The notes under the pieces: model-generated | Told to the model about the DNA's origin: nothing | Seen by the model: only the letters and a program-made list of their open reading frames with translations | The model's database searches: none | Translations under genes and position numbers: made by a program | In this document: positions 1-64,000 of the stretch, in pieces | How the letters are laid out: each line of letters opens with the position of its first letter | How positions within the stretch are numbered: position 1 is the stretch's first letter | Assembly: GCA_017428635.1 (NCBI GenBank) | Contig: JAFRQK010000029.1 | Location: forward strand, 16,382-80,381 | Source of the DNA: Clostridia bacterium | GTDB taxonomy: Bacteria; Bacillota; Clostridia; Oscillospirales; CAG-272 | Direction of reading: 5' to 3' | Length of the DNA stretch: 64,000 nucleotides

Positions 1-714
1 TGGTTCGCTTACAAAGAGGGCGAGTGGGTCCTCAAGGGCGTCTCGTTCAAGATCGCGGCGGGGCAGTCCGTGGCGTTCGTCGGGGCGACGGGAGCGGGAA
101 AATCAACGATCCTCTCGCTGATCTGCCGCAACTACGACATAAACCGCGGACAGATCCTCATCGACGGAGTTGATATCAAAAAGTACAAGATCGCGTCGCT
201 CCGCTCGCACTTCGGGCAGATGCTGCAGGACGTTTTCCTATTCTCGGGCGACATAAAAAGCAATATCGTTCTCCGCGACGAGTCGATCACGGACGAGCAG
301 GTCCTCGAAGCGTGCCGCTACGTCAACGCGGACCGCTTCATCTCGAAACTGCCGGGCGGGATCTACGAGCCCGTAAGGGAGAGAGGAAACAACTTCTCCG
401 CAGGACAGCGGCAGCTGCTTAGTTTCGCGCGGACGATCGTCCACCGACCGTCCGTCATCATCCTCGACGAGGCGACGGCGAACATCGACACGGAGACGGA
501 ACAGCTTATCGAGGATTCCCTCTCGAGGATCAGGACGATCGGAACGATGATCGTTGTCGCTCACCGCCTGTCTACGATCCAGCACTCGGACAACATAATC
601 GTCCTTGAGGGCGGCGTGATAGTTGAGGAAGGCGATCATCACGAACTGCTCAAAAAGCGCGGAAGATATTACGATCTTTTTATGCTTCAGTTCGAGAAAG
701 AAAAACTGTCGTAA
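1..714 (+). CDS. ABC exporter, C-terminal ATPase half (5' partial)
   Basis: The reading frame is open from base 1, so the gene begins upstream and only the nucleotide-binding domain (237 residues) is visible. In order it shows Walker A GATGAGKST (about 28-36), a Q-loop in GQMLQDVFLF, signature FSAGQRQ, Walker B VIILDEATANID and the switch histidine in VAHRLST. This is the fused-type exporter NBD of multidrug, lipid or peptide exporters, in which a six-helix membrane domain precedes the ATPase. A GTG at 70 lies inside Walker A and is not a real start. Substrate cannot be told. An intrinsic terminator follows about 55 bp after the stop. Confidence 0.93.
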   Translation, partial: WFAYKEGEWVLKGVSFKIAAGQSVAFVGATGAGKSTILSLICRNYDINRGQILIDGVDIKKYKIASLRSHFGQMLQDVFLFSGDIKSNIVLRDESITDEQVLEACRYVNADRFISKLPGGIYEPVRERGNNFSAGQRQLLSFARTIVHRPSVIILDEATANIDTETEQLIEDSLSRIRTIGTMIVVAHRLSTIQHSDNIIVLEGGVIVEEGDHHELLKKRGRYYDLFMLQFEKEKLS

Positions 715-770
715 CGTAATGCGGCGGACGCGCGAACCGTCACGGATTGTGACGAAAATATCGGGCAATC

Positions 771-809
771 AAAAAGGCGGGTCCTTTTCCGAGGAAGGAC
801 CCGCCTTTT
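771..809. terminator. Bidirectional intrinsic terminator
   Basis: A-tract, long GC-rich stem (GGCGGGTCCTT pairing with AAGGACCCGCC) and T-tract. It lies between the converging ABC exporter gene and the leftward SLH operon and can serve both strands. Confidence 0.9.
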
Positions 810-818
810 ATTCTAATA

Positions 819-2501
819 CTATTTCCCTGCAGACCGGTAGAGGAACGTCACTATCTGCGCCCTTGTACACGTAACGTTAGGTGAGAAATGCGTGGGGTCG
901 GTCCCATTTGTAACTCCGTTCATCGTAGCCCAAATCGTTGGAGTGAAGAAATAATCGAAGACTTTGATGTCAACGAACGGAATGAAAGCGTTTCCGACCG
1001 GGTCGGGTTTCCCTTTCGACCTCCAGATAAACGTTACGATCTCGCCTCTCGTGCAGCTTTTGTTCGGAGAGAACTTCGTTGCACTCGTTCCGAGAGTGAT
1101 CCCGTTTTCGACCGCCCAAAGGACCGCCTTATAGTAATATTCGGTCGATTTCACGTCGGTAAAAGGGTTGTCATTTTTCTCAGGATCGGGTGAACCGGCG
1201 GCGCGCCAGAGAAACGTAACTACCTGACACCTCGTACAGGCTTCTTTAGGCGAGAATTTCCCCGCTCCGGTGCCGGACGTTATCTCACGGTCGATCGCCC
1301 ACGTCACCGCATCGGCGTAGTACTCTCCCGAAGGAACGTCGGAGAAATCTCCCGGTTTCTTTGCTCCGCATCGTAAGCAAGAGCTCTCGCTTCTGTCGGC
1401 TCCGAAATAATGTCCAAGCGGTGAAAAGGTCTTTCGGGTCGACCATCCGCATTTTGTGCAAACTTCATATTCATCCCATCCGGCGCCCGTACATGTCGGT
1501 TCTTGCGAGCCGTGCTGTACTAAATCGTGACCTGTCGCGGGAATCTCTTTATAAGTCGAATATCCGCATACTACGCAAACCCCGTACTTATCCCACCCGA
1601 CGTCTATACACCCGGCAGGCTCTGCTTCGTAGTAAGCGAACCGGTGACCGGCAGGTGGAATCTCCACAAGAGTCGAATAATCGCAGTTTTTGCACGATTC
1701 GTAAGGCCCCCAACCGGGTTCGGTGCAAGTCGGTTCTTTTCCCTCGTGGTATTCAAGATCGTGTGTCGGCCAGAAATACTCTTCAAATACCAATCCGCAT
1801 GACGCACAACGACTTCGCATCATCCCGTCCTCGGTACAACTGTACGTCGGACCGATCACCGTCTCCCACTCGTGATTTGACAACGTAAACGTGACCCCGT
1901 CGTCGGTTTTCACGGCGATAATTTCTTCGACGTAGTCATAAGGCTTGAATTTCCCGTCCTCAATGGGTCCCGCGTCGAAGCGCGGATCGTTTGAACTCCA
2001 GACGATCCCGTTGTAAAAGTATTGGTTTGACGGTACGTCGGAGTAAGGATTCGGGATCCCGTCGATACCGGGACTCCCGGCCCACCTGTAAACGTAGGTC
2101 ACTACCTGTCCCCTTCTCAAAAGCAGATCCGGTTGATACTTATGGTCGTTGGTATTCCGAACTCCGGTCTCGTACGCCCACATAACCGCTTTGTAGAACG
2201 GATCGTCCGGACTGACGTCCTGATAACTTACCGTCAATGAGGGTTCGGGGCACCCCGACGCCCACCAGAGAACGTACATTATGTTACCCAGGGTTATATC
2301 GAGAACGAGCGTTTCTTTCCCGTCCGTTGCGAGATCGCCCGTACTCTCGTAAGAAGAAAGCGCTCTGGCATCTTTGCAGTGCAGTTTGTCGGATTCTGCG
2401 GGGCGCCATTTCTCCGCCGGACCGTCTGCTCCGGCCAATACCGCACATACGGAACAGAGCATAGCCGCGATCAGCACGAAACACAATATCCTTTTTTTCA
2501 T
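819..2501 (-). CDS. Secreted S-layer-homology (SLH) protein with Cys-rich repeats
   Basis: Start ATG at 2501 is preceded by GAGGTAAAA; an upstream in-frame start at 2522 has no such site and would spoil the signal peptide (MKKRILCFVLIAAMLCSVCA). The 560-residue product has one or two SLH-like modules near 75-170, then four repeats of about 35 residues with the pattern PTCTxxGWxxYxxCxxCGYST, then three SLH modules at the C-terminus (each with FSDV/FTDV..Y..A..WA..GIT.GT....FSP...CTR...VTFLWR). SLH modules bind secondary cell-wall polymer, so it should be displayed on the cell surface. It is the last gene of the sigma-factor operon and lies 46 bp after the LRR protein. Ligand unknown. Confidence 0.88.
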   Translation of the reverse strand: MKKRILCFVLIAAMLCSVCAVLAGADGPAEKWRPAESDKLHCKDARALSSYESTGDLATDGKETLVLDITLGNIMYVLWWASGCPEPSLTVSYQDVSPDDPFYKAVMWAYETGVRNTNDHKYQPDLLLRRGQVVTYVYRWAGSPGIDGIPNPYSDVPSNQYFYNGIVWSSNDPRFDAGPIEDGKFKPYDYVEEIIAVKTDDGVTFTLSNHEWETVIGPTYSCTEDGMMRSRCASCGLVFEEYFWPTHDLEYHEGKEPTCTEPGWGPYESCKNCDYSTLVEIPPAGHRFAYYEAEPAGCIDVGWDKYGVCVVCGYSTYKEIPATGHDLVQHGSQEPTCTGAGWDEYEVCTKCGWSTRKTFSPLGHYFGADRSESSCLRCGAKKPGDFSDVPSGEYYADAVTWAIDREITSGTGAGKFSPKEACTRCQVVTFLWRAAGSPDPEKNDNPFTDVKSTEYYYKAVLWAVENGITLGTSATKFSPNKSCTRGEIVTFIWRSKGKPDPVGNAFIPFVDIKVFDYFFTPTIWATMNGVTNGTDPTHFSPNVTCTRAQIVTFLYRSAGK

Positions 2502-2547
2502 TTTTACCTCTTCCCCGGGCAAACGCCCGCTTTTTATCTTTTTTACG

Positions 2548-4221
2548 TCAACCGTGACAAAATGAAACGCGTTTTACGCTGCGAAGGACTTTTCTGATAA
2601 ATCCGCACCCTTCTCTTCCGCACATGAAGATCTCCCACACGCGTTTTTGACAATGAGGTGAATCCTCGAAAACGTTATGTACGATTTCTTCGGCAAAAGA
2701 AGAGATGAGCAAATGTCCTTTTTCCCTGCACGTCGCATTCAAAGTTCCGTTATGGTTTTCAAGATACCTCGTCAGAATAGTGGCGATCTGCGCACGCGTT
2801 GCTTTACCCTGCGGATTGAGATACGTTTTGTTCCCGATCTTTTCACCGATGATAAGCCCCGCTTCCGCGACTGCCCATATTACGGCGTCTTTAGCCCATG
2901 AACTGATCTTTCCCGAATCAAAGAAAGATACGCCTCCGTTATCGAGAATCGGTTCACCTTTGTATTTCGCATAGCGATACATCATCGTGCATATCTGTTC
3001 TCGAGTCAGCAGAGCGTCGGGAGAAAACGTGTTTTTCCCGATTCCCTTTACGACGCCCGTTTCCGCCGCCCAGTCTACCGCCTCGCGGTACCAGTCCTTT
3101 TTCAAGTCGAAAAAGCCGCTGTGTTTCGTTGCCTTAGGCATCCCTTCGAGCCGCCAGATGACAGTTACCATCATAGCTCTGGTCATAGTGTCCTCGGGAA
3201 GAAAATAAATCCCCTCCGGAACAGTCGCGGCTCCTTTCATCAACCCATAAGAATAAACGTAGTCAATATACGGGGCAAACCACTTTTTCTCGTCAACGTC
3301 TCGAAATGCATTCGTGTGATTAACGATCATCGGACTGCTTGTAAAAACGATCGAAGCATCCGCAACTTCGGGCGCAAATCCCTCCGAAATGATCTTCCAT
3401 TTTTCTTCCGTTGCACCGTAGACGATCTCCTCAAGAGAAGGGCACTCATAGAATATTTCGTATCCAGCCATATTTACGGAACCCGGGAAAACTACCCGTT
3501 TCAGCGATTCACAATGAGAAAACGCACGATAATCTATGATCTTCACACCATCGGCTATTACCGCCTCCTCAAGAGACGCACACCACGCGAACGCATAATC
3601 GAAAATGTGTTCGACACTTGACGGTATTTCGATCCTCTTAAGAGAAGTACACTCCGAAAAAGCGTTTGATCCGACGTTTCTGACCGTATTGGGAATGATT
3701 ATGCTCTCAAGAGACGAATCCTGCGCAAACAATCCTCCGCTGAGAACGTCCAAGCTGTCCGGCAAGCTGACGGACACAAGAGACGTACAATTTGAGAGAG
3801 CGTCCGCGCCGATCTTTTTCACTCCTGCGGGGAAGCGGAAATCCGTAAGAGACGAGCACCCGGAAAACGCGCTGTCTCCGATCTCTGTCATACTTTCGGG
3901 CAAAATAACGTTTTCAAGAACCGTGCAGGAGTAAAACGCATACGGTCCTATCGACTTGATCCCCTCCGGGATGACGACTGAGGTTATGTTTCCCGCATTG
4001 CTGAACGCGTATTCGCCTATCGATACTACCGGTATCCCGTCGATCTCGGAAGGGATGACGACTTCGGCGTCGGTCCCGTAATATCTTTTTATCCTTATCC
4101 CTTCGAGTCCCTTAACGTAATCGTACCGACTCTCTTCCGATGATACGAGGATCGGCAAAGATGACGATATGAAGATCCACGCTAAAATAAACGAGGTGAT
4201 TTTCAATATTCTTCCGCTCAT
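2548..4221 (-). CDS. Secreted BspA-type leucine-rich-repeat protein with SLH domains
   Basis: 557 residues. Signal peptide at 1-28. From about 35 to 285 there are ten or so BspA/LRR_5 repeats of about 23 residues (pattern IxxYAFSxCxSLxxVxIPxSVxxIG). From about 305 to 485 lie three SLH modules beginning FRDVDEKKWFAPYIDY. A Cys-containing tail (C..GH, CGREGCGF) follows. Start ATG at 4221 is preceded by AAAGGAAAG. LRR_5 proteins of gut Clostridia are usually adhesins or protein-binding surface molecules. Only 12 bp separate it from the upstream anti-sigma-like gene, so it is probably controlled by the ECF sigma factor. Confidence 0.88.
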   Translation of the reverse strand: MSGRILKITSFILAWIFISSSLPILVSSEESRYDYVKGLEGIRIKRYYGTDAEVVIPSEIDGIPVVSIGEYAFSNAGNITSVVIPEGIKSIGPYAFYSCTVLENVILPESMTEIGDSAFSGCSSLTDFRFPAGVKKIGADALSNCTSLVSVSLPDSLDVLSGGLFAQDSSLESIIIPNTVRNVGSNAFSECTSLKRIEIPSSVEHIFDYAFAWCASLEEAVIADGVKIIDYRAFSHCESLKRVVFPGSVNMAGYEIFYECPSLEEIVYGATEEKWKIISEGFAPEVADASIVFTSSPMIVNHTNAFRDVDEKKWFAPYIDYVYSYGLMKGAATVPEGIYFLPEDTMTRAMMVTVIWRLEGMPKATKHSGFFDLKKDWYREAVDWAAETGVVKGIGKNTFSPDALLTREQICTMMYRYAKYKGEPILDNGGVSFFDSGKISSWAKDAVIWAVAEAGLIIGEKIGNKTYLNPQGKATRAQIATILTRYLENHNGTLNATCREKGHLLISSFAEEIVHNVFEDSPHCQKRVWEIFMCGREGCGFIRKVLRSVKRVSFCHG

Positions 4222-4233
4222 ATTTCTTTCCTT

Positions 4234-5064
4234 TCACTTCAGCGATCCGATAATCGAGATAAGCTCTTCTTCGGAGTCCGCCGTCATAATATACAGCGTC
4301 CCGTTCGCGATCCATTCCGCCTGGCACGCACCGTCGTACGATGATAAGTAAACGTCAAATTCGCCGATCTTGCGATCCGTGGCAGGCAATTCCGATACGG
4401 GCGACGGGTATGTGATCTCGAATTCCCGAACGCCGCCGGACTTCATCACTGCCCTTATCTGCCTATGGGAACCGAAATCGACGGAATCCACGTATTCAAC
4501 ACAGTTCGGGTCGTCAAAAAGCGGGGACGAGAATCCCACGTCGAACGGGATCGCCTCGAGCGCCGCGGAAAGCGTGCCGAACCGCTCCGCATCGTCAGTT
4601 TTGATAATTTCGACCGAACCTGCCTCGTCCCGGTATACCTGCTTGTTTGCAAGAGATGAGAAGAAATCCGCCGTCATGGTGAATACGTCGAACCCAAGCG
4701 CGTAGCAGGTCACGACGGCCGCTATCAGTATAACTGCGACAGCGGCGGCCACAGGAAGGACCCTTCCGGCGACCCGCCGTTCCGCAGATGCCTTTCGAGA
4801 AGAGGCTTCGGTAAAAGATTTGAGATTTTGCTCGACGCGACATTCCGCATACGCGCGTACTTCGTCGGGGTCCTCTCCATTGAGGGCAAGCAATTCCTCG
4901 GTCGCCTCCTCTATCAGACCGAAGTCGCACTCACCGTCGGGTTTAACCAGTTCCCGATCCCGTATACACCGGATGGCACGTACGAGAGCCGTTTCGGAGA
5001 GGATAGAAGACACCTTTTCCCAGTCGGCGAGAGCCGAATCAAGTTTTTTTACTTTTTCGTTCAT
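4234..5064 (-). CDS. Membrane anti-sigma-like protein (DUF4367-like C-terminus)
   Basis: Start ATG at 5064 has a strong GGAGGAAAAG site; the longer frame to 5124 would run back nearly into the sigma gene. The 276-residue product has a charged cytoplasmic N-terminal part (1-98), one membrane span (about 99-122, VLPVAAAVAVILIAAVVT) and an extracytoplasmic domain ending AEWIANGTLYIMTADSEEEL, reminiscent of DUF4367 (aromatic-NG-x-Y followed by EEL..I..SL). Placement 62 bp after an ECF sigma gene and this topology suggest a membrane regulator that holds the sigma factor. The sensed signal is unknown. No zinc anti-sigma motif (HxxxCxxC) is seen. Confidence 0.72.
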   Translation of the reverse strand: MNEKVKKLDSALADWEKVSSILSETALVRAIRCIRDRELVKPDGECDFGLIEEATEELLALNGEDPDEVRAYAECRVEQNLKSFTEASSRKASAERRVAGRVLPVAAAVAVILIAAVVTCYALGFDVFTMTADFFSSLANKQVYRDEAGSVEIIKTDDAERFGTLSAALEAIPFDVGFSSPLFDDPNCVEYVDSVDFGSHRQIRAVMKSGGVREFEITYPSPVSELPATDRKIGEFDVYLSSYDGACQAEWIANGTLYIMTADSEEELISIIGSLK

Positions 5065-5126
5065 CTTTTCCTCCGATTTGTCGTTCTGCCCTAATAAATC
5101 CCCTGATTCCGTGCGATAAGCCACAC

Positions 5127-5669
5127 TCAGGATTCAATGTCGGAATCATAGAGCTTTTCGTGGACCGTCCGTTTAATCACGATATCAAGCTTCGCTACTC
5201 TTCTTCGGAGGGTGGAGTAAGGCATACCGAGGTTCGACGATATTTCTTCAAGCGTCTTTTTCTCAACGTACCGGAGTCTGAAAAGTTCCCTATATTCTTC
5301 GGGAACGGAATCCCGTATCTCAAGGATCATATCGTCCTCAGACGTTTCGCTTTTAAAGTAAACGTCGCGCGAGGCAAATTCTTCTCTGTTTTCAACGTCC
5401 CCGGGACCGTTGAAAACGTCAAGTTGATCAAGGAACCGTTTTTTCTTTTTATATTGCTTTTTTATAAAGTTATCAGCAGTTCGATAAAGCCAGTATTTAA
5501 CGTTTTCGCCGAGCGTCATTTTATCCCATTTTCGGTAAAGCGTGACGAAAACGTTGTCAGCCGCTTCCACCGCACAGTCTCTGTCGAAGGAAAGCTTGGT
5601 GAGGCAGTATTCGAATATCGGCGCGTAATATTTTCGATACAGTTCTTCAAATCGTGAAACGTCGAACAT
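5127..5669 (-). CDS. RNA polymerase sigma factor, ECF/sigma-70 family
   Basis: 180 residues, typical for a group 4 sigma factor. Region 2 is at about 5-75 (FEELYRKYYAPIFEYCLTKL ... WDKM.. WLYRTADNFI) and region 4 at about 118-170 with helix-turn-helix VEKKTLEEISSNLGMPYSTL. Start ATG at 5669 follows an AAGGAGAC site. It heads the four-gene operon sigma / membrane protein / LRR-SLH / SLH and has a near-consensus housekeeping promoter in front. Its most likely regulon is the surface-protein genes behind it. Confidence 0.9.
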   Translation of the reverse strand: MFDVSRFEELYRKYYAPIFEYCLTKLSFDRDCAVEAADNVFVTLYRKWDKMTLGENVKYWLYRTADNFIKKQYKKKKRFLDQLDVFNGPGDVENREEFASRDVYFKSETSEDDMILEIRDSVPEEYRELFRLRYVEKKTLEEISSNLGMPYSTLRRRVAKLDIVIKRTVHEKLYDSDIES

Positions 5670-5707
5670 ACCGCTTCCGTCTCCTTCGATGAGTCTGTTA
5701 ACAATAT

Positions 5708-5735
5708 ATTATAGGAATGACTGTTTTCCTGTCAA
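5708..5735 (-). promoter_or_regulatory. Promoter of the sigma/SLH operon
   Basis: On the minus strand TTGACA (5730-5735), 16-bp spacer, TATAAT (5708-5713): exact consensus hexamers, 39 bp ahead of the sigma gene. The operon therefore has a housekeeping promoter; no separate ECF-type autoregulated promoter was identified. Confidence 0.85.
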
Positions 5736-5822
5736 TAACATATATCCCTCCAAAAAACGACAATAGCCGAAAAAAAAGGACTTTTTTGACCGTTTATCCG
5801 GAATGCCAGGGAATCATCCGTA

Positions 5823-5851
5823 TTGAAGTTTTCTCTCCTTTATGATATCAT
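5823..5851 (+). promoter_or_regulatory. Promoter of the GH29 fucosidase operon
   Basis: TTGAAG (5823-5828), 17-bp spacer, TATCAT (5846-5851), with the A/T-rich run continuing to 5856. It lies about 30 bp before the chosen fucosidase start; a TTG inside the -35 box is a spurious start codon. Confidence 0.6.
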
Positions 5852-5882
5852 ATATTCAACGAAAAACCATCCGAAAGGAATT

Positions 5883-7130
5883 ATGAAAATGATACCGACA
5901 CCCGAAAAAAGGATCGCCGAATTCGAGAAAAAAGGATTCGGGATGTTCATCCATTACGGCCTTTACTCGCAGATGGGAAAAGGCGAGTGGATCATGTGCA
6001 ACGGCCGCATCCCGGACGAAAAATACCGCGGGCTGTTCGACACGTTCACGGCGAAGGATTTCGACGCGCGGGCGATCGCTCGCCTCGCGAAAAAGTCGGG
6101 TATGAACTATATCACCCTGACGACGCGCCACCACGAGGGATTCTCCCTCTACGACACAAAGGGGCTCTCCGACTACGACGCGCCTCACGCGCCGGGATGC
6201 CGCCGCGACCTGATCCGCGAATTCGTCGACGCGTGTAATGACGAAGGCATCATGCCCATGTTCTACCACACGACGCTCGACTGGCACGTGAAATCGTTCA
6301 ACGACGACTTCCCTGCTTATCTCAAGTATCTGCGCGACAGCGTCGAGGTGCTCTGCACCGAGTACGGCAAGATCGGCGGGCTTTGGTTCGACGGCAACTG
6401 GTCGAAACCGGAGGCGGACTGGGAAGAGGACGCGCTTTACGCGACGATCCGCCGCCATCAGCCGGACGCGCTCATCATCAACAACACGGGACTCGGCGCG
6501 CAGGGCAAGCTCGGAAACCCCGAGATCGACAGCGTCACGTTCGAACAGGCGCGGCCGCAGCCCATGAACAGAGAAGGAATGGAAAAGTACGTCGCGGCCG
6601 AGATGTGTACTACGATGAACGACCACTGGGGCGTCGGTGACAACGACTATAACTACAAGAGTCTGCCCGAACTGATCGAAACGCTCTGCGCCTGCCGCAG
6701 GATAGGCGCCAACTTCCTGTTGAACGTCGGGCCTACGGGCGACGGGGCTATCCTGCCGATGCAGAAGTGCCTGATCGAGGGGATCGGGAACTGGATCGCC
6801 GCGTGCGGCGGGTGCATCTACGGCGCGAAACCGACCGCTATCGAGGGCGACGGCAAAAACTTCGCTATCGCCGACGGCGGTAAAACTTATTTCTTCATCC
6901 ACGATCTCGGCATTTTCGGTCAGGCGCACGTCACCGTCGCCGGAAACGGCGAGGGGATCAAGCATTTCAGAAACGTCAAGGGACGCGTCAAGAGCATTAA
7001 ATACGTTGACAACGGCGAGGAGCTGACGTTCATCCAGAAGTGGGACGATCTGTTCATCTACGCTCCCGCTTGCCCGTACGGCTCCAACTACGTGGTCAGA
7101 GTCGCCGAAGCGGAGATCGAAGCGGAATGA
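5883..7130 (+). CDS. GH29 alpha-L-fucosidase
   Basis: Hydrolyses terminal alpha-L-fucosides with retention. 415 residues from ATG at 5883, which has GAAAGGAATT in front; the frame back to 5823 includes the promoter. Family marks: GMFIHYGLYS near the N-terminus, TTRHHEGFSLYD (about 80-91), and LWFDGNW with the nucleophile Asp at about 170. The C-terminal 80 residues form a short beta domain. No signal peptide, so it is cytoplasmic and would act on imported oligosaccharides. It overlaps the next gene by 4 bp (ATGA), indicating translational coupling with a 2-hydroxyacid dehydrogenase. Confidence 0.9.
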   Translation: MKMIPTPEKRIAEFEKKGFGMFIHYGLYSQMGKGEWIMCNGRIPDEKYRGLFDTFTAKDFDARAIARLAKKSGMNYITLTTRHHEGFSLYDTKGLSDYDAPHAPGCRRDLIREFVDACNDEGIMPMFYHTTLDWHVKSFNDDFPAYLKYLRDSVEVLCTEYGKIGGLWFDGNWSKPEADWEEDALYATIRRHQPDALIINNTGLGAQGKLGNPEIDSVTFEQARPQPMNREGMEKYVAAEMCTTMNDHWGVGDNDYNYKSLPELIETLCACRRIGANFLLNVGPTGDGAILPMQKCLIEGIGNWIAACGGCIYGAKPTAIEGDGKNFAIADGGKTYFFIHDLGIFGQAHVTVAGNGEGIKHFRNVKGRVKSIKYVDNGEELTFIQKWDDLFIYAPACPYGSNYVVRVAEAEIEAE

Positions 7131-8074
7131 GGACGGTCATCCTTGACGCGGGGACGCTCGGCGGCGACGTCGACCTCTCCGTGTTTGAAAAGTTCGGTCC
7201 GGTAGAGGTTTACGAGAAGACCGCGCCCGACGAGGTCGAGGCGCGTCTTGACGGCGCGGATTTCGCCGTTCTGAACAAAGTGAAACTCAACCGCTCCACC
7301 GTCGGCGAGACGACGACGCTGCGGCTCGTCCTGATCGCCGCTACGGGATACGACAACGTCGATCTCGAGTATATGAAAGAGCGCGGCGTAGCGGTCTGCA
7401 ACGTCGCCGGATATTCGACGGACAGCGTGGCGCAGCTCACCGTTACGACTGCGCTTTCGCTCGTCACGAATCTTTACGCGTTCAACTCGTTCGTCAGGAG
7501 CGGGGAGTATTCCCGCTCGGGTGCAGCGAACCGGCTCACTCCGGTCTATCACGAGATCGCAGGGATGACGTGGGGCGTCGTCGGATACGGAAACATCGGG
7601 CGGCGCGTCGCCGACGCGGCGCGGGCGCTCGGGTGCAGCGTGATCGCAGTCAAGAGGACTCCGACCGACGAGGTCGAGTGCGTCCCGGTCGACGAACTGT
7701 GCCGGCGGGCGGATATAATCTCGCTTCACGTTCCGCTTAACGGCGAGACTCGCGGGATGATAAGCCGCGAGCGGATCGCCATGATGAAAAAAAGCGCGGT
7801 CGTCGTCAACGCCGCGCGAGGCGCGGTCGTCGACGAGGCGGCGCTCTGCGAGGCGGTCGCCGAGGGGCGGCTGCACGGTATCGGGTCGGACGTTTTCTCC
7901 TCCGAGCCGTTCGGCGAGGACAGCCCGTACTTTGCGGTGAAGGATCTGCCGAACGTGTGCCTGACGCCTCACATGGCGTGGGGATCGTACGAGGCGCGCG
8001 TGCGTGTCGTCGACGAAATGGTAAAGAACGCCGAGTCGTTCCTTGAAGGAGGAACGAGGTCGCGAATAGTATGA
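7127..8074 (+). CDS. D-isomer-specific 2-hydroxyacid dehydrogenase
   Basis: 315 residues from ATG at 7127, which overlaps the fucosidase stop. The Rossmann motif GYGNIGRRVADAA is near 150. The catalytic Arg is in NAARGAVVDEAAL, a Glu lies further on, and the His is in LTPHMAWGS. The sequence resembles hydroxypyruvate/glycerate dehydrogenase-like members, NAD(P)H-linked, which interconvert a 2-oxoacid and a D-2-hydroxyacid. Coupling to a fucosidase suggests use in disposal of a sugar-derived oxoacid or lactaldehyde branch, but this is inference. The gene ends 7 bp before a hairpin array. Confidence 0.88.
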   Translation: MRTVILDAGTLGGDVDLSVFEKFGPVEVYEKTAPDEVEARLDGADFAVLNKVKLNRSTVGETTTLRLVLIAATGYDNVDLEYMKERGVAVCNVAGYSTDSVAQLTVTTALSLVTNLYAFNSFVRSGEYSRSGAANRLTPVYHEIAGMTWGVVGYGNIGRRVADAARALGCSVIAVKRTPTDEVECVPVDELCRRADIISLHVPLNGETRGMISRERIAMMKKSAVVVNAARGAVVDEAALCEAVAEGRLHGIGSDVFSSEPFGEDSPYFAVKDLPNVCLTPHMAWGSYEARVRVVDEMVKNAESFLEGGTRSRIV

Positions 8075-8080
8075 AAAAAT

Positions 8081-8303
8081 GCGCTGGGCCGGCGCAATTC
8101 ATGAGCCCGCGGAATTATCCGCGGGCTCAATTCATGATTTTGTGCCTGCACAAAATCAATTCACGTCTCTTTCGACGGAACGGAGAAAGAGACAATTCAT
8201 TCTTTTGATGAATTGCGGCTTTCGCCGCATGAAATGATCCCCGCCAAAGCGCGGGGATCGTGAATTGACTGCTCTCGCCGTCATGAATTGAACGCTTTGC
8301 GTT
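8081..8303. repeat. Array of short hairpins joined by a constant AATTCATG/CATGAATT linker
   Basis: Successive stem-loops with unrelated sequences: 8081-8094, 8103-8128 (GAGCCCGCGG arm), 8137-8156 (ATTTTGTGC arm), 8165-8193 (GTCTCTTTC arm), 8215-8228 (GCGGC arm), 8237-8258 (ATCCCCGC arm) and 8291-8303 (AACGC arm). Between them the same linker recurs as AATTCATG or AATTCACG on the left side. It flips at 8193-8215 into its complement, (C)ATGAATTG or CGTGAATTG, on the right side. No T-tract terminators are present. The right end runs into the 3' end of the isomerase gene. A second array of the same design lies at 13063-13289. Confidence 0.85.
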
Positions 8304-9150
8304 CATTAAGAAGGGCTCGGACACGGACCGCCCGTTTGTGCGCCTCGGTCAGGTATTCGAACGGGGTCAGACGGTCGTATCTGCCGCCCGCTCTGCCGGA
8401 GGTATCCGCTTTTTTCAACTCGAAAGTGAGCGGGCCGCCGAACCCGCATTTTATGAGGCGGCGGGCGACGCTCTCCCAGTCGACCTTGCCGTCGAACGGG
8501 AGAAGATGAAGATCGTCGCGCCACGTTATCACGCCGTCCTCCTCCGTCGCGCCGAAGTTGTCGTTCAGGTGCGTGACGGCGAGACGGTCGCCGTAAAGAG
8601 CCGTCTGATCTTTCGCCCCGTTGTAGCAGATCTCGTGGCCTACGTCCCAGCAGAATCCGACGGAGGGACAATCCTTGAGCGAGTCCATGACCGCTCTCAT
8701 GTGCTCCTCGCCCTCGGTGTTCTCAAAGGCGACGGTGATACCGCGCTTTTCGGAGCGTTCGGCGACTTTCGCGAAGTTCCGCAGCGCGTCGCCCTTGTGC
8801 TCGCGAAGAGCGGCGTCCGCCGCGTCGAAATCAAAGCCTATATAGACGTGGCAGACCGTGGCGGGAACGCCGGCGTCAGCCGTGCCGTCGATACAGTCGA
8901 GCAGTTCCGACAGCACCTCGTCGGTCTCTTCTCCCCTGCCCCACATTTTCACGATCTTTCCGAACGGCGCGTGGACGGAACCGTAGGTGAGGCCGAGCCG
9001 GTCCGCTTCGCGGCGGTACTCGGGCACGTCGGGACCCCACATCGTGAAAAAGCCGTCGAAGCCCGCCTCGCGGACCGTCTCAAGACGCTCGCGCGGGCTG
9101 TCTCCGTACGCTTCCGTTACGTTGACAAGAAGTTTTCGCGTCGGGCTCAT
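8281..9150 (-). CDS. Sugar phosphate isomerase/epimerase (xylose isomerase-like TIM barrel)
   Basis: 289 residues with the AP-endonuclease-2/xylose-isomerase-like fold. Probable metal ligands sit in VAFENTEG (Glu), CWDVGHE (Asp, His), HLND (His) and the final TFELK (Glu). Members isomerise or epimerise sugars or inositol-type compounds; the exact substrate is not predictable. The start ATG overlaps the stop of the upstream SGNH hydrolase (ATGA), so the two are co-translated. The last residues (NERKAFNS) and the stop codon are encoded by the hairpin array, so the natural C-terminus may have been replaced. Confidence 0.82.
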   Translation of the reverse strand: MSPTRKLLVNVTEAYGDSPRERLETVREAGFDGFFTMWGPDVPEYRREADRLGLTYGSVHAPFGKIVKMWGRGEETDEVLSELLDCIDGTADAGVPATVCHVYIGFDFDAADAALREHKGDALRNFAKVAERSEKRGITVAFENTEGEEHMRAVMDSLKDCPSVGFCWDVGHEICYNGAKDQTALYGDRLAVTHLNDNFGATEEDGVITWRDDLHLLPFDGKVDWESVARRLIKCGFGGPLTFELKKADTSGRAGGRYDRLTPFEYLTEAHKRAVRVRALLNERKAFNS

Positions 9151-9776
9151 TTACCGGAAAGAACGTCCTCGATGATCGGATAGATCGCCTCGGCGTAGAG
9201 GGATCCGATGAAGCGGGAGCCGTTTTCGTTCGGGTGTACGCCGTCGTCGGACCAGTGGTACATATCGGTCTCGACGCAGGCGGCGGCGAACAGTCCGTCG
9301 AGCGGTACGAACGCCGCGGCGTATTCGCGCGCGAGTTTGCGCGTGATGAGGATCTTTTCGTCTATGTCGGGATGGAATATCTGTTTGTCCGGGACGGGAA
9401 GGAGGAACGGCTCAAGGATGAGGATCTTCGCCTTCGTGCATCTCTTGATCCAGTCGAGCAGATAGCGGTAGTTCGCCTCGAAGACCGGCGCGGTGACCCA
9501 CGTTTTCGCCTCGGCGTTGTGCCACGTGTCGTTGACTCCGATGAGGATCGAGACGATATCGGGCTGCAGGTTGATACAGTCCTCTCTCCATCTGACCATG
9601 AGGTCCTTCGTCTGGTCGCCCGAGATGCCGAGGTTGATGAAATCAAAGTCGACGTCGGGGTACTCTTCCCTGATCAGCTCCGTCGCAAACTTCGGATAGC
9701 CGGGACCCATATCGCGGCAGTTTTCTCTGTCTCTGCCGGCGTCGGTGATGCTGTCTCCCTGAAACAGAATTTTCAT
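9147..9776 (-). CDS. SGNH/GDSL-family hydrolase (esterase)
   Basis: 209 residues. Block I FQGDSITDAGR places the nucleophile Ser at about 9. Block II glycine is in NLGISGDQT, block III in GVNDTWH, and block V DDGVHPNENG carries the Asp/His pair. Without a signal peptide it should be cytoplasmic; related enzymes deacetylate sugars or act as lysophospholipase-type esterases. Start ATG at 9776 has an AAAGGAGAAAA site. It is first in a two-gene operon with the sugar isomerase, which points to de-esterification of an imported sugar. Confidence 0.87.
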   Translation of the reverse strand: MKILFQGDSITDAGRDRENCRDMGPGYPKFATELIREEYPDVDFDFINLGISGDQTKDLMVRWREDCINLQPDIVSILIGVNDTWHNAEAKTWVTAPVFEANYRYLLDWIKRCTKAKILILEPFLLPVPDKQIFHPDIDEKILITRKLAREYAAAFVPLDGLFAAACVETDMYHWSDDGVHPNENGSRFIGSLYAEAIYPIIEDVLSGK

Positions 9777-9826
9777 CTTTTTTCTCCTTTATTCTGATAA
9801 AACTACGGGGTTTTCCTTCTTTTCAT

Positions 9827-9855
9827 ATATTACCATATTCCCGCTCTCATTTCAA
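9827..9855 (-). promoter_or_regulatory. Promoter of the SGNH hydrolase/isomerase operon
   Basis: Minus strand TTGAAA (9850-9855), 17-bp spacer, TAATAT (9827-9832). It is back to back with the GH2 promoter, leaving about 32 bp between the two -35 boxes for a shared regulator. Confidence 0.6.
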
Positions 9856-9887
9856 CCGAAAAACCTGCAAAATCCGCTTTTTTGTTG

Positions 9888-9916
9888 TTGAAGTGAGGGG
9901 CGTTTTATGGTAGAAT
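9888..9916 (+). promoter_or_regulatory. Promoter of the GH2/GH4 operon
   Basis: TTGAAG (9888-9893), 17-bp spacer, TAGAAT (9911-9916) with an extended TGG just before it. The -35 hexamer is identical to that of the fucosidase promoter. Confidence 0.6.
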
Positions 9917-9963
9917 ATAAAGTGGTAGAAAATGCGGTCCTTTCGCGGCCGCCGGAGGTGGAA

Positions 9964-11655
9964 ATGATATACAGAACGGAACACCCGAACCCGCAGTTCG
10001 AGCGTGAAAACTGGCGGTGTCTGAACGGACAGTGGGATTTTGAATACGACCAAGGCAAAAGCGGCGAGGCGCGCGGAATGCATAAGCCTGACGCGGAATA
10101 CTCGCTTAAAATAAACGTTCCCTTCTGTCCCGAGTCGTCCCTTTCGGGGATCGGAAACACCGATTTTCTGAACTCAGTCTGGTACAAAAGGACCGTCGAT
10201 ATTTCAAAAGAAGAACTTAAAGGCAGAGTTATCCTCCGCTTCGGAGCCGTCGACTACGAGGCGACGGTCTTCGTGAACGGGAACGAGGCGTTTTCGCACA
10301 AGGGCGGATACGTCGGATTCGGCGGCGATATCACCGATCTGCTCACTCCGGGCGAGAACGTGATCACCGTCCGCGCGGTCGACGACACGAGAGACAGGAT
10401 GATACCGAGCGGCAAGCAGTGCCGGTGGTACCGCTCGTCCGGCTGCTCCTACACCCGCACGACGGGGATATGGCAGACGGTGTGGCTCGAATTCGTACCC
10501 GCCGCGCGGATACTGAGCGTGAAATACGACACCGACCCCGGGTCTGCCGTCGTGAATATCATGGCGAAAGTGAACGGCGCGGGAACGCTGCGCGCCGAGG
10601 CGTTCTACGAAGGGCGTCCCGTCGGCGAGGCGCAGACGGATACGGCGGGCGGCGCGGCCGTCCTTTCGATAAAGCTCTCCGAGCGTCATCTTTGGGAGAT
10701 CGGTCACGGACGCCTTTACGATCTCGTTCTCACGTTCGGCGAAGACCGCGTAAAGAGTTATTTCGGTCTGCGCTCCGTCACGCTCGACGGATACCGATTC
10801 CTGCTCAACGGAAAGAGCGTTTTTCAGCGGACGATCCTCGATCAGGGTTTCTATCCCGACGGTATCTATACAGCTCCGTCCGACGCCGAACTTGAAGCGG
10901 ATATCGACCGCTCGATGGCTCTCGGCTTCAACGGCGCGAGACTTCACCAGAAGATATTCGAGCAGAGATTCCTCTATCACTGCGACAGGAAGGGCTACAT
11001 AGTCTGGGGCGAGTTCCCGAGCTGGGGACTTGACAACTCCGAGCCCGACACGATCTACGGCGTTCTCCCCGAATGGCTCGAAGAGGTCGCGCGGGATTAC
11101 AACCACCCCGCGATCATCGGTTGGTGTCCGTTCAACGAGACGGAAGAAGACCAGTACCGCGATCTTGTGAGAGCGGTGTATCTGGCGACGAAGGCCGCCG
11201 ATCCGACGCGCCCGGTGATAGACACGTCCGGCTACGTTCACGTGCTGACCGATATCTTCGACGTTCACGATTACGAGCAGATCCCCGAGAGGTTCGCGGG
11301 CCATTATGAGAAACTCGCCGAGGAAGGTAAATTCAAATATAGCCACGAATACTCGCAGGAATACGCCGGGGGACAGCCGATCTTCGTCAGCGAATTCGGC
11401 GGGATGACTCTCTCGTCCGGCGACCGCGTATGGGGTTACAGCAAGCTCGACGACGAAGAGCAGTTCTACCGCAACTACGAGGCGCTCGTGAACGTTCTTC
11501 TCGACAACCCGCGGATCATGGGTTTCTGCTACACCCAGCTGACGGACGTCGAGCAGGAAGTGAACGGGCTGTACAAATACGACCGGACGCCTAAGTTCGA
11601 CGAACAGCGTATCCGCGCGATCAACACGCGGCGCGCCGCGATCGAAGACCTGTAA
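9964..11655 (+). CDS. GH2 beta-glycosidase (beta-galactosidase/glucuronidase type)
   Basis: 563 residues from ATG at 9964, which has a perfect GGAGG seven bases upstream; the in-frame GTG at 9907 overlaps the promoter. Domain order: sugar-binding jelly roll (1-155), immunoglobulin-like domain (about 160-255), TIM barrel (about 260-560). The general acid is Glu 392 in GWCPFNETE and the nucleophile Glu 477 in VSEFGG. It is much shorter than LacZ (about 1000 residues) and has no signal peptide. Specificity among galactosides, mannosides and glucuronides cannot be read from sequence alone. It forms an operon with the GH4 enzyme 24 bp downstream. Confidence 0.88.
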   Translation: MIYRTEHPNPQFERENWRCLNGQWDFEYDQGKSGEARGMHKPDAEYSLKINVPFCPESSLSGIGNTDFLNSVWYKRTVDISKEELKGRVILRFGAVDYEATVFVNGNEAFSHKGGYVGFGGDITDLLTPGENVITVRAVDDTRDRMIPSGKQCRWYRSSGCSYTRTTGIWQTVWLEFVPAARILSVKYDTDPGSAVVNIMAKVNGAGTLRAEAFYEGRPVGEAQTDTAGGAAVLSIKLSERHLWEIGHGRLYDLVLTFGEDRVKSYFGLRSVTLDGYRFLLNGKSVFQRTILDQGFYPDGIYTAPSDAELEADIDRSMALGFNGARLHQKIFEQRFLYHCDRKGYIVWGEFPSWGLDNSEPDTIYGVLPEWLEEVARDYNHPAIIGWCPFNETEEDQYRDLVRAVYLATKAADPTRPVIDTSGYVHVLTDIFDVHDYEQIPERFAGHYEKLAEEGKFKYSHEYSQEYAGGQPIFVSEFGGMTLSSGDRVWGYSKLDDEEQFYRNYEALVNVLLDNPRIMGFCYTQLTDVEQEVNGLYKYDRTPKFDEQRIRAINTRRAAIEDL

Positions 11656-11679
11656 ACAATATCCGAAAGGAGAATAGAT

Positions 11680-12999
11680 ATGAAACTCACTTTTATGGGC
11701 GCGGGAAGCACGGTTTTCGCGCGCAACGTGGTCGGAGACACCATGATGGCGGATCCCTTCCACGACGTTGAGGTCGCGCTTTACGACATCGACGCGCAGC
11801 GTCTCGAGGAGTCCTACACGATCATCACCGCCATGAACGACACGGTGAACGAAGGACGCGCAAAGATCAAAAAATATCTCGGGGTCGAAAACAGACGCGA
11901 GGCGCTCCGCGGAGCGGACTTCGTCGTCAACGCGATCCAGGTCGGTCTTTACGATCCCTGCACGATCATCGACTTTGAGGTTCCGAAGAAATACGGCCTC
12001 CGCCAGACGATCGGCGACAGCCTCGGCATCGGAGGAATTTTCAGAGGCCTGCGCACGATCCACGTGCTGAAGGGCTTTGCGGAGGATATGCAGTCGGTAT
12101 GCCCGAACGCGTGGTTCCTCAACTATACGAACCCGATGGCGATCCTCTCCGGCTTCATGCAGAGATTCACGAAGGTCAAGACCGTCGGCCTGTGCCACTC
12201 CGTTCAGGTCTGCTCGCATGATCTGCTCGAATCCCTCGGTATGGAGGACAAACTCGAGGGACGCTACGAGAAGATCGCGGGCATCAACCACATGGGCTGG
12301 CTGCTCGAGATCCACGATAAGGACGGCAACGACCTTTATCCCGAGATCAGACGGCGCGCCGCCGAGAAGAACGCGACGGAGAAGCACCACGATATGGTCC
12401 GCTTCGACTACATCGCGAAACTCGGCTACTACTGCACCGAGAGCTCGGAGCATAACTCCGAATACAACCCCTTCTACATCAAGCCGGGCAGAGACGATCT
12501 GATCGAGAAATTCAATATCCCGCTCGACGAATATCCGCGCCGCTGCATCAACCAGATCCAGGGATGGAAAGAGGAATACGCGGAGATCCTCAAAACGGGA
12601 AGGATCGAGCACGAAAGATCCCGTGAGTACGCTTCTCACATCATGGAAGCGATCGTCACCGGAAATCCGTACAAGATCGGCGGAAACGTCCTCAACCGCG
12701 GCGTCATCTCCAACCTGCCGTACGACGCGTGCGTAGAGGTACCCTGCCTCGTCGACAAGAACGGCATCACGCCGACGTACGTGGGCGATCTCCCGCTTCA
12801 GCTCGCGGCGATGAACTCCTCGAATATCTACGCGCAGATGCTGACGATCGAAGCCGCCGTAACCTGCGACCGCTCGAAGGTCTATCAGGCGGCGATGATG
12901 GATCCGCACACCGGAGCGGAGCTGTCGACCGACGAGATCGTCGCGATGTGCGACGAACTTATCGCGGCGCACGAAGGAGCCGGATATCCGATTTTTTAA
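11680..12999 (+). CDS. melA: GH4 alpha-galactosidase (MelA type), NAD- and Mn-dependent
   Basis: 439 residues. GH4 enzymes cleave glycosides by an oxidation-elimination route using NAD+ and a divalent metal. The N-terminus FMGAGSTVFARN is the NAD-binding loop, LYDIDAQRLEES matches MelA, and the metal ligands Cys 172 (GLCHSVQ) and His 204 (GINHMGW) are present. GLCHSVQ is the MelA-type signature, favouring alpha-galactosidase over 6-phospho-glycosidase or alpha-glucuronidase. The start has an AAAGGAGA site 7 bp upstream. It is the last gene before a strong terminator, and with the GH2 enzyme upstream would release galactose from imported oligosaccharides. Confidence 0.85.
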   Translation: MKLTFMGAGSTVFARNVVGDTMMADPFHDVEVALYDIDAQRLEESYTIITAMNDTVNEGRAKIKKYLGVENRREALRGADFVVNAIQVGLYDPCTIIDFEVPKKYGLRQTIGDSLGIGGIFRGLRTIHVLKGFAEDMQSVCPNAWFLNYTNPMAILSGFMQRFTKVKTVGLCHSVQVCSHDLLESLGMEDKLEGRYEKIAGINHMGWLLEIHDKDGNDLYPEIRRRAAEKNATEKHHDMVRFDYIAKLGYYCTESSEHNSEYNPFYIKPGRDDLIEKFNIPLDEYPRRCINQIQGWKEEYAEILKTGRIEHERSREYASHIMEAIVTGNPYKIGGNVLNRGVISNLPYDACVEVPCLVDKNGITPTYVGDLPLQLAAMNSSNIYAQMLTIEAAVTCDRSKVYQAAMMDPHTGAELSTDEIVAMCDELIAAHEGAGYPIF

Positions 13000-13010
13000 A
13001 CTGTAAACTA

Positions 13011-13040
13011 AAAAGCCGCCCGAATCGGGCGGCTTTTTTG
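13011..13040 (+). terminator. Intrinsic terminator after the GH2/GH4 operon
   Basis: AAAAGCCGCCCG - aat - CGGGCGGCTTTTTT: ten-base stem and T-run beginning 11 bp after the GH4 stop. Confidence 0.92.
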
Positions 13041-13062
13041 CATACCGTAGAATCAAAGTAAT

Positions 13063-13289
13063 GACGGCTCCGCCGTCAATTCACGAAAGCAGAGCTTTCA
13101 ATTCATGATTACCGCGTTTTTCGCGGAAATCAATTCATGCGCCGCAGGCGCAATTCATTCGTCTTTAATATCCCTTCCCCGTTCCCGCATATAGAGAAAA
13201 TGAATTGCACCCTTCGGGTGCGTGAATTGTCCCTTCGGGACGTGAATTGATTTTGCCGAGGGCAAAATCGTGAATTGCACCTTCGGTGC
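13063..13289. repeat. Second array of short hairpins with constant AATTCATG/CGTGAATTG linkers
   Basis: Eight stem-loops of different sequence: 13063-13077 (GACGGC), 13085-13099 (GAAAGC), 13108-13130 (ATT.CCGCG), 13139-13151 (GCGCC), 13207-13221 (GCACCC), 13230-13240 (TCCC), 13250-13268 (ATTTTGCC) and 13277-13289 (GCACC). The first four are followed by AATTCACG/AATTCATG/CAATTCATG; the last four are preceded by ATGAATTG or CGTGAATTG. A non-palindromic core (13158-13199) sits at the flip point. The design matches the array at 8081-8303 although the stems differ. This and two terminators fill most of the 390-bp gap between the GH4 and GntR genes. Confidence 0.88.
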
Positions 13290-13292
13290 ATT

Positions 13293-13318
13293 AAAAAGAC
13301 GGCCCTGCCGTTTTTTTC
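13293..13318. terminator. Short bidirectional terminator-like hairpin
   Basis: AAAAAG - ACGGC - cct - GCCGT - TTTTTT at the right end of the hairpin array, 10 bp before the GntR promoter. The five-base stem with A- and T-runs would insulate the GntR operon. Confidence 0.65.
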
Positions 13319-13327
13319 AAAAAACCA

Positions 13328-13375
13328 TTGACAACGCGAGTGTATTGGTGTATTATTGTACTAACACAATAGCAC
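13328..13375 (+). promoter_or_regulatory. Promoter and palindromic operator of the GntR/ABC operon
   Basis: TTGACA (13328-13333), 17 bp, TATTAT (13351-13356). An imperfect 36-bp dyad (13340-13375) runs GTGTATTGGTGT ... ACACAATAGCAC, with the inner exact repeat TATTGT (13354-13359) / ACAATA (13366-13371), covering the -10 box and start point. YtrA-type GntR repressors usually bind such sites and repress their own operon. Confidence 0.8.
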
Positions 13376-13390
13376 AAAGGGAGGATGTCA

Positions 13391-13807
13391 TTGAATACCT
13401 GGAAATTCGACCCGGAGAAACCGTTGTTCCGTCAGATATGCGACCGGCTGTGCGACGAGATCGCGCGCGGCGCATACCCGCCGGGAAGCAAAGTTCCCTC
13501 CGTCAGAGAACTCGCGGTGATCGCGGGGGTAAACCCGAACACCGTCCAGCGCGCCCTCTCCGAGCTTGAGGACGAGGGGATCCTCGTCTCAAGGCGCGGC
13601 GACGGACGGTACGTCGCCGACAACGGAACGCTCAAGGACAGCATGCTCCTCGAGCGGTCGCGCACCGCTACGACCGAGTTCGTACGCGCGATGAAGGATC
13701 TCGGGCTTGACGACGCGATGATCCGCGAATCACTTGAAAAGGCGCTCACCGAAGCGCCGGGAACGAAAGGAGTTGACGCTGCAAGTGGAACGGCAGTTTA
13801 TTCTTGA
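13391..13807 (+). CDS. GntR-family repressor, YtrA subfamily
   Basis: 138 residues from TTG at 13391. The ATG at 13385 directly abuts the GGGAGG ribosome site, leaving no spacer, whereas TTG lies six bases away and gives the usual family N-terminus (NTWKFDPEKPLFRQI). The winged-helix domain (about 8-75) includes PPGSKVPSVRELA and the recognition helix VNPNTVQRALSELE; the effector domain is minimal, as in YtrA. It heads an operon with an ABC ATPase, a permease, a membrane protein and a lipoprotein and probably represses it through the dyad over its promoter, responding to envelope or antibiotic stress (family knowledge). Confidence 0.88.
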   Translation: MNTWKFDPEKPLFRQICDRLCDEIARGAYPPGSKVPSVRELAVIAGVNPNTVQRALSELEDEGILVSRRGDGRYVADNGTLKDSMLLERSRTATTEFVRAMKDLGLDDAMIRESLEKALTEAPGTKGVDAASGTAVYS

Positions 13808-14489
13808 ATGCAACAACCTGACGAAGCTCTACGGACAGAAGCCGGCGCTTCTGGACGTAAATCTAAAACTCTGCCTCGGCAGGATCGTCGGCCTGCTCGG
13901 CCCGAACGGTTCGGGCAAGACGACGCTGATCAAACTCGCCAACGGTCTTCTGACGCCTACGTCGGGCGAGATCCTGATAGACGGGATGAAACCGGGCGTT
14001 GAGACGAAAAAGATCGTCTCCTTCCTTCCCGACTGCGATTTTCTCGCCGGGTGGATGACGATCGAGCGGGCTATCGAGTACTCCCGCGATTTCTTCTCCG
14101 ACTTCCGCACCGACGCTGCGAAAGAGATGGTGGCGCGGCTCGGGCTCGATCTCAAGCAGAAGATAAGAACGCTCTCCAAAGGCAACCGTGAAAAAGTCTC
14201 CCTTATCCTTGCGATGAGCCGCGAGGCGAAACTGTACCTGCTCGACGAGCCGATCGCGGGCGTCGACCCCGCGACGAGAGAATACATCCTCGAGACGATC
14301 CTCGCGAATTACGCGGAGAACTCTACCGTCGTGATCTCGACCCACCTGATCGCCGACGTCGAAACGATCCTGAACGACGTTCTGTTCATCAGAGAAGGCA
14401 GGATCGACCTGTACAGAAGCGCGGAGGAGATCCGCGAGACGGAACACATGAGCGTCGACGCTCTGTTCCGGGAGGTGTACAAATGGTAA
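13785..14489 (+). CDS. ABC transporter ATPase (YtrB-like)
   Basis: About 234 residues. The start is uncertain: GAAAGGAG at 13765-13772 lies 12 bp before GTG 13785 and 6 bp before an in-frame CTG at 13779; either start lies inside the end of the GntR gene, implying coupling. Walker A GPNGSGKT (about 38-45), a signature read as LSKGNREK instead of LSGGQ, Walker B LYLLDEP and switch His in ISTH. The LSKGN signature is typical of YtrB/EcsA-like ATPases. It pairs with the permease encoded next. Confidence 0.88.
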   Translation: MERQFILECNNLTKLYGQKPALLDVNLKLCLGRIVGLLGPNGSGKTTLIKLANGLLTPTSGEILIDGMKPGVETKKIVSFLPDCDFLAGWMTIERAIEYSRDFFSDFRTDAAKEMVARLGLDLKQKIRTLSKGNREKVSLILAMSREAKLYLLDEPIAGVDPATREYILETILANYAENSTVVISTHLIADVETILNDVLFIREGRIDLYRSAEEIRETEHMSVDALFREVYKW

Positions 14490-15259
14490 GGAAACTATAC
14501 AAGCACGAAGCGCTCTTTTATCTGCGCTGGTTCATTCCGATCGCAGCGGCGTGTATCGGCATCGCGCTGATAAGCAAGCTGACGCTGCTCTTCCCCGATA
14601 ATCAGATCACGGAGATCATCAAATCCATGATCATTTCCGTCTATCTGTCATCGCTCGGCGCAATGATCGTGTTCGGCATCGTGATCGTATCGCTCCGGTT
14701 CTTCAGGAGCATGTTCACCCACGAGGGATATTTCACCCACACGATCCCGGTAGAGCCGTCGTCTCTTCTCAACTGCAAGCTGATCTGCGGCGTGCTGTTC
14801 ATGCTCGTCCTCGTCGCAGTCGCCGGGACGTCAGTGTTCATCATGTCGCTCGGTCAGGAACTCGCGGTGGCTCTGCAGCAGATATTTGAAGGATTCTCGT
14901 CCGCGTTCAGAAACGGCGAGGGACTCGACGTCGTTCTGTTCATCATCGAGATCTGCCTCTGCGCGCTGCTTTACCTTCTGAGAAAGATCCTGCACGTTTA
15001 CTGCGCATGCTCGATCGGTCAGCGTATGAAGAGCAAGATCGGCGGCGCGATCATGTGGTTCTTCATCCTCTACGGGATCCAGCAGGGCGCGGGCACGGTC
15101 CTTGAACTCGTATTTCTTCCCATATTGTTCAGCGAGGATTCCTCTATCGTCACGATGCACGTCATGCTGTCGGGATACGCGCTTTATCAGTTCGCGATCG
15201 CCTTGACGTTCTATCTGATCTCGAGATACAGGATCAAGAACAGGTTGAATCTGGAATAA
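14483..15259 (+). CDS. ABC-2 type permease
   Basis: 258 residues with about six hydrophobic segments (starting near 16, 50, 98, 150, 180 and 225) and no catalytic motif. The ATG overlaps the end of the ATPase gene by 7 bp. It forms the membrane part of a YtrBC-like exporter; substrate unknown. Confidence 0.82.
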   Translation: MVRKLYKHEALFYLRWFIPIAAACIGIALISKLTLLFPDNQITEIIKSMIISVYLSSLGAMIVFGIVIVSLRFFRSMFTHEGYFTHTIPVEPSSLLNCKLICGVLFMLVLVAVAGTSVFIMSLGQELAVALQQIFEGFSSAFRNGEGLDVVLFIIEICLCALLYLLRKILHVYCACSIGQRMKSKIGGAIMWFFILYGIQQGAGTVLELVFLPILFSEDSSIVTMHVMLSGYALYQFAIALTFYLISRYRIKNRLNLE

Positions 15260-15293
15260 GCGTTTTTATTCTCAGAACAAGGAGGTTTTTGTT

Positions 15294-15950
15294 TTGAGTG
15301 AAGAAATCACAGTCAAGAAAGGGCTTCCACTCATAGCAAAAATAATGATACCAATCGGAGCGGTGCTTCATTTTCTCATGATGCTGTTTATGATCGTCGT
15401 CGGGGTGATCTGCCTGTTCGGCGTACTGCTGATGTCCATGTCCGAGGACGTGCATGTGACCGATCCCGCAGAGTACAGCCGTGTCGACGGGGGAAAAACC
15501 GTAAGTTTTTTTCCGGAGTCCGTCGAGGAGTTTACGATCAACCGATATAGCTACACCGCGCACAGATTCCTTGATGACACCTGCGAGATATTTCTCGATA
15601 TTACCGTCACTAATGAACAGTTTGACCGACTGATAACGGAAGCGCGCGGATACCCCGGAGTCCTCGAAGAACCTGCGTACTATGACGGGGATTATACCGA
15701 AATCGTATTTACGGATTATTACGTACTTAACGACGACCCCATTCCGAACGACGTAAACCGTGTCGGGAACGCGCATATTTCGAAAGTCATTTATAACGAG
15801 AAGAACCACAATATCATCTACGAATATTTATATGCGCTCGATTCCGGCTCGTATCCCGTATACGAGGTCGAATACTTCAACCGATTCGCCATCTGGGAAG
15901 TCGAGTACAGCGAAAACTGCAGCAACTTCGCGGCGGATCCGCAAAGGTAA
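15294..15950 (+). CDS. Membrane-anchored protein of unknown function
   Basis: 218 residues starting at TTG 15294, placed eight bases after a GGAGG; no ATG or in-frame GTG fits. After a short polar stretch a hydrophobic segment (about 14-48, IAKIMIPIGAVLHFLMMLFM onward) forms one long or two close membrane spans. The remaining about 165 residues are acidic, Tyr-rich and probably extracytoplasmic. I do not recognise a family. It lies between the ABC permease and a lipoprotein, so it may be an accessory of that exporter. Confidence 0.75.
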   Translation: MSEEITVKKGLPLIAKIMIPIGAVLHFLMMLFMIVVGVICLFGVLLMSMSEDVHVTDPAEYSRVDGGKTVSFFPESVEEFTINRYSYTAHRFLDDTCEIFLDITVTNEQFDRLITEARGYPGVLEEPAYYDGDYTEIVFTDYYVLNDDPIPNDVNRVGNAHISKVIYNEKNHNIIYEYLYALDSGSYPVYEVEYFNRFAIWEVEYSENCSNFAADPQR

Positions 15951-15984
15951 ACGGCGCGGCTGTGAAAAAAGAGGATACTTAAAA

Positions 15985-16524
15985 ATGAGACGCAAAACGA
16001 TTCTTTCTGCGGCCGCGCTTGTGCTGATCTGTGCGATCGCGCTGTCGCTGTGTTCGTGCTTAAATTCCATTCATACGGATTACAGCGTTGAAGCGTACGA
16101 AAAAGGATTGCGCTACAGTTCCGTTATGCCCCGACCGGATCAGTTCGGGGACAGCGAAGAGATCTTCACAAAACACTTTCAGGTGGATTTTGCGTTCTTT
16201 CGATCTCATACGTATATTCTCATAGCAAAATATGACCGGGAAAAATACGAAGAGAAAAGAGACCGGCTTCTTTCTTCAGGCGGTTTTGAGACAGAGCCGA
16301 TCAAAGAACCAGATTACGGCGATATCGCCACCTCGTTTGAACTTGACGGATTTCATTTCGGTTATCTGCTCCTGAGCGAATATCCCAAAAGAATGTATTT
16401 TATCGGATACAGAGACGAAACGAGGCAGATCGCCTACGTCTGGTTTGACGATCCGGATTTAGACTATATCGAGACGGAATTCGATCAGTTTCTTCGTGAA
16501 TACGGATGGGAGTGTCCTAAATAA
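15985..16524 (+). CDS. Putative lipoprotein
   Basis: 179 residues from ATG 15985 with an AGAGG site upstream; the open frame continues back to 15760 but overlaps the previous gene and lacks a ribosome site. A signal peptide ends in a lipobox-like LSLCSC (Cys about 23-25). The mature part contains HFQVDFAFFRSHTYILIAKYD and ends YGWECPK. No family recognised. Last gene of the GntR operon, followed directly by a terminator. Confidence 0.75.
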   Translation: MRRKTILSAAALVLICAIALSLCSCLNSIHTDYSVEAYEKGLRYSSVMPRPDQFGDSEEIFTKHFQVDFAFFRSHTYILIAKYDREKYEEKRDRLLSSGGFETEPIKEPDYGDIATSFELDGFHFGYLLLSEYPKRMYFIGYRDETRQIAYVWFDDPDLDYIETEFDQFLREYGWECPK

Positions 16525-16534
16525 GGATTTAAGT

Positions 16535-16566
16535 CAAAAAATGACCTCGGAAGAGGTCATTTTTTA
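16535..16566. terminator. Bidirectional terminator between converging operons
   Basis: AAAAAATGACCTC - ggaa - GAGGTCATTTTTT. The stop codon of the leftward amidohydrolase lies inside the hairpin stem (16557-16559). Confidence 0.92.
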
Positions 16567-17417
16567 TTGACTTCGGGTAATTTGTGATCGACGTCCTCGC
16601 CGGAGAGAAAGCGGAGGAAGTTTCCGCGGTAGATCTTTTCTCTCACATCGTCCGCGACGCCGAGGTCGTCCATGATGGCCCTGTCGCGGGCGATCCAGCC
16701 GGAGACCCAGTCGACGTTATAGTCGTTCGCCATCGAGTCCGTTCCGAAAACGATATTGTTCTCTACGTCGTAGCCCACGGTGAAGAGTTTAGTCAACAGA
16801 TCACGTCTGTATATCTCCGGCGTTCCGGGCGTGAGGTCGAAGAACATCTCCGAGGAACGTCTTTGCAGATAGGAGTTCAAAAATTTGCCGTAGACGGCTA
16901 TACACTCGTCGTGCCACGGCCATGAGCAGTGACCCATCGAGAATTTTACTCCGCCCGCGAGATTGAGAAGCGCCTCCCAGTTTGCCGGGCGGTTGTAGTT
17001 CGACGTATCCGTCCCGCCCCAGAGGATCCCCGAGTGATATATCACGGGAAGGTTCGTCTTCTCTATCGCTTCAAGCGTTCTCATGCTCTCGGGGCACCCG
17101 ACGTAAAAGCTGTCGCAGATGATCTTGAAGGCGACAACGCCCGATGCGGCGGCGTCTTTTATCTGATCCGTCACGCCTTTCTCGAAAGGGTGTATCCACA
17201 AAACCGGGAAAAGGCGGCCTTCAAACGGGCGGCACCAGTCGAAGAGGTTGGTTATCCGCTCGCGGTACGGCAGTTTCGCTATCGGCGCGACCCCGATCTC
17301 CGGGGACGCGGAAAACAGCGCGCCGCCCCAGACCCCCGATTTCTCCATTTGAGAGATAAGGCGTTCCGGTTCGGGTCTCCCGCCGTTTATGTGAACGTGC
17401 ATATCGATCAGTTTCAC
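16557..17417 (-). CDS. Amidohydrolase-family (TIM-barrel) metal-dependent hydrolase
   Basis: 286 residues starting at GTG 17417, four bases after the stop of a 54-residue gene. Metal-site motifs of amidohydrolase_2: HVH in DMHVHINGG (His 7 and 9), a histidine in VIYHSGI, GHCSW(P)WHDE and the terminal Asp in FGTDS. Family members hydrolyse or decarboxylate small ring compounds or amides; the substrate is unknown here. It is the last gene of the coaE-to-amidohydrolase operon and terminates within the bidirectional hairpin. Confidence 0.82.
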   Translation of the reverse strand: MKLIDMHVHINGGRPEPERLISQMEKSGVWGGALFSASPEIGVAPIAKLPYRERITNLFDWCRPFEGRLFPVLWIHPFEKGVTDQIKDAAASGVVAFKIICDSFYVGCPESMRTLEAIEKTNLPVIYHSGILWGGTDTSNYNRPANWEALLNLAGGVKFSMGHCSWPWHDECIAVYGKFLNSYLQRRSSEMFFDLTPGTPEIYRRDLLTKLFTVGYDVENNIVFGTDSMANDYNVDWVSGWIARDRAIMDDLGVADDVREKIYRGNFLRFLSGEDVDHKLPEVNKK

Positions 17418-17421
17418 GCCG

Positions 17422-17586
17422 TCAACCCCCGATATTACCGAGAATGTACTGGACGAGATAGACTATGCCGCCTCCCGCCATGAGAACGGCGAGGATTATG
17501 CACATCAGCCGGATCGCCTTCTGCGCCGGCGTAGCCCGTTTTTTCGTGACGTTCTGTCCTCTGTTCGCGTTTTTCTTCTTTGCCAT
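17422..17586 (-). CDS. Small membrane protein, 54 residues
   Basis: ATG at 17586, TGA at 17422-17424. The product has a basic N-terminal half (MAKKKNANRGQNVTKKRATP) and one membrane span (about 26-48, AIRLMCIILAVLMAGGGIVY), ending in QYILGNIGG. An AAAGGAT site lies upstream, and the gene fits exactly between the topoisomerase stop (12 bp away) and the amidohydrolase start (4 bp away), which supports it being real. It resembles short single-span proteins of the DUF4044 kind, but this is a guess. Confidence 0.72.
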   Translation of the reverse strand: MAKKKNANRGQNVTKKRATPAQKAIRLMCIILAVLMAGGGIVYLVQYILGNIGG

Positions 17587-17598
17587 CGCTTTGATCCT

Positions 17599-19821
17599 TT
17601 ACTCCATTGTTATCTGCTCGCCGGACGACTCGACCGCGACCGCGGTTGCCGGGATCTTGATCTTTCTTATCTTCGGCACGTCGGCGTACTTCGCGGCGTC
17701 TTCGCCCGCATACGCTGCGACGACTTTCTGATTCCTCTTAAGGGAGAGGAGAGTGACGCCCGCGGACGTTCTCGTCGTTTTTGTCGGAATGAGCGAGGAC
17801 GATATCAGGATCCCCCTGCCCTCGTTCGTCATAAGAACGATATCCGTCGGGCCGTGTTCGTAGAACGCGGCGACGATAGGAGCCGCCTCCGAATAGGCGT
17901 TTATAAGGCGTCTTCTGTTCGCTTTCGTCTCGTAAGCGGAAACGGGTATGCGAACGCCCTTGCCGTTCTCAAACAGGAAGACTACGTATTTGTCCTCGGG
18001 GTAGTTTTTGAGCGCCTTCATCATGATGACACCCTCGCCCTCGTCGAAGCCGAGTTTGGCGGGAATGAAGTCTCCGAGCGACGACGCTTTGACCTGATCG
18101 AAATCGGAAACTCTCGCCTTGTACGCCTTCGCCTTATCGGAGAAGAAGAGCAGTTCCGCGATATTCTCGGTGTCCTCGGAGTTGCGCACGTCGTCGCCTT
18201 CCTTGAACTTCTGCTCGTCTGCGCCGCGAAGCGACTGATACGTAATTTTCTTGAAATAGCCCTCTCTGGAAAGGAGGACCAGCACGCCGTAGTTCTCGGT
18301 GACGTCGACGGTCGGAGTATCGACAATGTCCTCCGGGAAGACGAGGAACGTTTTTCTCGGCTTTCCGAACTTCTTTTTGACTTCCTTGAGCTGTTCGATT
18401 ATCCGCGCCTTGATCCGCAGATCGTCGGCGACGGTCAGTTCGAGATCGGCTATCTCCGCCTGAAGCGATTCGATCTCGCGGATGCGCCCGATTATATATT
18501 CGCGGTTAAGGTGACGGAGTTTTATCTCCGCGATGTATTCCGCCTGGATCTGATCGATCCCGAAACCCTCCATCAGGCGCGGGACGACGTCCGATTCCTT
18601 CTCCGTACCGCGGACGATCGCGATCGCTCGGTCGATGTCGAGCAGGATCTTGCCGAGCGCACGGAGAAGGTGAAGCTTGTCTTTCTTTTTGGAGAGTTCG
18701 AAGGTCAGCTCGCGCCTCAGGCAGCCGATCCTGAACGTTATCCACTCCCTGATGATGCCTCCGACGCCGAGCGTCTGCGGCGCGCCGTTGATAAGCACGT
18801 TGAAGTTGCAGGCGAAGTTGTCTTCAAGTTTCGTGAGGCGGAAGAGTTTCGCCATGAGCTGGTCGGGATCGGTCCCGCGGCGAACGTCGAGAGTCAGTTT
18901 GAACCCGTTTTTGTCTATCGAATCGCGGTAGTCGGATATCTCCTTGAGTTTCCCTTCCTTCATCAGGTCGGCGATCTTGTCCAGGATCTGTTCGATCGAC
19001 GTCGAATAGGGTATCTCGAGTATCTCGATCACGTTGTCTTTTTTGTTGAAAGCATATCTTGCGCGGAGTTTGAACGAGCCGACTCCGGTCTCATAGATCG
19101 CCTTCATCTGCTCTCTGTCGTAGATCAGATCGCCGCCGCCCGGGAAATCGGGCGCTTTGATCAGATCGAGAAGACGGTCGGTCGGCGTCTTCGGATTCTT
19201 GAGGACGGCGATAGTGCCGTCGCAGATCTCAGCGAGGTTGAACGAGCAGATATTCGACGCCATTCCGACGGCGATACCCTTGTTGTTCGAGACGAGAATA
19301 TTCGGGAACGTGGTCGGCAAAAGGGCAGGCTCCGTCATCGTATTGTCGTAATTGGGTATCATATCGACGGCGTTCTTGTCGATGCCGCCGAAGATCTCCG
19401 CGCAGATCGGCGCGAGTTTGACCTCGGTGTACCTCGCCGCGGCGAATTTCATATCGGAGGAATACTGCTTGCCGAAGCTTCCTTTCGATTCGACGAAAGG
19501 ATGAAGGAGAGATTCGTTGCCGCGCGTCAGGCGGACGAGCGTCTCGTAGATCGCCGCGTCGCCGTGCGGGTTCAGACGCATCGTCTGACCGACGACGTTC
19601 GCGCTCTTCGTCAATCCGCCCGAGAGAAGTCCCATCCTGTACATCGTGTACAGGAGTTTTCTGTGGGACGGTTTGAAGCCGTCGATCTCCGGGATGGCGC
19701 GCGAGACGATCACCGTCATAACGTACGGCATATAGTTCTTCTCGATCGTCTCCGTTATCGCCTGATCGGTGATGAACGCCTCTTTTATCTCTCTTTCGGG
19801 TTCTTTCTTCTTTCTTGCCAT
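17599..19821 (-). CDS. Type IIA topoisomerase subunit A (topo IV/ParC-like)
   Basis: 740 residues. Breaks and rejoins DNA through Tyr 131 (AAARYTEVKL). The winged-helix and QRDR region reads NPHGDAAIYETLVR, with Ala at the place of GyrA Ser83 and Glu at Asp87. The tower and coiled-coil region extends to about 490, followed by a short beta-propeller C-terminus. No GyrA-box (QRRGGKG) is seen, so it is more likely a decatenase than gyrase. The partner ATPase subunit, often adjacent in Clostridia, is not beside it here; the gene lies between ywlC and a small membrane protein. Confidence 0.87.
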   Translation of the reverse strand: MARKKKEPEREIKEAFITDQAITETIEKNYMPYVMTVIVSRAIPEIDGFKPSHRKLLYTMYRMGLLSGGLTKSANVVGQTMRLNPHGDAAIYETLVRLTRGNESLLHPFVESKGSFGKQYSSDMKFAAARYTEVKLAPICAEIFGGIDKNAVDMIPNYDNTMTEPALLPTTFPNILVSNNKGIAVGMASNICSFNLAEICDGTIAVLKNPKTPTDRLLDLIKAPDFPGGGDLIYDREQMKAIYETGVGSFKLRARYAFNKKDNVIEILEIPYSTSIEQILDKIADLMKEGKLKEISDYRDSIDKNGFKLTLDVRRGTDPDQLMAKLFRLTKLEDNFACNFNVLINGAPQTLGVGGIIREWITFRIGCLRRELTFELSKKKDKLHLLRALGKILLDIDRAIAIVRGTEKESDVVPRLMEGFGIDQIQAEYIAEIKLRHLNREYIIGRIREIESLQAEIADLELTVADDLRIKARIIEQLKEVKKKFGKPRKTFLVFPEDIVDTPTVDVTENYGVLVLLSREGYFKKITYQSLRGADEQKFKEGDDVRNSEDTENIAELLFFSDKAKAYKARVSDFDQVKASSLGDFIPAKLGFDEGEGVIMMKALKNYPEDKYVVFLFENGKGVRIPVSAYETKANRRRLINAYSEAAPIVAAFYEHGPTDIVLMTNEGRGILISSSLIPTKTTRTSAGVTLLSLKRNQKVVAAYAGEDAAKYADVPKIRKIKIPATAVAVESSGEQITME

Positions 19822-19838
19822 TATACCGGTGCCTTTCG

Positions 19839-20867
19839 TCAGTTTTCAGGTGTTGTTATCTTGCCTCCGGCGGCTCGGATGAGCCGGTTGTAAAGCGCTA
19901 AAAATTTGCCCGTTTTCGGCGGAACACGGACGTAAACTCTGTCGAGCGACAGCTCGTCCGCCTGCCGCAGCAGGGAAAAGAATGCGTGACACATGTCGTC
20001 CGCTCCTCCGTCTCCCGAGAGAAGCGCCGTTCCCTTCACCTGATCGGCATATCCGTCGGGTACGATCGCGCCGACGCGCGGAGCGGGATCGCAGTTCGCC
20101 GCGTCTATCATCTCTTCAAGCGCGCCTTCGTACGCTATGACCTCGGCGCGCGGGGAGTAATGCTTGTATTTCATCCCGGGGGAAAGCGGTCTGTCGCCCG
20201 AGAGCGACGGATCGGTGACCGCTCCGGCGATCCTGACCGACCTCATGACCTCTGCCAGCATATCCGCGGTGACGTCGCCGGGGCGCAGGATCGTGCATCC
20301 GCCGTCTCCGTCAAGCGAGATGACCGTCGACTCAACGCCTACGCGGCAGGGGCCGCCGTCGATGATCGCGTCGATCCTGCCGTCAAGATCGGCAAGCACG
20401 TGCGCCGCCTCCGTCGGCGACGGAGAACCCGATCTGTTTGCGGACGGAGCCGCTATCGGACAGCCGGACGCTTTTATCAAAGCGCGCGCCGCGGGGTGTT
20501 CCGGGCAGCGCACCGCCACCGTGTCGAGCCCGCCCGTGACGGACGGATCGATCTTTTCGGTTTTTTTGAGAACGACCGTCAGCGGACCGGGCATGAACCG
20601 TTCGGCGAGACGGTAAAACTCGCTCTGAACGACGGCGAAATCCTCCGCCTCGTTCGGCTCCGACACGTGAACGATGAGCGGGTTGTCCGAAGGACGCCCC
20701 TTCGCCTCGTATATCTTTTTCGCAGCTCCGGGATAATATGCCGACGCGCCGAGACCGTAGACCGTCTCCGTGGGGAACGCGACGAGCCCGCCGCGCTTTA
20801 TTATATCCGCGGCGTATGCTATCGCACCGTCGGATACCGGCAGAACGACCGTCTTTTTTTCACTCAC
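19839..20867 (-). CDS. ywlC: L-threonylcarbamoyladenylate synthase (Sua5/YwlC)
   Basis: Makes threonylcarbamoyl-AMP from Thr, bicarbonate and ATP for t6A37 modification of ANN-decoding tRNAs. 342 residues: YrdC fold (about 10-200; GGLVAFPTETVYGLGA, KGRPSDNPLIVH, APSANRSGSPSPT) and a C-terminal Sua5 domain (about 225-342) joined by LSPGMKYKHYSP. The start is GTG 20867, which overlaps the prfA stop by 8 bp. The other t6A-pathway gene in the window, tcdA at 36 kb, acts on the product. Confidence 0.93.
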   Translation of the reverse strand: MSEKKTVVLPVSDGAIAYAADIIKRGGLVAFPTETVYGLGASAYYPGAAKKIYEAKGRPSDNPLIVHVSEPNEAEDFAVVQSEFYRLAERFMPGPLTVVLKKTEKIDPSVTGGLDTVAVRCPEHPAARALIKASGCPIAAPSANRSGSPSPTEAAHVLADLDGRIDAIIDGGPCRVGVESTVISLDGDGGCTILRPGDVTADMLAEVMRSVRIAGAVTDPSLSGDRPLSPGMKYKHYSPRAEVIAYEGALEEMIDAANCDPAPRVGAIVPDGYADQVKGTALLSGDGGADDMCHAFFSLLRQADELSLDRVYVRVPPKTGKFLALYNRLIRAAGGKITTPEN

Positions 20868-21939
20868 CGGTCCCGCCCCCTTCTTTGAGACGCGCCGCGG
20901 TATCTGCCGTGATCAGCGCGTCGATAACGGCGTCCATATCTCCGTTGACGAACGATTCGAGCGTGTAAAGCGTCAGACCGATGCGATGATCGGTCACCCT
21001 TCCCTGCGGGAAATTATACGTTCTGATGCGCTCGCTCCTGTCGCCCGATCCGACCTGGGACCGGCGCGCTCCGGCGATCTTCTCCGTCTGCTCGCGCAGT
21101 TTCATATCGTAGAGTTTCGCGCGAAGGATCTTCATGGCGCGGTCGCGGTTCTTGAACTGGCTTCTCTCGTCCTGACATTCGATAACGATGCCCGTCGGTT
21201 TGTGGATAAGACGTATCGCGGATTCGGTCTTGTTGATATGCTGACCGCCCGCGCCGGAAGACTTGATGGTCTCGACCGTGAGGTCGGCCGGGTTTATCTC
21301 GATCTCCACGTCCTCCGCCTCGGGAAGGACTGCGACCGTCGCGGCGGAAGTGTGGATCCTGCCGGACGTCTCCGTCTCCGGGACGCGCTGGACGCGGTGA
21401 ACGCCGCCCTCGAATTTGAATCTCGACCAGGCGCCGTCTCCCGTCACAATAAAGGAGATCTCCTTGAAGCCGCCGAGCCCCGTCTCGTTTTCGGAAACGA
21501 GTTCAACTTTGAAGCCGCGGCTCGCGGCGTACATCGAATACATACGGAAAAGGACCCCGGCAAAGAGAGCCGCCTCCTCGCCTCCCGTTCCGGCGCGGAT
21601 CTCGACGACGACGTTTTTATCGTCGTCCGGGTCGCGCGGCAGAAGAAGAACGCGAAGCTCGTCTTCGAGTTCCGGGAGACGTTTTTTGAGCGCGTGATAT
21701 TCCTCGAGAGCGAAGTCCCTCATTTCGGGATCGTCCTCGGTCTCGGACAGGGAACGCGCCTCCTCGGCAGCGTCCCGCGTCTTTACGTACTCCCTGTATT
21801 TCTCGACCGTCGGCAGGATCGCTTTCCGCTCTTTCATAAGACGGGTGAGCCTCACCTGATCGGCGGCGACGGCGGGATCGGACAGTTCTTCCTCTATTCG
21901 GTCGAAACGGTCCGATACGTCCTTGAGTTTTTCTATCAT
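20860..21939 (-). CDS. prfA: Peptide chain release factor 1
   Basis: 359 residues, full length. Reads UAA/UAG and triggers peptidyl-tRNA hydrolysis. The codon-recognition loop reads RVPETETSGRIHTS (PxT tripeptide with E in the middle) and the catalytic loop SSGAGGQHINKTES carries GGQ. It starts 9 bp after the M18 peptidase stop and overlaps ywlC. In many Firmicutes prfA is followed by prmC and then ywlC; prmC is absent between them here. Confidence 0.96.
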   Translation of the reverse strand: MIEKLKDVSDRFDRIEEELSDPAVAADQVRLTRLMKERKAILPTVEKYREYVKTRDAAEEARSLSETEDDPEMRDFALEEYHALKKRLPELEDELRVLLLPRDPDDDKNVVVEIRAGTGGEEAALFAGVLFRMYSMYAASRGFKVELVSENETGLGGFKEISFIVTGDGAWSRFKFEGGVHRVQRVPETETSGRIHTSAATVAVLPEAEDVEIEINPADLTVETIKSSGAGGQHINKTESAIRLIHKPTGIVIECQDERSQFKNRDRAMKILRAKLYDMKLREQTEKIAGARRSQVGSGDRSERIRTYNFPQGRVTDHRIGLTLYTLESFVNGDMDAVIDALITADTAARLKEGGGTGE

Positions 21940-21948
21940 CGGATATTA

Positions 21949-23346
21949 TCAGTCTGCGTTGAACGCGCTGACCGCCTTGTGCGTTTCGTAAAGGTCGGCC
22001 TTCGAGATGACCTCGAAAGGCGCGTGCATCGATATTACGGGAACGCCTATGTCGATCGTGTCGATATTGAGCGTCGAGATGAACATTGCGACCGTTCCGC
22101 CGCCGCCCTGATCGACTTTTCCGAGCTCCGCCATCTGCCATACGACGTCCGCTTTGTCAAGCAGCGCGCGGATCTTCGCAGTGAACTCCGCGCCCGCGTC
22201 GTTGGTACTGCTCTTGCCGCGGCGGCCCGTGTATTTGGCGAGACCGACGCCGCAATGAACGATCGCGGAGTTCGTCTTCTCGTAAACGTCGGGATAATTG
22301 GGATCGTACGCCGCGGTAACGTCGGCGGAGAGACACGCGGAACGAGCGCGTACGACCGCCGGATCGGCGCCGAGATCACGGGAGATCTTGTCGACGAGGT
22401 CGCAGAAGATCTCGCCCTTCATACCCGTGGGACCGTCGCTGCCAACCTCTTCCTTGTCGGCGAAGATCGCCATTAACGTGCGGCGAGGCGCGTCCGCATG
22501 ATCGAGAAGCGCAGTGAGGCAAGGGTAAGCGCAGACGCGGTCGTCGTGACCGTACGCGCCGAGCAGCCATCTGTCGAATCCGATATCGACGCACTTAGCC
22601 GCGGGAACGGCGCATATATCCGCGCTGAGGAAATCCTCCTCGGTGATCTCGTATTTCTCGTTGAGGATCGAAAGGATCCTGATCTTTACTGCGTCCTTTT
22701 CGACCGGTTCGCCGTCGTCGAACTCGGGCGACGAGCAGATCATGATATTGAGTCCTTCGCCCGAAAACGCTTTGTCAAGCGGCTTGTTCCCCTGATCGCC
22801 CGAGAGATGGGGAAGAAGGTCGGAGATACAGAACTGCGGGTCGCCCGGCTCCTCGCCGACTTTCACGTCAACGGTCGAGCCGTCCTTTTTGACGACGACG
22901 CCGTGGATGGCGAGCGGAACGGTCGTCCACTGGTATTTTCTGATCCCGCCGTAATAATGCGTTTTGAAATAGCCGATCCCGTCTTTCTCAAAGACCGGGA
23001 GGGGCTTGAGATCGAGGCGCGGGCTGTCGATGTGAGCCGCGCTGATCCTGATCCCGTCTTCGGCGATATCGCCGGAACCGACGACGGCGGCGATAACGCT
23101 CTTGTTCCTGTTGTTGACGTAGAACTTGTCGCCCGGCTTCAGCGTCTTTTGTGGGTCGTATTCCTCAAATCCCGCGGCGGCAAGGCGCGCGACGACCTCT
23201 TTTACGGCTTCGCGCTCCGTTTTCGACGCGTCGAGAAATTCCGCGTATCCGCGGGCGTAGTCCTGCATGGCGGCGAGAGCCGCTCCGTCTTCTCTCTCGA
23301 ACGCGGTTTTCTTCTTGTAGATCAGTTCCTCATATTTGTCGCTCAT
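21949..23346 (-). CDS. M18-family aminopeptidase
   Basis: 465 residues. Zinc aminopeptidase removing acidic or hydrophobic N-terminal residues. Signature segments: AAHIDSPRLDLKP (first zinc His/Asp), YGHDDRVCAYP (bridging Asp), DKEEVGSDGPTG (Glu-Glu catalytic and metal pair) and SMHAPFE near the C-terminus (last zinc His). A good AAAGGAAG site precedes ATG 23346. It lies inside the coaE-prfA operon. Confidence 0.93.
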   Translation of the reverse strand: MSDKYEELIYKKKTAFEREDGAALAAMQDYARGYAEFLDASKTEREAVKEVVARLAAAGFEEYDPQKTLKPGDKFYVNNRNKSVIAAVVGSGDIAEDGIRISAAHIDSPRLDLKPLPVFEKDGIGYFKTHYYGGIRKYQWTTVPLAIHGVVVKKDGSTVDVKVGEEPGDPQFCISDLLPHLSGDQGNKPLDKAFSGEGLNIMICSSPEFDDGEPVEKDAVKIRILSILNEKYEITEEDFLSADICAVPAAKCVDIGFDRWLLGAYGHDDRVCAYPCLTALLDHADAPRRTLMAIFADKEEVGSDGPTGMKGEIFCDLVDKISRDLGADPAVVRARSACLSADVTAAYDPNYPDVYEKTNSAIVHCGVGLAKYTGRRGKSSTNDAGAEFTAKIRALLDKADVVWQMAELGKVDQGGGGTVAMFISTLNIDTIDIGVPVISMHAPFEVISKADLYETHKAVSAFNAD

Positions 23347-23375
23347 TTTATATACTTCCTTTCGGCTTTTTGATC

Positions 23376-23942
23376 TCAGTTATAAAGCGATTTGTATTTC
23401 GCGGCAATGCTTTCGAGTTTTTCCACCTCCGCGGCGACCGACTCGTCGGGGATCGTGAGTTTACCCATCTCGCCGAGAAGCTCCGGGTCCTCGCGCCAGA
23501 GATCGACGGCTTCACGGCTCGACGCGACGGCTGCGAAGACCTGTTCCCACCGTCCGTACGAGGAGTATAGGATCGACAGGTAGTACGTACCGTAACGAAT
23601 ATTCGTCTCGGGATCGTAAAGAATGCCGTCGGTCAGGTCTTCTCTCGTCACGGAGAGAAGACGGGTGAATTCGACGGGCTTGAGGCCCGTCAGTCCCACG
23701 CCGGTGTCGCTCCCGACGTAATTGGACCGGAAGTCGCTCTTGTACTTGATCACGGCGTAAACGACTTCCTCGGGAATGGCGTACTCGGCGGCGTACTTTT
23801 CCACGTGCTCCGAGAACTCTCTCGGATACTTCTTATAGTCCATATTCCGGCTCACGGTCTGCCACACGAAACCCATCGCGACTGACAGCGCGATAATGGC
23901 GGCGATCACCGCGGACCTCAAAAGCGCTCTTTTATATTTCAT
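23376..23942 (-). CDS. Lytic transglycosylase-like protein with missing catalytic Glu
   Basis: 188 residues: membrane anchor (about 9-29) and an SLT-like domain (about 42-150). Active SLT domains read A-V-I-x-x-E-S-x-F and G-L-M-Q. Here they read AVIKYKSDF, with Lys 68 (AAG) where the catalytic Glu is expected, and GLTGLKP. One G-to-A change from GAG would give this Lys. The start overlaps coaE's stop by 4 bp (ATGA). It may still bind glycan strands or be a decaying gene; enzyme activity is doubtful. Confidence 0.8.
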   Translation of the reverse strand: MKYKRALLRSAVIAAIIALSVAMGFVWQTVSRNMDYKKYPREFSEHVEKYAAEYAIPEEVVYAVIKYKSDFRSNYVGSDTGVGLTGLKPVEFTRLLSVTREDLTDGILYDPETNIRYGTYYLSILYSSYGRWEQVFAAVASSREAVDLWREDPELLGEMGKLTIPDESVAAEVEKLESIAAKYKSLYN

Positions 23943-24580
23943 CCCTCGTATTTTTCCTTTATGATCTCTGCTATCCTTCCGACGTCTTTTCTGATCGAGG
24001 AGAGCGGGCGGTCGGTGTCGATCAGAAGATCGACGGGAAGCTCTTCCGGCCTTGCCTGCGCCGCGAGCCTCGCCCCGGCGCTCGCCGCATCGATACCGTC
24101 ACGGTCCGAGATGCGTTCGATCAGCACTTCGTCCGGCGCGTCGGTCGCGATGACAAGATCGCATTTTTTGTCTAGACCGCTCTCGAACAGAAGCGGGGCG
24201 TCTACGATAACGGCGGAAAAACCGCGCCTTCCGAGTTCCTCGGCGAGCCTCAGCGTCTGTTCGATAATGAACGGATGGGCGGTACGGTTCAGAAGTTCCC
24301 TCTTTTCGGCTCCGTCCTCCGCGAAAACGGCGGAACGGACGAATTCTCTGTTGAGCGAGCCGTCCTCAAGAACGGTCCCCTCGCCGAAGATATCCGAAAG
24401 CGCGGCGAGACACTCGCTGATCTTCCCCTTTTCACGGGACGGACCCGTCAGATCGCGCCATACCGCGTCGGTATCGATCGACGGCACGCCGAACTCTTCA
24501 AAAAAGGACGCTACGGTCCCTTTTCCCGAGCCGCTTCTGCCGCAGAGCCCGATCAGCGCGGGCGTCTTTTTTTTCTTCAT
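23939..24580 (-). CDS. coaE: Dephospho-CoA kinase
   Basis: Phosphorylates dephospho-CoA at the 3'-OH, the last step of CoA synthesis. P-loop GRSGSGKG close to the N-terminus, then DTDAVWRDL, VDAPLLFESGLDKKCD and a C-terminal regulatory helix (DRPLSSIRKDVGRI). From ATG 24580 it has 213 residues and starts as the family does (MKKKKTPALIGLCG). An upstream ATG at 24607 also has a GGAG, but would leave a leader of only about 10 bases after the -10 box. First gene of a long leftward housekeeping operon. Confidence 0.92.
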   Translation of the reverse strand: MKKKKTPALIGLCGRSGSGKGTVASFFEEFGVPSIDTDAVWRDLTGPSREKGKISECLAALSDIFGEGTVLEDGSLNREFVRSAVFAEDGAEKRELLNRTAHPFIIEQTLRLAEELGRRGFSAVIVDAPLLFESGLDKKCDLVIATDAPDEVLIERISDRDGIDAASAGARLAAQARPEELPVDLLIDTDRPLSSIRKDVGRIAEIIKEKYEG

Positions 24581-24613
24581 AAACTCACCGCTCCCATAAT
24601 TCTCCAAGTATAT

Positions 24614-24642
24614 ATTATACTATATCAAGGGTCGGTTTGCAA
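24614..24642 (-). promoter_or_regulatory. Promoter of the coaE-prfA-topoisomerase operon
   Basis: Minus strand TTGCAA (24637-24642), 17 bp, TATAAT (24614-24619). Confidence 0.75.
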
Positions 24643-24688
24643 GAGAAAGAAAGGTCGTTTTTCGCGCGCGTCAATATCGAAAAACCCG

Positions 24689-24717
24689 TTGTAATGTTCC
24701 CCGTTTTCTGATAAAAT
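24689..24717 (+). promoter_or_regulatory. Promoter of the Gfo/Idh/MocA gene
   Basis: TTGTAA (24689-24694), 17 bp, TAAAAT (24712-24717), divergent from the coaE promoter; the gene starts about 60 bp later. Confidence 0.7.
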
Positions 24718-24777
24718 GAGATACGGTAAATATTCCCGCGACATACGTTCCGGGTATCGGAAAAGGAGACTGTCACT

Positions 24778-25902
24778 ATGATCAAAGTCGGAGTAGTCGG
24801 CGCGAGAGCGGAATCGTTCTTCAGCGCGTTCGCCGCGAGAGACGACGCGAAGATCACCGCGGTCTGCGATCTGGACGAAGAGACCGTCGAGGCGATCGGA
24901 GACCGCCTTTCCCTGCCGAAGGAATCGAGATTCAGGATATACGAGGATATGCTCGACCGCGCGGATATAGACGCCGTCCTCATCGCGACGCCGATGCAGT
25001 GCCACGTGCCCCAGGCGATAAAAGCCCTGCAGTCGGGCCGCCACGTGATGTGCGAGGTCACCGCCGCAGTTACGATGGACGAGCTGTGGTGGCTGATCGA
25101 AGCGGTCGAGAAATCGGGCAAGATCTATATGTATTCCGAAAACTACTGCTACACCCCTGAAATGCAGATAGTCAAGGAAATGGCGCGCGCCGGAATGTTC
25201 GGCAAGATCTATTACGCGGAGGGCGAGTACACGCACGACTGTACCGACCTGCGTACCTGGCACGGTCAGGTCGGCTGGAGATCGTACTGGCAGATGGGAA
25301 CGCGCGGAGCGTTCTATCCGACGCACTCCCTCGGCCCCGTTATGCAGTGCTTCGACGACGACGAGAGGATCACGGAGATCGCGTGCTTCTCCTCGGGAAA
25401 CCACAACCCGTACGGTCTGCGAAACGACGACGTGAATCAGGTGATGTGCCGTCTGAAGAGCGGCGGGCTCGTCAAGATCCGCGTGGACACCATATCTCCC
25501 CGTCCGCACGCGCTGACTTACTATCAGATACAGGGTACGAAAGGCTGCTTCGAGGCGCCTCGCACGGGCGGCGATCACGTCGTGGCGGTCGATACCGAGG
25601 AGAATCCCGAGGGCCATACCGCGTGGCGTTCTCTTTACGATTTCAGTTATATGCTTCCCGACCGGTTCAAATCGGGCGCGGGCAGCGGCGCGGGCCACGG
25701 AGGCGGCGACTATTATATCGTCGAGGACTTCGTGACGGCGATAAAGAAAAACGAGACGCCTTACCTGAACGTGTACCGCGCGGCTGAGTGGACCGCGGTC
25801 GCGCTGCTCAGCCAGCTCTCCGTGACGAACAACGGCAGAATTATGGAAATGCCGAACTTCAGACCGGGAATGAGCTGGGAAGAAAAAAGAATCAAGTTAT
25901 AA
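24778..25902 (+). CDS. Gfo/Idh/MocA-family oxidoreductase
   Basis: 374 residues. N-terminal NAD(P)-binding domain (VGVVGARAESFF; note GARAES instead of the usual GxGxxG), then IATPMQCHVPQAIKALQSG and CEVTAAVTMDELWWLIE, where family members usually have the catalytic-site EKP (here EVT). The C-terminal substrate domain starts around 125 (ENYCYTPEMQIVKEMARAG). The unusual nucleotide loop and missing EKP lysine suggest a divergent subgroup, often found next to glycosidases. RBS AAAAGGAG. Monocistronic, with its own promoter and terminator. Confidence 0.85.
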   Translation: MIKVGVVGARAESFFSAFAARDDAKITAVCDLDEETVEAIGDRLSLPKESRFRIYEDMLDRADIDAVLIATPMQCHVPQAIKALQSGRHVMCEVTAAVTMDELWWLIEAVEKSGKIYMYSENYCYTPEMQIVKEMARAGMFGKIYYAEGEYTHDCTDLRTWHGQVGWRSYWQMGTRGAFYPTHSLGPVMQCFDDDERITEIACFSSGNHNPYGLRNDDVNQVMCRLKSGGLVKIRVDTISPRPHALTYYQIQGTKGCFEAPRTGGDHVVAVDTEENPEGHTAWRSLYDFSYMLPDRFKSGAGSGAGHGGGDYYIVEDFVTAIKKNETPYLNVYRAAEWTAVALLSQLSVTNNGRIMEMPNFRPGMSWEEKRIKL

Positions 25903-25905
25903 AAC

Positions 25906-25947
25906 AAAAAAGGCGGCAGGCACCGAAAAGTGCCTGCCGCCTTTTTT
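25906..25947. terminator. Bidirectional intrinsic terminator
   Basis: AAAAAAGGCGGCAGGCAC - cgaaaa - GTGCCTGCCGCCTTTTTT: a perfect 18-base stem counting the A/T arms, between converging genes. Confidence 0.95.
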
Positions 25948-25950
25948 GAT

Positions 25951-26712
25951 CTACATTTCGTTTATCGACTCAACGGCCAGTTTTCCGTCCCTGATCGTTC
26001 CGCTCACTTCAACGAGCGTACCGATCGCGGGGACTTCGCCGTCCCAGATCATATCGATCTCCCACGAATTGTCGTAGTAGGGATCTTCCAGCGAACCTGA
26101 CGATGCGATCCGTCCGTAAGCAAGAAACCGCGCTCCCTCGAAAGACTCCTTACGGTAAATTACGTTGAGCATCTGAACGCGTTCAAGCGTACAACTCAGC
26201 GAACGCATATCCCTCTCGGCGGTAGGTCCCCGATACTCCGTTTTGACTTTGACGGAGGCATCGGTGATCCAGTACCCGTCGAGCGCGTCTTCGCTTGACG
26301 CGAAAGTACCCGACGCGACCACGAGAGACCCGACGGGAGGAAGGGATCCGGCATCCTGCGGGACGATCTCCCACTGCCAGTCGCAGCATTTGGTCTGGTC
26401 GTAATAGCCCCAGACGTAATAGCGCATCTTTCCGTTATACGCGTCGTAGATGCTTGCGAGGACGCCCTCTTTCTCGACTTTTTTCCCGTCCGCTTCTTTG
26501 CCGTAATCGGCGTAGAAAACGTTCTGATAAAGAAGATATTCGTCCTGGCTGAAAACCTCGGGGCGTTCATCGGAGGAACCGGTCCCTGATGGTTCCGTCC
26601 CGGAGGGAACCGTTCCCGTCTGTCCGGAAGGAGCGGCGCCGCATCCGGCGCACGTCAGGACCGTGACCGCGGCGAGGACTGCCGACAATATCTTAACTGC
26701 TGTTTTTGACAT
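25951..26712 (-). CDS. Putative lipoprotein
   Basis: 253 residues with signal peptide and lipobox LTCAGC (Cys about 24), then a Ser/Gly/Thr-Pro linker (about 28-50). The body holds two related beta-rich halves, each ending in a motif like VGSLVVASGTF / IGTLVEVSGTI, reminiscent of OB-fold repeats. It includes a CCDWQW cluster. No known family recognised. Only a weak ribosome site is visible before ATG 26712. It may be co-transcribed with the zinc-ribbon gene 40 bp upstream. Confidence 0.7.
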   Translation of the reverse strand: MSKTAVKILSAVLAAVTVLTCAGCGAAPSGQTGTVPSGTEPSGTGSSDERPEVFSQDEYLLYQNVFYADYGKEADGKKVEKEGVLASIYDAYNGKMRYYVWGYYDQTKCCDWQWEIVPQDAGSLPPVGSLVVASGTFASSEDALDGYWITDASVKVKTEYRGPTAERDMRSLSCTLERVQMLNVIYRKESFEGARFLAYGRIASSGSLEDPYYDNSWEIDMIWDGEVPAIGTLVEVSGTIRDGKLAVESINEM

Positions 26713-26752
26713 TTTTCTGATTTCGTCTTTCAGGCGCTGCGCCGGTGGGTAA

Positions 26753-27712
26753 TTAAAGTTTCGTCGTAAAATACTGTCTCGCTCCGCACTTGGTGCAGAA
26801 GACCGCGCTCGCGCTTATCTGCGCCCCGCAGGAGGTACAGAATCTGACCTGCCCGGCCTTTTCTTCCGCTTTGGGAGCTCCGAGTTTCGTACCGCAGCCG
26901 GTACAGAAGATCGCTCCGGGACGGATCTCTTTGCCGCACTTCGGGCAGACGTCCTGTTTCGGCTCGTCGGGCGTGAATGACGGAGCGGCGGGAGCAGGCT
27001 CGGTAAAGGGGTTCTGCGCGATCGGGGGGGGAGTGACCGGCGGTTCAAATTTCGGCGGTTCAACGACCGGAGCGTCAACGACGGGCGCTTCGACGGCCGG
27101 TGGTTCGACCGCGGGCGCCTCGAACGTCGGCGCTTCAACTACGGGATGTTCAACTACCGGGGTCTCAACGACCGGTTCTTCGACGACCGGAGGTTCGACC
27201 GCGGGCGCCTCGAACGTCGGCGCTTCAACGACCGGAGGTTCGACCACGGGCGCCTCGACGACCGGTTCTTCAACGACCGGAGGTTCGATCACGGGCGCCT
27301 CGACGACCGGCTCTTCAACGACCGGAGGTTCGACCACAGGCGCTTCAAACGCGGGTGCTTCAACAACCGGCTCTTCGATAACCGGTTCTTCGACCGCCGG
27401 CGGATCTGTCTCCATTTTCGCTCCGCAAACCGTGCAGAACAACGCGTCGGCGTCAACTATCGCCCCGCACGTGGGGCAGACCTTTCCCTCCGGAGAGGCT
27501 ACTGAGTCCTCGGGTTTTTCAGGGATCTCCGGCGCTTTATTCAGCGGAGCTCCGCAGGAAGTGCAGAATATCGCGTCGGCTTCCACGGGTTTGCCGCAAA
27601 CGGGGCAAATGGGACCTTCCTCTTTCTTTTCAGCCTCGGCGAGAGCTTCCTCAAGCGCCTTTTTTTCCGCCTCAAGAGCAGCGAGTTTCGATTCGATTTC
27701 GTTTCTGTCCAT
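26753..27712 (-). CDS. Zinc-ribbon protein with long Pro/Val/Glu repeat
   Basis: 319 residues from ATG 27712 (AAAGGAG upstream; the open frame back to 27841 covers the promoter). Order: coiled-coil helix (1-30, rich in EALAEAEKK), two double-Cys zinc ribbons (CPVCG..FCTSCG and CPTCG..FCTVCG), then about 130 residues of repeats of the type PVVEEPVVEAP. Two further ribbons follow (CPKCG..FCTGCG and FCTSCG..FCTKCG). No membrane span. Such ribbons hold Zn(2+) and mediate protein contacts; function unknown. The repeat is probably an extended spacer. Confidence 0.82.
   Translation of the reverse strand: MDRNEIESKLAALEAEKKALEEALAEAEKKEEGPICPVCGKPVEADAIFCTSCGAPLNKAPEIPEKPEDSVASPEGKVCPTCGAIVDADALFCTVCGAKMETDPPAVEEPVIEEPVVEAPAFEAPVVEPPVVEEPVVEAPVIEPPVVEEPVVEAPVVEPPVVEAPTFEAPAVEPPVVEEPVVETPVVEHPVVEAPTFEAPAVEPPAVEAPVVDAPVVEPPKFEPPVTPPPIAQNPFTEPAPAAPSFTPDEPKQDVCPKCGKEIRPGAIFCTGCGTKLGAPKAEEKAGQVRFCTSCGAQISASAVFCTKCGARQYFTTKL
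27045..27400 (-). repeat. Coding minisatellite (PVVE repeat)
   Basis: DNA repeats of 15-45 bp inside the zinc-ribbon gene, built from units such as ACGACCGGTTCTTC and GGTTCGACC. One block of about 45 bp (gcctcgaacgtcggcgcttc plus flanks) occurs twice almost unchanged near 27117 and 27207. Such a tract is prone to length change by slippage. Confidence 0.85.
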
Positions 27713-27746
27713 TATGATTCTCCTTTCGGGTTCTTTCTTTGGTTCA

Positions 27747-27775
27747 ATTTTATCACAACGCGAAAAAAATAGCAA
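27747..27775 (-). promoter_or_regulatory. Promoter of the zinc-ribbon gene
   Basis: Minus strand TTGCTA (27770-27775), 17 bp, TAAAAT (27747-27752). Confidence 0.65.
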
Positions 27776-27783
27776 CGGGGTCT

Positions 27784-27812
27784 TTGCCGCAACTCTATTT
27801 TTATGGTAAAAT
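27784..27812 (+). promoter_or_regulatory. Promoter of the macro-HTH gene
   Basis: TTGCCG (27784-27789), 17 bp, TAAAAT (27807-27812) preceded by TATGG. Only 8 bp separate its -35 box from that of the divergent zinc-ribbon gene, so the two promoters may interfere with or co-regulate one another. Confidence 0.65.
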
Positions 27813-27844
27813 ATAGAAAACGAAACGACACGGAGGATCACGGA

Positions 27845-28903
27845 ATGTTCAGGATCGTAACGGACCCCGGCGCCGCCGCGGAATGCGACGCCGTCATATA
27901 CCCGGTAAGGCGCGAACCGGAGACGCGGGTCGCCCGGTTTGCGGGGCGCACCGTACAGCTGCGCTGCATATCTCCCGGGGACGCATGCGCCGTTCCGTCT
28001 TCCGAAGGGGAGAAAAAAACGTTCTGTGCCGTTCTGCCTGACAGAGCGGGCGGCGACGGAGCCGTTTGCGCCGCCGCGGTCATAGCCGGTTTTGAAGAGG
28101 CGGAGCGCGCGGGAGCCGGATCTGTCGCTCTTTTCGCGTCGGGAGCGATCCCGCCGGACGCGCTGTTCGACTTCGTCGTCCCCGCGATCAGAGAATATCT
28201 CGAAGAAAAAGAGGCGGACGCAGTCGTCATAACGGACTCGTCGGCGCGCGAGACGCTGAGGGCGAGGACGCCCGACCTTCTCGCCTCACTTATCTCTCTC
28301 GGCGAGAGCCCTCTGCAGGATTATGAGTGCAGAGCCTCAGGTGCAGCCCCCGCCCCGAAACTCAAAAAAACGAAGAAGATCCGCGAAAAGCGGCTGCGCA
28401 GAGCAAAAAATGAGGCCGCCGCTCCGTCGTTTGAGTCGGAGGAAGCGACGCCCTTCGGCATCGAGTTTGAAAAAGCGGAAACACGGCTTCCGCCGCCCGA
28501 ACTCTGCGCGGACTTCGCAGGCGCGGCAGACGAGGACCTCGAGCGGCTAATAGGTCAGATAGACGAGAGTTTTTCCGAGATGCTCCTCCGTCTCATAGAC
28601 GAGGCGGGGATCACCGACGCGGAGTGCTACAAGCGCGCGAACGTCGACCGCAAACTTTTCTCCAAGATCAGGAGCAACCGTCTTTACAGGCCCAGCAAGC
28701 AGACGGCGGTCGCGTTCGCGATCGCGCTGAAACTCGATCTCGAGGGGACGGCGGACCTTCTTATGAAAGCCGGTTTCGCCCTCTCGCACAGCAGTAAGTT
28801 CGACATCATCGTAGAGTATTACATCTCGCGGGGCGTGTGGGATCTGTTCACGATAAACGAGACCCTTTTCGCGTACGATCAGCCGATGATCGGCTGCGCG
28901 TAA
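27845..28903 (+). CDS. Degenerate macro-domain protein with C-terminal HTH
   Basis: 352 residues from ATG 27845 (GGAGG 7 bp upstream). The first 150 residues align by eye with the macro domains of a common gut-Clostridia fusion family: [20 protein letters not shown] for the first strand, [20 protein letters not shown] for the helix, then [18 protein letters not shown]. The ADP-ribose contacts (NAAN, the GGG loop and SSGIYG) are missing. A charged linker follows. The C-terminal about 110 residues ([31 protein letters not shown]-like [17 protein letters not shown]) are the conserved HTH-like tail. The VWA gene lies about 115 bp downstream. Confidence 0.75.
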
Positions 28904-28955
28904 AACGCGCCTCAAATGTCGCCCGGCAGGCGACCTTCACGATTTCTTTTCGGTA

Positions 28956-28990
28956 TATAATGACGGCGTGATCGGGAAACGGTCACGCCG
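28956..28990 (+). promoter_or_regulatory. -10 box and leader hairpin of the VWA gene
   Basis: TATAAT at 28956-28961 without a clear -35, then CGGCGTGA (28964-28971) pairing with TCACGCCG (28983-28990) almost at the expected transcript start. A 5'-terminal hairpin like this can protect mRNA. Confidence 0.55.
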
Positions 28991-29018
28991 AAAATATTTG
29001 CCGAAAAGGAGATAAAAA

Positions 29019-29669
29019 ATGAAAAAAGAAAACAAAAAGATCACCGAGATGGTATTCATCCTCGACAGAAGCGGGTCGATGGGCGGGCTCGAATCAGACA
29101 CGATAGGCGGCTTCAACTCGATGCTTAAAAAGCAGCGGGAGGAAGAGGGCGAGGCGTTCGTCACGACCGTACTTTTCGACGGGGAAGTCGAGACGCTCCA
29201 CGACAGACTTCCGATAGGCGAGGTCCCCGGGATGACAAAGAAGGAATACTTCGTCCGCGGGTGTACCGCCCTGCTCGACGCGATCGGTTCGACCGTCCGG
29301 CACGTTGAAAAGGTCCACAGGTATATCCGCAAAGAGGACGTGCCCGGTAACGTGGTCTTCGTCATCACGACGGACGGACTTGAGAACGCGAGCAGAGAGT
29401 TCTCGGCGGAAAAGGTCAGGTCGATGATCGAAAAGAAGAAAAAGGAGGGATGGGAATTCCTCTTCATCGGCGCGAACATCGACTCGGTCACTACTGCGGC
29501 GGCGTTCGGCATCAACGAGAGCCGCGCGGTCGACTATCACGCGGACGCCAAAGGGACGAAAGTACTTTACTCCGCGGTCGGTTCGGCGATCACGAAGATG
29601 AGGAAGTGCGCGAAGATCGAAGACAGCTGGGCGCAGGAGATCAGCGAGGATTACAAAAGCCGCAAATAA
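29019..29669 (+). CDS. VWA-domain protein
   Basis: 216 residues, a single von Willebrand A domain without signal or membrane span, hence cytoplasmic. MIDAS residues are complete: DRSGSMGG (Asp-x-Ser-x-Ser), Thr in RGCTALLDAIG and Asp in TTDGLEN. The start follows AAAAGGAGATAAAAA. Family members of this short TerY-like type occur with tellurite/stress loci and with macro-HTH genes. The neighbouring degenerate macro-HTH protein makes a functional pairing plausible, though each has its own promoter. Confidence 0.88.
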   Translation: MKKENKKITEMVFILDRSGSMGGLESDTIGGFNSMLKKQREEEGEAFVTTVLFDGEVETLHDRLPIGEVPGMTKKEYFVRGCTALLDAIGSTVRHVEKVHRYIRKEDVPGNVVFVITTDGLENASREFSAEKVRSMIEKKKKEGWEFLFIGANIDSVTTAAAFGINESRAVDYHADAKGTKVLYSAVGSAITKMRKCAKIEDSWAQEISEDYKSRK

Positions 29670-29688
29670 ACAGATCCGGCACGGTGAT

Positions 29689-29720
29689 AAAAACGGCGGG
29701 GGAGCTTCCCCGCTGTTTTT
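29689..29720 (+). terminator. Intrinsic terminator after the VWA gene
   Basis: AAAAACGGCGGGG - gagctt - CCCCGCTGTTTTT with one G-T pair and a T-run, 20 bp after the stop. Confidence 0.9.
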
Positions 29721-29749
29721 GCGTCTGTTCCGAACATGACTCGTTAAGG

Positions 29750-29777
29750 TTGATTTATTCCCGTTTCATGATATAAT
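29750..29777 (+). promoter_or_regulatory. Promoter of the nucleoside phosphorylase operon
   Basis: TTGATT (29750-29755), 16 bp, TATAAT (29772-29777). Confidence 0.75.
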
Positions 29778-29815
29778 TATAAGAAACGGACGCAAAAAGG
29801 ACGGAGAAACGACAT

Positions 29816-30574
29816 ATGAAGTGGTTTTATCCCGAAGACGATTCCGAACCGACGATCACAGCCCGGGAACAGATCAAAAGCGCGCACAGAGAAAGCGACA
29901 TACGGCTCCCGAAAACCGCGATCGTTTTCTTTATGGGAAGATGCGTGGAATATCTCAGCGAAAAATACGGCGCGGAAGAATACCCGGAACTCTTTCCGCG
30001 CTTCCTTAACCGCTGTCCGATCCGAAAGATCAACGAGTTCGGTCTGTGTTTTCTGAACGGCGGATGCGGCGCGCCGCAGGCCTGCGATACGGTCGAAACG
30101 CTTGCCGCGCTCGGCGTTGAAAACGTCATCGCCGTCGGAATGTTCGGCGCGTTCGATCCGCGGGTCAAGCCGGGGGACGTCATAACGCCTGAAAAGGCTT
30201 TTTCGGAAGAGGGAACTTCTCTCCATTACTACGAATCCATCGATCACGCCGTTCCCGACGGCGATCTGCTGAAACTCTGCTCATCCGTGCTGAAGAAAGA
30301 TACCTATCCGATCGTTTCAACCGACGCCGTATACCGCCAGACGTTTTTCAAAGAACGGCTGTGGCGGGAAAAGGGCGCGGTCGGCGTCGATATGGAGACG
30401 TCCGCGGTATTCAGCGTATCCGGTTATCTCGGAATGAAGGCGGCGGCGATACTGATGGCCTCCGACCTGCATCCGCAAGATCCCGGCGGTCCGAAATGGG
30501 AATGGAAAATGACGCGCGAAATGCGATTCGATCTGGCGGAAAAAAGTATAGCCGTCGCAAAAGAACTGGCGTGA
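29816..30574 (+). CDS. Nucleoside phosphorylase family protein
   Basis: 252 residues of the PNP/UDP family, cleaving a nucleoside with phosphate. Phosphate and ribose-site segments: GGCGAPQACDTVETLAALG (about 81-99), AVGMFGAFDPRVKPGDV and the substrate-binding GVDMETSAVFSV (about 192). The uridine-phosphorylase-like EMETS arrangement (here DMETS) suggests a pyrimidine- or MTA-type substrate, but base specificity is not clear. Start ATG 29816. Followed 43 bp later by ybaK. Confidence 0.85.
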   Translation: MKWFYPEDDSEPTITAREQIKSAHRESDIRLPKTAIVFFMGRCVEYLSEKYGAEEYPELFPRFLNRCPIRKINEFGLCFLNGGCGAPQACDTVETLAALGVENVIAVGMFGAFDPRVKPGDVITPEKAFSEEGTSLHYYESIDHAVPDGDLLKLCSSVLKKDTYPIVSTDAVYRQTFFKERLWREKGAVGVDMETSAVFSVSGYLGMKAAAILMASDLHPQDPGGPKWEWKMTREMRFDLAEKSIAVAKELA

Positions 30575-30617
30575 TCCGCCCGACGGTTCGAAAAAACAAA
30601 CGCGGGAGGTCCCGGCA

Positions 30618-31091
30618 ATGGGAAAAGACGACAAGACGAACGTGATGAGAGTTTTCGATGCGGCGGGGGTGAAGTACGACCACTACTCGTTCGACGCGAA
30701 GCAGAAGAGCGGCGCGGAAGCGGCGCGCGAGATGGGCGCGGATCCGGAGGCCGTCTTCAAAACGCTCGTTACGGTCGGAAAAACGGGCGAGCATTACGTC
30801 TTTATGATCCCCGTTCTGCGCGAGCTGGACCTCAAACTCGCCGCGGCCGCGGCAGGCGAGAAAAGCATCGCCATGATCAAAGAAAAAGACCTTTTGCCCC
30901 TGACCGGTTACGTTCACGGCGGATGTTCCCCCGTCGGGATGAAAAAACAGTTCCGCACTTTCATCGACAAAAGCGCGGAACGGTTTGACGTTATTTATTT
31001 CAGCGGCGGAAAAGTCGGCAGACAGGTCTGCCTCGACCCGAGAGATCTCGAAAAAGTGGTCAAGATCGATTATCGGGATCTGTGCGGTTGA
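30618..31091 (+). CDS. ybaK: Cys-tRNA(Pro)/aminoacyl-tRNA deacylase YbaK
   Basis: 157 residues. Hydrolyses Cys-tRNA(Pro) formed by misacylation. YbaK marks: N-terminal MRVFDAAGVKYDHYSFDAK, KTLVTVGKTGEHYVFMIPV, the loop YVHGGCSPVGMKKQF (GG-SP-G-KK) and the end YFSGGKVGRQVCLDP. Lys 47 in VFKTLV matches the catalytic Lys of this family. RBS GGGAGG nine bases upstream. Confidence 0.93.
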   Translation: MGKDDKTNVMRVFDAAGVKYDHYSFDAKQKSGAEAAREMGADPEAVFKTLVTVGKTGEHYVFMIPVLRELDLKLAAAAAGEKSIAMIKEKDLLPLTGYVHGGCSPVGMKKQFRTFIDKSAERFDVIYFSGGKVGRQVCLDPRDLEKVVKIDYRDLCG

Positions 31092-31101
31092 AGCGTTTTA
31101 G

Positions 31102-31365
31102 TCAATTGTCAATTTTAGACTTCTCGTACGCCGCCTTGACGGCGCGGGCGAGCTGATCGGCGCACGACGTAGGCCTTCTGCCGCACGTGTTGCCCTCAAG
31201 CTTTTCGACAATTTGATCGACGGTCCAGCCGTCGAGGATCTTCGAGATCGCCTTGAGGTTGCCGTTGCAGCCGCCTGTAAACGCAATATTGGTGACGACG
31301 TCGCCGTCGAGATCGAACGTGATCTCGGAAGAGCACGTCATTTCGGTCTTGTATCTGTAAGTCAT
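31102..31365 (-). CDS. TSCPD-domain protein (TIGR03905-type)
   Basis: 87 residues. Cysteine-rich small protein related to the C-terminal tail of some vitamin-B12-dependent ribonucleotide reductases: CSSEITFDL, FTGGCNGNLKAISKILDG and the end CGRRPTSCADQLARAV. Four Cys (about 10, 33, 61, 68) may bind a metal. RBS AAAGGAGAG. It has its own consensus promoter and converges on ybaK with a 10-bp gap and no terminator hairpin between them. Confidence 0.88.
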   Translation of the reverse strand: MTYRYKTEMTCSSEITFDLDGDVVTNIAFTGGCNGNLKAISKILDGWTVDQIVEKLEGNTCGRRPTSCADQLARAVKAAYEKSKIDN

Positions 31366-31407
31366 GTTTATCTCTCCTTTCGGACAGTTTTGTTCGAATA
31401 CAACATA

Positions 31408-31436
31408 AATATACTAAAACCGCCCCGAAGTGTCAA
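31408..31436 (-). promoter_or_regulatory. Promoter of the TSCPD gene
   Basis: Minus strand TTGACA (31431-31436), 17 bp, TATATT (31408-31413). Confidence 0.8.
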
Positions 31437-31477
31437 GTGCAGTTTTGAAATTGTTTACTTTTTCAGGGGCGGTTTTG

Positions 31478-31486
31478 TGGTATACT
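31478..31486 (+). promoter_or_regulatory. Extended -10 promoter of the aldo/keto reductase gene
   Basis: TGGTATACT (TGn plus TATACT) 23 bp before the start codon. No convincing -35 hexamer at 17 bp; TTGTTT at 31451-31456 is too far away. Confidence 0.5.
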
Positions 31487-31509
31487 CAAACTGAAAGGCG
31501 GGTGCTGAA

Positions 31510-32616
31510 ATGTACGGTATAAAAAAGAGATTCGGTTTCGGCTGCATGAGACTGCCGATGAAAGACGAAGAACCGGACAGAGAGAGGTTCTCCGAAATGG
31601 TAGACCTTTTCATCGACTCCGGCTTCAACTATTTCGACACGGCGCACGGGTATCACAGGGGGCTGTCGGAGATCGCTCTTCACGACTGCCTCACGACGCG
31701 GTATCCGCGCGAGGCGTACGTGCTGACCGACAAACTGTCCGACAACTTTTTCTCGTCAAGTGAGGAAATCCGTCCGTTTTTCGAGAGCCAGCTTAAAATT
31801 CTCGGCGTCGAATACCTCGATTTTTACCTGATGCACGCTCAGGACGAAACGAACTTTGAGAAATACAAAAAGTGCCGCGCCTACGAGACGGCTTTCGAAT
31901 TAAAAGAAGAAGGAAAGATAAAGCACGTAGGACTCTCTTTCCATGACAGAGCGCCCGTGCTCGAGAAGATACTCAACGAGTATCCGGAGGTCGAGGTCGT
32001 CCAGATACAGCTGAACTACCTCGATTATGAGGATGCGTCCGTCCAGTCGCGCCTTTGCCTCGAGGTCTGCCGTAAGTTCGGAAAACCCGTGATCGTGATG
32101 GAACCCGTCAAGGGCGGGGCTCTCTCAAAAGTGCCGGACGGGGCGGCGGAGATATTCCGCGCGCTCGGCGGCTCGCCCGCGTCGTACGCGCTCCGCTTTG
32201 CTGCGGATCAGAATGGCGTCTTTATGGTCCTCTCGGGTATGAGCGATATTGATATGGTAAAAGAGAATATCGCCGTGATGAGCGATCCCAAGCCGCTGGA
32301 CGTCGAGGAACTCGCGGCGATCGACCGCGTGAGGGAGATCTTCGAGAAACGCCACGCCATTCCCTGCACTTCCTGCCGGTACTGTACGGAGAGGTGCCCC
32401 GTCGGGATACCGATACCGGAGATCTTCTCGTGCCTCAACACAAAGGAAGAATTCGGAACGTGGAACGCAAACTTCTATTATTCCAAGCACACGGCGAGCG
32501 CGCCCAAAGCCTCGGAGTGCCTCGGATGCGGAGCTTGCGAGGACGCGTGCCCGCAGCATATAGAGATCCGTTCCCTGCTCGAGCGCGCCGTTGAGCTGTT
32601 CGAAAAGAAAGACTGA
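31510..32616 (+). CDS. Aldo/keto reductase with two C-terminal 4Fe-4S clusters
   Basis: 368 residues. AKR barrel (1-285): FGFGCMRLPM, catalytic FDTAHGYHRG (Asp and Tyr), Lys in LTDKLS and His in YLMHAQDE. The C-terminal part contains CTSCRYCTERCP (about 284) and CLGCGACEDACP (about 337), i.e. a bacterial ferredoxin-type tail. This fused family is common in anaerobes; its physiological substrate is unsettled, and electron transfer through the Fe-S clusters is assumed. Confidence 0.9.
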   Translation: MYGIKKRFGFGCMRLPMKDEEPDRERFSEMVDLFIDSGFNYFDTAHGYHRGLSEIALHDCLTTRYPREAYVLTDKLSDNFFSSSEEIRPFFESQLKILGVEYLDFYLMHAQDETNFEKYKKCRAYETAFELKEEGKIKHVGLSFHDRAPVLEKILNEYPEVEVVQIQLNYLDYEDASVQSRLCLEVCRKFGKPVIVMEPVKGGALSKVPDGAAEIFRALGGSPASYALRFAADQNGVFMVLSGMSDIDMVKENIAVMSDPKPLDVEELAAIDRVREIFEKRHAIPCTSCRYCTERCPVGIPIPEIFSCLNTKEEFGTWNANFYYSKHTASAPKASECLGCGACEDACPQHIEIRSLLERAVELFEKKD

Positions 32617-32622
32617 CCCGCC

Positions 32623-32656
32623 CGGGGCCGCGAAAGCGGTCCCGAAAAGTTTTTTC
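32623..32656 (+). terminator. Intrinsic terminator after the aldo/keto reductase
   Basis: CGGGGCCGC - gaaa - GCGGTCCCG (nine pairs, GNRA loop), then a run of six T after AAAAG. Confidence 0.75.
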
Positions 32657-32725
32657 GCTTTTTCAATTATTCTTCAATTTTCGGCGGGTATAATCGGGTC
32701 ACAAAACAAAAGGAGCGTGATCTTT

Positions 32726-34837
32726 ATGAAAAAAATCATCGCACTGTTCGCGGTAATTACCGCGATTTCGATCCTCTTCGCATCGTGCGGGACGGCGAAT
32801 ACGCCGGCGGCTATCGAAACGGAGACGGGGACGGTTTCATCCCCCGCCGAAACGGTCGAAGATCCGACCAACGACGATCTGATCGCGACCGGCGACTTTA
32901 CGGTATCGCCCTCGTCGGGCGTCACCGTCGACGGCAGCACGTACACCGTGACTGCAGCGGGCGAGTACACCTTCAAGGGCGCGCTCGACGGCTCGATCGT
33001 CGTCGACGCGGGCGACGAGGACGAGGTCGTCCTCATCTTCGACGGCGTAACGCTCACCTCTTCCGAGACCGCGCCAGTTTACGTGAAAAACGCGGGCGAG
33101 GTCAGCGTGAAATCCGCCGACGGTTCGTACAACACCGTAACCGACAGCAGAGCGGCGGCCGATGCGTCAGCGAGCGACGGGGACACCGACGGCAACGCGG
33201 CGATCTGGTCTGACTGCGATCTCAAGATCAACGGCAAGGGAACTCTGATCGTCTCCTCGTCGTACGACAACGGCATCAAATCGAAAGACGACCTGACCGT
33301 CAAGAACGTGACGCTCAAGGTCACCTCGCCGGGCGTCGCGCTCAAGGGCAACGACACGGTAGAGATCAAGTCGGGTTCGATCATTCTCATCTCGACCGGA
33401 TCGGACGGGATCAAAACCTCGAACACCGACGTGTCCTCCAAGGGCAATCAGCGCGGGACGGTCACGATCTCAGGCGGTGATATAAGCATATACTCCGCGT
33501 GCGACGGTATAAGCGCCGCGTACGACGTCGTGATAAACGAGGCAGAAACCGCCGTCAACCTGTACGTTTACACCGCGGACTACTCGGAGAGTTCGGAAGA
33601 GCTCGTCCCGAGCGAGAAAACCTATCTCATAGTTCCGACGTCTATTTATTCCGAATCCGATTCATATTACGGATACTTCTACTCCGCGTCGGGCGGGTCC
33701 GGCGAGTGGGTGAAGTTCGAATTCGAAACGATGGTCTCCGGCGGTATGAGAGCGTCTTATTACGGTCTGTCCGCTTCCGTACCGTCGGGATACGACAGCG
33801 TGATATTCCGCTCGTTCGCATCGGGCGGATCGCCGTCTGACGACGAGACGCTCTCGGACGGAGAGTCGGTCAACGCTTCGATGAACGCGTATCTCGTCAC
33901 TTATGAGGACGACGGCGCCCTGACCGGCGACTGGACGAATCTCTCGTCCGGGAGCGGGTCCTCGTCGAAGACGACGTGGTCCTCCAAGGGGATCAAATCG
34001 TATAACTCCATTCTTATTGAAGCGGGAACGATAACGATTTACGCTATGGACGACGGAGTTCACGCGAACGCCGACTCGACGCTTGATAACGGCGAAACCC
34101 CGGAAGGAAAGATAACGGTAAGCGGCGGGATCCTCATGGTCACGGCTGCCGACGACGGACTGCACGCGGACGGGGAGCTCGTCATTTCCGGCGGTACGGT
34201 CACCGTCACCGAGTCCCACGAGGGACTTGAGGGCAACGTGATCTCGATCGAGGGAGGATACGTCACCGTCAACGGAAACGACGACGGCATGAACGCCTGC
34301 AAGGGCGCGAAGACTCCCGAGGTCAATATCTCGGGCGGCACGGTCACCGTGACGACGCCCTCGGGCGACACTGACGCCATCGACTCCAACGGCAACTTCG
34401 TGATGAGCGGCGGCTTCGTCCTCGTCAGAGGCGGCGCGGCAACGGGAGGCATGGCGGGTTCCGTCGATACCGACGGATCTGTCACCGTGACGGGCGGAAC
34501 GATCATCGCCCTCGGCGGCATCTGCGAGATCCCGTCCGGCGGCAGCGGAGCGAACGTGTACGCGTCGAACGGCACGTCCTTCTCAGCGGGCGATTACACC
34601 CTGACGGATTCTTCAGGAGACACGGTCGCTTCGTTCACTCTCGACAAGTCTTACTCTTCGCTCTGGATCGCGTCCGACGCGCTTGAGCTGAACGGAAGCT
34701 ATACCCTCTCGCTCGGCGGCTCCGCAGTCCTCTCGTGGACGCAGTCGTCCGCTCAGTCGGGTGACTCGGTCTCCGGCGGCTTCGGCCCGGGCGGAGGCGG
34801 TCCGGGCGGAGGATTCGCCCCTCCCGGAAGAGGGTAA
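32726..34837 (+). CDS. DUF4353 carbohydrate-binding lipoprotein (Cthe_2159-like)
   Basis: 703 residues from ATG 32726 (AAAAGGAG). Lipobox LFASCG (Cys about 21). Two beta-solenoid regions carry the family's repeated patterns: VTLTSSETAPVYVKNAGEV, GKGTLIVSSSYDNGIKSKDDL, GGDISIYSACDGIS, and later GGILMVTAADDGLHADGEL, ITIYAMDDGVHANAD, VTVNGNDDGMNACKG. The tail is Gly-rich (GFGPGGGGPGG). The founding member binds acidic plant polysaccharide (polygalacturonate) with Ca2+, so this may be a cell-surface pectin-binding or adhesion protein. A TATAAT at 32689-32694 is the probable -10, with a poor -35. Confidence 0.85.
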   Translation: MKKIIALFAVITAISILFASCGTANTPAAIETETGTVSSPAETVEDPTNDDLIATGDFTVSPSSGVTVDGSTYTVTAAGEYTFKGALDGSIVVDAGDEDEVVLIFDGVTLTSSETAPVYVKNAGEVSVKSADGSYNTVTDSRAAADASASDGDTDGNAAIWSDCDLKINGKGTLIVSSSYDNGIKSKDDLTVKNVTLKVTSPGVALKGNDTVEIKSGSIILISTGSDGIKTSNTDVSSKGNQRGTVTISGGDISIYSACDGISAAYDVVINEAETAVNLYVYTADYSESSEELVPSEKTYLIVPTSIYSESDSYYGYFYSASGGSGEWVKFEFETMVSGGMRASYYGLSASVPSGYDSVIFRSFASGGSPSDDETLSDGESVNASMNAYLVTYEDDGALTGDWTNLSSGSGSSSKTTWSSKGIKSYNSILIEAGTITIYAMDDGVHANADSTLDNGETPEGKITVSGGILMVTAADDGLHADGELVISGGTVTVTESHEGLEGNVISIEGGYVTVNGNDDGMNACKGAKTPEVNISGGTVTVTTPSGDTDAIDSNGNFVMSGGFVLVRGGAATGGMAGSVDTDGSVTVTGGTIIALGGICEIPSGGSGANVYASNGTSFSAGDYTLTDSSGDTVASFTLDKSYSSLWIASDALELNGSYTLSLGGSAVLSWTQSSAQSGDSVSGGFGPGGGGPGGGFAPPGRG

Positions 34838-34850
34838 GCGCATAACAATA

Positions 34851-34885
34851 ACGCCCCCGGATGATCCGGGGGCGTTTCATTTTGC
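34851..34885. terminator. Hairpin terminator between converging genes
   Basis: ACGCCCCCGGATGATCCGGGGGCGT followed by TTCATTTT: strong stem, broken T-tract. Confidence 0.75.
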
Positions 34886-34894
34886 TTCGGTGTA

Positions 34895-36004
34895 TCAGTC
34901 GAATATGTAAGCTTTGCCGGTCTTTGCGGATTCGTAAATACCTTCGAGGATGCGGGTGACGCAGTAAGCCTGCTCGGGGAGCACGCACGGCTTCTTGCCC
35001 GTGACGAGCGCATCGATCCACTGCTTCGCATCCGCGACGCATTCGATCTCTTCCTCGGGATCGTCGCTGTGATCGAGGGTCGTCTTCATCGCGGCGACGT
35101 ATTCGTCGTACGGATAAACGTCGACGTACCACTCGCCGTTCCTGACGCCGAAGATGCGGACGCCGCCGCGCATATCGGCTCCCGCCTTGGTGCCGGAGAA
35201 CTCCGTGTACGCCTCGATCGATTCGGATCTGTTGATCGCCCACGAGGACTCGACGGAGATCGTCGCGCCGTTTTCCATCTTGACCAGACCGAACGCGCTG
35301 TCCTCAACGGTGAATGCGTTGACGTCCCACTTGCCGTTCGTATACATCTCCTCTTCCCTGTTCATCTTCTTGAAGGTAGAGCCGAGGCAGATCGCCGGTT
35401 TGTAGTTGTTCATCATCCAGAGCGTGAGGTCGAGGGAGTGGGTGCCGATGTCGATCAGCGGACCGCCGCCCTGCTCGTACTCATTGAGGAACACGCCCCA
35501 GTTCGGAACGCCGCGGCGGCGGATCGCGAGCGCGCGCGCGTAGTAGATATCGCCGAAGACGCCCTCGTCGACCTTCTGCTTGAGGAGCTGTACCTCGGGA
35601 CGCATTCTGTTCTGGTATCCGATGGAGAGAGTCTTCCCCGTTCTGTTCGCGGCGTCGATCATTTTCTTCGCCTCGGCGGAGTTGATGGCCATCGGCTTTT
35701 CGCACATTACGTGGCAGCCCGCCTCGAGCGCGTCGACCGTGATGAAACTGTGCGATCTGTTGGGGGTGCAGACGTGGACGACGTCAAGCTGCTCTTTGTC
35801 GAGCATCTCTTTGTAGTCCTTATATACGTTCGCCCCCGGCGCGCCGTATTTCGTCCTCGCCTCTTCAGCTCTTTCGACGATGATATCGCAGAAAGCGACG
35901 AGCGATACGTTTTTCAAAAGACGAAGGGACGGCAGATGCTTCTGATTTGCGATAAAGCCGCACCCCACGATACCGATCCTGATCTGATCATTTGCTCCGA
36001 TCAT
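34895..36004 (-). CDS. Gfo/Idh/MocA-family oxidoreductase
   Basis: 369 residues from ATG 36004; a GTG at 36013 is also possible (ribosome site GGGTGA overlaps the latter, favouring the ATG). NAD(P) loop GIVGCGFIANQKHLP, then VHVCTPNRSHSFITVDALEAG and the canonical CEKPMA (catalytic Lys), and C-terminal GGGPLIDIGTHSLDLTLWMM with the usual His. Probably a sugar or inositol dehydrogenase; substrate not predictable. It is a more typical member than the copy at 24.8 kb. No operon partner. Confidence 0.88.
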   Translation of the reverse strand: MIGANDQIRIGIVGCGFIANQKHLPSLRLLKNVSLVAFCDIIVERAEEARTKYGAPGANVYKDYKEMLDKEQLDVVHVCTPNRSHSFITVDALEAGCHVMCEKPMAINSAEAKKMIDAANRTGKTLSIGYQNRMRPEVQLLKQKVDEGVFGDIYYARALAIRRRGVPNWGVFLNEYEQGGGPLIDIGTHSLDLTLWMMNNYKPAICLGSTFKKMNREEEMYTNGKWDVNAFTVEDSAFGLVKMENGATISVESSWAINRSESIEAYTEFSGTKAGADMRGGVRIFGVRNGEWYVDVYPYDEYVAAMKTTLDHSDDPEEEIECVADAKQWIDALVTGKKPCVLPEQAYCVTRILEGIYESAKTGKAYIFD

Positions 36005-36122
36005 CTTTTTCACCCGACGGAACGACCCGTTCCGCCCTTTCTTTTTGTACTTCGGTAATATTCTATCATCCGGCGCGAGGGGCTGTCAACGGTTAATTTG
36101 TGAACAAAGCGTCACTGACGTA

Positions 36123-36204
36123 TTGACGGAGGCGTTTTTTCTGATACAATATATCATAGATAACAAAAAGAGATCCGAAAACGGTAATGATTTTCCGTTC
36201 GGAT
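36123..36204 (+). promoter_or_regulatory. Promoter and leader hairpin of tcdA
   Basis: TTGACG (36123-36128), 16 bp, TACAAT (36145-36150). The leader of about 85 bases contains a stem: ATCCG (36173-36177) with CGGAT (36200-36204) and AACGG (36180-36184) with CCGTT (36195-36199), with no T-run behind it. Confidence 0.65.
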
Positions 36205-36242
36205 GATATAAAAACGTCGTAAAACGGGATCGGGTGAGGATC

Positions 36243-37031
36243 ATGCAGGATCAATTTTCGAGAACGGAGCTTCTTCTCGGCAAAGAAGCGATGGAAAAAC
36301 TGAAAACGAGCCGCGTTGCCGTATTCGGCATCGGAGGCGTAGGCGGCTACGTCTGCGAGGCGCTGATCCGGAGCGGAGTCGGCAAGTTCGACCTGATCGA
36401 CGACGACCGGGTCTGCCTGACGAACCTGAACCGTCAGATCATAGCCACGAGAAAAACGATAGGCCGGTACAAGGTCGACGTCATGAAAGAGCGTATGCTC
36501 GAGATAAATCCCGACGCGGATATCGCCGTCCGAAAGTGTTTCTTCCTGCCGGAAAACTCGGGTGAGTTCCCGTTTGACGAATACGATTACGTCGTCGACG
36601 CGGTCGACACCGTCTCCGCAAAGCTGGAGCTCGTCGTCAGGGCGCAGGAGCACGGCGTACCGGTCATCAGTTCGATGGGCGCGGGCAACAAGCTCGACGG
36701 AAGTCAGTTCCGCGTCGCCGATATCTACAAGACGAAGACGTGCCCTCTCGCCAAGGTGATGCGCCGCGAACTGCGCCGGCGGGGCGTCAAAAAACTGAAG
36801 GTCGTGTATTCGGAAGAAGAGCCGACAAGGCCGAAAGAGGACGCGTCGGTCAGCTGCCGGACGAACTGTATCTGCCCTCCGGGTACTGAGCGCAAATGCA
36901 CCGAGCGCCGCGATATACCGGGCAGCGTCGCGTTCGTTCCGTCCGTCGCGGGACTGATAATCGCCGGCGAGGTCGTAAAAGATCTGATCGCCCGAAAAGA
37001 TGAAGAAGACGGCGGGTCACCGCAAAGCTGA
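36243..37031 (+). CDS. tcdA: tRNA threonylcarbamoyladenosine dehydratase (TcdA/CsdL)
   Basis: 262 residues from ATG 36243 (GGTGAGG just upstream; GTG 36234 overlaps that site). ThiF/E1-like enzyme that cyclises t6A37 to ct6A in tRNA using ATP. Marks: N-terminal FSRTELLLGKEAMEKL, ATP loop GIGGVGGYVCEALIRSG, DDDRVCLTNLNRQ with Arg, VDAVDTVSAKLEL, and the late Cys-rich part SCRTNCICPPGTERKCTERR. It links functionally with ywlC in the same window. A GNAT gene follows after 2 bp. Confidence 0.92.
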   Translation: MQDQFSRTELLLGKEAMEKLKTSRVAVFGIGGVGGYVCEALIRSGVGKFDLIDDDRVCLTNLNRQIIATRKTIGRYKVDVMKERMLEINPDADIAVRKCFFLPENSGEFPFDEYDYVVDAVDTVSAKLELVVRAQEHGVPVISSMGAGNKLDGSQFRVADIYKTKTCPLAKVMRRELRRRGVKKLKVVYSEEEPTRPKEDASVSCRTNCICPPGTERKCTERRDIPGSVAFVPSVAGLIIAGEVVKDLIARKDEEDGGSPQS

Positions 37032-37033
37032 CG

Positions 37034-37486
37034 ATGGAACTTTTGATCAGAAAAGCGAAAAGTGACGACCTTGAGGCGTTTTGCCGTCTGCTGTCCGCCC
37101 CGGAGACGACGAGGTATCTTGAGGGGCCCTTTACAAAAGAGAGAACGGAGCGTTTCCTTTCAGAGGCGGGGCTTACGGATCCTCCGCTGATCTATGCCGC
37201 GGAAGCGGACGGGGAGTTTATCGGATACGTGATCTATCACGGGTACGATGAAAGAAGCGTTGAGATCGGCTGGGTCCTTCTGCCGGAGCACCGAAAAAAA
37301 GGATACGCCTCAAAACTGACGGAAATGATGATCGAAAAAGCGAACTCGTCCGGAAAAGAAGCTGTGATCGAGTGCTCGCCGGATAATGAAGCGAGCAGGC
37401 GGATCGCCCGGAAATTCGGATTCCGGTACGAGGGTACCTCCGACGGCCTTGACGTTTTCAGGCTGAGACCGGAGAACAAGGCGTAA
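37034..37486 (+). CDS. GNAT-family N-acetyltransferase
   Basis: 150 residues. Acetyl-CoA-dependent acyltransferase fold: N-terminal IRKAKSDDLEAFCRLLS, motif A in IGWVLLPEHRKKGYASKLTEMM (R/Q-x-x-G-x-G/A loop: RKKGYA) and motif B in ECSPDNEASRRIARKFGFRYEG. Acceptor unknown. No strong ribosome site: it starts two bases after the tcdA stop and is likely coupled to it. Confidence 0.88.
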   Translation: MELLIRKAKSDDLEAFCRLLSAPETTRYLEGPFTKERTERFLSEAGLTDPPLIYAAEADGEFIGYVIYHGYDERSVEIGWVLLPEHRKKGYASKLTEMMIEKANSSGKEAVIECSPDNEASRRIARKFGFRYEGTSDGLDVFRLRPENKA

Positions 37487-37490
37487 TACG

Positions 37491-37522
37491 AAAAAAAAGG
37501 ACCGTGAAACGGTCCTTTATTT
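37491..37522. terminator. Bidirectional terminator between GNAT and pyrG
   Basis: A-run, AAAGGACCGT - gaa - ACGGTCCTTT, T-rich tail, immediately before the pyrG stop on the opposite strand. Confidence 0.85.
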
Positions 37523-37524
37523 CG

Positions 37525-40729
<3,205 letters not shown>

Positions 40730-40730
40730 A

Positions 40731-42473
40731 TTACTCAACGTCCTGAAGAGCGTCGTAACCCTCTTCTCCGGTACGGACCTTTACTACGTTTTCAACGTCA
40801 TAAACGAAGATCTTGCCGTCTCCGATATGACCGGTGTAAAGCACTTTCTTCGCCGTCTCGATGACCGTCCTGACGGGGACCTTGCTGACGACGACGTCGA
40901 CCTGTATCTTAGGCAGAAGCGTCGCTTCGATCTGGACTCCGCGGTAGTACTCCGGCTTGCCCTTCTGAGCGCCGCATCCGAGCACGTGAGACACCGTCAT
41001 TCCGGTGATGCCGATCTGCATCATCGCGTCTTTCAGCGCCTCAAAACGGGATTCTTTACAGACGATCTCGACCTTCGTGAACTTCGGGCTGCCGTCGTCG
41101 AACGACGGGACACGCTTCACGGGAACGGCATCGGCTTCGGGGATCTCTCCCGTCACGGCGAGGGCTTCCTCATATTCGTAAGGCAGGCCCGCGACCGCGG
41201 GAGCAAAATCGGCGTACGCGCTCGGCAGACCGTGTTCCGTCGAGTCGAGGCCTTTGATCTCCTCTTCCCGAGAGACGCGCAGACCGACCGTCTTTTTGAT
41301 TATGAAGAACGTGAGCGTCATCATCACCGCTGTCCACGCGAGGATCGAGACGATACCGAGCGCCTGGATGCCGAGCAGTCTGAAACTGCCGGTGTAGAAC
41401 AGGCCGTCAAGATGCGCGGGAGCCGAGGGGTTTGCGAGCAGACCGACCGCGATCGTTCCCCAGACGCCGTTGGTGAAGTGGACGGCGACCGCGCCGACCG
41501 GGTCGTCTACGTGGAACTTGAGGTCGAGGACTTCGACGGCGACCACGACGAGGATACCGGAAACGATACCGACGATCGCGGAGCCGAGAGCGTCGAGCGC
41601 GTCACAGCCCGCAGTAATGCCGACGAGCCCCGCGAGCGAGGCGTTCAGGCACATCGAGACGTCCGGTTTGCCGTTCTTGATCCACGTGAAGAGCAGCGTC
41701 GTGCAGGTCGCGACAGCGGGAGCGATCGTCGTCGTCACGAAGATCGACGCGAGCGATTCGCTGTCCCATGCGGCGGCTCCGTTGAAACCGTACCATCCGA
41801 ACCAGAGTATGAAGCAGCCGAGAGCGCCGAGCGTGATCGCGTGACCGGGGATAGCGTTGACTTTTTTGACCTTGCCACCTTTCTCCTTGACGTATTTGCC
41901 AAGGCGCGGCCCGACCATGATCGCGCCGATCAGGGCGGTGATGCCGCCGACCGAGTGGATCGCCGCGGAACCGGCGAAATCGTGGAATCCGAGTCCCGCG
42001 AGCCACCCCTGCGAGTTCCAGACCCAGCCCGCCTCGATCGGGTAGACGAAGAGGGAGATGACGCCGGAATAGATGCAGTAGGAGAGGAATTTCGTTCTCT
42101 CCGCCATCGAACCGGAGACGATCGTCGCCGCGGTGGCGCAGAAGACGAGGTTGAAGACGAACGACGGGGCGTTGCCTCCTTTGAGGAACGCGCCGAAGTC
42201 GGTCAGGATGCTGAGGTTAGGCACGCCGATGAATCCGAAGACGTAGTCCTCCGCCATCATCAGCGAAAAGCCGAGAAGGACGAATACGACGGTCCCGATG
42301 CAGAAGTCCATCAGGTTCTTCATTATGATGTTGCCGGCGTTTTTCGCTCTCGTAAAGCCGGTCTCGACCATGGCGAATCCCGCCTGCATCAGGAACACGA
42401 GCGCGGCTCCGATCAGGAACCAGATACCGAACGCTTCTTCGGTTACGATTTGTTTTACTTCTTCTATCAACAT
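40731..42473 (-). CDS. amt: Ammonium transporter fused to a PII signalling domain
   Basis: 580 residues. Residues 1 to about 405 are an Amt/Rh channel with 11 spans: GFAMVETGFTRAKNAGNI, the FIA-like GSAAIHSVGG, GCFILWFGWYGFN and DDPVGAVAVH with the twin-His pore residues. After a linker (about 410-460) comes a complete PII (GlnB/GlnK) domain (about 463-575): KVEIVCKESRFEALKDAM, T-loop GCGAQKGKPEYYRGV, LPKIQVDVVV, B-loop-like GHIGDGKIFVYDV. Normally a separate GlnK plugs the channel when nitrogen is sufficient; here it is tethered. RBS GAGG before ATG 42473. Second gene of the glnN operon. Confidence 0.93.
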   Translation of the reverse strand: MLIEEVKQIVTEEAFGIWFLIGAALVFLMQAGFAMVETGFTRAKNAGNIIMKNLMDFCIGTVVFVLLGFSLMMAEDYVFGFIGVPNLSILTDFGAFLKGGNAPSFVFNLVFCATAATIVSGSMAERTKFLSYCIYSGVISLFVYPIEAGWVWNSQGWLAGLGFHDFAGSAAIHSVGGITALIGAIMVGPRLGKYVKEKGGKVKKVNAIPGHAITLGALGCFILWFGWYGFNGAAAWDSESLASIFVTTTIAPAVATCTTLLFTWIKNGKPDVSMCLNASLAGLVGITAGCDALDALGSAIVGIVSGILVVVAVEVLDLKFHVDDPVGAVAVHFTNGVWGTIAVGLLANPSAPAHLDGLFYTGSFRLLGIQALGIVSILAWTAVMMTLTFFIIKKTVGLRVSREEEIKGLDSTEHGLPSAYADFAPAVAGLPYEYEEALAVTGEIPEADAVPVKRVPSFDDGSPKFTKVEIVCKESRFEALKDAMMQIGITGMTVSHVLGCGAQKGKPEYYRGVQIEATLLPKIQVDVVVSKVPVRTVIETAKKVLYTGHIGDGKIFVYDVENVVKVRTGEEGYDALQDVE

Positions 42474-42485
42474 GGTTTTACCTCA

Positions 42486-44582
42486 TTACTTAACGCTGAA
42501 CAGAATATCTCCGTAAGTCGGGAACGGCCAGTAGGATCTCGCGGTGAGCGTCTCCGCCTCGTCGCATGCGACGCGCAGTTCGCACATCTTCGTGAGGACC
42601 GTGTCGCGGATCTGAGCGCTCTCGGCGATCACGCCGTCCGCTCCGTGCAGATCGATGACCGCCGCTTCAAGCGCGTCGACTCTCTCGTATATCGTCTCGG
42701 CGAGTGACGCGAGGCGCGAGGACAGTTTCTTCGCGACGCCGCAGGTAGCGGATCCGTCGACTGCTCCGATCGCCGAAACGTCGCGCGCGACGTCGGCGGC
42801 GCAGCGGAAGACCGCCGGAGCGATCATCGTCTTCGCCATGTCGACCATCGTGTTCGCCTCGATGACGACCGTCTTGCAGTAGTTCTCAAGCATGATCTCG
42901 CAGCGGGAGTTCAGCTCCTCTACCGAGAACACGCCGTGGCTCGTGAGCATATCGACGTTCTTCTTGTCAAGCAGATGCGGCATGCAGTCCGGGGTCGTCC
43001 TGTAATTCGTAAGACCCCTCTCTTCCGTCGCTTCTTTGATCCAGGCGTCGTCGTAGCCGTTTCCGTTGAAGATGATCCTCTTGTGATCCTTGATCGTCTG
43101 CTTTATCATCTCGTGCAGTTCGCCCTCGAAGTCCTTTGCGCCCTCGAGACGGTCCGCGTAGATCTTCAGAGATTCGGCGACCGCCGAGTTGAGCATGATG
43201 TTCGCGCAGGCGATGCTGTTCGAGGAGCCGAGCATACGGAACTCGAATTTGTTTCCGGTGAACGCGAACGGCGAGGTCCTGTTGCGGTCCGTCGTGTCGC
43301 GGTTGAATTTCGGGAGGACGTCGACGCCGAGTTTCATCTGCGTCTTTTCCGCGCCGAGGTACGGCTTGTCTGTCTCGATCGCCTCGAGAACGGCGTTCAG
43401 CTCGTCGCCCAAGAACATCGAAACGACTGCGGGCGGCGCCTCGTTCGCGCCGAGTCGATGGTCGTTGCCCGCGGTGGCTACCGAGATGCGGAGAAGATCC
43501 TGATAATCGTCGACCGCTTTGATCACCGCGCAGAGGAACAGCAAGAACTGCGCGTTCTCATACGGCGTGTCGCCGGGAGAGAGCAGGTTCTGTCCCGAGT
43601 CGGTCGCTATCGACCAGTTGTTGTGCTTGCCCGAGCCGTTGACTCCGGCGAACGGTTTTTCGTGAAGCAGGCAGACGAGACCGTGTTTCGCGGCGACCTT
43701 CTGCATGATCTCCATCGTCAACTGGTTGTGGTCGGTCGCAACGTTCGTCGTCGAGTAGATCGGCGCGAGTTCGTGCTGCGCCGGCGCGACTTCGTTGTGC
43801 TCCGTCTTAGCCATGATGCCGAGCTTCCAGAGTTCCTCGTTCAGCTCTTCCATGTAGGCGGCGACTCTCGGCTTGATGACTCCGAAATAGTGGTCGTCCA
43901 TCTCCTGACCCTTCGACGGCTTCGCGCCGAAGAGCGTTCGTCCGGTGCTCCTCAGATCCGGACGGGCGTCGTACATCTCTTTGGTGATAAGGAAGTATTC
44001 CTGCTCGGGCCCGACCGAGGAGCGCACGCACTTCGCCGTGTCGTTGCCGAACAGACGGAGGATGCGGAGCGCCTGACGGTTCAGCGCCTCCATCGAGCGG
44101 AGCAGCGGCGTCTTTTTGTCGAGCGCGTGACCGCCGTAGGAGCAGAACGCCGTCGGAATGCAGAGCGTCTTTCCTTTAATAAACGCGTACGAGGTGGGGT
44201 CCCAAGCGGTGTACCCTCTCGCCTCGAAGGTGGCGCGCAGGCCGCCCGACGGGAACGAGGAGGCGTCCGGTTCGCCTTTTATCAGTTCTTTGCCGGAGAA
44301 CTCCATGATCACTCCTCCGTCCGGGGACGGGGAGATGAAACTGTCGTGCTTCTCGGCGGTGATACCGGTAAGCGGCTGGAACCAGTGAGTAAAGTGGGTC
44401 GCCCCCTTGCTGAGGGCCCACTCCTTCATCGCCTCGGCGACCGCGTTGGCGACGTTCGCGTCGAGCGAGGCGCCCTCGTCGATCGTCTTTTTGAGAGACG
44501 CGTAGACCTTCGCCGAGAGGCGTGACCTCATCTCTCTGTCGTCGAATACCTGACTTCCGAAATACTCCGCAACCGTTTTCAT
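42486..44582 (-). CDS. glnN: Glutamine synthetase type III
   Basis: 698 residues, about 1.5 times the type I enzyme, as typical for GSIII. Makes Gln from Glu, ammonia and ATP. Segments: [19 protein letters not shown] (about 64), [65 protein letters not shown] and [16 protein letters not shown]. Start ATG 44582 with AAAAAGGAG. First gene of a nitrogen operon; its 140-base leader has two hexaloop hairpins that overlap terminator-like stems (see the leader entry), indicating antitermination by the ANTAR regulator encoded at 51.2 kb. Confidence 0.96.
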
Positions 44583-44608
44583 AACTTTTCTCCTTTTTAA
44601 AGTGACAG

Positions 44609-44717
44609 GGCGTCTTCCGCGATAAACACGAAAGACGCCATTGCCTTTTCAATATTATTTAGTTCGTGAAAAGAGAGAAGCGCCTTCGAACCTGCAGTTC
44701 AAAGACGCCTTTGCCTC
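44609..44717 (-). promoter_or_regulatory. glnN leader with two ANTAR-type hexaloop hairpins and competing terminators
   Basis: Read on the minus strand from the promoter. P1 (44702-44717) is stem GAGGC/GTCTT around loop AAAGGC. P2 (44631-44648) is stem AAAGGC/GTCTTT around loop AATGGC. Both loops are six bases with A at position 1 and G at position 4, the hallmark of ANTAR-protein targets. The 3' arm and loop end of P1 are also the 5' arm of a 12-pair hairpin (44680-44708) followed by TTCTCTCTTTT, a good terminator. Those of P2 are also the 5' arm of GGCGTCTT...AAGACGCC (44609-44639), whose T-run is weak. Stabilising P1/P2 should prevent termination. Confidence 0.78.
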
Positions 44718-44729
44718 ATCACGCCCCGT

Positions 44730-44758
44730 ATTATACACCCCGTCATTTGACTTGTCAA
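44730..44758 (-). promoter_or_regulatory. Consensus promoter of the glnN operon
   Basis: Minus strand TTGACA (44753-44758), 17 bp, TATAAT (44730-44735). Full consensus suits constitutive initiation with control at the leader. Confidence 0.9.
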
Positions 44759-44769
44759 CCCCTTTTTTT

Positions 44770-44799
44770 CGATTTTTTCGAGTTTTTTTCAAAAAATCG
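44770..44799. other. A/T-rich dyad between the divergent nitrogen promoters
   Basis: CGATTTTTT (44770-44778) pairs with AAAAAATCG (44791-44799) around cgagtttttttc. It sits centrally between the two -35 boxes. It could be a regulator site, a pair of UP-like A/T tracts, or only bent DNA. Confidence 0.5.
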
Positions 44800-44808
44800 C
44801 AAATCCTC

Positions 44809-44837
44809 TTGACAACGCGAAAAGAGGCGAGTATAAT
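44809..44837 (+). promoter_or_regulatory. Consensus promoter of the glutamate synthase operon
   Basis: TTGACA (44809-44814), 17 bp, TATAAT (44832-44837), divergent from the equally perfect glnN promoter. Confidence 0.9.
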
Positions 44838-44846
44838 GTGAAAACG

Positions 44847-44898
44847 ATGAGCAAAGGCGTTCATTTTCGAGGGTAGTCCCCGAAAACGGGCGCTTTTT
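44847..44898 (+). promoter_or_regulatory. Glutamate synthase leader: ANTAR-type hexaloop hairpin overlapping a terminator
   Basis: Stem ATGAGC (44847-44852) / GTTCAT (44859-44864) around loop AAAGGC, identical to the P1 loop of glnN. The loop end and 3' arm overlap the 5' side of a larger hairpin: GCG (44857-44859) with CGC (44891-44893), TTTTCG (44864-44869) with CGAAAA (44881-44886), and GGG with CCC inside, followed by TTTTTCTTTTT. The two folds exclude each other. A second six-base AnnGnn loop is not obvious in this leader. Confidence 0.72.
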
Positions 44899-44935
44899 CT
44901 TTTTCTCGAAGGATTTCGGAAGGAAGTGACGTATT

Positions 44936-46033
44936 ATGAAATACCGTGAGGGCGAAGTAAGGATCCCGTCGGGATGCGCGATCGCCGCGGTCATATCAAA
45001 GGAAGGAAAACGGATGACGGCAGAGGGGATCGTCAACTCGATGAAGCCGATGCACGACCGTTCCAACGGTCTGGGCGGAGGATTCGCCGGTTACGGGATC
45101 TACCCGGAGTACCGCGATCTTTACGCCTTTCATCTGTTTTTTGACTGCCGCGCGACCAGAAAAGAGGTCGAGGCGTTCCTGAAAGAGGGATTCGAGGTAG
45201 TGAAGGGCGAGATCATCCCGACGAGGAAGATCCCCGAGATCACCGACGAACCCATTATATGGAGATATTTCGTAACGCCGCTCCGTTCCGTGCTCGCCGA
45301 CCTGCAGCTCGACGAAAAGGAATTCGTGGCGCGGACCGTGATGAAGATCAACACGGAAGTCAAGGGCGCGTACGTGTTCTCGAGCGGCAAGAACATGGGA
45401 ACGTTCAAGGCAGTCGGCTTCCCCGAAGACGTCGGCGTCTTCTACCGCCTCGACGAGTACGAGGGGTACTCGTGGACGGCGCACGGCAGATATCCGACGA
45501 ACACGCCGGGCTGGTGGGGCGGCGCTCATCCGTTCACCCTGCTCGACTATTCCGTCGTTCACAACGGCGAGATCTCGTCGTACGACGCGAACCGCCGTTT
45601 CATCGAGATGTTCGGCTACAAATGCACGCTCAAAACGGATACCGAGGTCATCACTTACATACTCGATTATCTGATCCGCGTTCAGGGATTGACGCTGACC
45701 GAAGCGGCGAACGTCATCGCGGCTCCGTTCTGGAGCACGATCGGCTCTAAGACGGACGAATACGAAAAGGACAAGCTCACGTACCTGCGCACCGTCTTCC
45801 CGTCTCTGCTCGTCACCGGGCCGTTCTCGATCGTCCTCGGCTTCGACGGAGGACTGATGGCGCTGAACGACAGGCTGAAGCTCCGCTCGATGGTCGTCGG
45901 CGAGAAAGACGACCGCGTGTTCATCGCGAGCGAGGAAGCGGCGATCAGAGTCATGGAACCGGACGCAGAAAAGATATTCGCACCCGCCGGCGGGGAGCCG
46001 GTCATCGTAAAAGTCAAAGAGGGGGCGTACTGA
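44936..46033 (+). CDS. Glutamate synthase, glutaminase (class II amidotransferase) subunit
   Basis: 365 residues, separate Ntn-type glutaminase of the archaeal-type split glutamate synthase. It frees ammonia from Gln. The nucleophile should be Cys 14 (SGCAIAA), so a 13-residue propeptide must be cleaved. Other marks: HGRYPTNTPGWWGGAHPF, SVVHNGEISSYDANRR, KTDTEV and FIASEEAAIRVM. ATG 44936 has GGAAGGAAG upstream. It is followed after one base by the FMN subunit. Expression is probably subject to the hexaloop leader. Confidence 0.88.
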   Translation: MKYREGEVRIPSGCAIAAVISKEGKRMTAEGIVNSMKPMHDRSNGLGGGFAGYGIYPEYRDLYAFHLFFDCRATRKEVEAFLKEGFEVVKGEIIPTRKIPEITDEPIIWRYFVTPLRSVLADLQLDEKEFVARTVMKINTEVKGAYVFSSGKNMGTFKAVGFPEDVGVFYRLDEYEGYSWTAHGRYPTNTPGWWGGAHPFTLLDYSVVHNGEISSYDANRRFIEMFGYKCTLKTDTEVITYILDYLIRVQGLTLTEAANVIAAPFWSTIGSKTDEYEKDKLTYLRTVFPSLLVTGPFSIVLGFDGGLMALNDRLKLRSMVVGEKDDRVFIASEEAAIRVMEPDAEKIFAPAGGEPVIVKVKEGAY

Positions 46034-46034
46034 T

Positions 46035-47540
46035 ATGGGAGTCGAATTCATCCCGCCCGAATTTGAAGTAATAAGAAACGAAAACCGCTGCATCGCGTGC
46101 CGCGTGTGCGAGAGGCAGTGCGCGAACGAGGTCCACTCGTTCGACGCCGAACTCGGCATGATGCTCTCCGACGAAACGAAGTGCGTCGACTGTCAGCGGT
46201 GCGTATCGCTCTGCCCTACCCGCGCGCTCAAGATCGTCAAAAACGAGAGCACGCTGCGCGAGAACGCGAACTGGCAGAACGACACGATAAAAGAGATCTA
46301 CAAGCAGGCGAACAGCGGCGGCGTGCTCCTGTCCTCGATGGGCAACCCGAAGCCGCTTCCCGTTTACTGGGATAAAATGCTGATCAACGCCTCGCAGGTC
46401 ACGAACCCGCCTATCGACCCGCTCCGCGAGCCGATGGAGACGAAGGTCTTCCTCGGCAAGAAACCGAGCGTTATCGAAAGAGACGAAAACGGCAAACTGA
46501 AGTGTGAACTCACGCCGCAGGTCGAGCTTGCCATGCCCGTCATGTTCTCCGCGATGAGCTACGGTTCGATCAGCTACAACGCCCACGCCTCGCTCGCGAG
46601 AGCGGCGGAGGAGCTCGGCATCCTCTACAACACCGGCGAGGGCGGCCTTCACGAAGACTTCTATAAATACGGAAAGAACACGATCGTTCAAGTTGCGTCC
46701 GGGCGTTTCGGCGTCCACGAGGATTACCTCGAAGCGGGCGCGGCGATAGAGATCAAGATGGGACAGGGCGCGAAGCCCGGCATCGGCGGCCATCTGCCCG
46801 GCGCGAAGATCGTCGGCGACGTGTCGCGCACGAGAATGATCCCGGAGGGGTCCGACGCGATCTCGCCCGCTCCTCACCACGATATTTATTCGATCGAAGA
46901 CCTCCGTCAGCTCGTCTTCTCGCTCAAGGAGGCGACTGAGTACGAGAAACCGGTCATCGTCAAAGTCGCCGCCGTCCACAATATCGCCGCGATCGCGAGC
47001 GGTATCGCCCGCAGCGGCGCGGACATAATCGCGATCGACGGATTCCGCGGAGGCACGGGCGCCGCGCCGACGAGGATCCGCGACAACGTGGGCATTCCGA
47101 TAGAACTCGCGCTCGCCGCTGTCGATCAGCGGCTCCGCGACGAAGGGATCAGGAACAACGTGTCGCTCGTCGTGGGCGGTTCGATCAGAAGCGCAGCGGA
47201 CGTCGTCAAAGCCGTCGCGCTCGGCGCGGACGCGTGCTATATCGCGACCGCCGCGCTGCTCGCGCTCGGATGCCACCTCTGCCGCACCTGCCAGAGCGGC
47301 AAGTGCAACTGGGGCATCGCGACACAGAGGCCCGACCTCGTGAAAAGGCTCAACCCCGACATCGGCTCGGCGCGCCTCGTCAACCTGATGACGGCGTGGC
47401 GTCACGAGATAATGGAGATCATGGGCGGCATGGGGATCAACTCGATCGAGGCGCTCCGCGGCAACCGCCTGATGCTCCGCGGCGTCGGAATGACGGAAAA
47501 AGAACTCGGGATACTCGGTATCTCGCACGCGGGGGAATAA
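46035..47540 (+). CDS. gltB: Glutamate synthase, FMN/synthase subunit (archaeal type)
   Basis: 501 residues. An N-terminal 2x4Fe-4S ferredoxin domain (CIACRVCERQC and CVDCQRCVSLCP, about 17-60) is joined to the FMN-binding TIM barrel that makes glutamate from 2-oxoglutarate and ammonia. Barrel segments: MPVMFSAMSYGSISYNAHASLA, GEGGLHEDFYKYGKN, KMGQGAKPGIGGHLPG, FRGGTGAAPTRIRDNVGIP. A CHLCRTCQSGKCNWGIATQ motif binds the 3Fe-4S cluster. It starts one base after the glutaminase stop. The bacterial GltB fuses this with the glutaminase and GXGXG parts, which are separate genes here. Confidence 0.92.
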   Translation: MGVEFIPPEFEVIRNENRCIACRVCERQCANEVHSFDAELGMMLSDETKCVDCQRCVSLCPTRALKIVKNESTLRENANWQNDTIKEIYKQANSGGVLLSSMGNPKPLPVYWDKMLINASQVTNPPIDPLREPMETKVFLGKKPSVIERDENGKLKCELTPQVELAMPVMFSAMSYGSISYNAHASLARAAEELGILYNTGEGGLHEDFYKYGKNTIVQVASGRFGVHEDYLEAGAAIEIKMGQGAKPGIGGHLPGAKIVGDVSRTRMIPEGSDAISPAPHHDIYSIEDLRQLVFSLKEATEYEKPVIVKVAAVHNIAAIASGIARSGADIIAIDGFRGGTGAAPTRIRDNVGIPIELALAAVDQRLRDEGIRNNVSLVVGGSIRSAADVVKAVALGADACYIATAALLALGCHLCRTCQSGKCNWGIATQRPDLVKRLNPDIGSARLVNLMTAWRHEIMEIMGGMGINSIEALRGNRLMLRGVGMTEKELGILGISHAGE

Positions 47541-47543
47541 AAG

Positions 47544-47985
47544 ATGAAACGTGTTTACGTAAATGAAGAATGGTGCCTCGGGTGCCATCTGTGCGAATAC
47601 AACTGCGCGTTCGCGAACTCGAAACTCGAGAGAATGGCGGCGCTCAAAGGCAAAAAGATCTTCCCGCGCATCCACGTCGAGGGCGACGACCGGATCACTT
47701 TCGCCGTGTCGTGCCGCCACTGCACCGACCCGATCTGCGTGAAAAGCTGTATCGCCGGGGCGATCTCGAAGGTGGACGGCGTCGTGAAGATAGATAAACC
47801 GCGACAAGTGCGTCGGGTGTCTGACGTGCGTTCTCGTCTGCCCGTACGGCGCGCTCGCGCCCGGAGAGAACGGAACGATGCAGAAATGCGAGCTCTGCCT
47901 CTCGAACAGGGCGGGCAAACCCGCGTGCGTGACGGGCTGCCCGAACGGCGCGATCGTCTATGAGGAAAGGAGCGAGGAAGAGTGA
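47544..47985 (+). CDS. 4Fe-4S ferredoxin subunit of glutamate synthase, frameshifted
   Basis: The first 86 codons encode a ferredoxin of the DmsB/HycB type (CLGCHLCEYNCAFANS, CRHCTDPICVKSC). The frame then changes near 47799-47803: with one base skipped it continues as DKCVGCLTCVLVCPYGALAP, MQKCELCLSNRAGKPACVTG, CPNGAIVYEE and stops at 47983-47985, giving four clusters and a GTGA overlap with the next gene. In the unshifted frame it ends at 47963 with an Arg-rich meaningless tail. Probably one extra base in AAACCGCG, a sequencing error or a recent mutation. Role: electron transfer to the synthase subunit. Confidence 0.82.
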
Positions 47986-49214
47986 AAAAGTACGTCGTTA
48001 TCGGTAACGGAGCGGCGGCGGTCGGCTGTATCGAGGGTATCAGATCGCTCGATGCCAACGGCGGGATCACCGTGATCTCGAAAGAGCCGCGCCACGTTTA
48101 CTCGCGCCCGCTCATTTCGTATTATCTCGAGGGAAAGACCGACCTTGACCGTATGCTCTACCGCGGCGCGGATTTCTATGAGAAGAACGGCTGCCGGGTG
48201 CTCCTCGGCGACTCCGCCGTTAAGATCGACGCCGACGGCAAGACCGTTCTGACCGAAAAGGGAGAGACGGTACCGTACGACGCGCTCTGCGTTGCGGCGG
48301 GCTCTTCCCCGTTCGTGCCGCCGTTCGCGGGACTCGAAACGGTCGATAAGAAGTTCGGATTCATGACCCTTGACGACGCGCTCGCGCTTGAAGAAGCGAT
48401 TTTCGCGGGCTGTCGAGTATTGATCGTCGGCGCGGGCCTGATCGGCTTGAAATGCGCCGAGGGCATTCACGGAAGAGTCGGCAAGATAACAGTCTGCGAC
48501 CTCGCTGACCGCGTTCTCTCGAGCATCCTCGACGCGGACTGCGCGGCGATCATACAGAAACATCTGGAGGATAGCGGTATCGAGTTTCTGCTCTCCGACA
48601 GTGCAGAGAGATTCGAAGGGAATAAAGCCGTGATGAAGAGCGGCAAGGAGGTCGAATTCGACGTCCTCGTCCTCGCGGTCGGCGTCCGCGCGAACTCCGG
48701 TCTCGTCAGGGACGCGGGCGGCGAGGTCAATCGCGGTATCATCATCGACGAACGCGGCGCGTCTTCCCTGCCCGATATCTTCGCGGCGGGCGACTGCGCC
48801 GAAGGAGACGACGCGATCCTCGGGGCAAAGCGCGTCCTCGCCATCATGCCGAACGCCTATATGGGCGGTCACGCCGCCGGAGTCAACATGGCGGGCGGCG
48901 ACGAGAAGTTCGACCGCGCGATGCCGATGAACTCGATCGGGTTCTTCGGCCTTCACATCATGACGGCAGGCGTTTACGACGGAGAGATGAGCGAAGACCG
49001 CGAAGACGGCGCGCTGAAACGCTTCTTCGTCAAGGACGGAATCCTGCGCGGGTTCATCCTCATCGGAGGGACCGAACGCGCCGGGATCTACACTTCCCTG
49101 ATCCGCGAGAAGACGCCGCTTTCTACGATCGACTTCGAATCTTCGAAAAAAATAGCCGCAAATACGATTTTTTCACCTGAAATACGTAGAAAAAAATTCG
49201 GAGGCGTAGTATAA
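47982..49214 (+). CDS. NAD(P)H/FAD oxidoreductase subunit of glutamate synthase cluster
   Basis: 410 residues from GTG 47982 (overlaps the ferredoxin stop as GTGA). FAD loop GNGAAAVGCIEGIRSL at the N-terminus, NAD(P) loop VGAGLIGLKCAEGIHG (about 148) and the flavin Asp in IFAAGDCAEGDD (about 271). This is the pyridine-nucleotide-disulfide oxidoreductase fold without a redox CxxxxC. It likely passes electrons from NAD(P)H through the ferredoxin to the FMN subunit. It ends at TAATG, shared with the GXGXG subunit. Confidence 0.88.
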   Translation: MKKYVVIGNGAAAVGCIEGIRSLDANGGITVISKEPRHVYSRPLISYYLEGKTDLDRMLYRGADFYEKNGCRVLLGDSAVKIDADGKTVLTEKGETVPYDALCVAAGSSPFVPPFAGLETVDKKFGFMTLDDALALEEAIFAGCRVLIVGAGLIGLKCAEGIHGRVGKITVCDLADRVLSSILDADCAAIIQKHLEDSGIEFLLSDSAERFEGNKAVMKSGKEVEFDVLVLAVGVRANSGLVRDAGGEVNRGIIIDERGASSLPDIFAAGDCAEGDDAILGAKRVLAIMPNAYMGGHAAGVNMAGGDEKFDRAMPMNSIGFFGLHIMTAGVYDGEMSEDREDGALKRFFVKDGILRGFILIGGTERAGIYTSLIREKTPLSTIDFESSKKIAANTIFSPEIRRKKFGGVV

Positions 49215-49933
49215 TGACGATTGATGCAAGAGAACTCGGCTATAAAGAGATAAACGAGGCGCTCCGCGGAGGAGACGGCGAGTATTCCGTCACGGGATGC
49301 CTCGGCCAGCGTTTCATCGGCGCGGGAATGGGAGATCTCGACCTTTTGATCGAGGGAGTTCCCGGCAACGCGCTCGGCGCATATCTGAACGGCGCGAAGA
49401 TCACCGTTCGCGGAAACGCCCAGGACGCCGTCGGCGACACGATGAACGGCGGGGTGATCACCGTTCACGGAAACGTGGGCGACGCCGCGGGTTACGCGAT
49501 GCGAGGCGGAGTGATCCTCGTCAGGGGCGACGCCGGATACAGAGCCGGTATCCATATGAAAGCGTATAAAGAAAAAGTCCCCGTCATCGTCATCGGCGGG
49601 AAAGCCGGAAGCTTTCTCGGCGAGTATCAGGCGGGCGGCGTCATCGTCGTACTCGGTCTGTCGGACGACGACAGGCGTATCGTCGGCAATTTCCCGTGCA
49701 CCGGGATGCACGGCGGTAAGATGATCCTGCGCTCGGACTGCGCGGATATCGCTCTGCCCGATCAGGTGACCGCCAGATCCGCGGACGCCTGCGACCTCGA
49801 GGAGATCCGCGGGTACGTGGCGAAATACTGCGCCGAATTCGGCGCGGACGAGGCGTCCGTCATGGACTCGCCTTTCACCGTAATAACGCCGAATACGGGC
49901 AATCCGTATAAGCGGCTGTACGTCGCAAATTAG
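49214..49933 (+). CDS. Glutamate synthase GXGXG (C-terminal alpha) domain subunit
   Basis: 239 residues forming the right-handed beta-helix with repeated GxxxG turns: GMGDLDLLIEGVPGNALGAY, GNAQDAVGDTMNGGVITVHG, GNVGDAAGYAMRGGVILV, GGKAGSFLGEYQAGGVIVV. In complete GltB this domain supports and positions the active site. ATG overlaps the previous stop by one base (TAATG). Completes a five-gene split glutamate synthase. Confidence 0.93.
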   Translation: MTIDARELGYKEINEALRGGDGEYSVTGCLGQRFIGAGMGDLDLLIEGVPGNALGAYLNGAKITVRGNAQDAVGDTMNGGVITVHGNVGDAAGYAMRGGVILVRGDAGYRAGIHMKAYKEKVPVIVIGGKAGSFLGEYQAGGVIVVLGLSDDDRRIVGNFPCTGMHGGKMILRSDCADIALPDQVTARSADACDLEEIRGYVAKYCAEFGADEASVMDSPFTVITPNTGNPYKRLYVAN

Positions 49934-49947
49934 ATCGGAGGTTCCCT

Positions 49948-51153
49948 ATGAAATATTCGAAAGAAGAGATCATGCAGTACGTCGCCGAGGAGGACGTCAA
50001 GTTCATACGGCTTGCGTTCTGCGACGTATTCGGAAAGCAGAAAAACATATCGATCATGCCGGACGAACTGCCCCGGGCGCTCGAGGACGGGATCGCCTTC
50101 GACGCGTCCGCGGTAGCGGGCTTCGGGGATGAAAAGAGATCGGACCTGTTCCTCCATCCCCAGACCGACACGCTCGCTCCGCTTCCTTGGAGACCGGAGC
50201 ACGGGCGGGTCGTCCGCATGCTCTGCGATATCACTTACCCCGACGGCACGCCGTTCGAGTGCGACACGCGAAATCTACTGAAGAAAGCGGTCGCCGACGC
50301 GGAATCCGCCGGAGTTTCGTTTTCTTTCGGGGCTGAGCAGGAATTCTATCTGTTCGAGCTCGACGAGAATGAGGAAAAGACGGACAAGCCCTACGACACG
50401 GCGGGATATATGGACATCGCGCCGGAGGACAAGGGAGAAAATATCCGCCGCGAGATCTGCCTGACGCTCGAGCAGATGGGGATCTCCCCGGAGTCGTCCC
50501 ACCATGAGGAGGGACCCGGTCAGAACGAGATCGACTTCCGCTACTCCGACGCGCTGACCGCCGCGGACAACGCGCAGACGTTCCAGACGGTCGTGCGGAC
50601 CGTGGCGAAGAGGAACGGCCTTTACGCCGACTTCTCGCCCAAACCTATCGACGGCGCGCCGGGCAACGGATTCCATATCAATATTTCGGTAAAACCCGAG
50701 GCCGACGGCAGGTTCGAAGCGATGATCGCCGGTATCCTCGATCACGTCCGCTCCATGACGGCGTTTCTCGACCCGACGGACGCCTCGTACAGGCGGCTCG
50801 GCGTTATGAAAGCGCCGGGGTACGTTTCGTGGTCGCACGAAAATCGCTCGCAGCTCGTCCGCATCCCCGCCGCGGTCGGCGAGTACAGGCGCGCGGAACT
50901 CCGCTCGCCCGATCCCGGGGCAAACCCGTATCTCGCCTTCGCGCTCATGATCAGGGCGGGACTCGACGGCATTAAGCGGGGCCTCACTCTTCCCGAACCC
51001 GCCGATTTCAATCTGTTCCACGCGGGCGCGGAAGTGCTCGACCGGTACAAGAAGCTGCCGGGCGACCTCGCCGCGGCGAAGCGCGCCGCTACGAAGAGCG
51101 AATTCATAAGGGGCGTCCTGCCCGAGCAGATCGTCAGGATCTTCTGCGAGTAA
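49948..51153 (+). CDS. glnA: Glutamine synthetase, type I-like, short form
   Basis: 401 residues versus about 440-470 for usual GlnA. Beta-grasp domain (1-90: FIRLAFCDVFGKQKNISI, DGIAFDASAVAGF), catalytic segments GAEQEFYLFELD (Glu ligands), HHEEGPGQNEIDFRY, GNGFHINIS (His) and the nucleotide/glutamate Arg in ENRSQLVRIPAA, RRAELRSPDPGANPYLAFA. No adenylylation loop can be recognised. RBS GGAGG. It adds a second, unrelated glutamine synthetase to the island and precedes the ANTAR regulator by 40 bp. Confidence 0.93.
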   Translation: MKYSKEEIMQYVAEEDVKFIRLAFCDVFGKQKNISIMPDELPRALEDGIAFDASAVAGFGDEKRSDLFLHPQTDTLAPLPWRPEHGRVVRMLCDITYPDGTPFECDTRNLLKKAVADAESAGVSFSFGAEQEFYLFELDENEEKTDKPYDTAGYMDIAPEDKGENIRREICLTLEQMGISPESSHHEEGPGQNEIDFRYSDALTAADNAQTFQTVVRTVAKRNGLYADFSPKPIDGAPGNGFHINISVKPEADGRFEAMIAGILDHVRSMTAFLDPTDASYRRLGVMKAPGYVSWSHENRSQLVRIPAAVGEYRRAELRSPDPGANPYLAFALMIRAGLDGIKRGLTLPEPADFNLFHAGAEVLDRYKKLPGDLAAAKRAATKSEFIRGVLPEQIVRIFCE

Positions 51154-51193
51154 TTTTTACCTTTTTATTCCGGACTGAAAGGAGGGGAGCGAT

Positions 51194-51778
51194 ATGAGTC
51201 TGATGGAGCGGGTGTACAGCGTCCTGCTCGTTTCATCGTCTGATAAACTGAACGGCGTCCTCTGCGACATGCTCCCCGCCGCGAAGTTCTCGCCGGTCAA
51301 CACGGTCGGCAACGTCAGCGCCGCGAAGCGCGCGCTCGCCGAGCGTGAATACGATCTCGTCCTCATAAACGCGCCTCTCCCGGACGAGGACGGAGTCAGA
51401 TTCTCCGTCGACGCGGGGAGCGCAAAGAACACGGTGGTTCTCATCATGGTCAGGTCGGAACGGTACGACGAGGTCGCCGATATCGTCACCGGCGCGGGCG
51501 TTTTTCTGATCCCGAAGCCGCTGTCGCGGTCGACCGTGACGCTCGCTCTCGGATTTCTCTCGAGCGCGAGAGAGAGGATCAGGGCGACGGAGAAAAAAGT
51601 CCTCTCGTTCGAGGAAAAGATGAACGAGATCCGACTCGTCAACCGCGCGAAATGGCTGCTCATCAGCGAACTCAAGATGACGGAGCCGGACGCGCACCGG
51701 TACGTGGAAAAGCAGGCGATGGACCGCTGCGTGCCGAAACGGCAGGTCGCGGAAGAGATAATAAAAACTTACGGATAA
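51194..51778 (+). CDS. ANTAR-domain RNA-binding regulator with pseudo-receiver
   Basis: 194 residues. Residues about 7-125 form a receiver-like fold whose acidic pair is replaced (LLVSSSDK) and whose phospho-acceptor is Asn 59 (DLVLINAPLPDEDG), while Lys 108 (LIPKPLS) remains. Coiled coil from about 125, then ANTAR domain (about 138-193: RLVNRAKWLLISELKMTEPD, AHRYVEKQAMDRCVPKRQVA). ANTAR proteins bind paired hexaloop hairpins and block terminators; such hairpins lie in front of glnN and the glutamate synthase operon. With Asn at 59 it is unlikely to be switched by phosphorylation. Last gene of the glt-glnA operon; RBS AAAGGAGG. Confidence 0.92.
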   Translation: MSLMERVYSVLLVSSSDKLNGVLCDMLPAAKFSPVNTVGNVSAAKRALAEREYDLVLINAPLPDEDGVRFSVDAGSAKNTVVLIMVRSERYDEVADIVTGAGVFLIPKPLSRSTVTLALGFLSSARERIRATEKKVLSFEEKMNEIRLVNRAKWLLISELKMTEPDAHRYVEKQAMDRCVPKRQVAEEIIKTYG

Positions 51779-51815
51779 AAAAAGCGGGCTGAGAAGTTCT
51801 CAGCCCGGCTTTTTA
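51777..51815 (+). terminator. Intrinsic terminator of the glt-glnA-ANTAR operon
   Basis: GGGCTGAG - aagtt - CTCAGCCC flanked by AAAAAGC and GGCTTTTT; it also separates the converging membrane-protein gene. Confidence 0.9.
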
Positions 51816-52241
51816 TTATGCTCGCCACTTGACCGATACGGCGGTAAAAATCATTTCGGAAATCAGCAGAGCGATAATCGCGATCTGTACGATTGAAATC
51901 CGGTTCGGGTCCGATATCATTATAACTATCGGGATCAGCAATAGAAGGATCGAAAGAACGCTTGTGACAAGTACGGCGATCTTGCTCCATTCGCGTCCCC
52001 GGATCAAAAGGAAAACGGCGAAACAGAGCGTTACGACCGATAAAACGGTGAGGGCGGGATACCAAAGCGACCCCGAACCCCACAAATGACCGAAATCGTA
52101 AATGAAAGAATAAGCGGAATAAACCATTTTGCCCCCGTTAACGGCGGACGCCGTGATGATCGCGTTCGGTATGAATTGAAGCAATACGACCGCCAGTGCG
52201 TGAATGAACACCATTACTCTGAGTCCGGTTTGTTTTTTCAT
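51816..52241 (-). CDS. Small four-span membrane protein of unknown function
   Basis: 141 residues with hydrophobic segments at about 8-35, 62-82, 88-110 and 115-138. No catalytic residues or known family recognised. ATG 52241 has AAAAAGGAGAAAT. Stands alone between the nitrogen island and the AraC gene. Confidence 0.78.
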   Translation of the reverse strand: MKKQTGLRVMVFIHALAVVLLQFIPNAIITASAVNGGKMVYSAYSFIYDFGHLWGSGSLWYPALTVLSVVTLCFAVFLLIRGREWSKIAVLVTSVLSILLLLIPIVIMISDPNRISIVQIAIIALLISEMIFTAVSVKWRA

Positions 52242-52281
52242 GATCGATTTCTCCTTTTTCTTTTGGTATACATTAGAATCA

Positions 52282-53199
52282 TTATGCCCCTGCGAATTCG
52301 CGTTTTCTCTCTTCGACCGCGCGTTTTCTGAACTCTTTCGGCGTCATCCCCGTCGTCTCGCCGAACTTGCGGCAGAAGTGGGACGCCGTTTTGAACCCGG
52401 TCAGTACCGCGATCTCGCCGACCGGGAGATCGGTGAACTCGAGTTTCTTTTTCGCCGCGGCGATCCGGTAATTGAGAAGATAATTCATCGGGGTGACGCC
52501 GAGTTCTTCCCTGAAGAGAAGGTTCAGAGAATTCACGTTCAACTGCGCCGCCGATGAGATATCGGAGAGCGTCACGTCCTCGCGGTATCTGCTCTCGATA
52601 AACACGACGGCACGTCTCAGCCTACCGTTCACGACCGTTCGGAGCGCCCCGGGCACGTCGTCGAATAAACCGTTGACCCTCTCGAGGATGAGAAGCGCCT
52701 CCATGAAAAACGATCTGCTTCTGCACGACCAGTACCAATCGCGCTGAGCCGCGAGTTCGCCGCTCAGGTTATCGAAAATGATCCTCATGCTCTCCGCCTG
52801 CTCGCCGAGAAGCGGATAGACGAAGCGCTCGCGGTCGGTGAACGGCTTCATCAGAAACATATCGTGCTTTTCGGCGATATCGGCGAATCCTACGTCGCGG
52901 ACGGCCCCGAACGTCATATTCGGGTTGAGAAAGGTGGGATCGAAATATACCGAATCGCACTTCAACCCCTTTTTGCCGACGAGAACGGGATCCTCGGTTT
53001 CATCGAAGCAGACGATGCACGGCGCGGCGGCTTCCGCCCGGCGCCCGTTCACGCTGAACGTCGCCCGTCCTTTTTTGACGAGGATCATAAGGAAGCATCT
53101 GTCCTTTATTTCGAGATCGGAAAGATCGTCGTTCCGTCTGCACTCTATCGGCGCGACGCGCCCTGCGTCATACTCTCTCCCGACCGTTTGAGGGATCAT
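52282..53199 (-). CDS. AraC-family transcriptional regulator
   Basis: 305 residues from ATG 53199 (AAGGGCGGTGAT upstream; the frame extends back to 53256 across its own promoter). N-terminal cupin-like ligand domain (about 15-150), C-terminal double helix-turn-helix (about 200-298): VTLSDISSAAQLNVNSLNLL, FREELGVTPMNYLLNYRIAA, VGEIAVLTGFKTASHFCRKF, FGETTGMTPKEFRKR. Such regulators of gut Clostridia control nearby glycosidase genes; the GH95 gene directly upstream on the same strand is the likely target. Confidence 0.9.
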   Translation of the reverse strand: MIPQTVGREYDAGRVAPIECRRNDDLSDLEIKDRCFLMILVKKGRATFSVNGRRAEAAAPCIVCFDETEDPVLVGKKGLKCDSVYFDPTFLNPNMTFGAVRDVGFADIAEKHDMFLMKPFTDRERFVYPLLGEQAESMRIIFDNLSGELAAQRDWYWSCRSRSFFMEALLILERVNGLFDDVPGALRTVVNGRLRRAVVFIESRYREDVTLSDISSAAQLNVNSLNLLFREELGVTPMNYLLNYRIAAAKKKLEFTDLPVGEIAVLTGFKTASHFCRKFGETTGMTPKEFRKRAVEERKREFAGA

Positions 53200-53226
53200 A
53201 TAATCACCGCCCTTTTTCCCGCTTTT

Positions 53227-53256
53227 ACTATAATCGACGTGCTTTTCGACAGTCAA
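53227..53256 (-). promoter_or_regulatory. Promoter of the AraC gene
   Basis: Minus strand TTGACT (53251-53256), 18 bp, TATAGT (53227-53232). Confidence 0.6.
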
Positions 53257-53325
53257 GCGTTTTTGTGTTAATATTATAAACAGACAATAAATTATTAAAA
53301 ACAGACAATTGCGCGGAAGATAAAG

Positions 53326-53358
53326 AAACAGGGCTGACGGCGAACGTCAGCCCTGTTT
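53326..53358 (-). terminator. Terminator of the GH95 gene
   Basis: AAACAGGGCTGACG - gcgaa - CGTCAGCCCTGTTT just past the GH95 stop; on the minus strand it is followed by CTTTATCTT. Confidence 0.85.
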
Positions 53359-53361
53359 GTT

Positions 53362-55530
53362 TTACATAGTGAATTCCGCCGTCTCGCCCTCGGCGAGGGT
53401 GAGGACGCCGTCCTTTATCGGAACGGTCGCGGTTAGGTGCGACAGGTCGTTCTCGACCGTGACCTCGACGGGCGAGGTCGCGCGGATCGTAACGCTCGCG
53501 ATCACGCCGTCCTTCATTTCCGCGTCGACGAGGATGCCGCCGAAGCCGCGGAACGACTCGAACGAGGCGTCGCGCCAACCCGACGGGATCGCCGGGAAGA
53601 GGCGCAGTCTGCCCCACTCGCTGAACATCAGCATATCCTGGATCGCATCGGTCGCGATGAAGTTGCCCTCAAGCGTGAACAGGCGGTATTTCCAGTGATA
53701 GTCGGAGCGGAGCATATAGTCGCCGTTGGCGTGGAATCCGTTCTTCGTGCAGTTGTCGGAGAAGAAGCTCTTGAGCAGCCGCGCCGCGTCGTCTCCCCTG
53801 CCCTGCGCGACGTAGAATTCAGCCATCCAGACGACGGAGTAGCCGACCCACCACGCCGTTCCGTTGTTCTCGATGTCGCGGACGGTGGCGTCGATGACGC
53901 GACGGTGCTCATCGGTGTCGTACAGGACCGTCTTGAGCGGGTAGATGCTCATGCAGTGGGAGTGATGGCGGTGCGATTCGGTCGTCGGCTCGTCGGGGCT
54001 GATCATAAACACGCCCCGCTCGTCGATCGCGACGGGTTCGAGATGCTCCAGCGCGTCTTCCCATTTTTCGCGCTCATCCTCGTCGTCGGCGACTGCGGCG
54101 AGACGGATCATATCCTCGGCGAAGTTGCGCATCAGCGCCTGATCGTAGTTCGAGTTGGGCGTGACCCACGCCTCGGGGAGATTGTCGTGAAGTTCGGGCG
54201 AGGACGAGAGCGGCAGTTTCAGAACGCCGTCCTTCTCCTCCAAAATGTCGAGCAGGAACTCGCCGCACTCCTTCATAAACGGCCAGATGCGGTCGAAGTA
54301 GACCGGGTCGCGCGTGAAGTAGAAATATCTCGCCATGATCTGGCAGAGCCAGAACTGATTGGCGGGAGCGTAGGAATACTGGACCCATCCGCCGAGCGCG
54401 TGGCCCTCGATATCCATGATCGACGGCAGGCAAAGGCCACGGCAGCCGTAGAATTTGCGGGCGAAAGCGCGGCCGACGTCGGAGAGCGAGAGAAGATAGT
54501 CGATGAAGCACTCGCCCTGCTCGAGGCGGTTCGCCTTGAGGTAGCTCGTGTAGCTCATCTGCGTGTTGAGGTCGGAGTGGTAATCTCCCTTCCACGGCGG
54601 GAGCAGACCGTTATCAGCGGTCCAGACGCCCTGAAGCGGCATCGGATAGCAGCCCTTTCGCGAGCATCCGGCGAGGATGTAGTTGTTGAAATACCACTGG
54701 CGTTCGAGCTCGGGGTCGGGGATCGATATCGAACTCTTGTCCCAGTATTTGCGCCACCAGTCGCGGTGGGAGACGACGGCCTCGTCGTAACCCTCGACGA
54801 CCGCCTCGCCGACTGCGAAAAGCGCGGGATCGAGGAAATCCTCTTCCTTGCCGTCCGCGACGGTGAAGGCGAGCAGCGTTTTGCCGTCCTCTTCCCTGCG
54901 GGCGGTTATTATCCCGTAAAAGCGGTCGTTGGTCTGCTGGATGAAGTATTCGTAACGGACGCCGTCCTTCTCTTCGTCAACGAAGCGGGCAGGCGGATAG
55001 TGCAGATTCTTGACGGAGTCGGAGTCCTCTCCGGGCGGGCACGGCGGGTCGCCGGGCTTGCCGAACTCGGGATTCTCGATCCGAACGCCGATCCCCGTTT
55101 TGTCGATCTCAACGAGGCCGTACGGCGCCTCGGCGTGAAGGAACGCGCGAAGGTGAACGCCTTCGGCTTCGACTTTCGCCTCAGCGGTCATATAGTCGAG
55201 GTCGGAGATGGCGTTGCCCTTTACGCCGAGATCGAGGATGATCTTTCCGGCGGGGAGTTTCGTCGGCGTCGTTCTGCCGTAGCAGTCCTCAAATATGCGG
55301 GCGACCTCGTCCCGGTCGCCCTCGGCGACGAGTTTTTTCAGGTTCGCCCACGTGAAGCCCTCCTGATCCTCGGGGGAATCGGAGCAGTCCCAGATCCCGC
55401 CCTTGTCGAGCGAGAGGCGGAGTTTGTCCGGGGAGTTCCAGATGAGGCATCCCATGTCCCCGTTGCCGAGCGGGAGACCGTCGTCCCAGAATTCGATGGT
55501 TTCGTCGAAGTGAAGCCGTTTTGTGTCCAT
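53362..55530 (-). CDS. GH95-family glycosidase (alpha-L-fucosidase/galactosidase type)
   Basis: 722 residues. N-terminal beta domain (about 1-240: WDDGLPLGNGDMGCLIWNSP), (alpha/alpha)6 barrel (about 270-620) and C-terminal beta domain (RLRLFPAIPSGWRDASFESF). The catalytic acid Glu is in LPLSSSPELHD. The segment equivalent to the asparagine pair HxNINxQM reads YHSDLNTQMSY, so the first Asn is Asp and the second is kept. No signal peptide. GH95 inverting enzymes remove alpha-1,2-L-fucose or alpha-L-galactose; with the GH29 enzyme at 6 kb it suggests growth on fucosylated glycans. Confidence 0.85.
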   Translation of the reverse strand: MDTKRLHFDETIEFWDDGLPLGNGDMGCLIWNSPDKLRLSLDKGGIWDCSDSPEDQEGFTWANLKKLVAEGDRDEVARIFEDCYGRTTPTKLPAGKIILDLGVKGNAISDLDYMTAEAKVEAEGVHLRAFLHAEAPYGLVEIDKTGIGVRIENPEFGKPGDPPCPPGEDSDSVKNLHYPPARFVDEEKDGVRYEYFIQQTNDRFYGIITARREEDGKTLLAFTVADGKEEDFLDPALFAVGEAVVEGYDEAVVSHRDWWRKYWDKSSISIPDPELERQWYFNNYILAGCSRKGCYPMPLQGVWTADNGLLPPWKGDYHSDLNTQMSYTSYLKANRLEQGECFIDYLLSLSDVGRAFARKFYGCRGLCLPSIMDIEGHALGGWVQYSYAPANQFWLCQIMARYFYFTRDPVYFDRIWPFMKECGEFLLDILEEKDGVLKLPLSSSPELHDNLPEAWVTPNSNYDQALMRNFAEDMIRLAAVADDEDEREKWEDALEHLEPVAIDERGVFMISPDEPTTESHRHHSHCMSIYPLKTVLYDTDEHRRVIDATVRDIENNGTAWWVGYSVVWMAEFYVAQGRGDDAARLLKSFFSDNCTKNGFHANGDYMLRSDYHWKYRLFTLEGNFIATDAIQDMLMFSEWGRLRLFPAIPSGWRDASFESFRGFGGILVDAEMKDGVIASVTIRATSPVEVTVENDLSHLTATVPIKDGVLTLAEGETAEFTM

Positions 55531-55554
55531 TTTGTTCCCTCATTTTCACCGCGG

Positions 55555-55583
55555 TTGAATTCCGCGGCGTATTGTGGTATAAT
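55555..55583 (+). promoter_or_regulatory. Strong promoter of an orphan transcript
   Basis: TTGAAT (55555-55560), 17 bp, TATAAT (55578-55583) with extended TGG. The -35 is flanked by CCGCGG palindromes (55549-55554 and 55562-55567) that could form an operator. No open reading frame follows. Confidence 0.75.
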
Positions 55584-55589
55584 AACTGT

Positions 55590-55667
55590 AAGCATTCGTA
55601 GTGGGCAGAGCCGTCCCTTTATCGTATCGATAAACACGACTGTCGGGTCCTGCGGGTGCTTTTTTTA
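55590..55667 (+). ncRNA. Candidate small RNA, about 78 nt
   Basis: It begins 7-8 bases after the -10 box. AGCATTCGTAG (55591-55601) pairs over 11 positions (four G-U) with CTGCGGGTGCT (55650-55660), closing a multi-branch fold. That fold contains GGG/CCC, a perfect TTTATCG-tat-CGATAAA hairpin (55618-55634) and CGAC/GTCG. A run of seven or more T follows and makes the closing stem a terminator. I could not match it to 6S, SRP, tmRNA or a riboswitch class. It lies between two leftward genes and is transcribed the other way. Confidence 0.65.
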
Positions 55668-55677
55668 TTTTCCGTAT

Positions 55678-55808
55678 CACCTCATCAGTCACCTTCGGTG
55701 ACAGCTTCCCCTCAAGGGGAAGCCTCAAGATGAAGCGTTCTCTAAAGCCTTCCCCTCGAGGGGAAGGTGGATTTGAGGGTCGGAAGACCCGAAAAGACGG
55801 ATGAGGTG
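55678..55808. repeat. 131-bp palindromic MITE-like repeat
   Basis: Terminal inverted repeats CACCTCATC (55678-55686) and GATGAGGTG (55800-55808). Inside are four hairpins: GTCACC/GGTGAC, GCTTCCCC/GGGGAAGC, CCTTCCCC/GGGGAAGG and GGGTC/GACCC. I recall the CTTCCCCTcaAGGGGAAG modules with ATGAGG ends as a repeat scattered in gut Clostridia genomes. It is too short to encode protein. Confidence 0.75.
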
Positions 55809-55822
55809 AGAAACGCGAAATA

Positions 55823-58800
55823 CTATTTCCCGTGCTTTTCGAGATACGCGGGAAGAAGGTCGAAGAGAAGCTCAAAGCTCGACGCCGGGGCGAACGCTCC
55901 GGGGTCCGCCGCGAGCGCTTCGTCGAAGAGGGCGCGCGAGGCGTCCGCCTCTCCCTTGCCGTAAAGGCCGAGCGCCTTCATGAAGATGCAGTGTATGCGA
56001 TTCTTGCGCGACAGATCGTCGTCGAGGACGAGCAGATCGGGCAGCGAGACGGCGAAATAGTCGGGCGTCACCGTATCGTCCATATGCAGATCGGCGAATC
56101 TGATAAGCTTGTCGAACCGCGCCGCGGCTCCCTTTTTGTCGCCTGTCGCGAGGCGCGCCATTCCCTGATAGAAGATCGATTCCGGCGGCTGATCGTTGTA
56201 GTAGACCGCCGAGGCGGGCTCGGAAATGCCGTCGGAGGCGAGCGTGAAGCGTTCTTTCGCTTCCGCGGTCTTCCCTTCCGCTTCGAGCATCACGCCGAGG
56301 ATATAGTTCTGTCTGTTCTCCTGCGCGCCCCAGAGTTTGCCCTCGCCGAGCGATTCGGGATAGCAAAACGAGGCGTAAAGCGGAGCGGTATCGCCCGTCT
56401 TCAGGGCGACTGCGATATTCGAGAAGATATACTGCTCGGGCACCTTGCCCTCTCCGCCCTCCCACGGGTGGAAGCGGCGGCCCGTGACGAGCTTCAGCGC
56501 TTTTTCGGACTCGCCGGTCAGGTTGAGCAGCGTGATATATTCAAGAAAGAGATCGTCGCGGCACCTCACCGTGTCGGCGTTCTGTTCGAGCAGCCTGCGG
56601 CGGCTCTTCGGCGAGGCGAGAAGGCGGCGGCGCAGCAGGTCCGCTTCAAGCAGAACGCGCGCGTCCGTCTTGTCGAGCGAAAACGCCATATCCATCGCGC
56701 GTTTCGCTCCTTTTTTGTCGCCGAAGTTGTTGAAGCGCAGAAGCGCGAGGTTGCGGTAAGGCGTCGCGAAGTCCGCGCCGCGCGAGATCGACTCCTCGAA
56801 CTCGCGTTTCGCATCCGCGTGGCGCTCCCTGTCGTAGTAAAGACAGCCGAGATAGTACGGCGCCTTGAAATCGGACGGATTTTCCGCTTCCGCGAACGAG
56901 AGGACCGCGATATCGGTCAGGCGGTTCGGGAAGCAGAGATACGGGTCCGCCGCCGCGGCGCGGCGAAGGAATTTTCCCGGATCGCGCCCGAGTTTATCCG
57001 TGTAGTAAGCCCTGTAATAGTCGGTCATCGGGAAGCCGCTGTCGTCGTATTTCAGCAGTTTGAGCGCCTCCTCGTAAAAGCCCGGGACCGCAAGCTCGAC
57101 GGACAGGTCGATCAGCATATTCGGGTTCACGACGTGGCGTTTTATATTCTCGCCGTTCAGGTACAGGCCGAGGATATCGAGGCGGTCGCCGTCGAGAGAC
57201 GGCGCGCGGCCTTCGAGCATCGCCAGCATATTGTTCGCGGCAAAGTTTCTGCCGTTGAAAACGAGCGCTTCGCGGGCGAATCCCTTCGCCTGCTCACACC
57301 TGCCCGCGCGCGAGGCGAGGGCGGCGAGGAAATAGTATGCGGGACCGGCGAAGTCGGCGTTCCACGTCGCTTTGTAGAACGCGTCGAAGGCGCCCGCCTC
57401 GTCGCCGAGGTAGAAAAGAGTCACGCCGAGGCCGTAGTGATACCGCCCCGTCGGGGGATTCGGATTAGAGCGCGTCGCGCGGGCGATCGCCGCCTCGTAG
57501 TGCGACTTCGCCTCCGTGAAATATCCTTTTTTGAGCAACAGATCCGCGTACGCGCCGTTGAGCGTCATATTCGCGGGCTCGCGGCGCAGCCCCTCGAGAT
57601 AGTAGTCCTCCGCCCTGCGCGTTGCGTGGCGGTACTGCTCCACGTGCATGCCGTAGAGGTAAAGGTCCTCGACCGTCTCGCAGTCCGCGGGAGCGGGAGC
57701 GGGAGCGGCGGGCGACGGGATCGGCTGTCCGCGGACGCCTCCGTCGGCTGCGATCGCCTCTTTGCCGTCCCTGACAAGCGCGACGCGGACCTCGGAGAAC
57801 GTCTTGCCGCCCGAGGAGCGGGTAAAGACGGTCGTCTCGCCCGTTTTGAGCTCGACCGTTCCGACTTTTCTGCCGTTAACCGTGACGTCGTACTCGCCGC
57901 CGGGACCCGAGCAGTACGCGCTGAGCGTTATCCTGTCGTCGACGTCGAGGCGGACCGCGATATCGCGCGTGGCGTTGTGGACCGTCCCGAGGTCGTGGTA
58001 AGGCATGAAATACTGGGTGAAATCGCGCGTCTCGAACGGCTCCAGAAAAGAGAAATCGGGCTGGTTGTCGGTGAAGCAGCCGGTCATCAGCTCAAAGTAC
58101 GGACCGTCCGAATCGGTGAGATTGCGGTCCCACGCGACCCCGAAATCGCCGCATCCCCACGTCCACTGCTTTTTGCCGGGGGAGACGTGGTGATCCGCAA
58201 CGTGCAGAAGACCCGCGCCGACGCCCTCGTCGTAGCCTCCGACGAAGTCGAAATCGCTCTTCGCCGCCATATACGAGGTGGGAACGGGGAGATTAACGTA
58301 GCGCGAGATGTCGACCCCGCGCGAGTAGTCGACTTTATAATAAGTGCCGGTCGCAATGGGGAACGTCGACACGTCCCGCTTGCCGTGGTCCATGACGGCG
58401 GTGACGTCCGGCGGGAAAATGCTCCTGTAATTCTCGTTCACCGCGACGGCGGGATTCGCCCACCAGAGGAACGTCTGCCGGACGGGCGTGCGGTTGAAAA
58501 TATGGTTTTTCAGCTCGATATACGCGCGGTCGGGATAGAGCGTGAACTCCGTCTCGCCCTTCGTGTGGAACATACCCTCGATCTCCGAGACGGTCACGGT
58601 CGCCGAGCCGTCCTCGCCCTCGCTGATCGCCCAGTTGACCTCGTCGAACGTGGACGGACGGTGGTGCTGAGGCCAGTTGAACTCGATACCGCCCGAGATC
58701 CACGGGCCGGCAAGCCCGACGAGCGCGGGCTTGATAACGCGGTTGTAGTATATGAAATCGTAGTTTTTGATCTTGTCGAATGCGCGCGCGACGCGCCCGC

Positions 58801-59038
58801 CGAGTTCCGGCAGGATCATCACTTTAATATAGTCGTTTTCGAGAAAAAGCGCGCGATAGGACACGCGCTCCGCCGCGTCGGAGATCTTGTCGGTCACCGG
58901 ATGCGGGTAAACGCGGCCGCTGCTTCCCTGATATACGCGCTTTTCGAGAAAAAGCGGGTTTCTGTCGGGTTCGCCCGCGCGGTACGTCGGAAAGACGACC
59001 TTCTGCTCCCAGACGCGGACTTTTTTGCTCTCACTCAT
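55823..59038 (-). CDS. DUF5107 protein with TPR repeats
   Basis: 1071 residues from ATG 59038 (AAGGGGCG upstream). The N-terminal about 330 residues form a DUF5107 aldose-epimerase-like beta sandwich: VMILPELGGRVARAFDKIKN, WISGGIEFNWPQHHRP, TFLWWANPAVAVNENY, GTYYKVDYSRGVD, QWTWGCGDFGVAWDRNLTDS, FMPYHDLG. A Pro/Ala linker (PSPAAPAPAPA) is followed by about 550 residues of TPR-like helical repeats. No signal peptide. The family sits in carbohydrate loci of gut bacteria and is thought to process glycans; the reaction is not settled to my knowledge. Confidence 0.85.
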   Translation of the reverse strand: MSESKKVRVWEQKVVFPTYRAGEPDRNPLFLEKRVYQGSSGRVYPHPVTDKISDAAERVSYRALFLENDYIKVMILPELGGRVARAFDKIKNYDFIYYNRVIKPALVGLAGPWISGGIEFNWPQHHRPSTFDEVNWAISEGEDGSATVTVSEIEGMFHTKGETEFTLYPDRAYIELKNHIFNRTPVRQTFLWWANPAVAVNENYRSIFPPDVTAVMDHGKRDVSTFPIATGTYYKVDYSRGVDISRYVNLPVPTSYMAAKSDFDFVGGYDEGVGAGLLHVADHHVSPGKKQWTWGCGDFGVAWDRNLTDSDGPYFELMTGCFTDNQPDFSFLEPFETRDFTQYFMPYHDLGTVHNATRDIAVRLDVDDRITLSAYCSGPGGEYDVTVNGRKVGTVELKTGETTVFTRSSGGKTFSEVRVALVRDGKEAIAADGGVRGQPIPSPAAPAPAPADCETVEDLYLYGMHVEQYRHATRRAEDYYLEGLRREPANMTLNGAYADLLLKKGYFTEAKSHYEAAIARATRSNPNPPTGRYHYGLGVTLFYLGDEAGAFDAFYKATWNADFAGPAYYFLAALASRAGRCEQAKGFAREALVFNGRNFAANNMLAMLEGRAPSLDGDRLDILGLYLNGENIKRHVVNPNMLIDLSVELAVPGFYEEALKLLKYDDSGFPMTDYYRAYYTDKLGRDPGKFLRRAAAADPYLCFPNRLTDIAVLSFAEAENPSDFKAPYYLGCLYYDRERHADAKREFEESISRGADFATPYRNLALLRFNNFGDKKGAKRAMDMAFSLDKTDARVLLEADLLRRRLLASPKSRRRLLEQNADTVRCRDDLFLEYITLLNLTGESEKALKLVTGRRFHPWEGGEGKVPEQYIFSNIAVALKTGDTAPLYASFCYPESLGEGKLWGAQENRQNYILGVMLEAEGKTAEAKERFTLASDGISEPASAVYYNDQPPESIFYQGMARLATGDKKGAAARFDKLIRFADLHMDDTVTPDYFAVSLPDLLVLDDDLSRKNRIHCIFMKALGLYGKGEADASRALFDEALAADPGAFAPASSFELLFDLLPAYLEKHGK

Positions 59039-59090
59039 CTTATTTCGCCCCTTGAGGTGTGTTTTGTGGGGAAAAAACGTGCTTTTTAAT

Positions 59091-59119
59091 ATTATACAGT
59101 ATATTTTGCGGGATAGCAA
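59091..59119 (-). promoter_or_regulatory. Promoter of the DUF5107 gene
   Basis: Minus strand TTGCTA (59114-59119), 17 bp, TATAAT (59091-59096). Confidence 0.75.
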
Positions 59120-59137
59120 GAAGGTAAACTCCCCGGG

Positions 59138-59166
59138 TTTACAAACCGCGGAGGATTTGATATACT
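59138..59166 (+). promoter_or_regulatory. Promoter of the ABC-2 exporter operon
   Basis: TTTACA (59138-59143), 17 bp, TATACT (59161-59166), divergent from the DUF5107 promoter. Confidence 0.7.
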
Positions 59167-59199
59167 GTTCTCGAAAATAACTGTCGGCGGGTGGCTCAC

Positions 59200-59868
59200 A
59201 TGAAGCTTGAAGTCAAAAACATAAAAAAGTCGTTCGGAAAGCGCGAGGTGCTGTCCGATATCACGTTCACCGCAGAGGGCGGCGAGGTGGTCGGCATCCT
59301 AGGAGAGAACGGGTGCGGAAAGTCGACGCTTCTGTCCGTCATGGCGGGCGTGCTCCAGCGCGGCGGCGGGTCGATGACGCTCGACGGCGAGGACCTTTTC
59401 GCGTCGGCGAAAAAGCTTCGCGAGGCGACCGGGTACGTGCCGCAGGGAACGACGCTTCTCGAGGAGCTCACCGCGCGCGACAATCTTCGTCTGAGCTGGA
59501 GCAAAGAGGCGCTCGAGCGCGAACTTGAGGACGGAGTCCTGGGGATGCTCGGCGTCGGATCGTTTTTGAAAAAACAGGTGTCGAAACTGTCGGGCGGCAT
59601 GAAAAAGCGTCTGTCGATCGCGTGCTGCGTTTCGGCGCGGCCGCCGGTGCTCCTGCTCGACGAGCCGTGCGCGGCGCTCGACCTTTCGTGCAAGGCGTCG
59701 ATCCTCGATTTCATTGACGCGCACAGAAAGGGCGGCGGGATCGCCGTTCTGACCTCTCACGACGAGTCTGAGATCGCCGTCTGCGACAGATGGTTCATTA
59801 TGAAAGACGGGGTCCTCACCCCTTACGACTACGACGGCGACGTGAAAAGGCTGGTGATGAGCCTATGA
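59200..59868 (+). CDS. ABC transporter ATPase
   Basis: 222 residues from ATG 59200; a GTG at 59191 lies in the GGGTGG ribosome site. Walker A GENGCGKST (about 35-43), Q-loop in GYVPQGTTLLEE, signature KLSGGMKKRLS, Walker B VLLLDEPCAALD, switch His in TSHDESE. Three-gene operon with two ABC-2 permeases, each joined by an ATGA overlap. Exports an unknown substrate. Confidence 0.92.
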   Translation: MKLEVKNIKKSFGKREVLSDITFTAEGGEVVGILGENGCGKSTLLSVMAGVLQRGGGSMTLDGEDLFASAKKLREATGYVPQGTTLLEELTARDNLRLSWSKEALERELEDGVLGMLGVGSFLKKQVSKLSGGMKKRLSIACCVSARPPVLLLDEPCAALDLSCKASILDFIDAHRKGGGIAVLTSHDESEIAVCDRWFIMKDGVLTPYDYDGDVKRLVMSL

Positions 59869-61121
59869 CGACGCCCCGACGGACCGGCGCCGTTTACGCG
59901 GGGCTGACCGCAAAACGGTATTTCCGGCTCTTCCCCGTCATCGCGGCGCTGACTCTGGTACTGACGCTCGTGCTCGGCTTTTATCTCGCGAGATCGGTCA
60001 GCAAAAGCGTCGACGCGGAAGACAAAAAGATCGTAAAGATCGCTCTGACGGGCGATCTCGACGATTCGTATCTCAAGATCGCCGTGGCGGCGATCAAGGA
60101 TTTCGACATGACGAAGTTCTCGGCTGATTTCATCCTGATGAGCGAGGACGAAGCGAAAGCGAAAATGCGCTCGGGCGAGCTCGCCGCATATATTTACATG
60201 CCCGACGGATTCATGGAAAAGGCGAGGATGGGCGACGTAGGCGAGATAGAATACGTAACGGCGAGCGGCTCGGTCTCGTTCGGGACGCAGCTCGCGTCCG
60301 AGTTGATAAAAGCCGTGTCGACGCTCGTGATCGACGCGCAGAAAGCTACGTACGGATACGACGAGATCGCGCTGGGAACGGGACTGACGCCGGACGAGAC
60401 GCTCGAAATGGGCGCGGACGCCGTCAAGCGGATCGTGCTCTCGATCGTCAACCGAGGCGAGTTGTTCGACGTCGAAGAAACGGGATTCGCGGGATCGCGC
60501 ACGGAGGAGGAGTCGATCGTTTTCGGCGTTCTCACGGCGTTCCTCTCCCTTTGGGGGATCTGCTGCTGCTCAGTTGCGTCGAAGAAGGATATCCCGCTGT
60601 ACAGATCGCTCCGCGCGCGCGGCGTGGGCGCCGCGGCGCAGACGGCGGGCGAATGGGGCGCGTATTACGTATTTATGACGGTGACTGTCTTCCTGCTCGG
60701 AGGGGTCGTCGTTCTCGTTCTGGCAATCGCCGGAAAGTGGGATACCGGCAATTTCCCCGTCGCGGAGTTCGCCGCGGGGCTCACGCTTCCGCTGGCTACG
60801 TTATCCGCGATGCAGTTTTTCATCTATGAGGTCACAACGGGAATAGTCGACGGCGTCGTCGCGCAGTTCCTCGCCGCCGTCGGGCTCGGGTATATCACCG
60901 GGTGTCTGTTCCCCTCCGGGTTCTTCCCGGAGTCGGTCCAGCGCGCCTCCGTCTGGCTCCCGACGGGCGCGGTCCGGGCGTACTTCGCCGGATTCGATCC
61001 CGCGGGCGAGGGGTCGGGGTACGCCGCGCTCGTCCTCGTCGGATACGCGGTTTTGTTCCTCACCCTGGCGTTCCTGTCGCGCAGGCGTAAGATCCTGAAG
61101 GATCGGGGAGGCGCGGCATGA
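59865..61121 (+). CDS. ABC-2 type permease (first of pair)
   Basis: 418 residues from ATG 59865, which overlaps the ATPase stop. One N-terminal span (about 20-42), a large extracytoplasmic domain (about 43-215, starting SVSKSVDAEDKKIVKIAL) and five C-terminal spans. This is the DrrB/YhgE-like ABC-2_membrane_3 layout. Ends in RRRKILKD. Overlaps the second permease by 4 bp. Confidence 0.85.
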   Translation: MTTPRRTGAVYAGLTAKRYFRLFPVIAALTLVLTLVLGFYLARSVSKSVDAEDKKIVKIALTGDLDDSYLKIAVAAIKDFDMTKFSADFILMSEDEAKAKMRSGELAAYIYMPDGFMEKARMGDVGEIEYVTASGSVSFGTQLASELIKAVSTLVIDAQKATYGYDEIALGTGLTPDETLEMGADAVKRIVLSIVNRGELFDVEETGFAGSRTEEESIVFGVLTAFLSLWGICCCSVASKKDIPLYRSLRARGVGAAAQTAGEWGAYYVFMTVTVFLLGGVVVLVLAIAGKWDTGNFPVAEFAAGLTLPLATLSAMQFFIYEVTTGIVDGVVAQFLAAVGLGYITGCLFPSGFFPESVQRASVWLPTGAVRAYFAGFDPAGEGSGYAALVLVGYAVLFLTLAFLSRRRKILKDRGGAA

Positions 61122-62269
61122 AAAAGATAAAAAGATATCTGCTCTGGTTCTTCCTCCTCGAAAAAAGACTGTTCAGAAAGGTCGGATTCATTCTCGTCCT
61201 TTTGTCCGTGCCGCTGCTCGTTCTCGTTATCTCGCTGATCTCGGCGCGCGCGGAAGGCGCGATCGAGGTCGTCCTCTTCGCCGAGGAGCCGCAGGACGCG
61301 GTCGTCGCCGAGATCACGGACAAACTGCTCGCGGACCGCTCGTTTATAACGTTCCGCGAAGTCGGGGAGCGGGATGAAGCGATCAATCTCGTAAAATACG
61401 GCTCGGCGGACGAGGCGTGGGTCCTCGAGGAAGGCTTTTTCGATAAGATCTCCGACTACGCAAACGGAAAGGACGGGGACGACCCTGCCGTCAGCGTATA
61501 CGTCAGACAGGACAGCGCTGCGCTGCTCGTCGCGCGCGAAAAACTGACCGCGGCGGTCTCGCCGGTCCTGCTGCGCGAGACGATGAAAGCGATCGCGAGG
61601 AGCGATTTCGACGAGGATGAGATCCCCGACGAGGAGGGCATGAACGCGATCTACGACGGCGCGTTCAGAAGCGAGGAAATATTCAAGTACGCGTACCTCG
61701 ACGGCGGCGATACCGCCGACAAGGACGTCGGATATCTGCTCTCGCCGATCAGGGGCATTCTTGCGGTGATGACCGTCCTCGGCGGGCTCGCCACGGGCGT
61801 GTACTGGCTCCGTGACGTCGAGGCGGGCGCGTTCGGGCGGTTCCGCGGAGTAAGAAGGATCGTCCTCGCCGCGGGTTATCAGCTGACCGGAGTGCTCCCC
61901 GTGGCGGCCGTTTCCCTCGTGTCGCTCGCCGTCGCGGGCGTCCTCACCGACCCGCTCCGCGAGATACTGAACTCCCTGCTTCTGTGCGCCTCAGCGAGCG
62001 CTTTCTGCTCGCTCGTCCGCGTGATATGCGGAAAGTCGGAGAGGCTGAGCGTCGCGACGCCGATCCTGACGATCGCGCTGCTCGCCCTGAGCCCGATCTT
62101 CATGGGGATGGACACGATGAGGGCGTTCCACGTACTGACGCCGGTCTTCTATTATCTGTCCGCCACGCACGACGCGACGTTCCTGCCGCTGACAGCGGCG
62201 TACGCCGCGGCGGCCGCCGCGCTGGCGATACTGCTCGCGAAACTGTCCTGTTTCGTGCGCAAAGCGTGA
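61118..62269 (+). CDS. ABC-2 type permease (second of pair)
   Basis: 383 residues with the same layout as the preceding permease: N-terminal span (about 20-42), extracytoplasmic domain (about 45-205) and several C-terminal spans. The two are probably diverged duplicates forming a heterodimer. It ends 2 bp before the tRNA-Leu promoter; no terminator is seen other than the dyad at 62281-62310. Confidence 0.85.
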   Translation: MKKIKRYLLWFFLLEKRLFRKVGFILVLLSVPLLVLVISLISARAEGAIEVVLFAEEPQDAVVAEITDKLLADRSFITFREVGERDEAINLVKYGSADEAWVLEEGFFDKISDYANGKDGDDPAVSVYVRQDSAALLVAREKLTAAVSPVLLRETMKAIARSDFDEDEIPDEEGMNAIYDGAFRSEEIFKYAYLDGGDTADKDVGYLLSPIRGILAVMTVLGGLATGVYWLRDVEAGAFGRFRGVRRIVLAAGYQLTGVLPVAAVSLVSLAVAGVLTDPLREILNSLLLCASASAFCSLVRVICGKSERLSVATPILTIALLALSPIFMGMDTMRAFHVLTPVFYYLSATHDATFLPLTAAYAAAAAALAILLAKLSCFVRKA

Positions 62270-62271
62270 AG

Positions 62272-62310
62272 TTGACAACGCACGGGAAATGTGTTAGAAT
62301 GTTTCCCGTG
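62272..62310 (+). promoter_or_regulatory. tRNA-Leu promoter with a dyad over the -10 box
   Basis: TTGACA (62272-62277), 17 bp, TAGAAT (62295-62300). CACGGGAAA (62281-62289) and TTTCCCGTG (62302-62310) form a 9-bp inverted repeat around the -10 region, so a regulator, or a weak terminator for the upstream operon, could act here. Confidence 0.7.
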
Positions 62311-62345
62311 CCGCGCCGATGTGAGGAGCGGTATATACTGCAAAT

Positions 62346-62429
62346 GCCGGTATGATGGAATTGGCAGACGTGCCAGACTCAAAATCTGGTGGTGGAAACA
62401 CCGTGTCGGTTCGACCCCGACTACCGGCA
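62346..62429 (+). tRNA. tRNA-Leu (anticodon CAA)
   Basis: 84-nt class II tRNA. Acceptor GCCGGTA/TACCGGC with discriminator A, D-loop ATTGGCAGAC, anticodon stem CCAGA/TCTGG with loop CTCAAAA (anticodon CAA, reads UUG), variable arm GGTGgaaaCACC and T arm GTCGG/CCGAC with TTCGACC loop. CCA is not encoded. Confidence 0.96.
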
Positions 62430-62470
62430 TTCAAACAAAAAACGCCCCCGTGGCGTTTTTTTGTTTGAAT
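62430..62470 (+). terminator. tRNA-Leu terminator
   Basis: ATTCAAACAAAAAACGCC - cccgt - GGCGTTTTTTTGTTTGAAT: 5-bp GC stem inside a long perfect A/T stem. Confidence 0.9.
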
Positions 62471-62495
62471 ACCTGATCTCACGGAGAATCCGACA

Positions 62496-62670
62496 AAAGA
62501 ATTGCGAAAGCAATTCTTTGCGTCAGCGATACGGTCGCTGAAAGTATCAACGCATTAAAACGCTGACGAGGGTTCGACCCCGATTATTTATAGAAAGATT
62601 TTAATTCATGCAGCGTAAAAAACCGCGCAAGCGGTATTTTATCCTTGTTGCTCCGAAACGGAGCAACAAG
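62496..62670. repeat. Hairpin cluster behind tRNA-Leu, with partial tRNA copy
   Basis: Stem-loops AAAGAATTGC/GCAATTCTTT (62496-62519), CAGCGA/TCGCTG (62524-62540; or CGTCAGCG with CGCTGACG at 62561-62568), ACCGC/GCGGT (62622-62635) and a perfect 12-bp CTTGTTGCTCCG/CGGAGCAACAAG (62644-62670). One TTAATTCATG linker of the type seen at 8.1 and 13.1 kb occurs at 62611-62620. GGTTCGACCCCGA (62571-62583) repeats 13 bases of the tRNA T arm (62408-62420). Together with a promoter this accounts for the 411-bp gap to the next gene; I see no coding region in it. Confidence 0.7.
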
Positions 62671-62780
62671 ACCCGCCATCGGCATAATAAAGGGCCGTTC
62701 AAACAGTCCTTTTCTTTATCAGCGTTTTGGAAAAATGCAGAAAGCAAGAAAAATGTTCATGGAAAAGTGTAATTATCATC

Positions 62781-62809
62781 TTGATTTTCCCGCGGATTTG
62801 TGCTATGAT
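62781..62809 (+). promoter_or_regulatory. Promoter of the DUF4143 ATPase gene
   Basis: TTGATT (62781-62786), 17 bp, TATGAT (62804-62809), 32 bp before the start. Confidence 0.7.
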
Positions 62810-62840
62810 AATACCATCGAGAATTATGGGAGGATGAAAA

Positions 62841-64000
62841 ATGCTCGGGCGTAAAATCACAAAGCAAATTGAAGAGTTCTACAATGACAACCCGAAAAAG
62901 GCGCTGATGATCATCGGCGCCCGTCAGGTCGGTAAGTCCTATATAATCGAGCAGTTCGCCGCCGCGCACTACGAAAGCGTGATCAAAATGGATTTCATCG
63001 AGAATCCGGATTACATTCCGCTTTTTGAGAACGCGCAGGGTGCGGACGAGATTTTGCTCCGCCTTTCCGCGCTTTTCGGCGACCGGATGATCCCGGGAAA
63101 AACGATGATCTTCTTTGACGAGGTACAGGAGTGCAAGGAACTGATCACGCAGATCAAGTACCTTGTTCAGGACGGGAAGTATTCTTATATCCTCAGCGGT
63201 TCCCTGCTTGGAACCGTTTTCAAGGACATCATCTCCGCCCCGGTGGGATACATGGACATCGTCACGATGTACCCGCTGGATTTTGAGGAATTTGCCTGGG
63301 CGAACAACGTCGGCGCAAAGGTCATCGACGCGCTCCGGAGCTCGTTTGAGCAGAAAAAGCCCGTGGACGCGTTTATCCACGAGCGCATGATCGCTCTGTT
63401 CGAGCTTTATCTCATCGTCGGCGGTATGCCGGAGGCGGTCTCCACCTATCTGGAAACGAAGAACCTCCGCAAAGTCGCCGATGCGCAAAGCGCGATCATC
63501 CGGCTTTACAAGCGCGATATTTCAAAATACGACGAGAAAAACCGTCTCTATCTCAACGAGATCTTCGACCTGATCCCCAGTGAGCTGAACGCGAAAAACA
63601 AGCGCTTCATCCTGAAAAATCTCAACGAAAAAGCGCGGTTCGACAAGTATTACGACAGCTTTCTGTGGCTGAAGAACGCCGGCGTCGCACTTCCGGCGAA
63701 CGTGGTGGACGAGCCGAGAGTGCCGCTACTGCTCTCCAAGTCACAGAACCTTTTCAAACTGTTTTCGAACGACGTCGGTTTGCTCGCAGCGCAGTACGGC
63801 AATGAGATCCAGCTCAAAATCCTGCAGCATGAAACAACAATAAACTTCGGTTCCATTTACGAAAACGTCGCCGCCGAGGAACTGACCGCGCACGGATATA
63901 CGCTCTATTACTACAACAGCAAAAAATTCGGCGAGCTTGATTTCGTGATCGAAGAGGACGGCAGGATCCTGCCGATCGAGATCAAATCCGGCAAGGACTA
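62841..64000 (+). CDS. AAA ATPase with DUF4143 and PD-(D/E)XK tail (3' partial)
   Basis: 386 residues visible, open at the window end. ATG 62841 lies 8 bases after GGAGG. N-terminal AAA domain: Walker A GARQVGKS (about 26-33), Walker B MIFFDEVQEC, sensor LSGSLLG, MYPLDFEEFAW and the second-domain GGMPEAVSTY. The C-terminal DUF4143/nuclease-like part has FGSIYENVAAEEL, YYYNSKKFGELDFVIEE and LPIEIKSGK, i.e. the D-(EIK) catalytic pattern. A widespread accessory family in gut anaerobes, often mobile, of unsettled role. Its position behind a tRNA and repeat cluster fits acquired DNA. Confidence 0.9.
   Translation, partial: MLGRKITKQIEEFYNDNPKKALMIIGARQVGKSYIIEQFAAAHYESVIKMDFIENPDYIPLFENAQGADEILLRLSALFGDRMIPGKTMIFFDEVQECKELITQIKYLVQDGKYSYILSGSLLGTVFKDIISAPVGYMDIVTMYPLDFEEFAWANNVGAKVIDALRSSFEQKKPVDAFIHERMIALFELYLIVGGMPEAVSTYLETKNLRKVADAQSAIIRLYKRDISKYDEKNRLYLNEIFDLIPSELNAKNKRFILKNLNEKARFDKYYDSFLWLKNAGVALPANVVDEPRVPLLLSKSQNLFKLFSNDVGLLAAQYGNEIQLKILQHETTINFGSIYENVAAEELTAHGYTLYYYNSKKFGELDFVIEEDGRILPIEIKSGKD

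Follow-up and report, generated by a model that had tools for sequence, protein, structure and literature searches.

Putative single-hexaloop ANTAR attenuators, alone or in tandem, in nitrogen-assimilation leaders of gut Clostridia

The window, by which we mean the whole stretch of 64,000 nucleotides that was analysed, carries ammonia-assimilation genes on both strands. On the reverse strand, glnN is followed by a gene for an Amt-PII fusion, an asparagine-synthase-like gene and a gene that, from its sequence alone, we presume to encode CTP synthase. On the forward strand, a split glutamate synthase is followed by glnA, of type I, and then by a gene for an ANTAR protein. The genes on which the analysis centres are the following:

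42486..44582, reverse strand: glnN, glutamine synthetase type III (GSIII); Pfam GSIII_N, 3.2e-81
44936..46033, forward strand: first gene of the glutamate synthase operon, with a class II glutamine amidotransferase domain; Pfam GATase_2
49948..51153, forward strand: glnA, glutamine synthetase type I (GSI), adjoining the regulator gene on its upstream side; Pfam and gene order in relatives
51194..51778, forward strand: NitR-like ANTAR protein (degenerate receiver domain plus ANTAR domain); Pfam ANTAR, 5.9e-15

The ammonium transporter and the P-II domain lie in a single reading frame (40731-42473, reverse strand) that adjoins glnN, and the fusion protein is a candidate source of the nitrogen signal. 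The small ferredoxin-like subunit (47544-47963, forward strand) is apparently out of frame past about residue 90 when compared with relatives. A second GSIII gene in the same genome (L019, G000:C40), 59% identical, has a leader in which no unit of the kind described below is recognisable.

The glnN leader contains a promoter followed by two units, each consisting of a hexaloop hairpin and a longer, overlapping terminator-like hairpin:

44730..44758, reverse strand: glnN promoter, TTGACA-17-TATAAT; 12/12 matches, same arrangement in relatives
44702..44717, reverse strand: hexaloop hairpin 1, GAGGC-AAAGGC-GTCTT, 12 nt past the -10 box; covariation
44668..44710, reverse strand: terminator 1, hairpin 44710-44678 with the tail CTCTCTTTTC, overlapping hexaloop 1; fold, terminator scan and covariation
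44631..44648, reverse strand: hexaloop hairpin 2, AAAGGC-AATGGC-GTCTTT, 53 nt past hairpin 1
44599..44639, reverse strand: terminator-like hairpin 2, 44639-44609 with the tail CTGTCACTTT, overlapping hexaloop 2; fold, U-tract truncated here

The initial annotation had described a perfect promoter and two ANTAR-type stems with the loops AAAGGC and AATGGC, and these features are borne out: the promoter matches its consensus at every position (44758-44730), the stems lie at 44717-44702 and 44648-44631, and the loops carry A1, G4 and a C:G closing pair. Because the 3' arm and the loop end of each hexaloop form the 5' arm of the terminator, the two folds are mutually exclusive. The motif GGCAAWGGCGTCTTT, allowing up to 2 mismatches, occurs twice in the 64 kb, both times in the glnN leader, with 0.21 occurrences expected, and only 1 of 100 shuffles of the window reached two. 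The leader folds at -59.4 kcal/mol (z -6.3; 0/200 shuffles as low), with z values of -3.1 for region 1 (1/200 as low) and -6.1 for region 2 (0/200). Covariance-model matches at 44667-44721 (unit 1, 54.8 bits) and 44599-44651 (unit 2, 45.9 bits) come from units that belong to the training set of the model. A consensus terminator scan of 44300-45100 called only terminator 1, with shuffles averaging 1.4 calls.

The second unit has a distinct feature in this genome. Its tail, CTGTCACTTTAAAAAGG, has no proper U-tract; at the corresponding place, L003 and L004, which are 98% identical in GlnN, have CTTTTTTGAA and then about 40 further bases. The truncated site, relative to L003 and L004, corresponds to 44599-44608 (reverse strand), and unit 2 may be decaying in this genome. 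Of the two-stage design proposed in the initial annotation, the pairing of one terminator with each hexaloop stands, while the second stage may be weak or leaky here, since its hairpin lacks a full U-tract.

What the unit is can best be judged from the divergent glutamate synthase leader, which contains a single copy, absent from the features initially listed (44846-44905, forward strand):

44809..44837, forward strand: promoter of the glutamate synthase operon, TTGACA-17-TATAAT; 12/12 matches
44846..44865, forward strand: single hexaloop hairpin of the gltB-type leader, GATGAGC-AAAGGC-GTTCATT, 8 nt past the -10 box
44855..44905, forward strand: terminator overlapping the gltB-type hexaloop, with the T-rich tail TTTCTTTTTC; fold and terminator test

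The covariance model matches this unit, also a member of the training set, at 44844-44906 with 49.1 bits, and the fold of the leader reaches a z of only -1.9 (11/200 shuffles as low). In the whole genome, a search found one ANTAR gene, and the unit model has three matches at E up to 0.01, all of them at the glnN/glutamate synthase locus.

Comparison within the genus, in which GlnN was searched in twelve genomes including our own, yielded nine glnN leaders with units (L002-L008, L020 and L030): two units in eight of them and a single unit in L007. All eight readable glutamate synthase leaders of the genus have one unit each, and no unit was found upstream of the second type of GSIII gene (59-61% identical) in genus genomes. 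Both helices were scored over the 22 units of the genus. For the hexaloop stem, 98.5% of cells are paired and 28 carry double changes, with slid registers not exceeding 59.8%; for the terminator stem, the figures are 87.1% and 66, with slid registers not exceeding 55.7%. In part, the hexaloop covariation within the genus stems from one ancient divergence that separates glnN-type units (GGC/GTC) from glt-type ones (GAGC/GTTC).

Outside the genus, we searched the window and 83 family regions with a covariance model (R1) that contains the terminator pairs and no hexaloop pairs, and obtained 104 distinct hits (E up to 0.1, overlapping strands dropped). In these, the outer hexaloop stem is paired in 86% of cases, compared with 64% in shuffles (no more than 69% in any of 1000) and 38-62% in slid registers. 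A1 and G4 are present in 104/104 units and A2 is invariant as well, although the search model favours these letters; the same applies to the closing pair (C:G in 103/104, U:G in 1/104) and to the pair next to it (G:U in 102/104, A:U in 2/104). The initial annotation had named covariation of the hexaloop stems in orthologues beforehand as a test of its proposal. Such covariation is seen in leaders of both genus and family, and both of the competing helices covary across relatives, in agreement with the mutually exclusive folds it had predicted.

Isolated hexaloop 1 is not its own minimum-energy fold (-3.0 versus -4.2 kcal/mol for a tetraloop fold). A tetraloop fold of the unit was considered and rejected: the loop positions G14 and C15 vary (conserved in 99 and 95 of 104 units), the two closing hexaloop pairs can form in 104/104, and the outer covarying pairs fit the hexaloop register only. 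In the lineage of L115, L162 and L174, the glnN unit nearest the promoter carries an A.C mismatch within its hexaloop stem (GCGAC-AAGGNN-GCCGC). An Rfam search of the window gave no family at the gathering score, and a search of the leaders at a loose threshold gave three weak, unrelated matches far under the cut-offs (E 0.33-0.73).

Terminators were called as hairpins of -12 kcal/mol or lower followed by at least 5 U in 8 nt. By this measure, a terminator with a U-tract accompanies all 33 single glutamate synthase units, 14/19 first units and 12/19 second units of two-unit glnN leaders, and 15/23 single glnN units; one shuffle of each sequence downstream of the hexaloop gave 1, 1, 1 and 0 calls, respectively. 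Unit 2 of our own glnN leader fails on its U-tract. Isolated hexaloops are weak, at -3.0 to -5.6 kcal/mol compared with about -19 to -22 kcal/mol for the terminators, so termination should be the default outcome.

The number of units differs between genes. Among family leaders for which 200 nt or more of upstream sequence is available, counted by a pattern that misses divergent units and includes a few chance matches, glutamate synthase leaders have one unit in 33/37, two in 1/37 and none in 3/37, and glnN leaders have one in 22/48, two in 19/48, three in 1/48 and none in 6/48. The third unit of the family three-unit leader (L152) is a chance match at the start codon, at -16. Among the 22 single-unit glnN leaders, 16 have their unit at the promoter; of the other six, L111, L115 and L162 have a divergent first unit ahead of the one counted. 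Leaders scored as having none include L154 and L160 (glnN), in which a unit can be seen by eye, and L108 and L141 (glutamate synthase), which hold a model match. In a set of named genomes, some of which also belong to the family set, glnN leaders (at least 200 nt upstream) have two units in 31/47, one in 15/47 and none in 1/47, and glutamate synthase leaders have one in 40/44, two in 1/44 and none in 3/44.

Other genes of nitrogen metabolism are represented as well. One unit precedes glnA in 8/58 family leaders, CTP synthase in 3/14 and amt in 1/6; the corresponding named-set counts are 5/69, 3/7 and 0/16, with 0/13 for asnB. A like unit lies ahead of CTP synthase in other lineages (L104, L217, L244 and L268). 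These data suggest that CTP synthase, a glutamine-consuming enzyme, belongs to the regulon. One genome of the order, G374, has a run of three units ahead of glnN (L283:940-1270). Its middle unit has the loop AAAGGA, and the 3' arm of the terminator changes along with it (GACTCC).

The position of the unit is conserved. Across 110 family units in 88 leaders, the first hairpin starts no more than 21 nt from a -10 box whose promoter has at least 10/12 matches in 79/88 leaders, and the first unit is promoter-proximal in 85/95 leaders of the named set. The RNA that precedes the hairpin has a median length of 2 nt (range -1 to 15; 80 promoter-proximal units, with the start assumed 7 nt past the -10 box). 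With the hairpin at the extreme 5' end of the transcript, a recruiting P1 hairpin could not be accommodated ahead of it. On the other side, 8/109 family units have another hexaloop in the 25 nt that follow, with 5.1 expected by chance, and none was found within 25 nt upstream of the second glnN units (0/20; 0.2 expected). Between tandem glnN units, the linker measures 44-157 nt across 20 family leaders and 43-107 nt across 31 leaders of the named set. The short-linker hexaloop pair that defines the Ramesh 2012 motif (5-12 nt in eut; 2-25 nt in the actinobacterial search) is thus no commoner than chance in these leaders. A dual-hexaloop screen of 7 ethanolamine loci of the order, intended as a positive control, returned one weak candidate in a single region under one filter and one coding-looking match under another, and so was of little use as a control.

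These counts bear on how the leaders relate to the paired-hexaloop targets with which the initial annotation had compared them. The two glnN hexaloops could be the P1 and P2 of one conventional target, with terminator 1 placed in a long linker, as the two-unit leaders in 19/48 family and 31/47 named cases and the retention of A1 and G4 in both loops would allow. We regard this as unlikely: glutamate synthase leaders have one unit (33/37 in the family, 40/44 in the named set), 22/48 family glnN leaders have one by pattern and one genome has three, the linkers of 43-157 nt contrast with 5-12 nt in E. faecalis eut, and every hexaloop overlaps a terminator of its own. The presence of two units at glnN holds, but they are better described as two self-contained single-hexaloop copies than as a stretched dual motif.

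A different action of the ANTAR protein, in which it would stabilise termination or, at unit 2, block translation in the way put forward for actinobacterial ANTAR RNAs, is suggested by the partly lost U-tract of unit 2, by the end of its hairpin only 13 nt before the glnN Shine-Dalgarno sequence, and by ANTAR RNAs that cover ribosome-binding sites, as described in the relevant passages of PMC8164766. However, the hexaloop reaches into the 5' arm of the terminator, and its binding should make that terminator weaker, not stronger; in addition, 109/110 family units place their hexaloop 56 nt or more ahead of the point where the coding match begins. We therefore consider this alternative improbable, slightly more so than the divided target discussed above.

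The ANTAR protein of the window has 194 residues, comprising a degenerate receiver domain and an ANTAR domain, and its closest solved relatives by profile are Rv1626 (1s8n), EutV (6wsh/6ww6) and AmiR (1qo0). The phospho-acceptor Asp is replaced by Asn59, and among 136 distinct homologues this position is Asn in 132, Asp in 3 and His in 1; the protein is thus unlikely to be switched by phosphorylation. The fetched loci of the three homologues that keep Asp (L153, L163 and L169) have no recognisable units. According to a manual reading of the profile alignment, Lys149, Glu160 and Met172 of EutV correspond to K153, E164 and M176, which are invariant in 136/136. Of the EutV residues that touch G4, Tyr164, which stacks on it, corresponds to His168 in 136/136, as in AmiR, and Arg142, which contacts it, is not kept (Ile in 129/136). 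Most RNA-contact residues are retained, and the protein can plausibly bind the hexaloops.

Units occur largely in genomes that have an ANTAR gene. Among 146 family genomes, an ANTAR gene is found in 65 and a unit in 44, and 43 of the 44 unit-bearing genomes have ANTAR; in the order (245 genomes), the corresponding counts are 144, 70 and 68 of 70. Fisher p values of 2e-19 (family) and 3e-17 (order) are not strict probabilities, as the genomes are related and the samples share members, and among the unit calls, made at E 0.01, 1-3 may be chance matches. Renewed searches of the unit-bearing genomes G141, G232 and G358 gave no ANTAR over the cut-off, with two weak matches (E 0.07 and 0.43), although ANTAR is present in further genomes sampled from the same genera. 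Conversely, ANTAR occurs in 22 of the 102 family genomes without a unit match. All 22 were fetched, and in about 9 a divergent unit can be made out by pattern or eye (L154, L156, L157, L159, L160, L162, L167, L171 and L172); in the remainder no unit was recognisable, contig ends truncating some of the loci. In 15/43 genomes, the ANTAR gene and at least one unit are on different contigs, and contig breaks may explain many of these cases; in G020, G112 and G132, the unit is well inside a long contig separate from the ANTAR gene.

The leaders might instead be attenuators for a different factor, an RNA-binding protein or a ligand, with the link to ANTAR reflecting shared gene order. Binding of the ANTAR protein is a predicted step, three unit-bearing genomes have no clear ANTAR gene, and co-inheritance is to be expected where regulator and targets are neighbours, as they often are. 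Opposed to this are the match of A1, G4 and the C:G closing pair to EutV and NasR targets, the units in G020, G112 and G132 that are physically apart from the ANTAR gene, and the lack of any Rfam family reaching its cut-off. We give this explanation still less credence than either of the preceding alternatives. Ordinary terminators combined with chance hexaloops are hardly credible: although the consensus terminator scan by itself does no better than chance and the glutamate synthase leader folds with a z of only -1.9, both helices covary, their position is conserved, and the units co-occur with ANTAR.

Beyond the order, a phylum-wide search with the model matched 35/299 genomes, many near E 0.01, where about 3 chance matches are expected; for that reason these were left out of the counts. 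A scan of named genomes with the ANTAR alignment found at least 571 relatives. The best 80 of these at least 571 belong to ruminant and other gut Clostridia, including metagenome genomes labelled Ruminococcus and Lachnospiraceae and named strains such as Mediterraneibacter glycyrrhizinilyticus, Merdimmobilis hominis, Eubacterium sp. 14-2 and Clostridium sp. AT4. Among the matches listed, the closest ANTAR protein, 98% identical, comes from a sheep omasum Clostridia genome (RGIG6051).

Taken together, we consider it probable that each unit is a self-contained single-hexaloop attenuator, antiterminated by an ANTAR protein and present in tandem at glnN. In this model, the polymerase would start at the strong promoter and the first 20-30 nt or so of RNA would fold into the hexaloop hairpin, with its A1 and G4, as the first structure to leave the polymerase. 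The ANTAR protein would grip the loop and hold the hairpin, barring its 3' arm from the terminator so that transcription continues; in the absence of the protein, the more stable terminator hairpin would form and transcription would stop. One hexaloop would suffice. At glnN, where two units lie in series, the polymerase would have to be licensed twice, which should make expression of glnN-amt depend more steeply on active protein. Since the ANTAR gene ends the glutamate synthase-glnA cluster, which carries one unit, read-through extending to that gene would impose positive feedback on the regulator. Activity of the protein is probably set by a partner or by nitrogen status rather than by phosphorylation.

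A broader proposition, towards which we lean with less assurance, is that gut Clostridia possess a nitrogen regulon based on single-hexaloop antitermination, with a phosphorylation-independent ANTAR protein that licenses the polymerase at a 5'-terminal hexaloop, no need for a P1 hairpin, and a steepness of response set for each operon by the number of units (one, two or three).

Several known systems share parts of this arrangement. AmiR is controlled by a partner instead of phosphorylation. Like the protein described here, it combines a receiver-like domain with ANTAR and has His at the position of EutV Tyr164; unlike the AmiR system, no AmiC-like partner was identified here, and the targets are nitrogen-assimilation leaders. 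Two independent sensor-terminator units in series should sharpen a response, and the tandem glnN leader resembles tandem riboswitches with separate expression platforms in having two such units, although the sensor would bind a protein rather than a metabolite and the unit is far smaller. NitR is reportedly an antiterminator named for the ammonia assimilation of C. acetobutylicum. NitR and Clo1313_2030 of C. thermocellum are likewise encoded with GS-GOGAT genes and proposed to act as antiterminators, but in the relevant passages of PMC4676874 no hexaloop target is described for them; an antisense RNA is mentioned there.

The closest parallels are the dual-hexaloop targets of E. faecalis eut (EutV), Klebsiella nasF (NasR) and Pseudomonas amiE (AmiR), as presented in the pertinent sections of PMC3369931, PMC7496416 and PMC8934654. 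Common to both are A1 and G4, the C:G closing pair, a stem of at least 3 bp, the overlap with an exclusive intrinsic terminator, and an association with nitrogen-related genes, including those of glutamate and glutamine synthesis. In contrast to those targets, the present leaders have one hexaloop per terminator, no P1 and no short linker, and the hairpin lies at the extreme 5' end in units repeated one to three times. According to the binding section of PMC7496416, the affinity of NasR for one hairpin is about 12-fold lower than for two, and the passages on linkers in PMC3369931 and PMC8934654 give 5-12 nt for E. faecalis eut and report that a linker of 14 nt or one extended by 20 nt sharply cut or abolished EutV function. 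Given the weakness of NasR on single hairpins, which is the chief objection to the present reading, and the sensitivity of EutV to the linker, poor activity on the leaders described here would be expected of the ANTAR proteins known so far.

The idea of a lone ANTAR hexaloop is not in itself new. In the portions concerned, PMC8934654, the 2022 EutV-RNA structure, redefines the minimal ANTAR site as one hexaloop and states that the role of single-hexaloop motifs needs further analysis. The same portions mention, as suggested cases of an ANTAR-type hexaloop without a partner, the extra hexaloop of E. faecalis EutX RNA and mycobacterial RNAs that sometimes depart from the dual motif; the former belongs to a sequestering RNA and the latter lie at ribosome-binding sites or in 5' UTRs, and no group of one-hexaloop terminators governing a regulon is described there. 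In the open-licence papers searched, no earlier report of such leaders was recognised, and an earlier mention may exist. Based on comparative sequence evidence, the putative single-hexaloop ANTAR attenuator, alone or in tandem, is a variant of ANTAR attenuation; it is assigned as such because it would work like a known ANTAR attenuator without the defining hexaloop pair.

If the broader proposition is correct, the dual-hexaloop rule would apply to EutV and NasR without being general. Searches that require short-linker hexaloop pairs would probably miss these leaders, which bear directly on the question of whether single-hexaloop targets work. They provide a large natural set of candidates, from named strains as well as metagenome genomes, located on central genes of ammonia assimilation. 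Furthermore, the occurrence of one, two or three like switches in cis would constitute a natural series for studying how tandem attenuation shapes the response of these genes.
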